A DNA stretch of 64,000 bases, from positions 1 through 64,000 of the forward strand of contig JABBAI010000086.1 in assembly GCA_018608045.1 (NCBI GenBank), written 5' to 3'. Shown here piece after piece: positions 1-64,000 of the stretch. Position numbers and translations under genes: made by a program. The notes below the pieces were generated by a model that saw nothing but the letters and a program-made list of their open reading frames with translations, was not told where the DNA came from and ran no database searches. Origin of the DNA: Octadecabacter sp. GTDB lineage: Bacteria > Pseudomonadota > Alphaproteobacteria > Rhodobacterales > Rhodobacteraceae. The first letter of the stretch is position 1; each line of letters starts with the position of its first letter.

Positions 1-2610
1 GCCAAGACAATCAACAAATATTTGGGATCGGACTACACGGTTCTGGCCTCCTACGGACACGTTCGCGACCTGCCTCCCAAAGACGGATCGGTCGACCCTG
101 ACAACGATTTCGACATGCTTTGGGAGGTCGCGAGCGATTCTAAAAAGCACCTCAAGGCGATTGCCGACGCCCTCGTGGAAGACAACAATCTGATCCTCGC
201 GACCGACCCGGACCGCGAAGGCGAAGCGATCAGTTGGCACCTCGAAGAAGCGCTGCGCAAACGCAAAGTCATCAAGAAAGACACCCCCGTATCGCGGGTT
301 GTTTTCAACGCGATCACCAAAACTGCCGTCACCGAGGCGATGAAAAATCCCCGCATCGTGGATCAACCGCTGGTCGACGCCTACCTCGCGCGCCGTGCGC
401 TTGATTACCTCGTGGGTTTCAAACTCAGCCCCGTTCTCTGGCGTCGCCTGCCCGGTGCGAAATCCGCAGGCCGCGTTCAGTCCGTCACCCTGCGCATCAT
501 TGTTGAGCGTGAGATGGAAATCGAAGCCTTCAACAACCGCGAATACTGGTCTGTCAAAGCCCAGCTTAGCACACCGCGCAACCAGACCATTGATGCGCGC
601 CTTACCGTTCTGGCTGGCAAAAAGCTCGATAAATTTGACCTTGAAAACGCGACCCAGGCGGAAATGGCGGAACAAGCGGTGAATTCGCGCGATCTGACGG
701 TCAAATCGGTAGAAGCCAAACCCGCCAACCGCAACCCGTCCGCCCCCTTCATGACGTCGACTTTGCAACAAGAAGCCAGCCGTAAATTCGGGTTTGGTGC
801 GCGGATGACAATGAACGCCGCCCAGCGGTTGTATGAGGCTGGCCTGATCACCTACATGCGGACCGATGGCATCGACATGGCACCAGAAGCCGTGACAGCC
901 GCGCGTGACGCGATTGCTGCGAAATTCGGCAAGGACTACGTGCCCGCCAGCCCGCGCATCTATAAAAACAAGGCCAAGAACGCACAGGAGGCCCACGAAT
1001 GTGTGCGCCCCACTGATCTGATGCTGTCCGCGGATGAGGCAAAGATTGCCGATCCGGACCAGAAAAAGCTTTATGATCTGATCTACAAGCGCACCATCTC
1101 AAGTCAGATGGAGGCCGCGCGGATGGAACGCACGACCGTCGATTTCGGATCTGCGGACGGTCAGGTTGAATTGCGCGCGACTGGTCAAGTTGTGTTGTTT
1201 GACGGATTTCTGCGTGTCTATGAAGAAGGCCGCGATGACGTTGATGCGGACGTGATTGACGACGACGACAAGCGCCTGCCGCAAGTTGCACAGGGCGAAG
1301 CCATCGGGAAAACATCCGTCACGACAGAACAGCATTTCACCCAGCCACCGCCCCGCTACACTGAGGCGACGCTGGTCAAGCGGATGGAAGAACTTGGCAT
1401 TGGCCGCCCGTCCACCTACGCGTCCATCGTCACGACCATTCAGGATCGCGAATACGTCCGCAAAGACAAAAATCGCCTGATCCCTGAGGACAAAGGCCGC
1501 CTTGTTACGGCGTTCCTGACCAATTATTTCCGCAAATATGTCGGCTATGATTACACTGCGGGTCTTGAGGAAGAACTGGACCACGTGTCCGCAGGTGAGG
1601 CCGATTACAAGAAAGTGCTGGCCGACTTCTGGGGTGACTTCAAAGTCACCATTGATGAAGCCATGGACAATTCTATCACGGAAGTCCTTGAAAAAATTAA
1701 CGAAGTCCTTGCACCGCACATCTTCCCCCCGAACGAGGAAGGCACCGACCCGCGTTTGTGCCCCAACTGTGAAGTGGGCCGTTTGTCCATGCGCACGGCC
1801 CGCTCTGGCGGCGCCTTCATCGGCTGTTCAAACTATCCCGAATGCAAATACACCCGCGCCTTTGGCCCCCCCGGTGCTGAGGACGCATCCGGCATTCCGC
1901 CCGAGGGTAAAGAACTTGGCGTCGACGAGGGCGACAAAATCTGGATTCATAAGGGTCGCTTTGGCCCCTATGCCCAGCGCGGTGAGTTGTCCGACGACAA
2001 TCCAAAACCAAACCGCCAGTCGATCCCCAAAGAATGGCCACCAGAAGAGGTCACGCTTGAAACAGCCGTCAAATTGCTGTCGCTGCCGCGCTTCCTGGGA
2101 ACCCATCCAGAGGACGGCGTGAATGTGTTTGCCAACATCGGGCGCTACGGCCCCTATTTGAAACACGCCGAATCCACGTCTGAACGTGGCGGCACAAATG
2201 CCAACCTCGAATCCCTTGAAGATGTGTTCACTGTCGGCATGAACCACGCGGTTGAACTGTTGGCCGCCAAAGTGGCGAGCCGTGGCCAACGTGGCAAAGC
2301 CGCCTTGCCGATCCGTGAACTTGGCGAGCACCCTGACGTGGGCGGCCCCGTGAATGTGTTTGACGGAAAATACGGACCCTACGTGAAATGGGACAAGATC
2401 AATGCGACGATTCCCGACACGGTTGAGGTCGCTGATTTGACGCTGTCCCAAGCGGTGACATTGATCGAAGAACGCGCTGCCAAGGCTGGCAAAAAGGTGG
2501 CCCGCAAAGCCCCAGCCAAAAAGAAAGCGGCGGCCAAGAAACCCGCAGCCAAAAAGCCAGCGGCAAAAAAGAAACCTGCTGCCAAAAAGGCCGCTGCGAA
2601 GAAGGACTAA
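1..2610 (+). CDS. topA: DNA topoisomerase I (5' end outside window)
   Basis: Frame open from base 1 (AKTINKYLGSDYTVLASYGHVRDLP...); TOPRIM DPDREGEAISWH, active-site region ITYMRTDG, zinc-finger LCPNCEVGRL; Lys/Ala-rich C-terminal tail. Confidence 0.97.
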   Translation, partial: AKTINKYLGSDYTVLASYGHVRDLPPKDGSVDPDNDFDMLWEVASDSKKHLKAIADALVEDNNLILATDPDREGEAISWHLEEALRKRKVIKKDTPVSRVVFNAITKTAVTEAMKNPRIVDQPLVDAYLARRALDYLVGFKLSPVLWRRLPGAKSAGRVQSVTLRIIVEREMEIEAFNNREYWSVKAQLSTPRNQTIDARLTVLAGKKLDKFDLENATQAEMAEQAVNSRDLTVKSVEAKPANRNPSAPFMTSTLQQEASRKFGFGARMTMNAAQRLYEAGLITYMRTDGIDMAPEAVTAARDAIAAKFGKDYVPASPRIYKNKAKNAQEAHECVRPTDLMLSADEAKIADPDQKKLYDLIYKRTISSQMEAARMERTTVDFGSADGQVELRATGQVVLFDGFLRVYEEGRDDVDADVIDDDDKRLPQVAQGEAIGKTSVTTEQHFTQPPPRYTEATLVKRMEELGIGRPSTYASIVTTIQDREYVRKDKNRLIPEDKGRLVTAFLTNYFRKYVGYDYTAGLEEELDHVSAGEADYKKVLADFWGDFKVTIDEAMDNSITEVLEKINEVLAPHIFPPNEEGTDPRLCPNCEVGRLSMRTARSGGAFIGCSNYPECKYTRAFGPPGAEDASGIPPEGKELGVDEGDKIWIHKGRFGPYAQRGELSDDNPKPNRQSIPKEWPPEEVTLETAVKLLSLPRFLGTHPEDGVNVFANIGRYGPYLKHAESTSERGGTNANLESLEDVFTVGMNHAVELLAAKVASRGQRGKAALPIRELGEHPDVGGPVNVFDGKYGPYVKWDKINATIPDTVEVADLTLSQAVTLIEERAAKAGKKVARKAPAKKKAAAKKPAAKKPAAKKKPAAKKAAAKKD

Positions 2611-2707
2611 AACTGCAACTGGTTGCAAAATCGGTGCCGCATCGCAGCATTCGCATTGACACCCCCGTGGTCGCGCCTATCAATAGGGCAACTTAAACGG
2701 GGGTTTC

Positions 2708-3430
2708 ATGCAGAAAATCTATCCAACCGCCGCCGCCGCCCTTGATGGGTTTTTGCACGACGGCATGTTCATCGCGGCGGGCGGCTTCGGGCTGTGCGGC
2801 ATTCCTGAATTGCTGCTCAGCGCGATCAAAGACGCTGGCACCAAAGATCTTACATTCGCGTCCAACAACGCGGGCGTCGATGATTTCGGCATCGGCATTT
2901 TGTTGCAGACCCGTCAGGTCAAGAAAATGATCTCGTCCTACGTCGGTGAAAACGCTGAATTTATGCGCCAGTATCTGTCGGGTGAACTTGAACTTGAATT
3001 CAACCCCCAAGGCACCTTGGCCGAACGCATGCGGTCTGGCGGGTGCGGAATCCCTGGTTTTTATACCAAAACGGGCGTTGGCACGGTGATTGCAGACGGC
3101 AAAGAACACAAAGATTTCCCGACAGGTCCGAATGGCGCGCCGGAAACCTACATCATGGAGGAAGGCATCTTCGCCGATCTGGCCATCGTGAAAGCGTGGA
3201 AAGCGGATGAAACAGGCAACCTGATGTTCCGCAAAACCGCCCGCAACTTTAACCCACCTGCTGCGATGTGCGGCAAGGTCTGTGTGGTCGAAGTCGAAGA
3301 AATCGTGCCTGTCGGATCACTTGACCCCGACGCGATCCACCTGCCCGGTATTTATGTGCACCGCATCATTCAGGGCGATCACGAAAAGCGCATTGAACAG
3401 CGCACAACGCGCACGCGGGGGGCTTCATAA
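2708..3430 (+). CDS. scoA: 3-oxoacid CoA-transferase subunit A
   Basis: GGFGLCGIPE, SNNAGVDDFGIG, GGCGIPGFYTKTGVGT motifs of CoA-transferase family I alpha subunit; overlaps start of subunit B. Confidence 0.95.
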   Translation: MQKIYPTAAAALDGFLHDGMFIAAGGFGLCGIPELLLSAIKDAGTKDLTFASNNAGVDDFGIGILLQTRQVKKMISSYVGENAEFMRQYLSGELELEFNPQGTLAERMRSGGCGIPGFYTKTGVGTVIADGKEHKDFPTGPNGAPETYIMEEGIFADLAIVKAWKADETGNLMFRKTARNFNPPAAMCGKVCVVEVEEIVPVGSLDPDAIHLPGIYVHRIIQGDHEKRIEQRTTRTRGAS

Positions 3431-4050
3431 TGTGGGATCGTAATCAAATGGCTGCCCGCGCGGCTGAAGAACTGGAAGACGGATGGTATGTGAACCTCGG
3501 CATCGGGATTCCGACACTGGTGGCCAACTATGTCGGTGACAAAGACATCACGTTGCAATCTGAAAACGGCATGCTGGGCATGGGCCCTTTCCCGTTTGAA
3601 GGCGATGAGGACCCCGACCTGATTAATGCGGGCAAGCAGACCATCACCGAGATGGACCGCACCGCCTACTTCGACAGCGCGACGTCCTTTGGCATGATCC
3701 GTGGTGGCAAAATTGCTGCAGCGATCCTTGGCGCGATGGAGGTCGACGAAAAGGGCGATCTGGCGAACTGGATGATCCCGGGCAAACTAGTCAAAGGCAT
3801 GGGCGGCGCGATGGACTTGGTCGCAGGTGTTGGCCGCGTAATCGTTGTGATGGATCACACCAATAAACACGGCGATTCCAAGCTGTTGAAAAAATGCACC
3901 TTGCCACTGACAGGCAAAGGCGTGGTTGACCGCATTATCACGAACCTTGGCGTGCTGGACGTCGTAGAAGGCGGCCTGAAAATCGTCGAATGCGCAGATG
4001 GTGTGACCGAGGACGAATTGCGGGCGGCGACAGAAGCCACAATCGTTTAA
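3430..4050 (+). CDS. scoB: 3-oxoacid CoA-transferase subunit B
   Basis: VNLGIGIPTLVANY, SENGMLGMGPFP; CoA-transferase beta subunit following scoA. Confidence 0.95.
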   Translation: MWDRNQMAARAAEELEDGWYVNLGIGIPTLVANYVGDKDITLQSENGMLGMGPFPFEGDEDPDLINAGKQTITEMDRTAYFDSATSFGMIRGGKIAAAILGAMEVDEKGDLANWMIPGKLVKGMGGAMDLVAGVGRVIVVMDHTNKHGDSKLLKKCTLPLTGKGVVDRIITNLGVLDVVEGGLKIVECADGVTEDELRAATEATIV

Positions 4051-4092
4051 AACGGCTGGGGCGACGGATCACGCCGCCCCAAACCTTAAAAA

Positions 4093-5043
4093 TTGCGTCA
4101 ATCCATCCGCAACAATCATTTAACCCGCGATCAGCTTGTCGCTGCGATGGAACATCTGATCTTGCCTGACAACCTTCTGGATCAATTGGGACCAGCCGTG
4201 GGTGCGGGCCGATCAATTCTGATGTACGGCCCTCCCGATAACGGTAAGTACTTGATTTAAAACGGTATTCGCGACGCTTTGGGCGACAAGATTTATATCC
4301 CTCGCCCGATTGAATACGCCGGTTAGGTCATCACGGTGTTTGACCCGATTGTGCATTCCGCGGCCGAAGAAGACATTGATGATCCGAATTCCTTGCGCCG
4401 CACGTCCGGCCGGTATGATACGCGCTATGTGAAATGCGAACGCCCGACCGTTGTGACGGGCGGTGAATTGACGCTTTCGATGCTCGATCTTGTCTATAAC
4501 CCGACCGCGCGGACCTATCAGGCGCCGTTGCAGCTGAAATCATCTGGCGGCACCTTCATCATCGACGACCTTGGACGTCAGGCGGAACCACCACAGTCCA
4601 TCGTCAACCGTTGGATTGTGCCACTAGAAGAAAACCGCGATATTTTGGCGCTGCAATCGGGTGAAAAGTTCGAAGTTCCGTTTGATACGCTTGTCATTTT
4701 CTCAACCAACTTCCACCCGAACGAGATTTTCGACAAAGCGGCCCTGCGTCGTATTTTCTTCAAGATCAAAATTGATGGCCCGAACCAAAGCGATTTCCTC
4801 GAGATTTTCGCGATGATGGCCCGCAAACGCAAAATCCCGCTGGATGAACCTGCGTTGGTGCATCTGTTGCAGAAGAAATATCCGACGATCGACAATATCT
4901 ATGCGAACTATCAGCCGATTTTCCTGATCGATCAGATGATTTCTATCTGTGAGTTTGAGGGCATCCCCTATCAGATGACCCCTGAATTGATTGATCGGGC
5001 ATGGGCGAACATGTTCGTGAAGGAAGAAAAAATCGTGCACTGA
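4093..5043 (+). pseudogene. Decayed AAA-family ATPase (5'-truncated, two in-frame stops)
   Basis: One continuous frame reads ...LTRDQLVAAMEHLILPDNLLDQLGPAVGAGRSILMYGPPDNGKYLI*NGIRDALGDKIYIPRPIEYAG*VITVFDPIVHSAAEED...GGTFIIDDLGRQ...; Walker A is GPPDNGKY; TAA near 4258 and TAG near 4324; the 235-aa remainder (4336-5043) is intact. Confidence 0.85.
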
Positions 5044-5161
5044 CGATTTCGTCTGAAATTGGCAGGCCGTAGGTAAGCGGTTCGTACTTTACGAACTGCC
5101 GCCACGCTTCAAAAAGACAAAGACGGGTTGACGTTCGCGCCAGCCCGTCCACCTTTGGTCT

Positions 5162-7564
5162 ATGACCACATTGCCCCCCAAATTTGTCGACTGGTTTGCC
5201 ACAAAAGGCTGGAGCATCCACCCCCATCAGGCCGAAATGTTGGCCCGTGCGGATGAACCTTCGTTGTTGCTGATCGCCCCCACTGGCGGCGGCAAAACAC
5301 TTGCGGGATTTTTACCGACGCTGGTTGAACTTTCGCAAGCACCGCACGACGGGTTGCACACTCTCTACGTTTCACCGCTGAAGGCGTTGGCGGCCGATAT
5401 CAAACGCAACTTGGGCACGCCAATTGATGACATGGGGCTTTCGATCCGCGTCGAGGACCGCACGGGTGATACGTCCTACACCCAAAAGCGCCGCCAAAGG
5501 GCCGACCCGCCCCATATTCTGCTAACCACCCCCGAAAGCCTTGCGCTGTTGGTATCATACGAGGATGCGCCGCGCATTTTTCGCGGTGTTCAGCGCATTA
5601 TCGTTGATGAAATTCATGCCCTTGCCGAAAGCAAGCGGGGCGATCAGTTGATGCTCGCCCTCAGCCGCATTCAAACGATGAACCCTGACCTGCGCCGCGT
5701 TGGGCTGTCGGCAACGGTAGATGATCCAGACGCGATTGCGCATAACCTTGCGCGCCACCCCGACCCCTGCCCCATTTTGCATGCCGATCCCGGGCCTGAT
5801 CCAGACATCACCATGTTGGTCACACAAGAACGCCCGCCGTGGTCTGGCGGGGGCGCGAAATATTCCATTCCCGCCGTTCTTGATCTGGTCAAGCAGCACC
5901 AAACAACACTGATCTTTCACAACACCCGCGCGCAGGCAGAGCTTTATTTCCACAACCTATGGCTCGCCAATGAGGACGGTTTGCCCATTGGCATTCACCA
6001 CGGGTCCCTGTCGCGTGACCAACGCACCAACGTCGAAGCGGCCATGGTCCGCGGTGATCTGCGTGCGATTGTGTGCACGGGGTCTTTGGATTTGGGTATT
6101 GATTGGGGCAACGTCGATCTGGTCATCCAGATCGGCGCGCCAAAGAATGTAAAACGCCTCGTGCAGCGGATCGGGCGGGCGAACCACCGATATAATGCAC
6201 CGTCAAAGGCCGTTTTGGTGCCTGCAAACCGGTTTGAAGTGGTGGAATGTGTGGCAGCACTTGAGGCCGCGAAAGCCCATGACCTCGATGGTGATGCCCC
6301 CCGCGCTGGCCCGCGCGATGTGTTGTGCCAGCATATTCTGGCGGTCGCCTGTAGCGGCCCCTTTGATGCCACCGCGCTGTTCCACGAAATCAAAACAGTC
6401 GGGGCGTTTAGCGATCTCAGCCGCGCTGCCTTTGACGACTGCCTCGATTTTTGTGCGACGGGTGGCTACGCGCTGCGCGCCTATGATCAGTGGAAACGGC
6501 TGAAGGAGGTCGATGGTAAGTGGCAGCTGCGCGACCCGCGATCCTCTGCTCGCATCCGCATGAACCTTGGCACGATCTTTGACATTGAAACGTTGAAGGT
6601 GAAATTCCGCCGCTCCGCCAAAACCCTCGGTGAGATCGAGGAAAGCTTCGCCGCGACCCTGACGCAGGGCGACACGTTTTTGATCGGCGGGCAGATTGTG
6701 CGCTACGAAGGGCTGAACCAGCTCACGGTTGAGGTGTCGCACCAAAAGGGGCGCACGCCAAAGGTTGCGACGTTCAATGGCACCAAGTTTGCCACCTCCA
6801 CCCAGTTGTCCCAACGCATCTTAACCATGTTTGCGCAAGACGATTGGCCCGAACTGCCCGACCACACGTCCCAGTGGCTGCACCTTCAACGTGACGTATC
6901 GCAACTGCCCCAAGCGGGACGAATACTGGTCGAAACCTTTCCCCAAGACGGGCGTGAGCACATGGTTGTCTACGGGTTTGCTGGTGTGAACGCGCACCGC
7001 ACCCTTGGCCTGATCCTGACCCAACGGATGGAGGCGGCGGGGCTGAACCCGCTGGGCTTTGTCGTCACCGACTACGCGATGATGATTTGGGGGCTGACCC
7101 CTGTTAAGTACGTCGCACCGCTGTTTGACCCCGACAATATGCGCGACGGTTTGGAAACTTGGCTGGCGGGCAATGCTGTCATGAAGCGGACGTTCCGCGT
7201 GGCGGCGACCGTCGCGGGGCTGATTGAACGTAACTCGCGCCAAGGGCGCAAATCGGGGCGGCAGGCGACGTTTTCCAGCGATATCCTGTACGACACTCTT
7301 GCGAAATACGATCCTGATCACCTGATGCTGCGGATCACCCGCGAAGAAGCCATGCGCGGTTTGGTTGATTTTGGCCGGATTGAGGACATGTTGCAGCGCA
7401 CCAAAGGGCGCGTCGATCATGTGGAACTGGACCGTGTGACGCCTTTGGCCGCCCCGCTGTTTCTGGAACCGGGGCGCATTCCCGTGTTTGGGGAAGGACG
7501 TGAAAAGCTGTTGCAGGATCAATCAGCCGCCTTGATGCGCGACGCGGGGTTGGGCGATCGCTAG
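5162..7564 (+). CDS. Ligase-associated DEXH-box DNA helicase (Lhr-like)
   Basis: APTGGGKTLAGFLP (Walker A), VDEIHAL (DEIH), LSATVDDP, QRIGRANHR motif VI. Confidence 0.93.
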   Translation: MTTLPPKFVDWFATKGWSIHPHQAEMLARADEPSLLLIAPTGGGKTLAGFLPTLVELSQAPHDGLHTLYVSPLKALAADIKRNLGTPIDDMGLSIRVEDRTGDTSYTQKRRQRADPPHILLTTPESLALLVSYEDAPRIFRGVQRIIVDEIHALAESKRGDQLMLALSRIQTMNPDLRRVGLSATVDDPDAIAHNLARHPDPCPILHADPGPDPDITMLVTQERPPWSGGGAKYSIPAVLDLVKQHQTTLIFHNTRAQAELYFHNLWLANEDGLPIGIHHGSLSRDQRTNVEAAMVRGDLRAIVCTGSLDLGIDWGNVDLVIQIGAPKNVKRLVQRIGRANHRYNAPSKAVLVPANRFEVVECVAALEAAKAHDLDGDAPRAGPRDVLCQHILAVACSGPFDATALFHEIKTVGAFSDLSRAAFDDCLDFCATGGYALRAYDQWKRLKEVDGKWQLRDPRSSARIRMNLGTIFDIETLKVKFRRSAKTLGEIEESFAATLTQGDTFLIGGQIVRYEGLNQLTVEVSHQKGRTPKVATFNGTKFATSTQLSQRILTMFAQDDWPELPDHTSQWLHLQRDVSQLPQAGRILVETFPQDGREHMVVYGFAGVNAHRTLGLILTQRMEAAGLNPLGFVVTDYAMMIWGLTPVKYVAPLFDPDNMRDGLETWLAGNAVMKRTFRVAATVAGLIERNSRQGRKSGRQATFSSDILYDTLAKYDPDHLMLRITREEAMRGLVDFGRIEDMLQRTKGRVDHVELDRVTPLAAPLFLEPGRIPVFGEGREKLLQDQSAALMRDAGLGDR

Positions 7565-7597
7565 ACTTCGTGCGCGCACTGGGGCATCGACCTGTGT

Positions 7598-8263
7598 ATG
7601 ACCGACCACGCGTTTACCTTTTGCGATACCCATCTGATCGCCCGCGCTGACTGCACCCTGTGGTGGCCCGACGCGCGGTTGTTGTGCGTGTCCGATTTGC
7701 ACCTTGGGAAATCCGAACGCATCGCGCGGCGTGGTGGTACATTGTTACCGCCATATGAAACCTGCGAAACATTGTGGCGTTTGGAAGAAACGGTCATGGC
7801 GACAAACCCCGAAACAATCGTGTGCCTTGGCGACAGCTTTGATGATCTTGGCGCGGCACGGGCGGTCGATGACGATACACGAACCACCCTGATCCGTCTT
7901 CAGGCCGGACGGGACTGGATCTGGATCGAAGGCAACCATGACCCAGGCCCCATTGATCTTGGCGGCACCCATTTGGGGCAGCTGCAACGCGGACCGCTCA
8001 GTTTTCGCCATATCGGGCAGCCCAACGCATCAGGCGAAGTGTCGGGCCATTACCACCCTAAAGCAGCCCTAAAAGGCATCGCAAGCCGGCCCTGTTTCTT
8101 AGTCGATGACGCGCGCATTATCCTGCCTGCATTCGGGGCCTACACGGGCGGTTTGGCTGCCCGCGATGAGGTGCTGGTAAAAATCATGGCGCCATCAGCA
8201 ATCGCCATTTTGACTGGTAAGCGCGCGCTGCCCGTCCCCCTGTCCGCCTGTCTTAAGCGTTAA
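7598..8263 (+). CDS. pdeM: Ligase-associated DNA damage response endonuclease PdeM
   Basis: Metallophosphoesterase motifs SDLHLGKSE, LGDSFDD, EGNHDPG, SGHYHPKA; follows the Lhr-like helicase. Confidence 0.9.
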   Translation: MTDHAFTFCDTHLIARADCTLWWPDARLLCVSDLHLGKSERIARRGGTLLPPYETCETLWRLEETVMATNPETIVCLGDSFDDLGAARAVDDDTRTTLIRLQAGRDWIWIEGNHDPGPIDLGGTHLGQLQRGPLSFRHIGQPNASGEVSGHYHPKAALKGIASRPCFLVDDARIILPAFGAYTGGLAARDEVLVKIMAPSAIAILTGKRALPVPLSACLKR

Positions 8264-8996
8264 GGTTTTGGGCAAACGACAAGTTATCGCAATATTTCGG
8301 CCCGACGGGCACTTCTGATCCACAGTTCAATTGCACAAAGTCACGCCCGCCGACGGTTTTGACCCCGACCACAACAGCCTGCGACACCCAGTGTGATCGA
8401 TGCACGCAAAAACCCGGTTCCACGTCAGTTTCTTGAACCGCATCCCCCAACCGCATCAAAATACGATGTTCTTGCCCGTCATCTGTCATAATCTTGATAT
8501 GGTGATTGTCAGAACTGATCCGTGCCAACCGCGCATTAGGGTTGGCTGGAATTCTGTTAAGAAGGCGATCGCGGCGCACCTGTGGCTTAGGCTGTTCGCC
8601 AATCGCCAAATCACGCAAGGCCCTGCGGAAGGCGATAATTCCGATCGCAATAATGAAAATACATCCGATTGCGGCCCAAAGGCTCATCGCCTGATACGCA
8701 TCAGAACCACCTACAAGATGGTTCAGCAAAATAACCAAAGGACCAAACGTAACCGCGAGTGATATCGCAACCGCCAAGTCTTCTTGCCATTCCGGCCGAC
8801 CCGTCAAAATGTGGCGCCAAATGGTGCGGCATGAAATTGCAATCAAAATGGCGGCCGCTATTAAACTGCCCCAATAAGTTAAACGCCAAACAAAGGGTTG
8901 GGAATCAAACGTGCCAAATGGGCCCGCCAAAGCAACCACAATGGACGTCATTGCCCATGTCACCCACAATGAAAGTGACACAACCTCTTTGAACAT
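8253..8996 (-). CDS. Membrane protein with C-terminal LytTR DNA-binding domain
   Basis: Several hydrophobic segments (VVALAGPFG..., LIAAAILIAIS, IGCIFIIAIGIIAF) followed by LytTR-like ARISSDNHHIKIMTDDGQEHRILMRLGDAVQE...CVHRSHWVS. Start uncertain; the longer listed ORF overlaps folD and is unlikely. Confidence 0.75.
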   Translation of the reverse strand: MFKEVVSLSLWVTWAMTSIVVALAGPFGTFDSQPFVWRLTYWGSLIAAAILIAISCRTIWRHILTGRPEWQEDLAVAISLAVTFGPLVILLNHLVGGSDAYQAMSLWAAIGCIFIIAIGIIAFRRALRDLAIGEQPKPQVRRDRLLNRIPANPNARLARISSDNHHIKIMTDDGQEHRILMRLGDAVQETDVEPGFCVHRSHWVSQAVVVGVKTVGGRDFVQLNCGSEVPVGPKYCDNLSFAQNLNA

Positions 8997-9115
8997 GTCC
9001 CTAAAACCAGGGCCATCACCAAGCAAAAACAGCAATATTCTTCCCCCGACGCGCCGATCCGAAAGAATCGGTCGCAACAGGTTTATTATTACACCGTTGA
9101 AATCAGGGGAAAGTC

Positions 9116-10018
9116 TTACGCTGTCAAACCTTCCGGTTCCGCGAGCCCATTTGCACGACAACACGCCGTCAGCGTATTGGCCAACAGGCACGCAATGGTC
9201 ATCGGCCCAACCCCACCAGGAACGGGCGTAATCGCACCCGCAACCTGCGCGCAACTGGCATAATCAACATCGCCCACAAGCTTGGTTTTACCAGCCCCTT
9301 TTTCAGGCGCGTCCAAACGGTTGATGCCCACATCAATGACAGTCGCACCCGGCTTAATCCAATCGCCCGGCACCATTTCGGGGCGACCAACAGCAGCCAC
9401 AACAATGTCCGCTTGGCGCACAACCGCAGCCAAATCCTTGGTCCGCGAATGCGCAATCGTGACGGTACAGCTGTCACCCAGCAATAATTGAGCCATCGGC
9501 TTACCCACAATGTTGGAACGCCCGATGACCACTGCAGTCATGCCTGACAGGCTGCCATGATGATCACGCAACATCATCAATGATCCAAGCGGCGTACATG
9601 GCACCATCGCCTTTTGCCCTGTCCCAAGAAGACCGACATTGGAAATATGAAATCCATCAACGTCCTTTGCAGGGTCGATGGAATTGATCACCAGATCAGA
9701 ATTCAAATGGTCGGGCAGCGGCAATTGCACCAGAATGCCGTGAATGGTCGGGTCGTTGTTCAACTGGTCCACCATGGCCAGCAAATCCGCCTCGCTCACA
9801 TCTGCATTCATGCGGTGTTCAACCGACTTCATGCCGACTTCGACCGTCATCTTGCCTTTGGATTTAACGTAAACCTGGCTCGCTGGGTCTTCGCCCACCA
9901 ACACAACAGCCAGCCCCGGTGTAATTCCGTGATCCGCTTTCAGGACGGCGACGTGTTCGCCCACCATACCGCGTACCTTGGCCGCAAAGGCCTTTCCGTC
10001 AATCACCGTCGCTGTCAT
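9116..10018 (-). CDS. folD: Bifunctional methylenetetrahydrofolate dehydrogenase/methenyltetrahydrofolate cyclohydrolase
   Basis: [57 protein letters not shown] motifs. Confidence 0.97.
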
Positions 10019-10111
10019 GTCTGAATTCCTAAATCTAAGGGCCTTGTGTGGGATCGGTGGGCGGGGCGTTTTTGGCGCATGCCAAAGAGCGACGTCCCGC
10101 CCGTCTTTGTC

Positions 10112-11788
10112 TTAGAACAAGCCTTCGATTTGGCCATCATCGTTCAAATGGATGTTCTCAGCAGATGGCACACGGGGCAGGCCCGGCATTGTCATGATCT
10201 CACCGCACACGGCGACCACGAAACCGGCACCCGCGCTTAGGCGAACTTCACGTACCGGAACAGAGAACCCTGTTGGTGCGCCGCGCAATGTCGGATCCGT
10301 TGAAAACGAATACTGGGTTTTCGCCATGCAGACAGGCAGATTGCCGTATCCCTGCTCTTCCCAAAGCTTCAACTGATCGCGAATTTTCTGGTCCATCAAT
10401 GCCTCATCCGCGTGATAAATCCGCTTGGCAATCGTCTGGATTTTATCAGCCAGCTTCATGTCATCGGGATAGATTGGCGCGAATGCGGATACGCCGCTGT
10501 CTGCGATTTCTGCGACACGTGTTGCCAAGGCCTCTGACCCCTTTGACCCGTGCTCCCAGTGTTGGGACAAAATGGCTTCGGACCCTTGCGTTTCTACGTA
10601 ATCCTTAACGGCTTGCACTTCGGCGTCCGTGTCTGTCACGAAATGGTTGATCGCTACAACAACGGGAACCCCAAAAGATTTGAGGTTGCCGATATGACGA
10701 CCAAGGTTGGCACACCCATTGTTCACCGCAGCCACGTCTTCATTGCCAAGGTCAGCCTTTGCAACGCCGCCGTTCATCTTCATCGCGCGCACTGTTGCAA
10801 CCAACACGACGCAAGCTGGGCTCAGGCCTGCTTTGCGGCACTTGATGTTCATGAACTTCTCGGCACCCAGATCGGCACCGAAACCTGCTTCCGTCACAAC
10901 GTAATCCGCGATTTTCAGCGCTGTGGTTGTTGCAATAACCGAGTTACAGCCGTGCGCGATGTTGGCGAATGGGCCACCATGTACAAATGCTGGGTTGTTT
11001 TCCAAGGTCTGGACAAGGTTCGGCTGCATCGCGTCTTTCAACAGAACCGTCATCGCGCCATCGGCCTTGATGTCGCGGGCAAAAACGGGGCTTCGATCAC
11101 GGCGATACGCCACGATCATTGATCCCAAACGGTCTTGCAGGTCTTTCAAATCTTTAGCCAAGCACAAAATGGCCATAACTTCGGATGCGACCGTGATGTC
11201 AAATCCGGCTTCGCGTGGGAAACCGTTCGCAACACCGCCCAAAGACGCTGTGATCTGACGCAACGCACGGTCGTTCATATCAACAACGCGGCGCCAGACA
11301 ACGCGGCGGATGTCGATCTCAAGCTCGTTACCCCAGTAAATGTGGTTGTCGATCATCGCAGACAGCAGGCTGTGCGCGGATGTGATCGCATGGAAGTCGC
11401 CTGTGAAATGCAGGTTCATGTCTTCCATCGGTACGATCTGCGCGTAACCACCACCAGCGGCCCCGCCCTTCATGCCGAAGTTTGGCCCAAGCGATGCTTC
11501 GCGGATACAAACAGCAGCCTTTTTACCGATGCGGTTCAGGCCATCGCCCAAACCAACCGTTGTTGTTGTCTTTCCTTCGCCCGCAGGGGTCGGGTTGATC
11601 GCCGTCACAAGGATCAGCTTACCGCTGTCGTTCTTTTGCACGGAGTTGATGAACTCTTGGCTCACTTTTGCTTTGTCGTGGCCATAGGGCAGCAGATCGT
11701 CAGATCCAATCCCGAGCTTCGCGCCAATCTCTTGGATCGGCTTCTTGTTCGCTTCGCGTGCGATTTGAATGTCGGTCTTGTAACCCAT
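10112..11788 (-). CDS. fhs: Formate--tetrahydrofolate ligase
   Basis: [54 protein letters not shown]. Confidence 0.97.
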
Positions 11789-11940
11789 GATCTTCTCCCC
11801 TTAAGCCAAATGGCTGCGTTCAGTATGCTTTCGCACACCCTAACCACGGCTGGAAAGCAATTCGGGACGCGATAACGACATTTTCGCTATCGGAATCGCC
11901 GCCCACACAATCAATCGTTTCTCATGGGAAACCTTCGACG

Positions 11941-12525
11941 CTAATCAGGGGACCACGGACGTTGATCAGGAATGTGAAGCGTCAGGATATCGCCAACGGT
12001 TATTTTTCCTTCGGCCGCCACCCATGCACACACACCACGCCGGTTTTTGGCAGCTGGTTTGAACCCAACGCCTTTGCCCGGATGCACCTGTTCCAGTGAT
12101 TTTGACGGAAAGACGCAAGGACGGTTTTCCATATCTACCGTGACGGTCGCACCGCTGGGGGCCTGCAGCCGCGATGATGGCGGGACGTGGGTGAAATCAG
12201 GGATGCCTTTGATCACCATTGTCGCACCTACGCGGGTCGGATCGATTGCATCAATCCCCATTTCGGCGGCAATCGCATCCAGTTCTTCGATGCTGACGAT
12301 GCTCAGCTGGCGCTCATTCTTGATCGCCGTGTCCTTTTGGTATTGCGACTTTACCCGATTGCATGCCGGACGCGTGACACCAGCATGAAACGCGCCCTCA
12401 ACACCCGCAAATGTCAGGTCAATCGTGTCGCGCGCTGGCGATAACAATGCGGCGCGATCGTCGTCTATCACGGACCCGAGCCATATGATTTCAGCTGTGT
12501 AATGTGTCGGTTTTAATGCGGGCAT
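11941..12525 (-). CDS. MOSC domain-containing protein
   Basis: HAGVTRPACNRVKSQY, C-terminal GKGVGFKPAAKNRRGVCAWVAAEG; MOSC-like arrangement. Confidence 0.7.
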   Translation of the reverse strand: MPALKPTHYTAEIIWLGSVIDDDRAALLSPARDTIDLTFAGVEGAFHAGVTRPACNRVKSQYQKDTAIKNERQLSIVSIEELDAIAAEMGIDAIDPTRVGATMVIKGIPDFTHVPPSSRLQAPSGATVTVDMENRPCVFPSKSLEQVHPGKGVGFKPAAKNRRGVCAWVAAEGKITVGDILTLHIPDQRPWSPD

Positions 12526-12617
12526 CGTGCTCTCCTAAATGTGGGGAAACACTGCCGCGAAGCCACCTTCTGCTCAAGCGACAAATTGTGACATCACGTA
12601 TCAAGGGCGCTAAACGA

Positions 12618-12649
12618 AAACCGCCCAGACGGTGAGGTCTGGGCGGTTT
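12618..12649 (-). terminator. Rho-independent terminator downstream of ftsH
   Basis: Perfect 13-bp stem AAACCGCCCAGAC/GTCTGGGCGGTTT with 6-nt loop, T-rich tail on minus strand. Confidence 0.85.
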
Positions 12650-12653
12650 GGTC

Positions 12654-14576
12654 TTACGTTGCTTCAGGCTCAAGGTCCGTATCGGGCGCCTTGGGCTTGC
12701 GCGGCTTGGTTTTCGGGATCGCCGTAACCGAATTGCCGGATTTCGGCGTGAGGTCCACATCGTCATCCTCATCATCACGGTTCAGCTTTTCACCTGCCAT
12801 GACCCGTTTGATTTCGGCGCCCGTCAGCGTTTCGTATTCCAAAAGACCTTGACCGAGGCGTTCGAATTCCACGTTCTTTTCTTTCAGAATTTCCAACGCT
12901 TTTTGGAAACCTTGTTCAATAAAGGCCTTAACCTCGTCCTCAATCACGCCTTTGGTATCGGCAGAGACTGAAAAACCAGCGGTGTTGCCCTGATAGCCTT
13001 CGTGCGCTTCCGCGTAATCGATGTTGCCGACCTTGTCAGACATACCCCAGCGCATGATCATCGCACGGGCCAGTTGGCTGGCCTGCTGAATGTCACCCGC
13101 CGGACCGTTGGACACCTGATCTTCACCGTATTTAATAACTTCAGCGGCTTTACCAGCCATCGTCATCGCAAGACGCTGATGGCATTCATCGCGGAACATA
13201 TTCAAACGGTCCATCTCTGGCAGGGACATCACCATACCGAGCGCACCACCGCGTGGAATGATCGTCGCCTTATAGACGGGGTCACATTTGGGCAGCGAGA
13301 TGCCGACCACCGCGTGGCCCGCCTCGTGATAAGCGGTCATTTCCTTTTGCGCGTCCGTCATAATCATGGAGCGACGTTCGGCACCCATCATAATCTTGTC
13401 TTTCGCGCTCTCGAAATCGGCCATGGCGACGAAACGACGTCCCACACGGGCCGCGGTCAATGCGGCTTCGTTCACAAGGTTCGCCAAATCCGCACCAGAA
13501 AAACCGGGGGAGCCACGGGCGATGATGCGCAGATCAACGTCGGGACCAAGTGGCACTTTGCGCGCATGCACACCAAGGATTTTTTCACGGCCTTTGATGT
13601 CGGGATTGCCGACAGTCACCTGACGGTCAAAACGACCAGGGCGCAGCAAGGCAGGGTCCAGCACGTCTTTACGGTTGGTCGCCGCGATGATGATGACGCC
13701 TTCGTTGGCTTCAAAACCGTCCATTTCAACCAGAAGCTGGTTCAGTGTCTGTTCACGTTCGTCGTTGCCGCCGCCCATGCCAACACCACGGGCACGGCCC
13801 ACGGCGTCAATTTCGTCGATGAAGATGATACACGGCGCGTTCTTTTTGGCTTGCTCGAACATGTCGCGCACACGGGATGCACCGACACCAACGAACATTT
13901 CAACAAAGTCAGAACCCGAAATTGTAAAGAACGGCACACCCGCCTCACCCGCAATTGCGCGCGCCAGAAGCGTTTTACCCGTACCCGGAGGGCCCACAAG
14001 CAATGCACCTTTCGGAATTTTACCACCGAGGCGCGAGAATTTTTGCGGATTGCGCAGGAATTCTACGATTTCCTCAAGCTCTTCCTTGGCTTCATCAATA
14101 CCTGCCACGTCGTCAAACGTCACACGGCCTTCTTTTTCGGTCAGCATCTTGGCTTTGGATTTGCCAAAGCCCATCGCGCCGCCTTTGCCGCCACCCTGCA
14201 TGCGGTTCATGAAATAAATCCACACACCGATCAGCAGAACGAAGGGCAGAAGTCCCACAAGGAACGTCGCAACACCGGATTGTTCCTGCGCTTCAATCGT
14301 CAGGGACACGCCTTTTGCGACAAGCAAATCAGCAACTTCGGTATTATCTGCACCGATGATAACCTGATATGTGCGCCCGTCAGACCCACGGTATAGCAGC
14401 TTTTCCCCGTCAATACGAGCCTCAGCCACGGCACCGGCGTCAATCGCTTGAACCAGTTCGGAATAGCTTTTCTCATTGGTCGCTTGCGCGCCCTGCCCAC
14501 TTCCGAACAGGTTGAACAGCGAAATAACAAGAACGAAGAGCACGACCCAGAAGGCCAGATTGCGTGCGTTGCCCAA
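12654..14576 (-). CDS. ftsH: ATP-dependent zinc metalloprotease FtsH
   Basis: [40 protein letters not shown] zinc-binding motif, N-terminal TM segments. Confidence 0.98.
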
Positions 14577-14663
14577 GGCGACACTCCTTTAGAAGAATGG
14601 ATAGGGAGCGCGCGTTAACAGCACGTTACCTTTAGACATAAGATAGACGCTAAAGGCGCGAGT

Positions 14664-15959
14664 TCAACGGGAAACCAAGAAAGAGGTGAAATCCGCGACA
14701 ATGCGCGCGCTAAATCCGTTTTGTAGCCCAGCCAAAGGGGCCGAAATCAGGGTATCACCGTCAAACACTGCCGGCGACGCCATTAAACTGCTGCGCGGCA
14801 GGCCAATATCGCGCCAATCTGGCACCTGCGACAGGTCGTCGCCCAAGGCTGCTACCCGCAAATTACCCACGGCTTGACAGTCTGGCAGTTGCCCAACCTC
14901 CCAGCGACCATCCCAAATTACACTGTCAGTGCGATCGCCCCAATCAATCGCTCCCTCGCAAGCATTCAGCTCACGGGCAAAGCGCAAACCATCCGCCGTT
15001 TTGCTGATCAAACATCCCGCAACAGTGTGGTGATCCTGTTTGATCAAAGCCACATCGAGGTGGATCATCGCCATCTCGCGTGGGGGATAGTCCGCGCCGT
15101 TGACGTATTGAACAGCAGCCAAATGCAGACGTCGTTCCGTTTCAGGATGGATCGGAGGGCGCGGACGTTTGGGAATAATGACATCGCCGGCTTCAAACGT
15201 CACAACGCGCCGCGCCTCTTGTGCGGCATGACTTTGGAGCGCGCCTTTTGCCTGCGATAACGCCGCAGCCGTGGTTTTCAATCCATCAGCATCGATGCCC
15301 AGCGGGCCCAGCGCCTCCAGGATTTGGCGCGCTTTGGGGCGGGTCTGGCTTAAGTCTTCGTTGCTTGGGTCTTCGATCCACGCCACATCGTGACGGCGCA
15401 GATATTCCCGCAATTCTGCGCGCGTTTGCTGCCAAAGGGGTCGGGCAAACGCGATGCCGTTACGCTTGAAATAAGCAGGCATCGCCGCAAGCCCGTCCAC
15501 ACCAGACTTACGCGCCAACCGCATTAGAAATGTCTCAGCGATATCATCGGCCGTGTGGCCAAGGACAACACCGTCTGCGCCATTCAATAGCGCCCACTGT
15601 GCAATCAAGTCATACCGCGCGTTGCGCGCCGCCGCCTGAACATTTCCAGCCGCCTGCGTTCCGTCCCAGTCCAGAATACTATGTTCAATATCATGGCGCG
15701 CACAAAATGCCGCCACGAACGCGGATTCATCAGCCGCCTCTGGGCGCAAGCCGTGGTTCACGGTGGCCGCGATCACGGGCACGCCTGTTTGCGCAGACCA
15801 ACGCGTATACAGGTGCAACAACGCCATTGAATCCCCGCCACCCGACACGGCGACGGCGATTTTATCAGTCGAGGTAAACGAAAACGCGGTGTCTACAAAA
15901 TGCATCAGCATTGCATCCTCAACGGGATGCTGCTCCAACCAATCAGGGTCTAGCCGCAC
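14664..15959 (-). CDS. tilS: tRNA(Ile)-lysidine synthetase
   Basis: AVSGGGDSMALLHL PP-loop; VNHGLRPEAADE; GHTADDIAET. Confidence 0.95.
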   Translation of the reverse strand: MRLDPDWLEQHPVEDAMLMHFVDTAFSFTSTDKIAVAVSGGGDSMALLHLYTRWSAQTGVPVIAATVNHGLRPEAADESAFVAAFCARHDIEHSILDWDGTQAAGNVQAAARNARYDLIAQWALLNGADGVVLGHTADDIAETFLMRLARKSGVDGLAAMPAYFKRNGIAFARPLWQQTRAELREYLRRHDVAWIEDPSNEDLSQTRPKARQILEALGPLGIDADGLKTTAAALSQAKGALQSHAAQEARRVVTFEAGDVIIPKRPRPPIHPETERRLHLAAVQYVNGADYPPREMAMIHLDVALIKQDHHTVAGCLISKTADGLRFARELNACEGAIDWGDRTDSVIWDGRWEVGQLPDCQAVGNLRVAALGDDLSQVPDWRDIGLPRSSLMASPAVFDGDTLISAPLAGLQNGFSARIVADFTSFLVSR

Positions 15960-16777
15960 CCGAGCGTTGCCATCGCCTGTGCGGCCTCACCAACTTCGGG
16001 GGCACCGGGGAAACGTGTGGCGACTTCGCCCAAGGTGACGCAGGCATCTTGCTGCTGTCCAAGTGCCGCAAGGGATTTACCAAGCTTCGTCAACGCAGCG
16101 GGGGCCACCGACCCTTCGGGCGCACCCGAAAACGCCGCCAGATAGGCGCGCGCTGCATTCGTGGTCTCGCCCAATTGTTCAAATGCCTGACCGCGCAGGA
16201 AGTGCGCATCAGATGCTACTGGGCTGCCCGGGTAGGTCTCATTGAAGGACGCAAGGAGGTCAGCGGCGCTGCGAAAGTCACCTGAGGCGAGCGCCTCCTG
16301 CGCCCGCGTAAAGTCCTCTTGCTCCCCTATCGCGAGGCTCGGGCCGCTGCTTACGGGAGTTTGGGTCACGGGGGCGGTCGGTTCAACGTCGACGCCGCCC
16401 AGCGATGGGGTTTGACCAAGATTGCCGATGTCACAGCCTGCTTCAAGTTCACACAGGCGGAATTCAAGATCACCGATGCGGTTCGTACCATCGCGGGTGA
16501 TCCGCGTGATCCTAAATTCGAAGTCCTCAGTTTTAGATGTTAGGCGCGTCAGCTCTGCCTCGATGGAAATCAGGCGATCCAACGGCGTTGATCCCGTGGC
16601 ACCCTGCCCCGACTGACCGGACGCCACCAATTCACCGCGAAGCGCTGTCACATCAGAATACAGCACCGACAATTCGGCGCGGATATCGGCCAATGTCTGA
16701 TCTTGTGCGAAAGCCGCCCCAGAGATGAAACTCGTTGGGACGGCCATCGCGGCAATAAGGGCGAGTGTGCGGATCAT
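15950..16777 (-). CDS. cpoB: Tol-Pal system protein CpoB/YbgF (TPR protein)
   Basis: Signal peptide, coiled-coil N-terminus, C-terminal TPR repeats; between tilS and pal. Confidence 0.88.
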   Translation of the reverse strand: MIRTLALIAAMAVPTSFISGAAFAQDQTLADIRAELSVLYSDVTALRGELVASGQSGQGATGSTPLDRLISIEAELTRLTSKTEDFEFRITRITRDGTNRIGDLEFRLCELEAGCDIGNLGQTPSLGGVDVEPTAPVTQTPVSSGPSLAIGEQEDFTRAQEALASGDFRSAADLLASFNETYPGSPVASDAHFLRGQAFEQLGETTNAARAYLAAFSGAPEGSVAPAALTKLGKSLAALGQQQDACVTLGEVATRFPGAPEVGEAAQAMATLGCG

Positions 16778-16799
16778 GTCTTCCCCCCGAAAGAACGAA

Positions 16800-17336
16800 T
16801 TAGCTGTTTTGACCGATTGAGATGATCGTCACAGCGCGTCGGTTTTGCGCATAACAAGATTCTTCGGAACACACCGCAATCGGGCGTTCCTTACCGTAGG
16901 ACACGGTGCGAATGCGGCTGGATGCCAAGCCTTTGGAAATCAGGTATTCGCGAACGGAATTGGCGCGACGTGCACCAAGCGCGAGGTTATATTCACGTGT
17001 GCCTTGTTCATCCGCGTGGCCTTCGATCACGGCCAAGTAGTCGGAATTGGTCGAAAGCCATCCGGCCTGTCCGTCCAACGTTGCGCGCCCTGCGGCGGTC
17101 AATGTGGATGTGTCCACTTCGAACAACACGCGGTCGCCAATGGTCTGGCTGAAGAACTGTGGGCTGCTGGGATCGTTGGCCCCGCCAAGTCCGGTCTGGT
17201 TGATGTCATTGGCTGCGTTCAGCCCGTTTTGTGCGTTCAGATCAACCGTGTCTGTGGTGTTAAAACGGTCTGCGTTTGTACACGCGCTTAGGCTGAGGGC
17301 GCCAATCACCAGCACGGCTTTGATAAGATGTTTCAT
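16800..17336 (-). CDS. pal: Peptidoglycan-associated lipoprotein
   Basis: Lipobox LSAC; OmpA-like VIEGHADEQGTREYNLALGARRANSVREYL. Confidence 0.96.
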   Translation of the reverse strand: MKHLIKAVLVIGALSLSACTNADRFNTTDTVDLNAQNGLNAANDINQTGLGGANDPSSPQFFSQTIGDRVLFEVDTSTLTAAGRATLDGQAGWLSTNSDYLAVIEGHADEQGTREYNLALGARRANSVREYLISKGLASSRIRTVSYGKERPIAVCSEESCYAQNRRAVTIISIGQNS

Positions 17337-17427
17337 GGGTCTGTCCCGTTATTTTTGTTTGCTCGTTGCGCACAGTCTAGCACGCGGAAATTGAATTGAG
17401 AATCGCGAATGCGTGATCATGATAACC

Positions 17428-18759
17428 CTACCGTTGCAGGGGGCCCCATGACGGATCGGACCCGCCTTGCGGTGTCGTCACACGGCGCAAATTGCGGCCC
17501 GTGATATCGACGGAATACAAGCCTGTCGTGCCATCCGCGCCTTGGGTTTCACGCGCAAACATGATGACACGCCCGTTTGGTGCCCATGTCGGGCCTTCAT
17601 CAAGGAAAGACGACGTCAAAAGACGTTCCTCAGACCCGTCCGTGCGCATCACACCGATATGGAACCGTCCAGATTCTTGCTTGGTGAAGGCAATCAAATC
17701 GCCGCGCGGGGACCACACGGGTGTGCCATATCGCCCATTTCCAAAGGAAATACGCTGCGGCTCCCCCCCGTTGGCCCCCATGATGTAGAGCTGCTGTGTG
17801 CCGGAACGGTCGGATTCGAACACAATCTGGTTTCCATTGGGGCTAAACGACGGGGCTGTTTCAATCGCAGGTGTGTTGGTCAAACGGCTGTGCTGCCCTG
17901 TGGTCAAATCCGTATGGAAGATGTCTGTGTTGCCGCCTTGGATCAGGGAATAGATAACCTGCCGCCCATCAAGGCTGAAGCGCGGCGAAAACGCCATATC
18001 GCCGTCCGCGGTGCCAAGCTGTTGGCGGCCAACCGTCGCAACATCGAGAACATTAATGCGCGGAAATCCGCTTTCATAGCTGGTATACAGCACGCGGTCG
18101 CCCGTGGGGCTAAAGCGTGGGGCAAGAACAATCGCACTGCTGTCCGTCAGATACTGAACATTTGCGCCGTCATAATCCATAATCGCCAGACGTTTGGCAC
18201 GATCGTTTTTGGGGCCAGTCTCAGCGACATACACCACGCGGCTGTCGAAATATCCGGCTTCGCCTGTGATGCGGCTGTACACAGCATCCGCGACCTGATG
18301 AGCCATACGACGCCAAGCGTCCGTTGTGCCGGCAAGTTGCAATCCTTCGCCCATCTCTGCGCCGGAAAATACGTCATAGAGGCGGAATTTGACCGTCACC
18401 TGATTGCCATTCACTGCGACAGCGCCTGTCACCAACGCCTGTGCGTTGATTGCGCGCCAATCGGCAAATGCGACAGGTGCACCGAACCCCGACGGGGTTG
18501 AAATGAAGGCCGACGCAGGGATTTGGCGAAACAAGCCCGTGCCGTTCAAATCTTCTGCGATCACGCGACTGATGTCCGCCGCCATCTGTTCGGATCCACC
18601 AACTTCGGGCTGAAACGACGGGATCGCGAACGGCAATGCCTCAATCACACCACTGGTCAATGTGCCAAGGTCGATCAATTCACTTTGCGCACGCGCGGGG
18701 CTGGACAGGGTCGCGGCCAAGACGCACGCGGTGAGGAGTGTTAAAATACGTTTTATCAT
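17428..18759 (-). CDS. tolB: Tol-Pal system beta-propeller protein TolB
   Basis: Signal peptide, repeated [32 protein letters not shown] propeller blades. Confidence 0.96.
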
Positions 18760-18853
18760 AGCGCATATACTCTCTTATTTGCCCGCGGTTTCAACGGGGA
18801 GTTTTTGGGTCGGCGGATCACTGCGATCAGCGCTTGGGCTGCAAGGGTGCCTG

Positions 18854-19972
18854 TCATCGCAGCGCCATTTGGGACGGATCAAACACAAGCTGTAGGTCGC
18901 GCCGTGTCTGGAATTGTTCTGCGGGGACGTCATATCGCCCGCTTTGACCTTGCGGGCAGCGCACAAGTGCGGACCGCGCGGCACGGTAAATCACTTCGGC
19001 GTCGGCCGCTGTGCCACCTGCAAAGGACGTCATCTCAAAACTGCCGGTATCAAGGACACCACCTGCGTTCATAGAAAAGCGGACCGTGACACTGGTGCGC
19101 ATCGCGGCCGACGACACAGCGCCCAGCGTCCAGCACTGACCGATCTGGCGCATGATGTTGGCCTTGTCGCCGTCCGAAATGTCACCGCCGCCTAAACCGG
19201 GGGTCGGTGTGGGTGTGTCTGCGGGCGTGTCCACGGCCCCAGCGGCGGCCAATGCAGCCGCCACAGGATCAACGGCGTCCTCGGTCGGTGTTTCAGCTGC
19301 CACCGCAGCACGCTGTGGGCGGGTCGCGGGACGGCGCGAGATTTCGGGCGCAAACGACGGGTCATCGGCTTCGGTAATAATGGTGTCTGTTGCGGCTTCG
19401 GGTGCGGTGGTTTCTTCGGCAACGTCGACGTTTTCTTCGGGCACTGCATCAGGTTGTTCAACTGCGGCCTGTGCCACATCAGGTGCAACAGTCGCATCGG
19501 GTTCGGGGGGTGCCACAATTTCAGGGGCCACACGCGGGGCTGGTCGTGGCACGGGTCGAATGCTGCTGCCAAGTTCAATGGACGGGGGTGGCGCGACAAT
19601 CGTTGGGGTGTCGGGCACCGTAGGCGGCGTGTCTGTCACAACCGTTTCAGGCACCGTTAAATCAGGTGCTGCGGGGGGTGTTTCGGGCGCGGGCGGCTGT
19701 ACTGCCACGGGGGCATCAGCAACTGCGGGCGGGGTTTCCACAACGGGTGCAGGCGGCGTGTCCTCAATAACGGGCTGTTCGATTTCGGCGGGGTCATTTG
19801 GCGGCAAATCAGGCTGCACCCCTTGGGTCATCGCCGCAAATTCAGCGCCCGACACAACCGACACTTCCGTCACCTCAAAGGGCAGCGGTTCGGACGACAT
19901 GCCCCAACCCGCAACCATCCACACGACAATCGCCGCGTGTCCCGTGCCTGAAAGATAGGTTCCAACGCTCAT
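18854..19972 (-). CDS. tolA: TolA-like cell envelope protein (Pro/Val/Ala-rich central region)
   Basis: N-terminal TM, long low-complexity region, C-terminal TolA-like domain IMRQIGQCWTLG...VTVRFSMNAGG; synteny. Confidence 0.85.
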   Translation of the reverse strand: MSVGTYLSGTGHAAIVVWMVAGWGMSSEPLPFEVTEVSVVSGAEFAAMTQGVQPDLPPNDPAEIEQPVIEDTPPAPVVETPPAVADAPVAVQPPAPETPPAAPDLTVPETVVTDTPPTVPDTPTIVAPPPSIELGSSIRPVPRPAPRVAPEIVAPPEPDATVAPDVAQAAVEQPDAVPEENVDVAEETTAPEAATDTIITEADDPSFAPEISRRPATRPQRAAVAAETPTEDAVDPVAAALAAAGAVDTPADTPTPTPGLGGGDISDGDKANIMRQIGQCWTLGAVSSAAMRTSVTVRFSMNAGGVLDTGSFEMTSFAGGTAADAEVIYRAARSALVRCPQGQSGRYDVPAEQFQTRRDLQLVFDPSQMALR

Positions 19973-19978
19973 GCGCGA

Positions 19979-20470
19979 TTACCCGTCGCTACCATCCGTG
20001 GCCCCACCAAGGGTAGGCCCACCAATGTCTGTCACCAGACCGATATTGTTAAATCCAGCGGCGTTCAACGCACCCATGATTTGCGCCACAGCGTTCCATT
20101 CGTTCACGCCATCTGCGCGCAGGAAGATGCGGTCACTGTCGCGTTCTGCTGAAATTCCCTGAAGGCGCGGGATTAACTCATCTGATGCAACCACCGTTTG
20201 TTGGATCATGATTTCACCCTCGGCGGTCAAGGTGACCGTCAGTGGTTCTTCATCATCGCTGGGCAGCGCATTGGCCGCCGTTTCAGGCAATTGCACAGGA
20301 ACACCCACCGTCAAAAGCGGGGCCGCGACCATAAAGATAATCAACAAAACCAACATGACATCAACGAAGGGTGTTACGTTAATCTCGCTCATTGGCATGG
20401 TGCGGCGACCGCGACGGCGCGCACGCCGGCCGCCCCCATCGTCCGCCTGTTTCATGACCCCGCCACCCAT
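19979..20470 (-). CDS. tolR: ExbD/TolR family protein
   Basis: MSEINVTPFVDVMLVLLIIFMVAAPLLTVGVPVQLP. Confidence 0.96.
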   Translation of the reverse strand: MGGGVMKQADDGGGRRARRRGRRTMPMSEINVTPFVDVMLVLLIIFMVAAPLLTVGVPVQLPETAANALPSDDEEPLTVTLTAEGEIMIQQTVVASDELIPRLQGISAERDSDRIFLRADGVNEWNAVAQIMGALNAAGFNNIGLVTDIGGPTLGGATDGSDG

Positions 20471-20473
20471 GGC

Positions 20474-21142
20474 TTAAGAATCCAACTGACGGCTAAGGAT
20501 CGTGGCAAACTCATCGGCAAACGCCTCATAGCCGGAAATAATCCGGTCCGCGTCCGCACTAAGTTTGTTGTAATAGATAACGGCAGGAATAGCGGCGAAC
20601 AGGCCCAGCCCCGTGGCGAGAAGCGCTTCCGCGATACCGGGGGCGACAACGGCAAGGTTCGTGTTCTGCTGCTCCGCGATTTCGATAAACGCGTTCATGA
20701 TGCCGATGACCGTACCAAACAGACCGATAAACGGCGCGGATGATCCGACCGTGGCAAGCACCGTCAGCCCGCGCTGCAAGTTTTCTGTTTCTTTCGCGAT
20801 GGCGACGTCCATGGAACGATCAATGCGCGACGTTGCCCCCGCGATCAGCCCACCATCCTGGCGGTGCGATCTGCGCCATTCCAACATGCCTGACGCGAAA
20901 ATCTTTTCCGACTGACCCTTGGGGGTCGCGCCGATTTGATCAAACAATTCATCCAAAGGATTGCCCGACCAGAAGGCCTCGTCAAAGACACGGGCCTCAG
21001 CGCGCGCGCGGCGATACTGCATCCATTTGTCGACAATAACGGCCCAACACCACACTGAGGCCACGATCAGTACAATCATGACCAGCTGTACAGCGATCGT
21101 TGCGTGGGCAAACATTCCCCACATCGTAAAATTCGGTTCCAT
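20474..21142 (-). CDS. tolQ: Tol-Pal system protein TolQ (MotA/TolQ/ExbB)
   Basis: VGSSAPFIGLFGTVIGIMNAF...GIAEALLATGLGLFAAIPAVIYYN. Confidence 0.97.
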   Translation of the reverse strand: MEPNFTMWGMFAHATIAVQLVMIVLIVASVWCWAVIVDKWMQYRRARAEARVFDEAFWSGNPLDELFDQIGATPKGQSEKIFASGMLEWRRSHRQDGGLIAGATSRIDRSMDVAIAKETENLQRGLTVLATVGSSAPFIGLFGTVIGIMNAFIEIAEQQNTNLAVVAPGIAEALLATGLGLFAAIPAVIYYNKLSADADRIISGYEAFADEFATILSRQLDS

Positions 21143-21254
21143 AACGCCTGCTCTGCTCTATCGGGTCATTTTGACCTCTGATTGGGAACAGATGTATCGC
21201 AGCTTGCCAAGGAATGCCAACAAAACGCGCAAATCCAGCGTAGAAACGCGGGTA

Positions 21255-21644
21255 TTAATGTAAATTTCGGCGAAAAGCCGCCGGAAGCCGCGCTGGCGCA
21301 CCTGCCTCATTGATCGCGACAATGGTCACCAGCGCGCTGAATAAAACGTCGCCGCCGCGCTCAACCGTTTGTTTGACGATCAGCCGCGCACCGGTGACGG
21401 CCTTCACGGTGGTGGTCACAACGACCTCGTCGTCGTACTTGGCGGGGGCGTGATAATCCGCCTCAACACGGCGCACCGCGAACACGACGCCGTCGTCGCG
21501 CTTCATCGCGGCCTGATCGACGCCCATCTCGCGCACCCATTCAGAACGCCCGCGTTCAATGAACTTCAGATAATTCGCATAATAGACGATGCCGGCAAGG
21601 TCGGTGTCTTCATAATATATCCGCAGGGGCAAACGATGGGTCAT
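21255..21644 (-). CDS. ybgC: Tol-Pal system-associated acyl-CoA thioesterase
   Basis: RIYYEDTDLAGIVYYANYLKFIERGRSEW hotdog signature. Confidence 0.95.
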   Translation of the reverse strand: MTHRLPLRIYYEDTDLAGIVYYANYLKFIERGRSEWVREMGVDQAAMKRDDGVVFAVRRVEADYHAPAKYDDEVVVTTTVKAVTGARLIVKQTVERGGDVLFSALVTIVAINEAGAPARLPAAFRRNLH

Positions 21645-22282
21645 TGCAGTGCCCCGATCCGCGCGGCCAGCCGCAAGGCATGGCTTTTGTCGTGGGCCAC
21701 TGGGAGCATCACCGGATCATACACCGCGCGAATGACCCCCGCGATATCGGGGCGCAACACCGCGTTGCCGTCAATCATTGCCAGTGGGGACGCATCGCGG
21801 AACGCCACGTCCGACCACAGCACGATGGACTGAACGGCTTGTGACAGCGCCAAGGTTTCTGCGGGGACGGCGGCCAAATTCTCATCCATACGCAGGAAAA
21901 TAAAACAGGCCTGAATGGCCCCCGCATCGTCAAACCGGAAAATCCGGTATTGGTTGGCATGGGCCTTGATCAACCGACCGACCAAATCGCCCAGCTCGGG
22001 CACAAGGCGGTCCAGATCAGGCACGCCCACCAGTTCATCCCAGTCTTTGCAAAACAGCATCATGACGTTGACGCCCAGTTCGGCGTCCAGTTCATCCATT
22101 TGGTGCCCGGCGAGCATGCAGACAGCCTCAAATGCGCCCTTAAGAACGCCAATCGCGTCGTCCTCAACGCCGAAAACCACTGGCACAATCGGACGCCCCC
22201 ACCGCGCGCACAAATAGCTGCCGTCCGCGCGGGTGAACAAAGGTTCAATTTCTGAAAAATCCATCATGGCCCCTTGATACAA
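21641..22282 (-). CDS. Conserved hypothetical protein
   Basis: Intact 213-aa ORF overlapping the ybgC start by 4 bp (probable operon); no family recognised. Confidence 0.7.
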   Translation of the reverse strand: MYQGAMMDFSEIEPLFTRADGSYLCARWGRPIVPVVFGVEDDAIGVLKGAFEAVCMLAGHQMDELDAELGVNVMMLFCKDWDELVGVPDLDRLVPELGDLVGRLIKAHANQYRIFRFDDAGAIQACFIFLRMDENLAAVPAETLALSQAVQSIVLWSDVAFRDASPLAMIDGNAVLRPDIAGVIRAVYDPVMLPVAHDKSHALRLAARIGALQ

Positions 22283-22345
22283 AATTCAAAGGCGGGGGGA
22301 ACCCTTCGGTTTCATCTTGTGGGAAATACCTGACCCGCAGAGCCA

Positions 22346-23362
22346 CTATTCGCCAAACATGTCGCCCTGCCCTTTGGGCGCCGCCATCCCCAAATGGGTC
22401 CATGCCTTTTGGGCTAGCATTCGCCCGCGTGGGGTGCGCTGGATCAGACCTTGTTGCAGCAAATAGGGTTCTATCACTTCTTCCAGCGCGTCACGGGACT
22501 CAGACAATGCCGCCGACAGGGTTTCAATTCCCACGGGGCCACCCTGATAATTCTCGGCAATCAACCGCAAATACCGGCGATCCGCTGAATCGAGGCCCAG
22601 ATGATCCACCCCCAACCGCGTCAATGCGCTGTCCGCAATCTCGCGATTGACTGTGCCATCGCCCTCAACCACAGCGAAATCCACAACACGGCGCAATAAG
22701 CGGCCCGCAATGCGCGGTGTGCCGCGTGCGCGTTTGGCAATTTCTTGCGCGCCATCCTCAGTGGCAGGCGCGCCCATCAGACGTGCACCGCGCGTGACGA
22801 TCTGGTGCAACTCGGCTGTGGTGTAAAACTCCAACCGCGTCGGAATGCCAAAGCGGTCGCGCAGGGGCGTCGTCAGCAAACCCATCCGCGTGGTGGCCCC
22901 GATCAGTGTAAAGGGCTGCAATTCGATCCGCACTGTGCGCGCGGCAGGGCCTTCGCCGATCACAAGGTCCAACTCAAAATCCTCAAGCGCGGGATATAGG
23001 ACCTCTTCAACCGCTGGATTGAGCCGGTGAATTTCGTCGATAAACAACACATCGCGCGCTTCCAGATTGGTCAGGATCGCCGCGAGGTCACCCGCCTTGG
23101 CCAAAACAGGGCCAGACGTCATGCGAAATCCGACACCAAGTTCACGCGCCATGATCTGCGCCAGCGTTGTTTTGCCCAAACCGGGGGGGCCGTGGAACAA
23201 CGTGTGATCCATTGCCTCACCGCGCCGCTTTGCGCTTTCGATAAAGACTTTCAGATTTGATCGCGCTTCGGCTTGGCCGATAAATTCGTCCAACACCTGC
23301 GGGCGCAAGGCACGATCATTGTCACCGTACTGATGTTGCGGCTGCATGAATGTATCAGACAC
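22346..23362 (-). CDS. ruvB: Holliday junction DNA helicase RuvB
   Basis: [51 protein letters not shown]-like motif. Confidence 0.98.
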
Positions 23363-23365
23363 GAC

Positions 23366-24040
23366 CTACCCCTTTGGCGCCAGCAGCTTAAGCGCCGCAC
23401 GGATCAGCGTCGTCACGTCGCCGCCTTCATTTTCACCCGCCGCTTGCGCAACGGCACTGACCGCATCTGACGGGCTGTAGCCCAAATTACTAAGGGCCGA
23501 CAACGCTTCGGACTGCGCGGCCCCGTTTTCAGGGACAAACGGTTCTAACACGGCATCTGGGTCCGCGTCAGCGGCCGCAGGTGCCGCCCCGCCCGCCGCA
23601 GGCGCGGTGTTTGTTGCCGTTCCCGCCATAGCCATCACCGAATGCGCCTTGTCTTTCAAATCCAGGATAACCTTTTTGGCCGTTTTCGGGCCGACCCCTT
23701 TGGCCGTGGCCACCGCCGCCCAATCGCCCAGCGCAATAGATCGGCTGACCCCATCCGCACCCAGCGTTCCCAAAATCGCCATAGACGCCTTTGCGCCAAT
23801 GCCCTGCACGGTCATCAACAAGCGGTGCCATTCCTTTTCCACCAATGTGGTAAACCCGAACAATTGCAACAGATCTTCCCGCACCAACAGGTCCGTATAC
23901 AGCGCAACCGCTTCCCCATTGCCCGGCAGCGTCGCCATGACACGGTCACTGACGTACACAATATACCCGACCCCTTTAACATCGATCAGGACGTGATCGG
24001 CGGCGCGGTATTCCAGCCGCCCTGCGATACGACCAATCAT
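23366..24040 (-). CDS. ruvA: Holliday junction DNA helicase RuvA
   Basis: [30 protein letters not shown]...[16 protein letters not shown]. Confidence 0.97.
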
Positions 24041-24534
24041 GCCGATATCCCCACTGAAACTCTCTGGGCCGTCTGCGCGTGATGGGCATGACAGATCGCG
24101 ATCGCCAAGGCATCCGCGGCATCCGGCCCCGCAAGGTCAACACCGGGCAATTGCAGTTTCACCATATGCGCGATCTGCGCTTTGTCTGCATGACCCACGC
24201 CGACAACCGCCTTCTTCACGGCATTGGGCGCATATTCACCGACGGTCAGCCCCGCCTGTGCTGGCACCAGCATCGCGATCCCGCGCGCCTGACCCAACTT
24301 GAGCGTCGCCGCACCATTAGAGTTTACAAAAGTCTGTTCCACGGCGGCCGTATCAGGCTGATAGGTGGCCAAAATTTCACTGAGCTGTACATGAAGCGCC
24401 AAAAGCCGCGTCGCGAGGTCGCCAGATCCGGATTTGCAAATGCCGTTGGCCACATGGCTCAGCCGCGATCCGTTGACCGAAATCACACCCCAGCCCATGT
24501 TCACCAACCCGGGATCGATACCCAAAACCCTCAT
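24037..24534 (-). CDS. ruvC: Crossover junction endodeoxyribonuclease RuvC
   Basis: [40 protein letters not shown]; start set at MRVLG rather than the longer ORF start. Confidence 0.96.
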
Positions 24535-24718
24535 GACCGCCCTCTTTTTATTATTCGTTAATTTACCGTTAGCACAAAAGGCGAACACCCGCCTAGCCCC
24601 TTCCCCTGCGGAAGGTCACAAAAACGTCACAAGCTAGGTCTGAAAGCGTCACCCCAGATACATGAGCGACCTTTTCTTAGGCGAAATAAAAATAATAATT
24701 ACAATCTGTTAACCCTGT

Positions 24719-24735
24719 ATGCTGCCATGCAGCAT
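24719..24735. promoter_or_regulatory. 17-bp perfect dyad upstream of DUF1127 gene
   Basis: ATGCTGC-CAT-GCAGCAT, next to an AT-rich tract (AAATAAAAATAATAATTACAATCTGTTAA). Confidence 0.4.
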
Positions 24736-24851
24736 TCGCATATCACACATGCGCAAATGGCACTGGTGGGATCTAATTTCCTGACCTAAGCGCCACTTAG
24801 AACGACGATACACCAACCGGCATTCGCCCATAACCTTTCAGGAGACCTCCA

Positions 24852-25049
24852 ATGGCCGCCATCGCTTTCCGCACCACAACCGTCAAATCCGGTTTTTCAT
24901 TGTCTTCCCTGATCGGCGCAATCGCTGATTGGAATGATGCACGCATGACACGCAATTCGCTGAACAAATTGTCCGCCCGTGAGCTGGACGATATCGGCCT
25001 GATGCGCGGCGACATCGAAGGCATCGCACGCGGCAATCTGATCCGCTAA
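24852..25049 (+). CDS. DUF1127 domain-containing small protein
   Basis: 65 aa; C-terminal LNKLSARELDDIGLMRGDIEGIARG is DUF1127-like; SD GGAGACCTCCA before ATG. Confidence 0.9.
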   Translation: MAAIAFRTTTVKSGFSLSSLIGAIADWNDARMTRNSLNKLSARELDDIGLMRGDIEGIARGNLIR

Positions 25050-25082
25050 CCGTGCAGGGCAGCGCAAGCTGCTACAAACACA

Positions 25083-25119
25083 AAAAAGGGCCGCGTCTGA
25101 TGTCAGACGCGGCCTTTTT
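25083..25119. terminator. Rho-independent terminator (possibly bidirectional)
   Basis: AAAAAGGGCCGCGTCTGATGTCAGACGCGGCCTTTTT between DUF1127 gene and a convergent gene. Confidence 0.85.
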
Positions 25120-25154
25120 CAATTCTGAGGAATGGTTCTCTCGGCGCCAGAGGC

Positions 25155-25505
25155 TTAGCGCTGAAAGAAATACTGCTTAAGGTAGCCGCCAACGGCGACT
25201 GTCACTGGTTCTTCTTGCATCAACACAGCGCCCGCTTGTTCTACAACAGTGCCAGCCCGCAACTCTTCAACCTTCAACGCGTAATTTCCGGCCCCCATCT
25301 GGGCAAACAACAACGCTTTGAACGCAAGCAACAACAGCGCAATGACAAACAAACCTTTGACCGGGAACCGCGGGCGGATCAGACGTGCCCTTGAGCGGAT
25401 CAAACAGTCACGCCCAACGCGGTGGGCAACACCGTTGTTGCGCATCCGGTCGTGGTTGCGAACAATTTTATTCAGTCTCTTATCGAGAGAAGCATCAATG
25501 GTCAT
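25155..25505 (-). CDS. Small single-TM hypothetical protein
   Basis: MTIDASLDKRLNKIVRNHDRM... with TM GLFVIALLLLAFKALLFA; start at 25505 preferred over the longer ORF. Confidence 0.7.
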   Translation of the reverse strand: MTIDASLDKRLNKIVRNHDRMRNNGVAHRVGRDCLIRSRARLIRPRFPVKGLFVIALLLLAFKALLFAQMGAGNYALKVEELRAGTVVEQAGAVLMQEEPVTVAVGGYLKQYFFQR

Positions 25506-25621
25506 AGCGGCAGCCTTACAAACTCGGCCCCCACCGAACGACACCAAATTCGCCTCGAAATGGGGCGAAAATGTGGCAAACGGTTCAAATGCGCCGAAAA
25601 ACGCCAATAAATTCGGTTTAA

Positions 25622-26494
25622 CTATGTTTCCTGACGTAGGGTTAACGTCGACCAGTCACCAATCACATCATGACGCGTCAGATTGTATCCGTTTTGGGAA
25701 TAAACGGCGATAATTTCGTCCGCTTGTTCGTTCAAAAGGCCCGATAGAATGACGAATCCGCCGAGTTTGTTATGTTTCGCCATATCCGGCGCCAACATGA
25801 TCAGCGGGCCCTTAAGGATGTTTGCGAAGATCAGATCGAAGGGTGCTGCGTTTGTTAACCGGTCTTCATCAAATCCAGCCGCCGCAACACACATCACAGC
25901 CCCCGCCATATCGTTGGCCGCCATATTGACCTCGGCCACGTCCACAGCGACCTGATCAATATCGGACGCGATCACATGCGCGCTGCCTGTTTTGGCCGCA
26001 GCCATCGCCAGAACGGCGGTGCCACACCCAATGTCGGCCACGTCATCAAACGTCATACCGTCGCTCAGCAGTCGGTCATATGCCTTGAGACACCCCAGCG
26101 TCGTGCCGTGATGTCCGGTTCCAAACGCCATCGCAGCATCAATCAACAGGCCCACACGATCGGCGGGCAGCTCTGTGGCATCGTGGCTGCCGTAAACAAA
26201 GAACCGCCCTGCCTCAACGGGGGGGAGTTCGCGTTTCACATGGGCCACCCAATCGGTTTCGGGCACTTCAGATACAACGAAGGGCTTGGCCCCGAATGTC
26301 GCAGCCAACAGCGCCAAGGCCACTTCGTCGGGGGCGCCCTCAAAGTATCCACCGACTTCCCACAATCCGCTGTCGTCTTCGACCTCGAACACGCCAACAC
26401 CTGTCGGGGCGGGTTCCATATTTTCCATTGCCGCACTTACGGCATCAGCGGCAGGTTTGCCCATCATGGTGGTTAAGGCGGTAAAGGTGGTCAT
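25622..26494 (-). CDS. prmA: Ribosomal protein L11 methyltransferase
   Basis: AFGTGHHGTTLGCLKAYD, VADIGCGTAVLAMAAAKTG, FDLIFANIL. Confidence 0.94.
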   Translation of the reverse strand: MTTFTALTTMMGKPAADAVSAAMENMEPAPTGVGVFEVEDDSGLWEVGGYFEGAPDEVALALLAATFGAKPFVVSEVPETDWVAHVKRELPPVEAGRFFVYGSHDATELPADRVGLLIDAAMAFGTGHHGTTLGCLKAYDRLLSDGMTFDDVADIGCGTAVLAMAAAKTGSAHVIASDIDQVAVDVAEVNMAANDMAGAVMCVAAAGFDEDRLTNAAPFDLIFANILKGPLIMLAPDMAKHNKLGGFVILSGLLNEQADEIIAVYSQNGYNLTRHDVIGDWSTLTLRQET

Positions 26495-26498
26495 CTGC

Positions 26499-27737
26499 TT
26501 ACTCCGCAGGTTTGGCGCCAAGGGTGCGCGCGGATATGGTTTCGTTGCCGCGCACGGGATGGCGCGGGATCAACAGGCTTAACAACAGGGATACGATGGC
26601 CATGCCAGCCGCCGCCAGAAACACCAATCCAGGCGATGTCAGCCACAGATAGCCCAGCAATGCCGGTAAAAAGACCGCCGCAATATGGTTGATCGTGAAC
26701 GCGACCGCCGCCGTCGGTGCAATGTCTTGCGGGTCGGCAATCTTTTGGAAATACGTTTTTAGCGCCAGCGCGAGGCTAAAGAAGATGTGGTTGAACACAT
26801 ACAGCGCCGACGCCAGCACAACGCCCCACCCAAAGTAATACAGCCCGCCATAAAGGAAAAAGATCACCGCCAGCCCGACATATTCAAACACCAACGCATT
26901 GCGTTCGCCAAACACTTCAACCGCCTTGCCGACCAGTGGTGCGGACAAGATGTTTGCCAGCAATGTGATGAGGAACAGTGACGTGACTTCGTGCACGGCA
27001 AAGCCGAATTTTTCGACCATCATGAAGCCCGCAAACACGATGAAAATCTGACGCCGCGCACCGGACATGAATTGCAGCGCATAATACAGCCAATAGCGGC
27101 GGCGCAGGATGAGTTTTTGATGTTGCGGGTGCGCGCCTTCAAACTGCGGATAGGCGATCAGGCAAAACACCCCGATCACCGCCGTTAATCCACCCGACAG
27201 CCAATACACGATTAAATAGGACAGGCCCAGCGCCTCCCATGTCAGCACGATCAGCACATACGCGAGGAATGTTGCCGCTGATCCCGCCGATATAATCCAT
27301 CCCAATGTTTGGGGCGCGCGGGCCTTGTCGATCCATTGTAACTGCAAAGACTGGTTTACCGTTTCATAGTAGTGAAACCCGATCGAACTCAGCATCGTGA
27401 TTGTCAAAATTCCGCCCATACTGGGGAATTGCGCGGTGATCGCGGTGGCAATGCCCAGCATCACCAGTGCCACAAGCCCAAGAACCTGTTCGCGAAACAT
27501 CATCAAAAGGACAATTACGCCAACGGCCAAGAATCCCGGAATTTCGCGCACCGTATGAAGCCAGCCAATGTCTGAACCGTCAAAATCCGCAACCTCAATC
27601 ACAAAGTTATTGAGCAGTGCCGACCATGTGGAAAACGCAATCGGCATGGCCGCCGCCATCAAAAACAGCAACGTCACAGGACGGCGCCAAAACGGCAGCG
27701 TATGGGCATCTGATAGGCGAACGATTTGCATGAACAA
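26499..27737 (-). CDS. MFS transporter
   Basis: About 12 hydrophobic segments across 412 aa. Confidence 0.85.
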   Translation of the reverse strand: MFMQIVRLSDAHTLPFWRRPVTLLFLMAAAMPIAFSTWSALLNNFVIEVADFDGSDIGWLHTVREIPGFLAVGVIVLLMMFREQVLGLVALVMLGIATAITAQFPSMGGILTITMLSSIGFHYYETVNQSLQLQWIDKARAPQTLGWIISAGSAATFLAYVLIVLTWEALGLSYLIVYWLSGGLTAVIGVFCLIAYPQFEGAHPQHQKLILRRRYWLYYALQFMSGARRQIFIVFAGFMMVEKFGFAVHEVTSLFLITLLANILSAPLVGKAVEVFGERNALVFEYVGLAVIFFLYGGLYYFGWGVVLASALYVFNHIFFSLALALKTYFQKIADPQDIAPTAAVAFTINHIAAVFLPALLGYLWLTSPGLVFLAAAGMAIVSLLLSLLIPRHPVRGNETISARTLGAKPAE

Positions 27738-27852
27738 TCCCTACGCCTGCCACCCAGATTTGTCGAACCCGCAATTGCGGGGCAAAGCCGCATCTGGTGG
27801 GCCGGACGGGACCAAGCAAGGGGATGTCAACGGCGTGGGGGCGGCCCCCCTT

Positions 27853-30045
27853 TCAATAAAAACTTTGCGGATCAATATCGATTGCCATGCGCAGATCACC
27901 GCGCAGTTTGAACTGGGCGGCCCACGCGGCAAGGGCTTGTTGCAACGGCGCTGATTTCTCTGCCTTCACCAAAAGACGCACGCGGTGGCGCCCGCGTATC
28001 CGCGCAATAGGGGCTGGTGCAGGGCCATAGACCTGCGCCCCAATTTTACGCAGTGGCCCATCATTGCGCGCCATCTGTGTTCCCAAATCAAACACCTCCT
28101 GCACGTTAGGTGAACTCAGCACGATGCCCGCCATGCGACCATAGGGCGGCACACCTGCGGCGCGGCGCTCCCCTGCTTCGGCGGCCCAGAATGCTTCTTC
28201 GTCACCACCAAGGATCGCGCCGATCACCGGATGTTCGGGTTGGAAGGTCTGCAAAACGGCCTCGCCCGGGATGTCCGCGCGCCCTGCCCGCCCCGCGACT
28301 TGGCGCATCAATTGAAATGTGCGTTCGGCGGCGCGCAGGTCACTGCCTTGCAACCCAAGGTCCGCATCAATCACACCGACCAATGTCAGTTTCGGAAAAT
28401 TGTGCCCCTTCGCAACAAGCTGCGTGCCAACGATCACATCCGCTTCACCGCGCGCGATGGATTCAATGTGTTCCTTTAGTGCGCGCGCTGATCCGTATAA
28501 ATCAGAACTCAGCGTGGCGACGCGGGCATCGGGAAACAGCGCTTGGGCTTCGTCCGCCATCCTTTCCACACCGGGGCCAACGGGGGCGAGCTTATCGACC
28601 GCTTCGCAGCTGGGGCACACAGACGGCATCGGTTTGGTTTCGCCGCATTGGTGGCACATCAGGCGTTTTAGGAAGCGGTGTTCCACCATCGTGGCATCGC
28701 AATCATCACAGCCGATCTGATGCCCACAGGCCCGACAAATCGTCACCGGTGCGTATCCGCGACGGTTGAGGAACAGCAGCGATTGTTCCCCCTTTTTCAA
28801 GCGGCTTTCCACCATCTTTTGCAAGGTGGGGGAAATCCAGCGGCTTCCGGGTAGGTCCTCAATCCGCATGTCGATCGCGGACATCTTGGGCATGACGGCC
28901 ACGCCGTAGCGCGATGCCAACGTCACCCGCGCGTATTTTCCAGCTTCAACATTCGCCCAGCTTTCAAGGGAAGGCGTGGCGGACGCCAAGACAACCTGTG
29001 CAGCATTCAGGGAGGCGCGCAGCACGGTCATGTCGCGGGCATTATACAGCACGCCGTCTTCTTGTTTATAGGATGTGTCGTGTTCTTCATCGACAACGAT
29101 CAGGCCCAAATCACGGTAGGGCAAGAACAGCGCAGACCGCGCGCCTACGATCAATTGCGCCTCTCCCTGTCCGACCATACGCCAGCAGCGGCGGCGTTCT
29201 GTCATGGTCACGCCGCTGTGCCATTCGGCGGGTTTCATGCCGAACCGCGCCTCAACCCGTGTCAAGAATTCAGCCGTCAATGCGATCTCGGGCAACAACA
29301 CCAAGGCTTGGCGTCCCTTGCGCAAACACTCTGCCACCGCCTCTAGGTAGACTTCGGTTTTGCCCGACCCTGTGACCCCCTTGAGAAGCGTGGTGCCATA
29401 TTTACCCGACGCCACAGCCTCGCGAAGAACTTTTGCGCCGACCAATTGGTCTTCGGTCAATTCCTTGCTGCCATAGTCCGGATCAAGGCGCGGATAGGGG
29501 AGGTCGCGGGGGCTGTCTTCTTCGGACACCGCCCCCAGCTTGACCAAGCCTTTGACGACAGATGATGTGACCCCCGCCGTGTCCGCGACTTCCTTCAGCG
29601 TAAACGCCAACCCGCCATATTCATGCAGCACGTCCAGAACCTTGGTGCGCGCGTCGGTCATGCGGGTCGGTTCCACGGACCCCAATCGATAGACTTTGCG
29701 CATGGATGGCGCGTCCCCAAGCCCCGGTGCGCGGGTCGCAAGGCGCAGCATCGCGGACATCGGCGTCAGCGTGTAATCCCCCGCCTTTTGCAAAAACTGC
29801 CGCATTTCGTCCGCCATGGGCGCCACATCAAGCGCGCGAATGACGGATCGCGTTTTGGCGTAATCCCAATCGCCCTTTCCCGGCCCCCACACGACACCAA
29901 GCACCTTGCGCGGCCCCAAAGGGACCTCAACAAATGCACCGAGGTGACAGCCCCCTTCGGGCGCTTTGTAATCCAGCATCCGGTCAATGGGTTGTGCGGT
30001 GAGAACCCCGACCAGATCACCCTCATGGAAGAAGTCTTGGGTCAT
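27853..30045 (-). CDS. priA: Primosomal protein N' (replication restart helicase)
   Basis: LLKGVTGSGKTEVYLEAV, VDEEHDTSYKQEDGVLYNARDM, FLNRRGYAPVTICRACGHQIGCDDCDATM zinc fingers; start set at MTQDFFHEG. Confidence 0.96.
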   Translation of the reverse strand: MTQDFFHEGDLVGVLTAQPIDRMLDYKAPEGGCHLGAFVEVPLGPRKVLGVVWGPGKGDWDYAKTRSVIRALDVAPMADEMRQFLQKAGDYTLTPMSAMLRLATRAPGLGDAPSMRKVYRLGSVEPTRMTDARTKVLDVLHEYGGLAFTLKEVADTAGVTSSVVKGLVKLGAVSEEDSPRDLPYPRLDPDYGSKELTEDQLVGAKVLREAVASGKYGTTLLKGVTGSGKTEVYLEAVAECLRKGRQALVLLPEIALTAEFLTRVEARFGMKPAEWHSGVTMTERRRCWRMVGQGEAQLIVGARSALFLPYRDLGLIVVDEEHDTSYKQEDGVLYNARDMTVLRASLNAAQVVLASATPSLESWANVEAGKYARVTLASRYGVAVMPKMSAIDMRIEDLPGSRWISPTLQKMVESRLKKGEQSLLFLNRRGYAPVTICRACGHQIGCDDCDATMVEHRFLKRLMCHQCGETKPMPSVCPSCEAVDKLAPVGPGVERMADEAQALFPDARVATLSSDLYGSARALKEHIESIARGEADVIVGTQLVAKGHNFPKLTLVGVIDADLGLQGSDLRAAERTFQLMRQVAGRAGRADIPGEAVLQTFQPEHPVIGAILGGDEEAFWAAEAGERRAAGVPPYGRMAGIVLSSPNVQEVFDLGTQMARNDGPLRKIGAQVYGPAPAPIARIRGRHRVRLLVKAEKSAPLQQALAAWAAQFKLRGDLRMAIDIDPQSFY

Positions 30046-30674
30046 TGCGCCGCTTTGCGCAAAGTAGCCGTCAACACACCCATGGCGATCAAAACGCCCC
30101 CGCCGATCCGTGTCATCCAAGCAAGAACAGACGGGCGGCGAATGGTGGCGCGAAGGCGATCCGCCAACAGCGCGTAGACCAATACGTTGATCGTGGCGAG
30201 GCTTACGAAAGTTGCGATCAGAATGGCAAATTGCGGGGCCAGCGCCGCATCGGTGCGGATAAACTGCGGAACGAAGGCGATGAAAAACACGATTCCCTTG
30301 GGGTTCAACGCAGTGACAACAGCTGCGTTGCGAAACACGGCCCCCGCGCTCAGCTGTGGGGCGTCTTCAATCTGGATCGCCTTGGCGCTGCCCGCGCTTC
30401 GGATCATGCCGATGCCCATCCACACAAGATAGGCCGCACCGACCCATTTAAGCGCCACAAACAAGGTCGATGACGCCAAAACCAACCCACCCAAGCCGAC
30501 CAGTGACGCGGTCATCGCGATGAAATCACCCAGCGCGACACCCGCGGCAGATGCCACCGCCACGCGCCGCCCTTGGGTCAGCGCATAGGTCAACACCAGA
30601 ACAACCGTGGGACCGGGGATGATCAACAACAGCAGCGTCGCGCCGACGAACGTCATCCAAAGTGATAGGTCCAT
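30042..30674 (-). CDS. LysE family translocator
   Basis: [43 protein letters not shown]. Confidence 0.92.
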
Positions 30675-30803
30675 GGGAATCTCCTGTGTGCGCCCGAAGC
30701 TGCATTAGACACCCAGCATCCCGCACGCACAACAGCCCCTTCCCGCCCCGTGCGCTTTGCGGTATCTGTGCGCCAAATTCATTCAACACCGGAGCCAAGC
30801 CCC

Positions 30804-31457
30804 ATGAAATTCTTCGTAGACACCGCAGACGTCGCCGCCATCAAAGAACTCCACGATCTGGGTATGGTCGACGGCGTCACAACGAACCCGTCCATCATCG
30901 CCAAATCCGGCCGTGATATCCTCGAGGTGACCAAAGAAATCTGTGACATGGTCGAAGGTCCCGTTTCTGCTGAGGTTGTCGCCACCAACGCTGATGACAT
31001 GATCGCTGAGGGCCGCAAGCTTGCCAAGATTGCGGACAATATCGCCGTGAAGGTTCCGTTAACGTGGGACGGCCTCAAGGCCTGTAAGGTTTTGTCGTCC
31101 GAGGGCAGCATGGTAAATGTGACGCTGTGCTTTAGCGCCAATCAAGCGCTGCTGGCCGCCAAAGCGGGTGCGACGTTTATTTCCCCGTTCATTGGCCGTT
31201 TGGATGACATCAACCTTGATGGTCTGGAATTGATCGAAGACATCCGCACGATTTACGACAACTACGGGTTCGACACGCAGATTTTGGCCGCCTCGATCCG
31301 CAACGCCAACCACATGTCCGAATGCGCCAAGATCGGTGCCGACGTCTGCACAGCGCCGCCAAATGTGATCAAAGCGATGGCAAACCACGTTCTAACAGAC
31401 AACGGCTTGGCCCAGTTTTTGAAAGACGCCGAAAAGGCCAACATCAAAATCGTCTAA
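30804..31457 (+). CDS. fsa: Fructose-6-phosphate aldolase / transaldolase-like protein
   Basis: [64 protein letters not shown]. Confidence 0.95.
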
Positions 31458-31615
31458 GGCCCCTGCGGACGTCGCGTTGGTATTTGTGGCAAGATGAAAC
31501 AGGGCGGCACATTAGGGTCGCCCTGCAACACTTTGGATTCATCATAAATAATCCTATGCGAGTGGGTGATCCGTCTGTTAAACTCCGTCTTAACCCAGAA
31601 AAACACGAGACGAGC

Positions 31616-32347
31616 ATGAGCAGCGATCCCATTCTGAACGATCCCCTTGGGGAAGACATCCGTGATAAGATCATTTCCAATCCGGCCAAGCTGCTGGAAG
31701 ACAAGGATATTATGCGCGCGCTCGTCGTCGCCAATGACAAATCCCAGGGGGAGATGTCGGGTGGAAACGTTGTCGATCTGCGCGGCATTGCGATGGAACG
31801 GCTTGAGGCGCGCCTTGATCGGTTGGAAGACACACACCGCAATGTGATCGCGGCGGCCTACGAAAACCTTGCTGGCACCAATCAAATCCACCGCGCGATT
31901 TTGCGCATGATGGACGCGACCCAGTTCGAACCTTTCCTTAGCGATCTGCGCGGTGAAGTATCCGACATCTTGCGCGTTGATGCTGTCCGTTTGGTCCTTG
32001 AGTCCGCCAATCCCGATGACGATCCCAGCGTTGCGCGCTTAGGCGAAATCCTGTCCGTCGCGGAACCCGGGTTTGTGAATGACTACATTGTTCAGGGTCG
32101 ATCCACCTCTGCCCGTCAGGTTACACTGCGCCAAGTGCGCACAGATGACACTGAGATTTTTGGCGACAAGGCTGAATACATCCGATCAGAGGCGTGTTTG
32201 CGTCTGGACCTTGGCGAAGGGCGTTTGCCAGGCATGTTGGTGTTTGGTGCAGAAGATCCGCATCAATTCACACCCCAACAGGGCACCGATTTGTTGACCT
32301 TCTTTGCCGGCGTGTTCGAACGTGTGATGCGCCGATGGTTAAGCTGA
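31616..32347 (+). CDS. DUF484 family protein
   Basis: GAF-like DUF484 pattern; directly upstream of xerC. Confidence 0.88.
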   Translation: MSSDPILNDPLGEDIRDKIISNPAKLLEDKDIMRALVVANDKSQGEMSGGNVVDLRGIAMERLEARLDRLEDTHRNVIAAAYENLAGTNQIHRAILRMMDATQFEPFLSDLRGEVSDILRVDAVRLVLESANPDDDPSVARLGEILSVAEPGFVNDYIVQGRSTSARQVTLRQVRTDDTEIFGDKAEYIRSEACLRLDLGEGRLPGMLVFGAEDPHQFTPQQGTDLLTFFAGVFERVMRRWLS

Positions 32348-32360
32348 GAAGGCGAGGCTG

Positions 32361-33281
32361 ATGATTTCCCCTGCTATGTCTTCTTGTTTGGGCGACTGGC
32401 TGGATCATCAGCGCGCCCTTAAAGGGGCCGCGGCCAACACGATCAGCGCCTATCGCACCGATGTTCTTGGCTTTTTGCACTTCATGACCCAGCACACGGG
32501 CGACAGCCTTGGCCTTGGTCCGATTTCGCGTGTTGCGATCACAGATATGCGGTCTTGGATGGCCCATGAACGCGGGCGCGGCGTTGCGGCGCGGTCCTTG
32601 GCGCGCAGCCTGTCTGCGGTGAAATCGTTTTACAGTTGGTTGGCCGAACGCGAAGGGTTTGAACCGACGGCTGTTTTGTCCACACGCTCCCCCAAGTTTC
32701 ACAAAAAACTGCCCCGTCCGTTGGCGGTTGATGCCGCCCGCGCGATGATCGACATGGTCGAAGTGCAGGCACGCGAACCTTGGGTGGCCGCGCGCGATGT
32801 GGCCGTGATCACGTTGCTTTATGGATGCGGGTTGCGCATTTCAGAAGCCTTGGGCCTGACGGGCCGCGACGTCCCCCTGCCCGCCACGTTGCGCATTATT
32901 GGCAAAGGCGGCAAGGAACGCCTTGTCCCCGTCATCCCCGCAGCCCGCGCAGCCGTAACAGCCTATCTGCGCGACTGTCCTTATGATACAGAACCTAACC
33001 AGCCGATTTTTCGCGGGCTGCGCGGTGGTCCTCTTTATCCGCGTGCGATCCAGTCGGTCATGGCCGCGTCACGTATGCAGCTTGGCCTGCCTGCGACCGC
33101 CACACCCCATGCCATGCGCCACAGCTTTGCCACGCATCTTTTGAATGCGGGTGGTGACCTCAGGTCCATTCAAGAACTGCTTGGCCACGCGTCATTGTCC
33201 ACAACCCAGGCCTACACAGCTGTTGATACAGCGCGCTTGATGGAGGTCTATGACAGCGCGCACCCCAGCGCCAATCGGTAA
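32361..33281 (+). CDS. xerC: Tyrosine recombinase XerC
   Basis: LLYGCGLRISEALGLTGRDV, HAMRHSFATHLLNAGGDLRSIQELLGHASLSTTQAYTAVD. Confidence 0.94.
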   Translation: MISPAMSSCLGDWLDHQRALKGAAANTISAYRTDVLGFLHFMTQHTGDSLGLGPISRVAITDMRSWMAHERGRGVAARSLARSLSAVKSFYSWLAEREGFEPTAVLSTRSPKFHKKLPRPLAVDAARAMIDMVEVQAREPWVAARDVAVITLLYGCGLRISEALGLTGRDVPLPATLRIIGKGGKERLVPVIPAARAAVTAYLRDCPYDTEPNQPIFRGLRGGPLYPRAIQSVMAASRMQLGLPATATPHAMRHSFATHLLNAGGDLRSIQELLGHASLSTTQAYTAVDTARLMEVYDSAHPSANR

Positions 33282-33322
33282 GGCTGCTTGCCCCCCGCGC
33301 CGTATTGGGTCATGGAACCGTC

Positions 33323-34030
33323 ATGATTGAGAATACGTTATCCCAGTACAAAGCCCTCGCCGTTCATTTCCTGACTGCAACGGGTGCCGTTTTCGCCATA
33401 CTTGCGATGTTAGAAGCCATCCAAAAAGACTGGGCGATGATGTTCGTGTGGTTGATCGTGGCCTTTGCGGTGGACGGAATTGACGGACCGCTGGCGCGCC
33501 ATTTCAACGTAAAGAAGTACGCGCCCCAGTTTGATGGTTATCTGCTTGATCTGATTATCGACTACCTCACCTACGTGTTTATTCCCGCCTATGCACTTTA
33601 TGCGTCGGGGTTGATGGATGGGTGGTCCGGTTGGGTCGCGATCATCGTTATCACCTTTGGGTCAGCCTTATATTTCTGCGACACCCGTATGAAAACAAAG
33701 GATAATTCATTTTCCGGATTCCCTGGATGCTGGAACATGTTGATCCTTGTGCTTTTCGCGCTGAGCCCGCCATGGTGGGCTTGTCTGGTGCTCGTCGCGG
33801 TTCTGGCGGTGACGATGTTTGTCCCTGTGAAATTCGTTCATCCTGTGCGCACCGACCGCTGGCGCGCGATTTCATTGCCAATGGCGCTGGCATGGACCGT
33901 GTTTGCGGGCTTTGCCGCATGGGGGAATTTTGATCCGGCGGCGGGCGTGTTCTGGGGGTTGATGGTCACGTCGGTCTATCTGCTTGGCGCAGGTGCGATG
34001 CAACAAGTGCTGCACGGACCAGACGGCTAA
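33323..34030 (+). CDS. pcs: Phosphatidylcholine synthase (CDP-alcohol phosphatidyltransferase)
   Basis: AFAVDGIDGPLARHFNVKKYAPQFDGYLLDLIIDYLTYVFIPAY; multiple TM segments. Confidence 0.9.
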   Translation: MIENTLSQYKALAVHFLTATGAVFAILAMLEAIQKDWAMMFVWLIVAFAVDGIDGPLARHFNVKKYAPQFDGYLLDLIIDYLTYVFIPAYALYASGLMDGWSGWVAIIVITFGSALYFCDTRMKTKDNSFSGFPGCWNMLILVLFALSPPWWACLVLVAVLAVTMFVPVKFVHPVRTDRWRAISLPMALAWTVFAGFAAWGNFDPAAGVFWGLMVTSVYLLGAGAMQQVLHGPDG

Positions 34031-34479
34031 ATCAGAAAGCCGCCCGCGCCCTCGTGACGCAACAGCGCGACCTTGGTTTCCACCCCGCCTTTGCCCGAAA
34101 ACCCAGTGAGCCCCTTGGCACCCATGACGCGGTGACACGGAATAATCACGGGGATCGGATTGCCGCCACAAGCAGACCCGACCGCCTGTGCAGATTGGTT
34201 CAACGCCTTGGCTATATCGCCATACGTCACGGTTTCCCCAAACGGAATAGCCGACATTTGCGCGCAAACGTCCCGCTGAAAATCGGACCCTTTGATGCGC
34301 AGCGGTAAGTCAAATTCTGTGAGCGTACCAGCGGCATAGGCCTGCACTTGACGGGCGGCCTCAACCAGCAACGGCGTGTCGTCTGTGCCGTCCCCGTCCC
34401 AATCAAGGCGCACAATCGCGCTGTCGTCTTCCCAAAGGGTAAGGGGACCGAATTGGGTGGGGATGGTTAGGATAGGCAT
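34027..34479 (-). CDS. ogt: Methylated-DNA--[protein]-cysteine S-methyltransferase
   Basis: IPVIIPCHRVMGAKGLTGFSGKGGVETKVALLRHEG (PCHRV active site). Confidence 0.95.
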   Translation of the reverse strand: MPILTIPTQFGPLTLWEDDSAIVRLDWDGDGTDDTPLLVEAARQVQAYAAGTLTEFDLPLRIKGSDFQRDVCAQMSAIPFGETVTYGDIAKALNQSAQAVGSACGGNPIPVIIPCHRVMGAKGLTGFSGKGGVETKVALLRHEGAGGFLI

Positions 34480-34543
34480 GTGCCACCCTCACCAATTGTG
34501 CGCTGCGTATCAATCCGAAACATGCGCATGCTGCGGGCGGGCC

Positions 34544-34571
34544 GCGCCAAAGGCCATGCGGCCTTTGGCGC
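34544..34571. repeat. Strong intergenic hairpin between ogt and ileS
   Basis: Perfect 12-bp stem GCGCCAAAGGCC-ATGC-GGCCTTTGGCGC; no T tract. Confidence 0.6.
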
Positions 34572-34583
34572 TGTCCCAGTCGG

Positions 34584-37514
34584 TTAGCTTAGCGCGCTAT
34601 CACAGCGTCCGCAGACGCCCGTATGGCTGTGCGTCCCAACGTCGGGCAGGATTTTCCAGCAGCGCTGGCATTTTTCGCCATCCGATTTGCCGAAAACAAC
34701 GCCAACGCCTGCCATATCCTCCAAGGCGAACCCGCCATCCGGTGCATCCCCTTCAACAATCGTGATCTGGCTGGTGATGCATAGGTCCGCAAAGGTATCA
34801 GGATTGGTGATCACGGCTGCCAATTCCGCGCTAAGATAAACTGTCGGCGCTGCTTCGAGCGAGGAGCCGATGACTTTGGCCGTGCGCTGTTCTTCCAACG
34901 CACCCGTCACGACACGGCGCACTGCGCGCACGATGTCTGACCGCGCGGCAAGCGCATCATCGCGCCACTCAGCCGGCGTGTCGGGAAAATCAACAAGATG
35001 CACAGACGTATCCGCGCCATTACGCTCCAACCAGACCTCCTCCATCGTAAATGTCAGGATCGGGGCAAGCCAGGTCGTCAGCCGCGCATAAAGCGCATCC
35101 AGAACCGTAAGTGCGGCCCGCTGGCGATCCGTATCGCCATCACAATACAGCGCGTCCTTGCGGATATCGAAGTAGAATGAGGACAAATCAAGCGTCGCGA
35201 AATCGAAAATCGCGCGGAACACACCTTGAAAATCGTACTTTGCGTAGCCTTCACGCACCACACCGTCGAGCACGGCCAGTTTGTGTAGGATCAACTGTTC
35301 CAGTTCTGGCATGTCATCACGGGCCACGGCCTTTGCAGGGTCAAAGTCGTTCAGTGACCCGAGCATGAACCGAACCGTATTGCGCAGCCGGCGATAGCTG
35401 TCAGCCACGCCTTTCAGAATTTCATCCCCGATGCGCAGATCAACCGTATAATCCGCCTGCGCCACCCAAAGCCGCAAAATATCCGCGCCATATTGTTGGA
35501 TCACCTTTTCAGGGGCGACCGTGTTGCCGACCGATTTGGACATCTTCATGCCCTTTTCATCCAGCGTAAATCCGTGGGTCAAAACCCCACGGTAAGGCGC
35601 GCGCCCCATCGTGCCACAGCCCTGCAACATGGATGAATGGAACCAGCCGCGATGCTGGTCGGTACCCTCGAGATAGAGATCCGCCAAACCGTCCTCAGAG
35701 CCATCCTCGCGGTCGCGCAACGTAAAGGCATGGGTCGATCCGGAATCAAACCACACATCCAGAATATCCATGACCTGATCATAGGCATCATGGTTGTGGT
35801 CATTGCCAAGGAAGCGCGCCTTTGCGCCGTCTTTGTACCACGCATCCGCGCCCTCGGCCTCGAACGCCTCAAGAATACGTGCGTTCACGGCTTCGTCTTG
35901 CAACAGATAATCGGAGTCCGTCGGTTGCACACCTTTCTTGGTGAAACAAGTCAGCGGCACACCCCATGCACGTTGACGCGACAAAACCCAATCGGGGCGC
36001 GCTTCGATCATGGAATATAGACGGTTGCGGCCCTTTTGCGGGGTCCACGTGACCAGTTCATCGATGCTGCGCAGCGCGCGTTCACGGATCGTCGTGCCGT
36101 ATGTGTCCTGCCCATCGCCTACGGCCTTGTCCACGGCGGCAAACCACTGCGGCGTGTTGCGATAGATGATCGGCGCTTTGGAGCGCCAGCTGTGCGGATA
36201 GGAATGCTTGATCTTACCACGCGCCAACAACCCGCCTACTTCGGCCAGCTTTGACATGACAGCCGCGTTCGCATCGCCTTCCCAATCGCCCTTTTTGGCT
36301 TTGGCGCGCAGGATGCGTTTGCCGCCAAAGAACGGCAAGTCTTCGCGGAACGATCCATCGTCCATGACGTTGTAGGTGATAACCTGCTGGAGCAGGCCAA
36401 GGTCACGGTAGAGTTCAAACTCCTCCATACCGTGTGACGGCGCACAATGTACAAATCCAGTGCCTTCATCGTCAGTGACAAAATCAGCAGCGCGAAAATC
36501 ACGCAAGCCATCCCACTCGCCGTTTGATCCCTCAGAACCAGCCAATGGATGCTGCAATGAAAGACCTGCCAATTCATCGGCGGGGACGTCACGCACACGC
36601 GTCCACTGATCATCCTCAAGACGCGCTTTGCCAAACACATCTGCCGCCAACTTATCTGCCAACAAGAAACGCTCGCCCACATCAGCCCAACATTCATCAG
36701 GCGTCGCGGTGATTTCATACAATCCGTAAGAATAGTCCGCGCCATAAACGACGGCTTTGTTGGACGGGATAGTCCACGGCGTTGTTGTCCAGATCACGAC
36801 TTTTGCGTCTTTCAGATCACCCTCAGTGGCGACCGCAAACTTCACCCAGATCGTAAAGGAATGCTTGTCGTGGTATTCAACCTCGGCCTCCGCCAGCGCG
36901 GTCTCCTCGGTCGGTGACCACATCACAGGCTTGGAGCCTTGATAGAGCGTGCCCGTCATCAGGAATTTCTGAAATTCCTCTGCAATCACCCGTTCGGCGT
37001 GAAAATTCATCGTGAGGTACGGATCGGCCCAATTGCCGGTGATCCCTAGTCGCTTAAATTCCTCGCGCTGGATATCCACCCAACCGCGCGCAAATTCGCG
37101 ACATTCCTGACGGAATTCGACAACATCCACGGCGTCCTTATCCAGACCCTTTTCGCGGTACTTTTCTTCGATCTTCCATTCGATCGGCAGACCGTGACAA
37201 TCCCAACCGGGGATATAACGCGCATCGCGGCCCATCATCTGCTGGGACCGCACAACCATGTCTTTCAAAATCTTGTTCAGCGCATGCCCGATGTGCAGAT
37301 GCCCGTTCGCGTAAGGCGGTCCATCATGCAGCGTGAACGGCGCACGGGTTTCAGCCTTCGCCTTCTCGCGCAGCTTTCCGTAAACATCCATGTCCGCCCA
37401 GCGCGCCAGCCATTCAGGTTCGCGCTTTGGCAGACCTGCCCGCATGGGGAAATCGGTCTTGGGCAAGTTCAGTGTGGTTTTGTATTCGGGTGTGTCAGTC
37501 GTTTCGGCGCACAT
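34584..37514 (-). CDS. ileS: Isoleucyl-tRNA synthetase
   Basis: DGPPYANGHLHIGHALNKILKD (HIGH), KMSKSVGN (KMSKS), C-terminal zinc-binding CQRCWKILPDVG...CGRCDSAL. Confidence 0.98.
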   Translation of the reverse strand: MCAETTDTPEYKTTLNLPKTDFPMRAGLPKREPEWLARWADMDVYGKLREKAKAETRAPFTLHDGPPYANGHLHIGHALNKILKDMVVRSQQMMGRDARYIPGWDCHGLPIEWKIEEKYREKGLDKDAVDVVEFRQECREFARGWVDIQREEFKRLGITGNWADPYLTMNFHAERVIAEEFQKFLMTGTLYQGSKPVMWSPTEETALAEAEVEYHDKHSFTIWVKFAVATEGDLKDAKVVIWTTTPWTIPSNKAVVYGADYSYGLYEITATPDECWADVGERFLLADKLAADVFGKARLEDDQWTRVRDVPADELAGLSLQHPLAGSEGSNGEWDGLRDFRAADFVTDDEGTGFVHCAPSHGMEEFELYRDLGLLQQVITYNVMDDGSFREDLPFFGGKRILRAKAKKGDWEGDANAAVMSKLAEVGGLLARGKIKHSYPHSWRSKAPIIYRNTPQWFAAVDKAVGDGQDTYGTTIRERALRSIDELVTWTPQKGRNRLYSMIEARPDWVLSRQRAWGVPLTCFTKKGVQPTDSDYLLQDEAVNARILEAFEAEGADAWYKDGAKARFLGNDHNHDAYDQVMDILDVWFDSGSTHAFTLRDREDGSEDGLADLYLEGTDQHRGWFHSSMLQGCGTMGRAPYRGVLTHGFTLDEKGMKMSKSVGNTVAPEKVIQQYGADILRLWVAQADYTVDLRIGDEILKGVADSYRRLRNTVRFMLGSLNDFDPAKAVARDDMPELEQLILHKLAVLDGVVREGYAKYDFQGVFRAIFDFATLDLSSFYFDIRKDALYCDGDTDRQRAALTVLDALYARLTTWLAPILTFTMEEVWLERNGADTSVHLVDFPDTPAEWRDDALAARSDIVRAVRRVVTGALEEQRTAKVIGSSLEAAPTVYLSAELAAVITNPDTFADLCITSQITIVEGDAPDGGFALEDMAGVGVVFGKSDGEKCQRCWKILPDVGTHSHTGVCGRCDSALS

Positions 37515-37773
37515 ATGGAGCGTCCTTCGAATAGGTTATTTCGGGAATATGAAAGGGGCGGTGCGGATCATATCGGACACCTTCGTCCGGCGCGGTGGGG
37601 GTCACAGCACCGGCTATATAATTCGAATAATCAGGATCACGCAGTATGTCATAACGCGCTTATAGGCCCGCCTGCCCCTGCGGTAAAGTGCGCCAATGAC
37701 AAGAACAGGCCTTGCGGGGTGTGCGTGCAAGACGGATACGCTTGACCAGCACACGATCAAAGGACCAAACTTC

Positions 37774-38950
37774 ATGCGCATCGCCATTATCGGGGCCGGA
37801 ATGGGTGGGCTGACCGCGGCAAGTTTGCTGGCCGATCAGGGACACGACATCACGATTTTCGACCAGTTCGACACCCCCAAACCGGTCGGGTCCGGCCTTG
37901 TTATTCAACCGGTCGGCCAACAGGTGCTGGCAGAGGTCTGCGCGCTTGAAACTGCCCTGTCGTATGGCAATCGTGTCACCCATATGCTCGGTATTGAGGC
38001 GCAGAACGGCAAACGTATGCTTGATGTGCGGTATGATCTGGTTGACCCGACTACATACGGCCTCGCTATTCACCGCGCCGCCTTGTTTGATGCACTTTGG
38101 CAAGCCATGAAAACACGGGATGGCATCACCCTTGTGACGTCAGCCGACATCACGTCCGTACGGCAAGACGACGATACGATCGACGTGTTCACCGCCAGCC
38201 ATGACGCCTTCGGACCCTTTGATCTTTGCATCGACAGCGCAGGCGCGGGCTCCCCTTTGTCGCCACTGACCAGCAAACCGTTGGGGTACGGCGCGATCTG
38301 GGGCACCGTCGATTGGCCCGACGACACCGACTTGCCCAAACACCACCTGAGCCAGCGCTACGTTGCGGCCTCTCACATGATTGGTGCGCTGCCGATTGGC
38401 ACACTTCCGGGGGACACATCTTTCAAAGCTGCGATCTTCTGGTCCTTGCCAAGCGGCGGGTATGACGCATGGAAATCAAACGGTCTCGATGCTTGGAGAG
38501 CCGAGGCAAAAACTCTCTGGCCTGCCCTTGCCCCCTTTGTTGATCAAATCACAGACGCGGATCAAATGACGATGGCGCGTTACAGCCACGGCACGCTGAA
38601 CCGCCCCTACACCAATCGCTTGGTTCACATCGGCGATGCTGCCCACCGCGCCTCTCCGCAACTCGGACAAGGGGCAAACATGGCCCTGTTGGATGCACTG
38701 GCTCTTTCCCGCGCCCTTGCCACGCGCACGATAGGTCAGGCCCTCCCCGCCTATGCGCGCGCGCCGCCTTCACACAAAAATCTATCAAGCGATGTCTTGG
38801 GCCTTCACGCCGATGTATCAATCCGACAGCAAGATACTTCCGATCCTGCGCGATCGCGTCTTGTTTCCCGTGTCGCAAATCCCGCCAACACCGCGCATCC
38901 TGACAAGCCTTGTTTGCGGCACCATGGTCTCACCACTCAGACGCCTTTGA
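37774..38950 (+). pseudogene. FAD-dependent monooxygenase, frame disrupted near 38755-38764
   Basis: MRIAIIGAGMGGLTAASLLADQGHDITIFDQ... GDAAHRASPQLGQGANMALLDALALSRAL; frame 1 to AYARA, then the natural C-terminus RRLHTKIYQAMSWAFTPMYQSDSKILPILRDRVLFPVSQIPPTPRILTSLVCGTM is in frame 2, consistent with loss of one GC from a (GC)n run. Confidence 0.85.
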
Positions 38951-39073
38951 CGCGTCTTGGTGTTTTTTGGGGAAGCGCCCATCTGTCGACCGCACCAAGA
39001 ACCGTAATAAAAAAAGGGCCACCAGTCGGCAGCCCCTTTCGTATCAAAATATCGTGCGGCAAAGCCGCTCCGC

Positions 39074-39313
39074 TTACTTACTTTCAAGCGCCTCAATGCG
39101 TGCCAGAAGGGATGCGTTCTCTTCGCGAGCCTTTTGCGCCATCATGCGCACGGCCTCAAATTCTTCGCGGGTGACAAAATCACGATCCGCCAACCAGCGG
39201 TCCACCATAGATGACATCGCTGTTTGTGCTTCGTCCTTGGCACCTTGGGCCACGCCCATCGCGTTGGTCATCAGCTGTGAAATGTCATCAAAGACTTTAT
39301 TGCGGCTCTGCAT
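39074..39313 (-). CDS. ubiK: UbiK/BMFP family accessory factor
   Basis: MQSRNKVFDDISQLMTNAMGVAQGAKDEA...VTREEFEAVRMMAQKAREENASLLARIEALE. Confidence 0.88.
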   Translation of the reverse strand: MQSRNKVFDDISQLMTNAMGVAQGAKDEAQTAMSSMVDRWLADRDFVTREEFEAVRMMAQKAREENASLLARIEALESK

Positions 39314-39415
39314 CGGTACTCTCCTATTCGTTAAATTCTATATGGGACGCCATCGCCGCCATAACAACCCCGACATCGGGTTGACATCGTCGCACCCGAC
39401 GTCACAACTCACCCC

Positions 39416-40342
39416 ATGCTGGCCGCAATACCCTTCCCCGATATCTCGCCCGAGATTTTCACCCTGACCCTGTTCGGGTTCACCTTCGCGCTGCGCTGGT
39501 ATGCGTTGGGGTATATCGTCGGCATCGTCATCGGCTGGTGGATTGCCATGCGGGCCAGCAAACGCCTGACACTGTGGCGCGACGACACCCCCCCCTTGAC
39601 CCGCGATCAAATCGAAGACCTGCTGACATGGGTTATTATCGGCGTCATTGCGGGCGGGCGGTTCGGGTATGTGCTGTTTTACGGGGATGGTCAGTTTGCC
39701 AACAATCCAGCCGCAATTTTCCGCATCTGGGACGGCGGCATGTCGTTTCATGGCGGATTTATCGGTGTTTGCGTCGCCACCATTGTGTGCGCGCGCCGCT
39801 ACGGGGCCGCTTTGGGCGATGTTGCCAATATTCTTGCGCTCACGGCGACGCCCGCCATTTTGCTGGTGCGGATTGCCAACTTTATCAACGCTGAACTTTG
39901 GGGCCGCGCGACGGACGTTCCATGGGGCGTCAAATTCCCGTCTATGTGTGTCGATCCTGCGCGCCAACTTTGCACCACGGTGGGGGAGTGGTTTTATTAC
40001 GGCGACGAACCAACCCGCCACCCCAGCCAACTTTATGAAGCGGGTCTTGAGGGTCTTCTTCTGGGCGCGATCATTATGTTCCTCGCGTTCAAACGCGGCT
40101 GGCTGAAACGTCAATGGTCGCTCGTAGCGGTGTTCCTGATCGGTTACGGCGCTGCGCGCTTCGCGATCGAATTTGTCCGCCAGCCTGACGCACAATTCAC
40201 ATCCCCCACCAACCCCATCGGCTGGGCCTATGATTTTGGCACATGGGGTTTGACGCAAGGCCAAGCGCTGTCGATCCCGATGATCCTCGCGGGTGTCATC
40301 CTCGTTTATCTGACTCGTCCCAGTAAAACGCCACAGGCATGA
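39416..40342 (+). CDS. lgt: Prolipoprotein diacylglyceryl transferase
   Basis: FALRWYALGYIVGI, GGRFGYVLFY, GGMSFHGGFIGV, RHPSQLYEAGLEGLLLG. Confidence 0.96.
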   Translation: MLAAIPFPDISPEIFTLTLFGFTFALRWYALGYIVGIVIGWWIAMRASKRLTLWRDDTPPLTRDQIEDLLTWVIIGVIAGGRFGYVLFYGDGQFANNPAAIFRIWDGGMSFHGGFIGVCVATIVCARRYGAALGDVANILALTATPAILLVRIANFINAELWGRATDVPWGVKFPSMCVDPARQLCTTVGEWFYYGDEPTRHPSQLYEAGLEGLLLGAIIMFLAFKRGWLKRQWSLVAVFLIGYGAARFAIEFVRQPDAQFTSPTNPIGWAYDFGTWGLTQGQALSIPMILAGVILVYLTRPSKTPQA

Positions 40343-41385
40343 CGACCCTGCGCGAGTCTTTGGCAGCGCGGATCGCCGCCAACGGGCCGGTCACGCTGGC
40401 CGATTACACGGCCGAAGCTTTGATGCACCCGACGCTGGGCTATTATTCCACGCGCGATCCCCTTGGTGCTGCGGGGGATTTCACGACGGCGCCAGAAATC
40501 AGCCAGATGTTCGGCGAATTGATCGGGCTGTCGCTGGCTCAAGCTTGGATCAACCAAGGCCAACCGACGCCCTTCACGCTGGCCGAACTCGGCCCCGGTC
40601 GCGGCACACTGATGGCTGATATTTTGCGCGCTGCCGCATCGGTCACAGGGTTTGTCGATGCCGCACAGGTCCACCTTGTCGAAACATCCCCCACCTTACG
40701 TGCTGAACAGGCAAAACGTGTCATCGCGACGTGGCACGACGATGTCAGCACTTTGCCCGACCAACCGCTGTTCCTCGTGGCCAATGAATTCTTTGACGCC
40801 CTGCCCATCCGCCAGTTCCACCGCGATCCAAAGGGGTGGCGCGAAGTCCAGATTGGTAAAGACGTCACCGCTGGTCTGTCAGCGCCCGCCCCTATCGCCC
40901 TGCTTGATCATCGCCTTGAAGACACCAAAACGGGCGATATCGTAGAACATTGCCCCGCCCTTCCCACGATCATCGACGCCATCGCGACCCGCATTGCGCG
41001 CAACGGCGGCGCGGCCCTTATTATAGACTACGGTGACTGGCGGTCCTTGGGCGACACGCTGCAAGCGCTGCAAAACCACGCGCCCACGGACCCGTTCAAA
41101 GACCCCGGACAAGCCGACATCACGGCACACGTTGATTTTGAGGCCATCGCCAAGGCCGCAGCCCCCGCCAAGTTCACCCGCCTTGCGCCGCAGGGGATGT
41201 TTCTTGAACGCCTCGGTATTACCGCGCGCGCCCAAAAGTTGGAGGTGAACCTGAGCGGCGATGCCCTCGATCAGCATATCGCCGCGCACCGCCGCTTGAC
41301 GCACCCGACAGAAATGGGTTCCCTGTTCAAGGTAATGGGGATTTACCCCGACACCGCACCGCCACCCGCAGGACTTGAACCATGA
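40339..41385 (+). CDS. SAM-dependent methyltransferase, MidA/NDUFAF7 family
   Basis: HPTLGYYSTRDPLGAAGDFTTAPEISQMFGELIG; LAELGPGRGTLMADILRA; ANEFFDALPIRQF. Confidence 0.93.
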   Translation: MTTLRESLAARIAANGPVTLADYTAEALMHPTLGYYSTRDPLGAAGDFTTAPEISQMFGELIGLSLAQAWINQGQPTPFTLAELGPGRGTLMADILRAAASVTGFVDAAQVHLVETSPTLRAEQAKRVIATWHDDVSTLPDQPLFLVANEFFDALPIRQFHRDPKGWREVQIGKDVTAGLSAPAPIALLDHRLEDTKTGDIVEHCPALPTIIDAIATRIARNGGAALIIDYGDWRSLGDTLQALQNHAPTDPFKDPGQADITAHVDFEAIAKAAAPAKFTRLAPQGMFLERLGITARAQKLEVNLSGDALDQHIAAHRRLTHPTEMGSLFKVMGIYPDTAPPPAGLEP

Positions 41386-42149
41386 CGCTTGAGATCATCA
41401 CATCAGATGCCCTGACCCCGATCCGCCACGGATTTTTCACACGCCGCGGCGGCGCGTCATCCGGTATCTTTTCAGGGCTGAACTGCGGCACAGGCAGCAC
41501 CGATCAACACGAGGCTGTCACGATAAACCGCACCCGCGTGGCCGATGCGATGGGTGTGCCGCTGGACGCACTCATGGGTGTGCATCAAATCCATTCGCCC
41601 GACGTTGTCACGGTCACGCAAGCCGCCACCGACCGCCCTAAGGCCGACGCATTGGTGACCGCCACGCGCGGCGTCGCCCTGTCCGTTTTGGCGGCAGACT
41701 GCCAACCCGTCCTATTTGCAGACACCGACGCAGGCGTGATCGGTGCCGCGCACGCGGGCTGGAAAGGTGCGCTTGGCGGCGTTCTGGAATCAACGATTGA
41801 AGCAATGGAGGCTTTGGGTGCCACCTGCGACAACATACACGCTGTGATCGGCCCCTGTATCAGCCAGACAGCCTATGAAGTCGGGCCCGAATTTTTTGAA
41901 GACTTCATCGCCCAAGATTCCGACTTCGGGCGCTTCTTTGCCAATGGCAAGAACGGCAAATACCAGTTCGACCTGCCCGCCCTTGGTCTGCACCGCCTGC
42001 GCGCGGCTGGCGTGGGCTTTGCTGAATGGACGCGCCATTGCACCTACGCCGATCCCGACCGCTTTTATAGCTACCGGCGCACGACCCATAACAAAGAAGC
42101 TGACTACGGCCGCTTGATCGCTGCGATCACGTTGGGGCCCGCCGACTGA
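41382..42149 (+). CDS. pgeF: Polyphenol oxidase family / peptidoglycan editing factor PgeF
   Basis: HGFFTRRGGASSGIFSGLNCG, VHQIHSPDVV, ADCQPVLFAD, AAHAGWKGALGGVLE. Confidence 0.94.
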   Translation: MTLEIITSDALTPIRHGFFTRRGGASSGIFSGLNCGTGSTDQHEAVTINRTRVADAMGVPLDALMGVHQIHSPDVVTVTQAATDRPKADALVTATRGVALSVLAADCQPVLFADTDAGVIGAAHAGWKGALGGVLESTIEAMEALGATCDNIHAVIGPCISQTAYEVGPEFFEDFIAQDSDFGRFFANGKNGKYQFDLPALGLHRLRAAGVGFAEWTRHCTYADPDRFYSYRRTTHNKEADYGRLIAAITLGPAD

Positions 42150-42408
42150 TCTAGGCGCGAATGGGGCGCCCCCCGCCGCAGCTGTGCCACAGTGATTTCG
42201 AAACAATCCCGTATTCCAAAGGTTGATTGTCGCCAAATCCCCTAATTTATGCGCGAAACCCATAGGGGCGTCGGGCAATGCGTGCGCCACAATCTGACTG
42301 TGAACCATCGCATGATTTCAGAAAATAACTGCAATCCGCCAAACTCATGCCGCTTTGCAACGTCATCTTAACCTTATCGAGCAAGAAGACAGACATGAGG
42401 AAGAACCC

Positions 42409-42576
42409 ATGAAGAACACACCACGTTGGATCAACTCCGCCATCGCTGAATCCGCAAACGTCACATCCAAGATGCCTTGGGAACGTGGCTTGCGCCGCCA
42501 AGCCTTTATGGCGAGCCGCCGCGCTGTGGCAGCGATCGCAGAAGCGCCAAGCCGCACGATGCGTCCCGCGGCCTAA
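42409..42576 (+). CDS. 55-aa small protein
   Basis: MKNTPRWINSAIAESANVTSKMPWERGLRRQAFMASRRAVAAIAEAPSRTMRPAA; SD GAGGAAG before ATG; terminator at 42625-42655. Confidence 0.75.
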   Translation: MKNTPRWINSAIAESANVTSKMPWERGLRRQAFMASRRAVAAIAEAPSRTMRPAA

Positions 42577-42624
42577 CATCACGACATAAATTTCCGTGCT
42601 GGCCCTCCCTCCGGCAGATCAAAT

Positions 42625-42655
42625 CGCCGCCCCCGTTTGCATTCCGGGGGCGGCG
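42625..42655 (+). terminator. Terminator downstream of the 55-aa gene
   Basis: Perfect 11-bp stem CGCCGCCCCCG/CGGGGGCGGCG, 9-nt loop, followed by CTTCTCGTTTT. Confidence 0.7.
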
Positions 42656-42888
42656 CTTCTCGTTTTGGGGCGATTTTGGGCACCGCCAGCCCCCGAAATA
42701 AGGCGGCCTCGTTTTCAATTCAGGAACAATCCGCAGGTTTTCGCATCGATTGATCCCCGAATTACGAAAAATACCGGAAATGTTTGACGAAATGCGGCCA
42801 CATCCGCCACATTCACCCTAACGCAACGCTCCTCAGATGTTGTTGGCGGGGGCCAACAGATGATGTGACAACCTAGATAGGTGATCGC

Positions 42889-43660
42889 ATGACCAAGATG
42901 ACCCCCCCTACCACCGCTGGCCTCGCGGTGGGACGAAATTCAGATCCGGTTGCCTCCTCAGCGCGCACAGCCTCTTATGCGCCGATACGAGGTCGTCCAT
43001 CTGCTTTCCAACGGTGACATTGACGACTTTTCCCGCCTCGCGCCCGCAACCCGCGCGTTTGAGGACAGTTTCGCGTCCCTTGCCCATGGTGCCCTTTTGA
43101 AAACCGACCGCGGCATGGTCGCCATCGAAGACATTTTGCCCGGTGATAAGGTGAAAACCGTCACCAATAATTTCCAGACGGTTCAGTGGCGCGGCGCAAT
43201 GTCATTGGTGCCAAATGCAGCTGGGCAGGACCCGCGCATGGGTAAATTGACGCCCTTTTCTGCTGATTCACTTGGAATCGGTCGTCCGATGCCCGACCTG
43301 ATGGTTCGACCGTCCGCGCGGCTGTACCACCGTTCCTCGACGTTGCAGCGCGTCACAGGACACAGCGCGGCCTTTGTGCCAGCCACTGATTTCATCGACG
43401 GTGTGAACATCATCGAAGTGCAGCCGCAAACGCCTGTGCAGGTGTTCCAGCTTGGGTTTTCCAGCCACGAACGCATCGTTGCGAACGGGGTAGAAGTCGA
43501 TAGCCAGAACCCCGGCGCGCGCCATGAACTCGGGCTGCGCGGTGACATGTTGGAGATTTATTTGTCGCTGTTTCCGCACATCAACCGGATTGAGGATTTC
43601 GGGATGCTTATGCACCCGCGCCTGTCCATGCACGACCTTGATTTCGGAGTAGGTGCCTAA
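42889..43660 (+). CDS. Hint (Hedgehog/intein) domain-containing protein; N-terminal frame ambiguous
   Basis: Body: PPQRAQPLMRRYEVVHLLSNGD...FASLAHGALLKTDRGMVAIEDILPGDKVKT...LYHRSSTLQRVTGHSAAFVPATDFIDGVNI in frame 2 (listed ORF starts at TTG 42950). The SD-preceded ATG at 42889 is in frame 1. Confidence 0.7.
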
Positions 43661-43671
43661 ATACGAGGCGC

Positions 43672-44172
43672 TTAGGCGTCCCGCTTTAGTCGTTCTTCAA
43701 GCACATCGAACGGCACGCCGGGCTCGTCTTTGGCGCCCCTGATCACCAGCGACGTTTTCACGCTTGCGACGTTGTCGGCCGTCAATAATTCTTCGGTCAG
43801 GAAATTCTGGAACGTCTGCAAATCAGGCGCGACACACTTCAAAATGAAATCTACTTCGCCGTTCAGCATGTGACATTCGCGAACAAGCGACCACGTTTTG
43901 CACTTGGCTTCATACGCGCTGAGGTCCGATTCAGCCTGACTGACCAGACGCACCATCGCGAAAACCTGCACTTCAAACCCGAGTTCGCGTGCATTGACGT
44001 CCGCATGATATCCGCGAATGAACCCCTGTTCTTCCAAGGTGCGCACACGGCGCAAACATGGCGGCGCTGAAATTCCGACCCGTTTGGCCAGTTCCACGTT
44101 GGTCATGCGCCCGTCTGCTTGCAGCTCTGACAGGATCATCCGGTCGATGTCATCTAGCTTTTGTCCAGGCAT
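43672..44172 (-). CDS. Lrp/AsnC family transcriptional regulator
   Basis: LDDIDRMILSELQADGRMTNVELAKRVGISAPPCLRRVRTLEEQGFIRGYHADV. Confidence 0.95.
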   Translation of the reverse strand: MPGQKLDDIDRMILSELQADGRMTNVELAKRVGISAPPCLRRVRTLEEQGFIRGYHADVNARELGFEVQVFAMVRLVSQAESDLSAYEAKCKTWSLVRECHMLNGEVDFILKCVAPDLQTFQNFLTEELLTADNVASVKTSLVIRGAKDEPGVPFDVLEERLKRDA

Positions 44173-44342
44173 GGTTGCGCGTATCCCTTGTTGGCTGTTG
44201 CGTTTCATACGTCAGGCCAGCCGTAGGCGCAACAATCTTTCAACATCTCGCAATATTACGTCGCACGATCACAGGACGGTCACCCCCCTTTTCCCGCCGC
44301 CACTTGGTGCGTATATCACCCCTAACAGATGGGGATTCTGAC

Positions 44343-45284
44343 ATGACCGAGACACGCAAAACCAAAGTTCTGATCATCGGCTCCGGCCCGACGGGATATA
44401 CCGCCGCCGTTTACGCGTCCCGCGCGATGCTGGAACCGATTTTGGTGCAGGGCATTGAACCGGGCGGTCAGTTGACCACCACCACCGAAGTTGAAAACTG
44501 GCCCGGCGACACCGAAGTCCAAGGCCCTGACCTGATGTTGCGCATGGAGGCCCACGCCCGCGCCATGGGCACAGAGATTATCAGCGACATTATCTCAAGC
44601 ATCGATTTTTCCAAACGCCCCTTCGTGTGCCAATCTGATTCAGGCACAGAATATGTGGCCAATGCGATCATCCTTGCAACGGGTGCACGCGCCAAATGGC
44701 TTGGCCTTCCATCCGAGGAAAAATTCAAAGGCTTTGGCGTGTCGGCTTGCGCCACCTGCGACGGATTCTTCTATCGTGGTCAGGAAATCGTCGTGGTCGG
44801 CGGCGGCAACACAGCCGTGGAAGAAGCGTTGTTCCTCACCAACTTCGCATCCAAAGTGACGCTGGTTCACCGCCGCGATGAATTGCGCGCCGAGGCGATC
44901 CTGATTGACCGCTTGATGAAAAACCCCAAGATTGAACCGCTGTGGGACAACCAACTTGAAGAAGTCTACGGCGGCGACAGCCCCCTTGGCGTTGAAGGCA
45001 TCAAGGTCAAGAACGTCAAAACCGGCGCCATCATGGACATCCCAGCCAAGGGCGTGTTCATCGCCATTGGCCACGCGCCTGCCAATGAATTGGTCAAAGA
45101 TCATCTTGAAACCCACATGGGCGGCTACGTTGTGACCAAACCAGACAGCACGGAAACCTCTATTCCGGGGATTTATGCGGCCGGTGATTTGACCGACCAT
45201 AAATACCGTCAAGCCGTTACATCGGCTGGCATGGGTTGCATGGCCGCGCTTGAGGTTGAACGCTGGTTGGCGGAACAAAACTAA
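44343..45284 (+). CDS. trxB: Thioredoxin-disulfide reductase
   Basis: IIGSGPTGYTAAVYASRA, CATCDGFFYRGQ redox motif, VVGGGNTAVEEALFLT, GIYAAGDLTD. Confidence 0.97.
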   Translation: MTETRKTKVLIIGSGPTGYTAAVYASRAMLEPILVQGIEPGGQLTTTTEVENWPGDTEVQGPDLMLRMEAHARAMGTEIISDIISSIDFSKRPFVCQSDSGTEYVANAIILATGARAKWLGLPSEEKFKGFGVSACATCDGFFYRGQEIVVVGGGNTAVEEALFLTNFASKVTLVHRRDELRAEAILIDRLMKNPKIEPLWDNQLEEVYGGDSPLGVEGIKVKNVKTGAIMDIPAKGVFIAIGHAPANELVKDHLETHMGGYVVTKPDSTETSIPGIYAAGDLTDHKYRQAVTSAGMGCMAALEVERWLAEQN

Positions 45285-45336
45285 GCGTTCCAACCATCGC
45301 CCTGTGGCGTCGCTGCATCTAAAACGGACTGTTTCC

Positions 45337-45391
45337 AAGTTTGTTCTGGCGTGAACATAGATTTTCACTATGTACACGCATGAACAAACTT
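45337..45391. promoter_or_regulatory. Large nested inverted repeat (candidate operator) upstream of the HTH-Sat/APSK gene
   Basis: AAGTTTGTTCTGGCGTGAACATAG - ATTTTCA - CTATGTACACGCATGAACAAACTT: 21 of 24 arm positions pair; each arm contains TGT(T/A)C-N6-GAACA. Confidence 0.75.
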
Positions 45392-45404
45392 TGAGTCGCC
45401 CGAT

Positions 45405-47483
45405 ATGGCCATGTCGCCTGCTAAAATCACATCCGAGCAAGAGGACCAGATGTTTCGTCTGCTTCGTCAGCTCGATATCGCGTCCGATGGGTCACAGCGT
45501 GTGACGGCGGCGGCGATTGGTGTGTCTTTGGGTCGCCTTAATGCTTTGCTGAAACAAGCCACCGACGCAAAGCTTGTTAAAATCACCGACCGCAACGGCC
45601 CTGATAAGCGCGCGCGCTTTGGCTATGCGATCACCTCTCGTGGTGCAGCTGAAAAGAACCGGCTTACCGATCAATTCTTGGCGCGTAAACTTTCTGAATA
45701 CAACGCGCTTCACGCCGAACTGACAGGCACCGAATCGGGCCTGTCTCCGTTAAAAAGTAGGACTAATCTGATAGAAACCAACCTCGCTCCGATCCCCGAA
45801 TTGTATGTCTCTCACGAGTCTGCGCAAAAGATGAAGATGGAGGCCGCCGATCTGGTGTCCCACGATCTGACACCGCGCCAGATTTGCGATCTTGAACTGT
45901 TGATGAACGGCGGCTTCAACCCGCTGAAAGGGTTCCTGAGCGAGGCTGACTACAACGGCGTCGTTGACAACATGCGTTTGGCGGATGGTTCCCTTTGGCC
46001 CATGCCGATCACTTTGGATGTCTCTGAGGATTTCGCAGCTTCCCTGACTGCTGGCCAAGACATCGCCTTGCGCGACCAAGAAGGCGTGATCCTCGCGACC
46101 ATGACCGTGACCGACAACTGGACCCCAAACAAAGCGCTTGAGGCTGAAAAAGTCTTCGGTGCAGATGATGATGCGCACCCAGCGGTGAACTACCTGCACA
46201 ACCAAGCTGGCAAAATCTACCTTGGCGGTCCCGTCACAGGTATCCAGCAGCCCGTGCACTATGATTTCCGCGCACGCCGCGACACACCAAACGAATTGCG
46301 CGCCTATTTTCGCAAAATGGGCTGGCGCAAAGTGGTTGCGTTTCAGACACGTAACCCCCTGCACCGCGCGCATCAGGAATTGACATTTCGTGCTGCCCGC
46401 GAAGCCCAAGCCAACCTGTTGATCCACCCTGTTGTCGGCCTTACGAAGCCAGGCGATGTGGACCACTTCACGCGTGTACGCTGCTACGAGGCCGTCCTTG
46501 GTCAGTATCCGTCGTCCACAACATCCATGTCTTTGCTGAACTTGGCGATGCGTATGGCTGGCCCACGCGAAGCTGTTTGGCACGGCTTGATCCGTAAAAA
46601 CCATGGCTGTACGCAGTTCATCGTTGGTCGCGACCACGCGGGCCCCGGTTCCAATTCAGCGGGCGAAGATTTCTACGGCGCTTACGATGCACAGGACCTG
46701 TTCCGCGAGCATCAAGAAGAAATGGGCATCGAAATGGTCGACTTCAAACACATGGTTTGGGTGTCCGAGCGTGCGCAGTACGAAGCCATCGACGAGATTG
46801 AGGACAAGGACGACGTCACGATCCTCAACATCTCGGGCACAGAATTGCGCCGCCGTTTGGCCGAAGGTCTGGAGATCCCAGCGTGGTTCTCTTTCCCCGA
46901 GGTCGTCAAAGAATTGCGCCGCACAAAGCCGCCACGCTCAAAGCAGGGTTTCACTGTGTTCTTCACAGGCTTCTCCGGTTCCGGCAAATCCACAATCGCA
47001 AACGCTTTAGTGGTAAAGCTGATGGAAATGGGTGGCCGCCCTGTGACGCTTTTGGACGGTGATATCGTTCGTAAAAACCTGTCGTCTGAACTAGGGTTCT
47101 CCAAAGAACACCGCGACCTGAACATCCGCCGCATCGGTTATGTTGCGTCGGAAATCACCAAGAACGGCGGCATCGCGATCTGTGCGCCCATCGCGCCATA
47201 CGCGACAACCCGTCGTGCTGTACGTGAAGATGTCGAAGCCTTTGGCGCGTTCATCGAAGTCCACGTCGCCACATCCATTGAGGAATGTGAACGCCGTGAC
47301 CGCAAGGGCCTTTATAAGCTCGCGCGCGAAGGCAAGATCAAGGAATTCACAGGTATTTCAGACCCCTATGATGTCCCAGCAAGCCCAGAACTGTCTGTCG
47401 AGACTGAAAATGTCGATGTCGACAACTGCGCCCATCAAGTCTTGCTGAAGCTCGAAAGTATGGGTTTGATCGCGGCTGACTAA
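45405..47483 (+). CDS. Fusion: EPS-associated MarR-like winged HTH + sulfate adenylyltransferase + adenylylsulfate kinase
   Basis: N-term ~115 aa EDQMFRLLRQLDIASDGSQRVTAAAIGVSLGRLNALLKQATDAKLVKI...YAITSRGAAEKNRLTDQFLARKLSEYNALHAEL (MarR_EPS-like); then NLAPIPELYVSHESAQKMKMEAADLVSHDLTPRQICDLELLMNGGFNPLKGFL and RNPLHRAHQELT (Sat); FTGFSGSGKSTIANAL and LDGDIVRKNLSSELGFSKEHRDLNIRRIG (APS kinase). Confidence 0.88.
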   Translation: MAMSPAKITSEQEDQMFRLLRQLDIASDGSQRVTAAAIGVSLGRLNALLKQATDAKLVKITDRNGPDKRARFGYAITSRGAAEKNRLTDQFLARKLSEYNALHAELTGTESGLSPLKSRTNLIETNLAPIPELYVSHESAQKMKMEAADLVSHDLTPRQICDLELLMNGGFNPLKGFLSEADYNGVVDNMRLADGSLWPMPITLDVSEDFAASLTAGQDIALRDQEGVILATMTVTDNWTPNKALEAEKVFGADDDAHPAVNYLHNQAGKIYLGGPVTGIQQPVHYDFRARRDTPNELRAYFRKMGWRKVVAFQTRNPLHRAHQELTFRAAREAQANLLIHPVVGLTKPGDVDHFTRVRCYEAVLGQYPSSTTSMSLLNLAMRMAGPREAVWHGLIRKNHGCTQFIVGRDHAGPGSNSAGEDFYGAYDAQDLFREHQEEMGIEMVDFKHMVWVSERAQYEAIDEIEDKDDVTILNISGTELRRRLAEGLEIPAWFSFPEVVKELRRTKPPRSKQGFTVFFTGFSGSGKSTIANALVVKLMEMGGRPVTLLDGDIVRKNLSSELGFSKEHRDLNIRRIGYVASEITKNGGIAICAPIAPYATTRRAVREDVEAFGAFIEVHVATSIEECERRDRKGLYKLAREGKIKEFTGISDPYDVPASPELSVETENVDVDNCAHQVLLKLESMGLIAAD

Positions 47484-47526
47484 ACGTACAAGACAAACAC
47501 GCCGACTTCCTGTTGTGCACACAAAG

Positions 47527-47556
47527 AAGGCGCAGGTTTCACGACCTGCGCCTTTT
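47527..47556 (+). terminator. Terminator downstream of HTH-Sat/APSK
   Basis: Perfect 11-bp stem AAGGCGCAGGT-TTCACG-ACCTGCGCCTT followed by TT. Confidence 0.8.
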
Positions 47557-47684
47557 GTGTCCAACGGGGCTCGAATGCCATAGCTATGGTTTCCCACAGT
47601 TGACCCTGTAAATCGCGCGCGATATTTCAAGCGAATGGACGCGGCTATTTTCGCGCCAGAATTGTACAGTTTTTTTGAAGGCTC

Positions 47685-48263
47685 TTAATTATCGAGCTCT
47701 CCGCCCTCCTCCCCGCTCTTTTCAATGATACGATCCGCTACCTTCACCTGCTGGCCGTTGCCGTCGGTTTGGGCACATCATTTCTTGCAGATATTTCAGT
47801 GCTTTATCGGGTCAATTCCCCGCTGAAGCAGTCTGTTTTGGACAGTTTGCATGTGTATCATCGGATCGTGACCTGGGCGTTGATTGGCATGTGGGTGACG
47901 GGCGGCATGCTGATCTATTTACGCACAGGCTTCATCTGGGAAAACTTCAGCCCCAAGCTTATTGCCAAAATTGTTGTGGTCGCGCTTCTGACACTCAACT
48001 CTTTGATGATAAATGTTTATATCATGCCGAAATTGAAATCATCTATCGGCACAGCCCCTGCCGATATGCGCCTGAACGCGCGTTTGCCGATGTCATTGGT
48101 AGCTGGCTGTTGGCACTGGCATTGGGCAGCAGCGCGATCCTGAAGCAAAGCGGCGCGGACGTGCAAATCGTGTTTCTGATCGGTAGTTACGCAGCCGCGA
48201 TCTGCATCAGCGTGGCCGCTGCGGTTTTGATGGGGCGGATAACGTCAGCAGTCGCATCTAGAT
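47685..48263 (+). pseudogene. CopD-like/hypothetical multi-TM protein, frame-disrupted, no standard start near the N-terminus
   Basis: Frame 0: LLIIELSALLPALFNDTIRYLHLLAVAVGLGTSFLADISVLYRV...MINVYIMPKLKSS...; continues in frame 2 as VIGSWLLALALGSSAILKQSGADVQIVFLIGSYAAAICISVAAAVLMGRITSAVASR; break between about 48080 and 48105. Confidence 0.7.
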
Positions 48264-49301
48264 AATTTCGTCTTCGTCAAACAGCGGTGAATTTTCCAGC
48301 TGAGTTGCCAAATCCTCAACCGCTTGGGCTGGATCTTCTTCGTGTCGCACGTCGGCCAGATGGAACACCGCGTCGCCCTCATTGACGACGGGCATCACCG
48401 CACGGCCAATGATGATCCCCGCAGACGGGGCCACAAGTTCAACTTCGCTTTCGCCAAACGGATCGGACACCGACGCGAGAACATCACCTTCTTCAACGAC
48501 ATCGCCATCACCACGATAGGTGCGCAACAATCCCCCCGTGGGCGCGCGCAACCACTTGGATGATCTGCACAACAGCGGTTTCACCCGCGCCTTTGCGATC
48601 CCCTTTGCGGGCAGCATTTCCATAGATCGCAGCACGCGCAAAATTCCGGCAACGCCCGCCCGCGCGGCCATTTCATCAAACCGCAATCCTTCGCCGGCTT
48701 CGTACAACAACACATCAATGCCCGCTTCAGCGGCTTCGGCACGCAAGGACCCTTCGCGCAGGGATGATGTCAAAATCACAGGTGCACCAAACACTTCGGC
48801 CAAGGCCATCGTACGTGCGTTACCGTTCGAAACACGCACCTGCGGCAGGTTCGTGCGGTGGATCGCAGCCGAGTGCAGATCAATACCGAGGTCGCAGCGC
48901 TTTACCACTTGTTCAAGAAATATCCCCGCCAAACGGGATGCCAAAGACCCCGCAGAAGAACCCGGGAAACTGCGGTTCAAATCGCGGCGGTCCGGTAAAT
49001 AACGGGATCGGTTGTGAAACCCGAAAGCATTCACAATTGGCACGACCATTAACGTGCCGCGCAATCCGCCCAGCAAATCGGACTGTAAAAAGCGCCGCAC
49101 GATTTCAACGCCCATGACCTCATCACCGTGCACGGCGGCACTGACAAAGACCGTTGGCCCTGCCTTTTTGCCATGGATCACGTGGACTTTGAGGTCGATC
49201 GGCGTGTGGTCAGACAAGGTCGACACGGGCAAATCGACCGTGCGTCGCGCGCCTCCGTCGATCACATGTCCGGAAAATTCGAATGGCTTGCGAGTGGGCA
49301 T
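48258..49301 (-). CDS. Succinylglutamate desuccinylase/aspartoacylase family protein
   Basis: VFVSAAVHGDEVMGVEIVRRFL, DRRDLNRSFPGS, LGIDLHSAA zinc carboxypeptidase-like motifs. Confidence 0.92.
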   Translation of the reverse strand: MPTRKPFEFSGHVIDGGARRTVDLPVSTLSDHTPIDLKVHVIHGKKAGPTVFVSAAVHGDEVMGVEIVRRFLQSDLLGGLRGTLMVVPIVNAFGFHNRSRYLPDRRDLNRSFPGSSAGSLASRLAGIFLEQVVKRCDLGIDLHSAAIHRTNLPQVRVSNGNARTMALAEVFGAPVILTSSLREGSLRAEAAEAGIDVLLYEAGEGLRFDEMAARAGVAGILRVLRSMEMLPAKGIAKARVKPLLCRSSKWLRAPTGGLLRTYRGDGDVVEEGDVLASVSDPFGESEVELVAPSAGIIIGRAVMPVVNEGDAVFHLADVRHEEDPAQAVEDLATQLENSPLFDEDEII

Positions 49302-49356
49302 CGTATGTCCTTTGGCTTCACTGCCAAAGACGCCAAAACCTACAAATGCGCAAGTC

Positions 49357-49581
49357 TTAGTGCACCGTTACGGGCTGCATGTCGTTTTGACGTGCCAGCA
49401 TAAACGCCATCGTGCGGTCCGCAACCAACGCCAATTGCTGACCGTCGCTGTCATGCACGGCAAACAATTTTTCGCGCCCCTCAGCGGCCTCTTGAACGTC
49501 ATCAGGCAAATCCGCCACGGCCACAGATTTTACGTACACAACGCGATCCCCAAGATCGGCAAAATTGAATTTCGTTTCCAT
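49357..49581 (-). CDS. DUF1150 family small protein
   Basis: METKFNFADLGDRVVYVKSVAVADLPDDVQ...FAVHDSDGQQLALVADRTMAFMLARQND; adjacent to Hsp20. Confidence 0.85.
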   Translation of the reverse strand: METKFNFADLGDRVVYVKSVAVADLPDDVQEAAEGREKLFAVHDSDGQQLALVADRTMAFMLARQNDMQPVTVH

Positions 49582-49584
49582 GGC

Positions 49585-49998
49585 TTAGCCCTTCCTGATG
49601 TTGATAGTCTGCACGACACTGTCAGGCACCGCGCGTGTTAGATCGACGTGAAGCAACCCGTTTTCCATGATCGCCTCACCCACGTCCACGCCCTCTGCCA
49701 GCACGAATGACCGCTGGAACTGACGCGCCGCGATCCCGCGATGCAAAAACACGCGACCCTCGCTGTCATCAGTCTGACGTCCACGGATCACGAGCTGATT
49801 GTCCTCAACCGTAATCGCCAAATCGCCCTCGGCAAATCCGGCAACGGCCAGCGTGATGCGGTAAGACGTCGTCGACGCCTGTTCAATATTGTAGGGCGGA
49901 TAGCCGTCATTACCAGACTTGGCGGTCCGTTCGACCAGCCGTTCCAGTTCTTCAAAGCCAAGAAGGAACGGATGCGTCCCCAGCGTTAATTTCGTCAT
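49585..49998 (-). CDS. Hsp20 family small heat shock protein
   Basis: YPPYNIEQASTTSYRITLAVAGFAEGDLAITVEDNQLVIRGRQ...FLHRGIAARQFQRSFVLAEGVDV; start set at MTKLTLGTHP. Confidence 0.94.
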   Translation of the reverse strand: MTKLTLGTHPFLLGFEELERLVERTAKSGNDGYPPYNIEQASTTSYRITLAVAGFAEGDLAITVEDNQLVIRGRQTDDSEGRVFLHRGIAARQFQRSFVLAEGVDVGEAIMENGLLHVDLTRAVPDSVVQTINIRKG

Positions 49999-50188
49999 GC
50001 GACACGTCCTAAAGTTAAGCGACATCTCAAGTGCGGCCCCGTTATCGGCAACCGATCCCAATAAATATGGGGGTCGTCCTCCATCGGCGCAAGGCCTGTG
50101 TCCAATCCAATTTGAAACGGATTTCCTTTTGAGAATGCGGGGTTTGCGTCTAAACTCTGGTTTCGGAACCCTAATTTGCGGAATCATC

Positions 50189-50407
50189 ATGAACAGCTCT
50201 GCCAGAATGGAACAGCTAGACGTTTTGCGCATCCAGCTTGGGGTTTTGCGTCAGGAACACCGCGACCTTGATGATGCGATCCGCGCGCTTGAGGCATCTG
50301 GCACTGCCGATCCCCTCACGGTGAAGCGCCTGAAAAAGCAAAAACTGCACCTGAAAGACAAGATTGCAGTGCTGGACGACCGCGTGACGCCGGATATCAT
50401 CGCCTGA
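50189..50407 (+). CDS. YdcH/DUF465 family protein
   Basis: LRQEHRDLDDAIRALEASGTADPLTVKRLKKQKLHLKDKI. Confidence 0.9.
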   Translation: MNSSARMEQLDVLRIQLGVLRQEHRDLDDAIRALEASGTADPLTVKRLKKQKLHLKDKIAVLDDRVTPDIIA

Positions 50408-50463
50408 TTGCGTCCCTGCCCCCGCACGTTATAAAGCCCCTTTAAGGGAAAAGGCGCGAACCT

Positions 50464-50949
50464 ATGACCGTTTCTGTTGGTATTATCATGGGCAGCCAGT
50501 CCGACTGGGCCACCATGCGCGAAGCGGCGACGCTTCTGGATGAACTTGGCGTGACGTATGAGGCCAAAATCGTATCAGCGCACCGCACCCCTGACCGCCT
50601 TTGGGATTACGGCAAAACCGCCGCGAACCGTGGCCTTCAAGTGATTATCGCAGGTGCTGGCGGTGCTGCGCACTTGCCCGGCATGATGGCGTCAAAAACC
50701 CGTATCCCCGTGGTCGGCGTGCCCGTTCAAACCAAAGCGCTGTCAGGTGTCGACAGCTTATATTCCATCGTGCAAATGCCCAAGGGCTTCCCCGTCGCGA
50801 CCATGGCGATCGGCGCAGCTGGGGCCGCAAACGCAGCTTTGATGGCGGCAGGTATTCTTGCCCTACAAGACGCAGACCTCGCCACTCGCCTAGACGCTTG
50901 GCGCGACGCCCTCTCGGCCTCAATTCCGGATGAACCAACCGATGACTGA
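50464..50949 (+). CDS. purE: 5-(carboxyamino)imidazole ribonucleotide mutase
   Basis: [54 protein letters not shown]. Confidence 0.97.
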
Positions 50950-52015
50950 TCCCCTCAAAACTGGCGCGACCATCGGCATTCTGGGTGGTGGTCAACTGGG
51001 CCGCATGCTGTCTGTAGCGGCCTCCCGCCTTGGCTTCAAAACCTGCATCTTTGAACCCCAAGGGGATTGCCCCGCGTCCCATGTCGCCAACTTTCACTAT
51101 AAGGCGGAGTACTCGGACACTGACGCGCTAACCAACTTCGCAAATGCATGCGACATCATCACGTTCGAATTCGAAAACATCCCGACAGAGGCCCTCGATA
51201 TCATTGAGGCTATCACCCCGATCCATCCAAATCGCGACGCGCTTGCCACATCGCAAGACCGATTCTTGGAAAAGAATTTCCTGACACGCATCGGGCTTCA
51301 AACCGCGCCCTACGCAACAGTGGATACCGCTGAAACGCTTGAACAGGCGATTGATCAAATCGGCACGCCCGCAATTCTGAAAACCCGCCGCATGGGATAT
51401 GATGGCAAAGGCCAAAGCCGCTTGATGTCACCCGATGATGCGCCTCAGGCACTGGCTGATATGGCTGGCGCGCCTGCGGTTTATGAAGGCTTTATCGACT
51501 TCAGCATCGAAGTGTCCGTCATCGGCACGCGCGGCGCGGATGGGTCGGTGTCTTGCTTTGATCCGGGTGAAAACGTGCACCTGAACGGAATTTTGCACAC
51601 GACAACCGTGCCCGCCAAACTCTCCCCCTCGCAGCGCACAGATGCGATCCTGCTGACCGCCAACATCCTGAATGCGCTGGATTATGTCGGAACCATGGGC
51701 GTTGAATTGTTCGTGACCCCGCATGGGTTGATCGTCAACGAAATCGCACCGCGCGTCCACAATTCCGGTCACTGGACCCAACAGGGCTGCGTCGTTGATC
51801 AATTTGAACAACACATTCGCGCCATCGCGGGCTGGCCGTTGGGGGATGGGACGCGCCATTCAAATGTCACCATGGAAAACCTAATCGGGAACGATGTGGA
51901 TCGCCTCGCACAGATAGCCAAAACCAACACCGCCATTCACCTTTATGGCAAAGCCGACGCCAAGGCGGGTCGCAAAATGGGACATATCAATACCGTCACA
52001 GGCCCCGCCGCCTAA
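50942..52015 (+). CDS. purK: 5-(carboxyamino)imidazole ribonucleotide synthase
   Basis: [55 protein letters not shown]. Confidence 0.96.
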
Positions 52016-52073
52016 TCCGCCTGTTGGTGTCTTAAATGCCATGGGCAGGGCGCAGCTCCAGTCGTACACCGCC

Positions 52074-52808
52074 TTATTGAAGCCCGAACATCACACCACC
52101 CATTGTCAGGCTACGATCAAACTGTCCTTGGCTTAGAAAAGCCATGGCTTGTCGCATCACCAGTGGGTTGTTGATCATGAATGTATGCGTCACGGGCAGC
52201 GTGATATGATCCTGCATCCCTTCAAGCCGCGTGCTGTCCACGCTGACTTTGCCATCATCGGCCCCATCAATCAGGCTTGAATAATAAGCGTTCAACGTGC
52301 GGTCACCTGCGATGACACCCAATTCAATGTCTGGCCATGGCAGGCTGAGCGGCGCACCTGCGTCGTCCACCTCATCCGTGGCAAGTTCCATTCCTGCAGG
52401 GCCGTTGATCCACTCAAACGGTTCCAACTCACCCAAGATATCGACCAGTTGCGATCCGTCATTTGGCGGCCCAATCATCATAACCCGCCCCATCATGTCA
52501 GGACGCGCGTCGGCCAGATACACCCGCGCAAGAATGCCGCCCATCGAATGGGTCACAAAATGCACACGCCGGTTGCCACAGGCCGCCACAGCTTGGGGCA
52601 CGTTTTCGTTTACCAGTGTTTTGATGTCTGCGCTCGTTGATGGGTAGCCATTGTTGACGACCACATAGCCTTCAAGTTCCAGCAATTCCTGCAACGGAAA
52701 GAAGGATGTTTCTGTGCGTGCTAACCCGTGCAGCAACACCACGCAATCTTCTGCGGCGGCGGCAATCGGGGCGAGGATCAGCCATATGGCGATAAAAATT
52801 CGTTTCAT
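52074..52808 (-). CDS. Alpha/beta hydrolase (secreted lipase/PGAP1-like)
   Basis: Signal peptide; [29 protein letters not shown] (GHSMGG-type nucleophile elbow). Confidence 0.88.
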
Positions 52809-52885
52809 ACACTCGATATAACCCTTTGGTGGTAAAAGATAAGGTCTGGGTTGCCTGACCTTGTTGCGCGCGCCAAAGTACCGCT

Positions 52886-53347
52886 ATGACACGCCCCATT
52901 CGCACCCGCCCGATCAGATTGGCCGCCCGCGCCGTAATTTTGCACGATGACCGATTGCTGTTGGTCAATGCCTACAAAGGACGCGGCGATTTGTGGTGCG
53001 CGCCCGGTGGCGGGGCCAAACCGCACGCCAGCCTGCCAGAGAACCTTGTCCGCGAGGTGTTTGAAGAAACGGGACTGACCGTAACGGTCGGCGCGCCCTG
53101 TCTGGTGAATGAATTTCACGATCCCGCCCGCGACTTTCATCAGGTTGAAGTTTTCTTTCGATGCACTCTGCGCGCAGGCACGCTTGATCCCGCGTGGGAA
53201 GATCCGGAAGATATCGTATCGCTGCGCCGCTGGGTCATGCGCGCTGAATTGCGGGATATGGCCGTGAAGCCCGATGCATTGGCTGCCGTGGCATGGGGCG
53301 ATGTTGATGCCCCAACCTACGATCCGCTTGAGGCAATTGTGCCCTGA
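52886..53347 (+). CDS. NUDIX hydrolase
   Basis: Nudix box GGGAKPHASLPENLVREVFEETGL. Confidence 0.92.
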   Translation: MTRPIRTRPIRLAARAVILHDDRLLLVNAYKGRGDLWCAPGGGAKPHASLPENLVREVFEETGLTVTVGAPCLVNEFHDPARDFHQVEVFFRCTLRAGTLDPAWEDPEDIVSLRRWVMRAELRDMAVKPDALAAVAWGDVDAPTYDPLEAIVP

Positions 53348-53372
53348 TAGAACTACCAGTATTGGCCCAGCC

Positions 53373-53401
53373 TTGAAACGAAGCAGGAACATCCATATAT
53401 A
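53373..53401 (+). promoter_or_regulatory. Promoter-like sequence for the 44-aa ORF
   Basis: TTGAAA-N17-TATATA; also reads as a heat-shock-sigma-like CTTGAAA-N14-CCATAT. Confidence 0.5.
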
Positions 53402-53451
53402 CCTAACAGGCCCGTCTTGGTGACGCGCTCCAACCCATGGAAGGAACGACT

Positions 53452-53586
53452 ATGCTGCAATATTTGCGCGCATTGAGAGGACAACTCCCAAAAATTCAAT
53501 TTCTATTCAGCTTAAAGAGGCTCGTCGAAAATTTGACGGATCTCATTGAATGGATTCCTGCTTTACAGACTTTCTTAGGCGGTTAA
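53452..53586 (+). CDS. Candidate small protein, 44 aa, not in ORF track
   Basis: MLQYLRALRGQLPKIQFLFSLKRLVENLTDLIEWIPALQTFLGG*; SD AAGGA 6-7 nt before ATG; promoter-like element upstream; terminator 6 nt after stop. An in-frame ATG at 53437 would give 49 aa. Confidence 0.55.
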   Translation: MLQYLRALRGQLPKIQFLFSLKRLVENLTDLIEWIPALQTFLGG

Positions 53587-53591
53587 CGGAA

Positions 53592-53619
53592 AAGGGCGAC
53601 TCCGTTAGGAACCGCCCTT
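53592..53619 (+). terminator. Terminator directly after the 44-aa ORF
   Basis: AAGGGCG-N14-CGCCCTT followed by CTTTGTT. Confidence 0.65.
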
Positions 53620-53719
53620 CTTTGTTCGTTTGGCACACGGGTCTTAGCTCTCGTCGTTTCCGCGAAACAACTGCCGCTAAGCTTCCGTAATCCTCATTTT
53701 CCCGACGAGAAAAAGTGGA

Positions 53720-55372
<1,653 letters not shown>

Positions 55373-55415
55373 TTAAATTACGAATTTCAAATGGATGTCC
55401 GTCCAGCGCAAAGGC

Positions 55416-55703
55416 TTAGGACAAGATGCCCATGATGTCGGATTCTTTCATCATCAACAGCTCTTCGCCGTCGATGGTGATTTCTGTACCGGACCATTTG
55501 CCGAACAGGACTTTGTCGCCTGATTTGACAGCCATCGCGATCAGCTCACCGCTGTCTTTGCGCAGGCCTTCACCAACGGCGATAACTTCGCCCTCAGCTG
55601 GTTTTTCTTTTGCGGCGTCTGGAATGATCAGACCGCCAGCAGTCTTTTCTTCACCTTCGGTGCGGCGCACGACAACACGGTCGTGAAGCGGAGTAAAAGC
55701 CAT
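55416..55703 (-). CDS. groS: 10 kDa co-chaperonin GroES
   Basis: [40 protein letters not shown]. Confidence 0.98.
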
Positions 55704-55756
55704 TATAACAGCTCCTTGCTTATAGTTTTCAATTCTCTAGCCCCTATTCGGGACCA

Positions 55757-55783
55757 TTAGCACTCACATCATGCGAGTGCTAG
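55757..55783. promoter_or_regulatory. CIRCE element (HrcA operator) upstream of groESL
   Basis: TTAGCACTC-ACATCATGC-GAGTGCTAG; matches consensus TTAGCACTC-N9-GAGTGCTAA except the last base. Confidence 0.95.
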
Positions 55784-56027
55784 CAGAGGGTAGTTAGGCA
55801 TGTGATGGAACCAAGTCAACAGGTGGGTGTGTGGTTTTTTGAACTGGCGTCAAACAAGGCTGACATTGGCGGATCAGCCCCGCGCTGCATGGCCCCATTT
55901 GATCGCACTTAACGGGCACCCTTAAATTGGTTTCACCATCTGCGGCCCGCCAGGTTGGAATGGCCCTCGCTCCCGAATGCATCAGCCGCTACACTTCAAC
56001 ACGCAAAGTTCACCAAAGGGGCCCATC

Positions 56028-57010
56028 ATGTTTCGTCTTTTCGTTTTCCTGATCGTCTGTTTGCCAACCTTTGCGCAGGCCCAGTGCAATGGCGTTGGGT
56101 TTTGGCCCTCACTGACGGACACGCAGCAGGCCGAATTGATCCAGCGGTCCGCCGACACGCCGTTTGGCACAGGAAACTTTTGGCAAGCGACCCGCGGGGA
56201 CGCAACGTTGTCGATTGTCGGTACTCTCCATCTGCCCGACCCGCGCCACGACCCCATCATAGACAAAATAGGCCCCCGACTGGCCGCCACCGATCTGCTG
56301 CTGGTTGAGGCCACGCTGGACGATCAAGCCGCCATGCAAACCCACATGGCGCGCAACCCCGATCTAATGACATTGACCCATGGGACCACCCTTCCCGAAC
56401 GCCTTGATCCGGATGTCTGGGCTGCAATTAGGGACGCCGCCGCCGCGCGCGGTGTGCCCGGATTTATGGCCGCTAAGATGCAGCCCTGGTTCTTGTCCCT
56501 GACCCTGTCGATGCCGGCCTGTGCCCTCTCTGCGATGGCCAGCGGGGACGTTGGGCTGGATGCATTGTTGATGCGCCGTGCCGCGGAACAAGGCACACCC
56601 GTTGCCGCCCTCGAACCTTGGCACGACATGTTCGACTTCTGTCATAGGGCACGTTTGATGAACAAATTGAGGCCCTTTCGGTTGGGCTGATCGATCCCTC
56701 CCTTCAGGACGCAATGATCGTTTCAGTCGTCGATTTCTACTTCGAAGAACAATCCGCCAAGGCTTGGTACATGTCCGAATTTTTGGGTGATTATCTGCCC
56801 GAAGACGCCGCTGATTTGCTCAACGAACAATTGGCCGAACTCGAAGACGTTCTTCTTATTCAGCGAAACCGCAACTGGATTGACGTAATCGCGCAGGCCG
56901 CGACACAGCACGATGACATCTTCATCGGGTTTGGCGCTGCGCATTTGTTTGGCACAGACGGTGTTTTGCAACTGCTGGAAAACGAAGGCTGGACGATCAC
57001 CGCGTTCTAA
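56028..57010 (+). pseudogene. TraB/GumN family protein, frame-disrupted near 56635-56660
   Basis: MFRLFVFLIVCLPTFAQAQ signal peptide, LSIVGTLHLPDPRHDPI...ALEPWHDMFDF; then in another frame GTFDEQIEALSVGLIDPSLQDAMIVSVVDFYFEEQSAKAWY...IFIGFGAAHLFGTDGVLQLLENEGWTI. Confidence 0.82.
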
Positions 57011-57663
57011 ACGTCGCCCCAGTCCATCAGGCCTTTTTTGCCCGCAACCGTCAGCCCGTAGACGCCGCGTTCAACCCGCTTGAACCACCCGTAATGATCA
57101 TCCGCCATGATCTTTGTGGCCACGGGCACCTCTGCCCATTCGGCAACTTTCGCGCCCTTGCTGGGGCCATGCACCGCCAAAAACCGCGCGCATTTTAACG
57201 CATCCTGGCGATACCCTGTCACGATGCCATGGCGCGTTGCACCGCCCTCGTTTGGATCGCCGTCAAGCCGGTCAAACGCGCGCAGCATCGCCTTTTTCTT
57301 CTTTTTTAACTTACGGGCGGCATAGGGGCCGGGGTCGGCCAAAGCCTCAACAAATCCGTCGCGCAATCGCACCGTCAGCACGCCAAGGCCCAGACGCCGC
57401 GCCAGTTTGACGTTGGACCGCAGCGCCTTGTCCTTACCGCCCGCAGGCACCGCCACATAGACGTCATCGGTCACGGCCAGCCGTTCGATCCCTTGGTGAA
57501 ACAACGCCAGCGAAAACCCGAGCTTGAGTTCGACAACAACCACATCGTCCCCACGCCGTGCCACAACATCTGCGGCCCCGACCTCGCCTTTGACGTCATA
57601 TCCTTGCCGCGTCAGATACGCCTTTACGGGCGCATAAAGATCAGCCTCTTTTGCCTTGCTCAC
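57007..57663 (-). CDS. DUF2161 family putative PD-(D/E)XK-type phosphodiesterase
   Basis: YAPVKAYLTRQGYDVKGEVGAADVVARRGDDVVVVELKLGFSLALFHQGIERL. Confidence 0.85.
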   Translation of the reverse strand: MSKAKEADLYAPVKAYLTRQGYDVKGEVGAADVVARRGDDVVVVELKLGFSLALFHQGIERLAVTDDVYVAVPAGGKDKALRSNVKLARRLGLGVLTVRLRDGFVEALADPGPYAARKLKKKKKAMLRAFDRLDGDPNEGGATRHGIVTGYRQDALKCARFLAVHGPSKGAKVAEWAEVPVATKIMADDHYGWFKRVERGVYGLTVAGKKGLMDWGDV

Positions 57664-57754
57664 ACCGCATAGCCCCTTTGTTCAGCTGCCCCGTGACAGA
57701 TGCGTATCCCATGCGTATAAGGCCGCAAATCCCATCCGAAAAGGCATGCAAATC

Positions 57755-58672
57755 ATGACAACCCTCGTATTTGGCCACAAGGCCCCCGACACCGATACCC
57801 TTGGCTCTGCGCTGATCTGGGCTTGGTACATGAACCACGTCGGTGGTGACGCTGCAGCCAAACTGCTGGGCACACCCAACACAGAAGCTTCGTTTGTCGC
57901 AACACGCTGGGGCTTTGATCAGCCCGAGATCATCGCAGACGTCGCCGACGGCCAGCCTTGCGTGATCGTCGACACAAACAACCCAGCCGAGCTGCCCGCA
58001 AACATCAACGGCGCGGACGTCACAGCGATCATCGACCACCACAAACTTGTTGGCGGGCTGGAAACCAAAGGTCCGATCGATATCACGATCCGCCCGCTGG
58101 CCTGCACCGCGACGATCATGCACGACCTGATGGGCGATCACGCGGCGCATATGCCCGACGCAATCAAAGGCCTGATGCTGTCGTGCATCCTGTCGGACAC
58201 TCTCGAATTCCGCTCCCCCACAACGACCGACACGGACCGTGATCTGGCCGTTGCATTGGCTGCACAGCTGGGCATCGCAGTTCCGGACTACGCCGCTGAA
58301 ATGTTCGCCGCGAAATCAGATGTATCGGCATTTTCCGACGCGGAACTGCTGCGCATGGACAGTAAAGAATTCACCGTGGATGGCACCGCCTTTCGCGTGT
58401 CGGTTCTTGAAACCACGGCGCCCGCAATCGTGCTGGACCGCAAAGCTTCCATCATGAAGTCCATGACAGCCGTCGCGGCCGAAGATGGCGTCGATCAGGT
58501 GTTGTTGTTCGTGGTCGATATCTTGAACGAAGAAGCCACGCTGCTGATCCCCAACGACATGGTCAAATCCGTCGCTGAAAAATCCTTCGGCGTGTCTGTG
58601 TCCGGCGACAACGTGGTTCTGCCTGGCATCATGAGCCGCAAAAAACAGATCATCCCGTCCCTGAGGGTCTGA
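57755..58672 (+). CDS. ppaC: Manganese-dependent inorganic pyrophosphatase
   Basis: MTTLVFGHKAPDTDTLGSALIWAW; VDTNNPAELP; DHHKLVGG; C-terminal DHHA2 SRKKQIIPSL. Confidence 0.95.
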   Translation: MTTLVFGHKAPDTDTLGSALIWAWYMNHVGGDAAAKLLGTPNTEASFVATRWGFDQPEIIADVADGQPCVIVDTNNPAELPANINGADVTAIIDHHKLVGGLETKGPIDITIRPLACTATIMHDLMGDHAAHMPDAIKGLMLSCILSDTLEFRSPTTTDTDRDLAVALAAQLGIAVPDYAAEMFAAKSDVSAFSDAELLRMDSKEFTVDGTAFRVSVLETTAPAIVLDRKASIMKSMTAVAAEDGVDQVLLFVVDILNEEATLLIPNDMVKSVAEKSFGVSVSGDNVVLPGIMSRKKQIIPSLRV

Positions 58673-58688
58673 TCTTTTCAATCCATTG

Positions 58689-58724
58689 AAAAGGGCGTCT
58701 AATCTGCGGGTTAGGCGCCCTTTT
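58689..58724 (+). terminator. Terminator downstream of ppaC
   Basis: AAAAGGGCGTCTAA-TCTGCGGG-TTAGGCGCCCTTTT, 14-bp stem with one G-T pair. Confidence 0.85.
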
Positions 58725-58759
58725 ACGTTCGCCCCGCCCTTTTTTCGAAAGAACCCGAG

Positions 58760-59632
58760 ATGTCCCAAATCGTTAACACCTTCGCCGAAATATCCGATCA
58801 ATATGATGTGGCTTTTGTGGACCTTTGGGGCTGCATGCACAACGGCATCACACCGTTTGAAAGCGCCGTGAAAGCGATGGCAGACTACCGCGAACGGGGC
58901 GGTAAGGTCGTATTGGTCACGAATTCACCGCGCCCTTGGGACAGCGTCGCAGAACAATTATCGGACATGGGCATGGCAGTATGTTGGGACGCAATCGCTA
59001 CATCGGGCGACAGCGCACGCGCAGCCATGTTTCGCGGATCAGTCGGGTCCAAAGTATATTTCATGGGCGAAACGCCCCGCGACGATGACTTCTTCAAGCC
59101 ATTGAACATCATAGAAAATCCTGTCGAAATCCAAAAGGTACCTCTCGATCAGGCGGAGGGCATCGTGTGTTGCGGGCCCTTTGACACGCAAGCGCCAATT
59201 GACGCAAACCGCGCCGATTTTCTGTACGCGAAATCCAAGGGGCTGAAGCTGCTCTGCGCAAACCCCGACATTATCGTGGATCGCGGCGACTCCCGCGAAT
59301 GGTGCGCAGGTGCCTTGGCCGCGCTTTATACCGAAATGGGCGGTGAAAGCCTGTATTTCGGCAAACCGCATCCGCCGATCTACGACCTTGCGCGCCGTCG
59401 CTACGCCGCGTTAATGGATTCGATGTCCGACCCGCGCATTATCGCCATCGGAGACGGGATTCGCACGGACATCCTTGGCGGCCAACAAGAAGACATCGAC
59501 AGCCTTTTCATCACCGGTGGGCTAGCCGCCGCAGAAACAAAAACGGTGACGCAGCCCGATCAAGCGGCGCTAAACGCCTATATTGAAACGGAAAAAGTCA
59601 CACCAACCTATGCGATTGGTTTCTTGCGGTAA
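58760..59632 (+). CDS. TIGR01459 family HAD-type hydrolase
   Basis: YDVAFVDLWGCMHNGITPFESAVKAMADYRERGGKVVLVTNSPRP; AIGDGIRTDILGGQQEDIDSLFITGG. Confidence 0.92.
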   Translation: MSQIVNTFAEISDQYDVAFVDLWGCMHNGITPFESAVKAMADYRERGGKVVLVTNSPRPWDSVAEQLSDMGMAVCWDAIATSGDSARAAMFRGSVGSKVYFMGETPRDDDFFKPLNIIENPVEIQKVPLDQAEGIVCCGPFDTQAPIDANRADFLYAKSKGLKLLCANPDIIVDRGDSREWCAGALAALYTEMGGESLYFGKPHPPIYDLARRRYAALMDSMSDPRIIAIGDGIRTDILGGQQEDIDSLFITGGLAAAETKTVTQPDQAALNAYIETEKVTPTYAIGFLR

Positions 59633-59644
59633 GGTAAGAATGGC

Positions 59645-59674
59645 TTGACTCATGTTGCGCCCGAAAGGTAATAA
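59645..59674 (+). promoter_or_regulatory. Putative sigma70-type promoter upstream of the MaoC gene
   Basis: TTGACT-N18-TAATAA. Confidence 0.45.
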
Positions 59675-59726
59675 AGTTTCAACCAATACGCGTTAGAAGT
59701 TTTATTATTACCCAATGGATGATGGC

Positions 59727-60182
59727 ATGCTCGATACAAATTCAAACAACGACCTGCGCGGCACGATCTGTATCGAAGATATCGAAATCGGCATGACGCG
59801 CAGTTTGCGCAAGATTATCACGGACCGCGACATCGAATTGTTCGCTGAAATCTCAACCGATCATAACCCCGTCCACCTTGATGACGACTATGCCCGCGAC
59901 ACGATCTTTGAGGGGCGCATCGCTCACGGGATGCTGACAGCGGGCCTTATTTCAGCGGTTATTGGTGAACAGCTGCCCGGCCACGGCACGGTTTACCTTG
60001 GTCAAAGCCTAAAATTCCTCGCGCCGGTGCGTCCCGGCGACATGGTCGAAGCCTTCGTCACCGTGACCGACATGGACATCAGCAAACGCAAAGTGACCAT
60101 GGAAACCTATTGCGAAATCGACGGCAAAAAAGTGCTAAAGGGGGAGGCGGTCGTCCTCGCTCCGTCGCGTAAATTCGACTGA
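59727..60182 (+). CDS. MaoC family dehydratase
   Basis: ISTDHNPVHLDDDYARDTIFEGRIAHGMLTAGLISAVIGEQLPGHGTVYLGQSLKFLAPVRPGD; an alternative start at 59715 is possible. Confidence 0.93.
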   Translation: MLDTNSNNDLRGTICIEDIEIGMTRSLRKIITDRDIELFAEISTDHNPVHLDDDYARDTIFEGRIAHGMLTAGLISAVIGEQLPGHGTVYLGQSLKFLAPVRPGDMVEAFVTVTDMDISKRKVTMETYCEIDGKKVLKGEAVVLAPSRKFD

Positions 60183-60218
60183 TCTTGCACCCTTCGGCAT
60201 GGCGCGCTACGAAACCCT

Positions 60219-61151
60219 ATGCGCATCATCCGAGACCCCGCCTTCATTGCACAATCTGACCGCGGCGCCGCTGCGGCCATCGGCAACTTTGACGGCGTAC
60301 ATCTGGGCCACCAAGCGGTCATCGACCTGACCAAATCGGTGGCAAACGGCGCACGATTGGGCATTTTGACATTTGAACCCCACCCGCGCGACCACTTCGC
60401 ACCCGACGCAGCGCCATTTCGCCTCATGAACGCCGCTGCCAAGGCCAACCGGCTTGAAAAACTGGGGGTTGAACGCCTGTACGAAGTTCCGTTCAACGCG
60501 GCCCTCGCTGAGCTGACGCCGCGTGAATTTGCGCAAACAGTGATCAAAGATCGCCTTGGACTGACCCATGTTGTCGTCGGGCAGGACTTTTGTTTCGGCA
60601 AAGACCGCGCGGGCAATGCGCAAGGCCTCAAGGACTACGGGACCGACATGGGTTTTGGCGTCACGATTGCCCCCATGCTCGCCACATCTGCGGGCAACGT
60701 GTCCTCAACCGCGATCCGCAAGGCCTTGACCAATGGCACCCCGCGTATTGCCGCCGAAATGCTGGGCCATTGGCACCGCATCGATGGGCCCGTGATCAAA
60801 GGCGATCAGCGTGGCCGCGACCTTGGATATCCCACTGCGAATATGTCGATCGACGGTCTGCATCCGCCAAAATTCGGTGTCTATGCGGTGAAGGTCGACG
60901 TGTTGGAAGGCCCGCACAAAGGCACTTATGATGGTGCCGCATCCATTGGCGTACGCCCGATGTTTGGCGTGAACACCCCGAATTGTGAAAGCTTTCTCTT
61001 TGATTTTTCCGGTGATTTATACGGCACTCAAATCAGCGTCGCGCTTGTGGACTACCTTCGCGGCGAAGAAAAATTCGACGGTCTTGAGGCATTGATCACC
61101 CAGATGGACGCCGATTGCGACCGCGCGCGCGGGATCTTGAAAGATGTCTGA
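60219..61151 (+). CDS. ribF: Bifunctional riboflavin kinase/FAD synthetase
   Basis: AAIGNFDGVHLGHQAVI; VVGQDFCFGKDRAG; GRDLGYPTANMSID; DYLRGEEKFDGLEALITQM. Confidence 0.96.
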   Translation: MRIIRDPAFIAQSDRGAAAAIGNFDGVHLGHQAVIDLTKSVANGARLGILTFEPHPRDHFAPDAAPFRLMNAAAKANRLEKLGVERLYEVPFNAALAELTPREFAQTVIKDRLGLTHVVVGQDFCFGKDRAGNAQGLKDYGTDMGFGVTIAPMLATSAGNVSSTAIRKALTNGTPRIAAEMLGHWHRIDGPVIKGDQRGRDLGYPTANMSIDGLHPPKFGVYAVKVDVLEGPHKGTYDGAASIGVRPMFGVNTPNCESFLFDFSGDLYGTQISVALVDYLRGEEKFDGLEALITQMDADCDRARGILKDV

Positions 61152-61614
61152 CCCGATCAACCGCGACGACATCCGACCAGAATTCTGGTCCCACGTGCCA
61201 TTGTCAAAAATGACGAAGCCCGAATGGGAAGCGCTGTGTGATGGTTGCGGGAAATGCTGCCTCAACAAGCTCGAAGACGAGGACACCGGCGAGGTCGTGA
61301 TGACCCGCGTCGCCTGCAAGTTGCTAGATGATACGACGTGCCATTGTTCGCTCTACCCTAAGCGGCACAATTACGTGCCCGAATGTATCATTCTGACGCC
61401 AAAGACGATTGAAGACAACATGTACTGGCTGCCCCAAACTTGCGCCTATCGCCTTATTTATGAAAGCAAAAACCTGTTCCACTGGCACCCTTTGGTGTCG
61501 GGTGATCCGCAGTCTGTGCATGACGCTGGCGTGTCCGTTCAGGGCCTCACGATATCTGAGGCCAACACCCCGGAAGACGACTGGGAAGACCACATCATTG
61601 AGGAGCCATTATAA
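61144..61614 (+). CDS. YcgN family cysteine cluster protein
   Basis: EWEALCDGCGKCCLNKLEDEDTGEV; CKLLDDTTCHCSLYPKR; LPQTCAYRL. Confidence 0.93.
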   Translation: MSDPINRDDIRPEFWSHVPLSKMTKPEWEALCDGCGKCCLNKLEDEDTGEVVMTRVACKLLDDTTCHCSLYPKRHNYVPECIILTPKTIEDNMYWLPQTCAYRLIYESKNLFHWHPLVSGDPQSVHDAGVSVQGLTISEANTPEDDWEDHIIEEPL

Positions 61615-62654
61615 TGTTTTTCGCATCCGACAACTCCGGCCCTGCCCACCCAAAAGTGATGGACGCGATGATGCGCGCCAACGAAGGATACCGTTTCGGA
61701 TACGGTGCAGACCCTGAAATGGACCGCGTGACGGCGATGATCCGCGATCTGTTCGAAGCGCCAGAGGCCGCCGTTTATCTGGTTGCCACAGGCACGGCGG
61801 CTAATTCAATCGCGCTTGCGACGTTGTCGGATCCTTGGCAGACAATTTTCTGCACCAAGCTGTCCCACATCAATGAAGACGAATGCAACGCACCTGAATT
61901 TTACTCGGGCGCAAAGCTGACGATGGTCAAAGACGAAAACGCCAAGATGACGCCCGCAACCTTGCGCGCTGCGATGTCGGCCGAAGAAACCCGCGGCGTG
62001 CATGGCCCCCAACGTGGCCCAGTGTCGATCACGCAAGTCACTGAAAAGGGTACGGTTTATACCCTGGATGAGATCAAAGCGCTGACAGAAATTGCCAAAG
62101 AATTCGGCGTTGCGACCCATCTTGACGGTGCGCGGTTTGCCAATGCCATCATCGGCTTGGGGTGCACGCCTGCGGAAATGACATGGAAGGCAGGCATTGA
62201 TTGTGTCTGCTTTGGCGGCACCAAGAACGGGTTGATGGGCGTCGAAGCGGTCGTCTTTTTCGACCCAAAACACGCTTGGGAATTCGAACTTCGCCGCAAA
62301 CGGGGGGCGCATCTATTTTCAAAACACCGCTATCTATCCGCCCAAATGGAAGCGTATTTGACAGATAACCTTTGGCACGATCTTGCGAGCAAAGCGAACG
62401 CATCCGGCCAACGCCTCGCCGACGGGTTGCGCGGATCAAACGTCGTGACGTTTCCGTACCAGCCCGAAGCAAACCTGATGTTCTTTGAAGCCCCACGCGC
62501 GTTGCACAAAAAGGTGCAGGCGGCAGGTGCGCAATACTATGTCATGGGGTCATTGGACGGGGACGACGACGAAATGGTCCTTGGCCGTCTTGTCTGTGAT
62601 TGGTCCGTGGGGTCGGACGGCGTGGATGAATTCCTCGCCGCCCTGAAGGCTTAA
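61614..62654 (+). CDS. ltaE: Low-specificity L-threonine aldolase / beta-eliminating lyase family
   Basis: FASDNSGPAHPKVMDAMMRANEG; THLDGARFANAI; CFGGTKNGLMGVEAVVFF (PLP lysine). Confidence 0.93.
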   Translation: MFFASDNSGPAHPKVMDAMMRANEGYRFGYGADPEMDRVTAMIRDLFEAPEAAVYLVATGTAANSIALATLSDPWQTIFCTKLSHINEDECNAPEFYSGAKLTMVKDENAKMTPATLRAAMSAEETRGVHGPQRGPVSITQVTEKGTVYTLDEIKALTEIAKEFGVATHLDGARFANAIIGLGCTPAEMTWKAGIDCVCFGGTKNGLMGVEAVVFFDPKHAWEFELRRKRGAHLFSKHRYLSAQMEAYLTDNLWHDLASKANASGQRLADGLRGSNVVTFPYQPEANLMFFEAPRALHKKVQAAGAQYYVMGSLDGDDDEMVLGRLVCDWSVGSDGVDEFLAALKA

Positions 62655-63247
62655 AATTCGCCAGACAAATGACGGTCCAGATCGTTCAACCGGTCTTGGC
62701 CCCAGAACCGTTCATCCTTGTCCGAGATAAAGAATGGCGCGCCGAAGACGCCCTTCGCGACCGCCTCTTCCAGGTTGCGCGCATAGGTGTCGGCCCCTTC
62801 CAGCAACCCGCTGTCTGCGAGCGCGGGATCAAACCCTGTTTCTTCCAGACACGCACGGATCACGTCGTCTTCTGCGATGTTTTTGTCGTCCGCCCAGCAG
62901 GCTTTGGTCAGCGCCTGCACCAACGCGCCGACATTTCCACCAGCGTTTTGCGCGGCAATGATCGCGTAGGATGACGGGGCAATGTTGGTGGGCCAATGGG
63001 CAGGTTTAATTGTGAACGGCAAATCCGTGACAAGTGCGCGGCGGCGCATGTCCTGAAGGCGGTATTCTTGACGGTTCACATGGCGCTGACCCGGTGGAAT
63101 GCCCCCCGTTTCCCCAAACAGCCCCATGATATCCAGAGGTTTATACGTCACCGTCGCGCCGTGCTTTGCGACGATTTTTTCAAACTCCGGACCCGCGAGG
63201 TATGTGAACGGTGAAATCGTCGCGAGGTAATAGTCGATATGGGCCAT
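62651..63247 (-). CDS. 2-hydroxychromene-2-carboxylate isomerase (DsbA/kappa-GST fold)
   Basis: IDYYLATISPFTYLAGPEFEKI; GVFGAPFFISDKDERFWGQDRLNDLDRHL. Confidence 0.92.
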   Translation of the reverse strand: MAHIDYYLATISPFTYLAGPEFEKIVAKHGATVTYKPLDIMGLFGETGGIPPGQRHVNRQEYRLQDMRRRALVTDLPFTIKPAHWPTNIAPSSYAIIAAQNAGGNVGALVQALTKACWADDKNIAEDDVIRACLEETGFDPALADSGLLEGADTYARNLEEAVAKGVFGAPFFISDKDERFWGQDRLNDLDRHLSGEF

Positions 63248-63345
63248 TTGGCTCTCCTTTAGGGGCGGTCATTTGTTGGTGAGACCCCACGGTCGTGCTA
63301 CGCAGTGTCAACGCTGCGAATCTGTCATCCGGGGATCATTGACAC

Positions 63346-64000
63346 ATGCCAAATCTTATCGAACCAAAACTCATTTCCGGTAACGCGAATATGCCGCTCG
63401 CCAAGGCCGTTGCAAAACGGATGTCGATGCATCGTGGCGTGAACGTCGGCCTTGTGGATGCGCGGGTTGAACGGTTCAACGACGGTGAGATTTTTGTCGA
63501 AGTCTATGAAAACGTGCGCGGCGAGGACATGTATGTCATCCAACCGACGTCTAACCCCGCCAACGATAACTTAATGGAATTGTTGATTATTTCGGATGCA
63601 CTACGCCGTTCGTCCGCCGCACGTATTACGGCAGTCATCCCTTATTTCGGCTATGCCCGCCAAGATCGCCGATCTAAGGCACGCACACCGATCACGGCCA
63701 AACTGGTCGCGAACATGATGGTTGAAGCGGGCATCGAACGGGTCCTGACCCTTGATTTGCATGCCACCCAAATTCAGGGCTTCTTCGATATTCCCGTGGA
63801 TAACCTTTATGCGTCACCGGTCTTTGCGCTTGATGCGATGCATCACTTCAAAGGCCAGATGGAAGACGTCATGGTTGTGTCACCCGATGTTGGCGGCGTG
63901 GCCCGTGCCCGCGATTTGGCGCAGCGCATCGGCGCGCCTTTGTCCATCGTCGACAAGCGCCGTGGTAAACCCGGTGAAGTTGCTGAAATGACAGTGATTG
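63346..64000 (+). CDS. prs: Ribose-phosphate pyrophosphokinase (3' end outside window)
   Basis: [77 protein letters not shown]. Confidence 0.96.

Follow-up and report, generated by a model that had tools for sequence, protein, structure and literature searches.

Does the gap between a nudix hydrolase gene and groL in Octadecabacter sp. harbor a small gene of its own? We addressed this within a 64,000-nt stretch of DNA (the window; contig JABBAI010000086.1), in which the nudix gene (52886..53347, plus strand; Pfam NUDIX, 3.9e-15) runs toward groL (groEL; 53720..55360, minus strand; Pfam Cpn60_TCP1, 4.1e-79), a convergent adjacency that is kept in the genus. A previous sequence-only reading had described a self-contained transcription unit at 53373-53619, and the parts that it listed are all found in the sequence: an RpoH (sigma-32)-like promoter, CTTGAAA-N14-CCATATAT, matching 12 of 14 consensus positions (53372..53400, plus strand); a Shine-Dalgarno (SD) sequence AAGGA (53441..53445, plus strand) with an ATG 6 nt further on; an open reading frame (ORF) of 44 aa, MLQYLRALRGQLPKIQFLFSLKRLVENLTDLIEWIPALQTFLGG, downstream of nudix on the same strand (53452..53586); and a hairpin at 53592..53619, not assigned to either strand, that folds as AAGGGCG..CGCCCTT and was passed over by an automated terminator scan because its T run is interrupted. 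An in-frame ATG at 53437 would yield 49 aa, and the 44-aa start is preferred because this upstream ATG has no SD in front of it.

Comparison with other members of the genus shows that the unit is not self-contained. In two relatives (G008 and G015), the nudix stop is directly followed by the hairpin, reading TAACGAAAAAGGGCG, and the counterpart in the window is TAACGGAAAAGGGCG, where it forms the ORF stop and the hairpin. Because the ORF stop and hairpin match the nudix stop and hairpin of relatives, the ORF sits in a lineage-specific insert; the simplest reading of the sequences is that an AT-rich segment of ~239 nt (roughly 53345-53583, plus strand, both ends approximate) entered between the final codon of nudix and the old stop and terminator, and that the ORF stop and the terminator immediately behind it are both inherited from nudix. 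A convergent nudix/groL hairpin terminator occurs in nearly all genus genomes with a readable gap and probably terminates in both directions. By this sequence comparison the hairpin predates the ORF and is borrowed from nudix/groL: a terminator does follow the ORF stop, as had been proposed, but it is not the ORF's own, being present in relatives that lack the ORF. Moreover, nudix and the ORF have no terminator between them, so that the ORF also lies within the nudix 3′ region and read-through from nudix is expected.

The insert is missing from all comparable gaps in the genus, where the terminator lies close behind the nudix stop or the sequence is unrelated, and it is single copy in its own genome. 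An origin as a repeat or a mobile copy was considered and rejected, given this single copy, no plasmid match and only short chance matches to phages. Other genus members hold unrelated inserts in the nudix-groL gap, including a ~100-aa ORF (L044), tandem hairpins (L036), ~250 nt of other DNA (L047) and what we take by eye to be a transporter-like, EamA-like gene (L042); these show that the gap tolerates insertions. Such tolerance between two converging genes is what would be expected if the insert were non-functional, that is, a neutral stretch, specific to this lineage, of the nudix 3′ untranslated region in which a promoter-like site and the ORF arose by chance, an explanation that we regard as a serious one, if somewhat doubtful.

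The lack of homologs points in the same direction. The sequence-only reading had proposed to judge the peptide by conservation of its reading frame in relatives, and tblastn-type searches were negative at every rank: the ORF is encoded in none of 18 other genus genomes, and no homolog of the peptide was found in 397 family, 395 order and 385 class genomes, in which matches stayed at noise level. The best class-level match had an E value of 0.015 per genome (385 genomes), and family matches with E values of 0.1-3 per genome were dismissed as noise, most of them lying inside long unrelated frames. Peptide-pattern scans of GTDB species and IMG/VR, which required near-exact stretches and hence address close relatives only, returned none, and the peptide is absent from plasmids, phages, Pfam, NCBIfam, PHROGs, PADLOC and PDB, with no Pfam family, DUF1127 included, at E≤1. 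A Foldseek search with a single-helix model gave no match, which carries little meaning for such a model either way.

The composition of the ORF likewise favors the neutral explanation. Host-like codon usage was tested and not found: the codon score of −0.067 ranks at the 4th percentile among the genes of the window and the 68th percentile among shadow frames, so that the codon usage is unlike that of host genes and not separable from that of shadow frames, and the GC content is 40% and falls well short of host genes at each of the three codon positions. The length of the ORF alone is not unusual, as 11% of dinucleotide-shuffled versions of the insert contain an ATG ORF of at least 44 codons. 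An ORF of this length together with an SD-like 4-mer occurs in 1.5% of the shuffles, and promoter, SD and ORF occur jointly in 0.005% (5e-5), a combination chosen post hoc, after inspection of the sequence. The rarity in shuffles of the window's best RpoH-like promoter, a correctly spaced SD and an ORF argues against the neutral explanation.

On both strands of the 64-kb window, the site at 53372-53400 is the sole one with a consensus score of 12/14, and 0.01 matches to CTTGAAA-N11..15-CCATAT are expected by chance. In Rhodobacter sphaeroides, TTG at −36..−34, A−12, T−11 and T−9 were shown to be important for RpoHI, and C−37 is enriched in the RpoHI logo (PMC3441632); the window site has CTTG at −37..−34, A−12, T−11 and T−9, and thus all key RpoHI positions. 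The proposal of an RpoH-like CTTGAAA promoter upstream of the ORF therefore stands as a good sequence match. The same study warns that a sequence match alone does not predict RpoHI promoter activity (PMC3441632), and a score-12 RpoH-like site also occurs by chance inside the terminator of a relative (L040). The accompanying sigma-70 reading, TTGAAA-N17-TATATA, is weak, and a consensus promoter scan does not list the site. Judged by its sequence, the candidate ORF is probably under an RpoH promoter. Elsewhere in the window, an RpoH-like site of the type CTTGCGC-N14-CCCCATAT with a score of 11 lies at 50093-50065 on the minus strand; the minus-strand ORF downstream of it is, by eye, presumably an hsp20 small heat-shock gene.

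The position of a heat-shock promoter beside groEL had been considered suggestive, and shared regulation does not follow from it. Ahead of groES, a CIRCE-like inverted repeat, CTAGCACTCGCATGATGTGAGTGCTAA, is found at 55740-55785 on the minus strand, and groESL is probably under an HrcA-type control separate from the ORF. Because groESL has this operator of its own and runs in the opposite orientation, convergent to the ORF, the nearby groEL is no sign of shared regulation.

As to the peptide itself, AlphaFold2 run without an alignment predicts a single helix over residues 3-42 (mean pLDDT 80.6), and the hydrophobic moment is moderately high, being equalled by 3.7% of shuffled peptides. The description of an amphipathic helical peptide is thus supported by a predicted helix and a modest amphipathicity. 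A membrane-associated small protein is possible but finds no support in the hydropathy, the best 19-residue mean being only 0.81. Type I toxin-antitoxin systems encode small membrane or amphipathic peptides, and the ORF product resembles such toxins in its short length and its Leu-rich, amphipathic character. Unlike them, it has no transmembrane stretch by the same hydropathy measure and no antisense RNA promoter, as the promoter scan reported none opposite the ORF, on the minus strand; it is also single copy in the genome and has no match in PADLOC defense-protein models. A membrane peptide of the type I toxin kind, paired with an antisense RNA, is therefore very improbable.

A close known parallel is the CcaF1-CcsR operon of Rhodobacter sphaeroides, which shares with the locus a short ORF with an RpoH-type promoter before it and a terminator after it in a Rhodobacterales genome (PMC10253847). 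CcaF1, however, is a conserved RNA-binding protein of 71 aa, of the DUF1127 type, that is expressed from an RpoHI/RpoHII promoter and followed by four sRNAs (PMC10253847), whereas the 44-aa ORF is confined to a single lineage, has no Pfam match and has no sRNAs downstream. The existence of such RpoHI/RpoHII-driven sRNA operons in Rhodobacter (CcsR/ccaF1; PMC10253847) lends some credit to another explanation, in which the product is not an mRNA but an RpoH-dependent small RNA or an RNA derived from the nudix 3′ untranslated region, ~215 nt long and ending at the hairpin. Promoter and terminator would fit this explanation, and the transcript folds better than most of its shuffles (z −2.08, 6 of 200). 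On the other hand, no Rfam match was found up to E=1 over 53300-53760, the insert has no relatives and thus no conserved structure, and an SD and an ORF are unexpected in a pure sRNA. We consider the small RNA unlikely.

The ORF also resembles orphan, that is, taxonomically restricted, small genes, since it is AT-rich and short, has atypical codons and no homolog, and lies in a permissive gap; for most orphan small genes the promoters are unknown, whereas the 44-aa ORF has a specific match to a stress sigma factor in its sequence. We regard it as a candidate orphan small gene of modest interest. A young orphan gene, possibly RpoH-controlled, in a lineage-specific insert before an old terminator is the reading to which we lean, tentatively and at somewhat short of even chances. 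In this reading, the AT-rich segment of ~239 nt would either have carried an RpoH-type promoter, an SD and an ORF of 44 codons with it or have acquired them later, and the ORF stop came to lie against the old terminator that nudix and groL share. Transcription by RNA polymerase bearing a heat-shock sigma factor may start near 53409, additional transcript may arise by read-through from nudix, and the transcript would end at the borrowed terminator, at ~53625. Low-level translation would then give a 44-aa amphipathic helical peptide, perhaps peripheral to the membrane. We infer transcription, RpoH control, translation and any role of the peptide from these features, and the chance that a real orphan peptide is translated is, in our estimate, a little under one half.

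What is conserved in this gap among relatives is, from the sequences, not the ORF region but a structured RNA hairpin after groEL (53641..53684, minus strand), outside the interval 53373-53619 of the sequence-only reading. Its outer and inner stems are separated by a GGCA/GAGA internal loop. When 14 sequences from the genus are compared, standard pairs fill 98.5% of the pair cells, and 10 of the 14 pairs show changes on both sides. The covariation score is 0.498, compared with 0.210 for shuffled and at most 0.106 for slid controls, although the structure was picked by inspecting the same 14 sequences, which favors it somewhat. A covariance model gives E=3.6e-13 for this hairpin (R1); at E≤0.1 each of the 19 genomes of the genus has matches, and at the stricter E≤0.01 so do 48 of the 298 family genomes. 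One genus genome (G002) has 85 matches, but these do not represent 85 independent insertions, because the same insertion sequences, present in several copies, account for many of them. A further hairpin spans the groEL stop codon (53689..53721, minus strand; groEL 3′UTR fold, z −4.1), and similar hairpins are visible in most relatives.

Copies of the 3′UTR hairpin are also seen at other places. A second copy in the same genome (C99:156-202, L213; also L209) lies right after the stop codon of a gene that we take, by eye from its C-terminal sequence, to be tuf (EF-Tu), and, as in the groEL case, a stop-codon hairpin comes before it. Another copy in the same genome lies beside a gene that is, again by eye from the C-terminal sequence, presumably transglycosylase-like, and the same holds for G004 and G006 (L210, L215, L216). 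Tandem copies are found in the nudix-groL gap of L036 and, three in number, beside the transglycosylase-like gene of L216.

Dispersed elements of ~37-40 nt have the same core, in the order outer stem, GGCA, inner stem, GAGA and outer stem. An IS256 transposase gene of Sulfitobacter indolifex carries a 39-nt copy, which the 91%-identical element of S. dubius lacks; the copy is in frame, splits the IIA-DDH stretch and shows no evident target duplication. Similarly, an IS3 element of G002 carries copies of 40 and 37 nt when compared with Falsihalocynthiibacter. The dispersed copies comprise these clean insertions in IS256 and IS3 transposase genes together with pattern matches (L114, 1501-1535; L103; L096; L097; L123-L200), and empty sites are available for the IS256/IS3 insertions (L119, L120 and L121). 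GTDB genomes contain 76 stretches that fit one strict pattern; their ends are sharp across 62 different flanks, and nearly all of the stretches are alphaproteobacterial by record title, one, a MAG, being labeled Haliea. As a rule, the element has not inserted into genes, because its excision gives back a longer open frame at just 7 of 49 sites. RAYT was considered as the driver and rejected, as the presence of Y1_Tnp (PF01797) is uncorrelated with the hairpin copies: it is present in G002, G003 and G025 and absent from the copy-bearing genomes G000, G006, G012, G085, G094 and G107, in which the association of a REP/RAYT system is thus not found. No Rfam match above gathering was found for the element in L213, L210, L114 and L103, nor any up to E=1 for the groEL copy, which lies within the searched stretch 53300-53760, and a literature search by sequence and by topic, whose scope left out most subscription papers, found no description of it.

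Because the groEL hairpin and the dispersed elements have a common core, with a GGCA/GAGA loop and GTTT/AAAC in the inner stem, we infer that they share descent. By its sequences, the hairpin family is a dispersed alphaproteobacterial one of ~40 nt that is absent from Rfam. That the groEL hairpin is a fixed copy of a mobile mini-hairpin family repeatedly adopted as a 3′UTR RNA element is a proposal whose chances we put as even.

These results suggest that the ORF is a clear example of how a possible new small gene may arise when it comes to lie in front of a terminator already in place, and they caution that a terminator beside an ORF may belong to the neighboring genes. In our view, the groEL 3′UTR hairpin is a more interesting discovery than the ORF and deserves a separate study. 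Since a covarying RNA after groEL also occurs as ~40-nt insertions, it raises the questions of how so short an element moves and of which protein or RNase recognizes its GGCA/GAGA loop.
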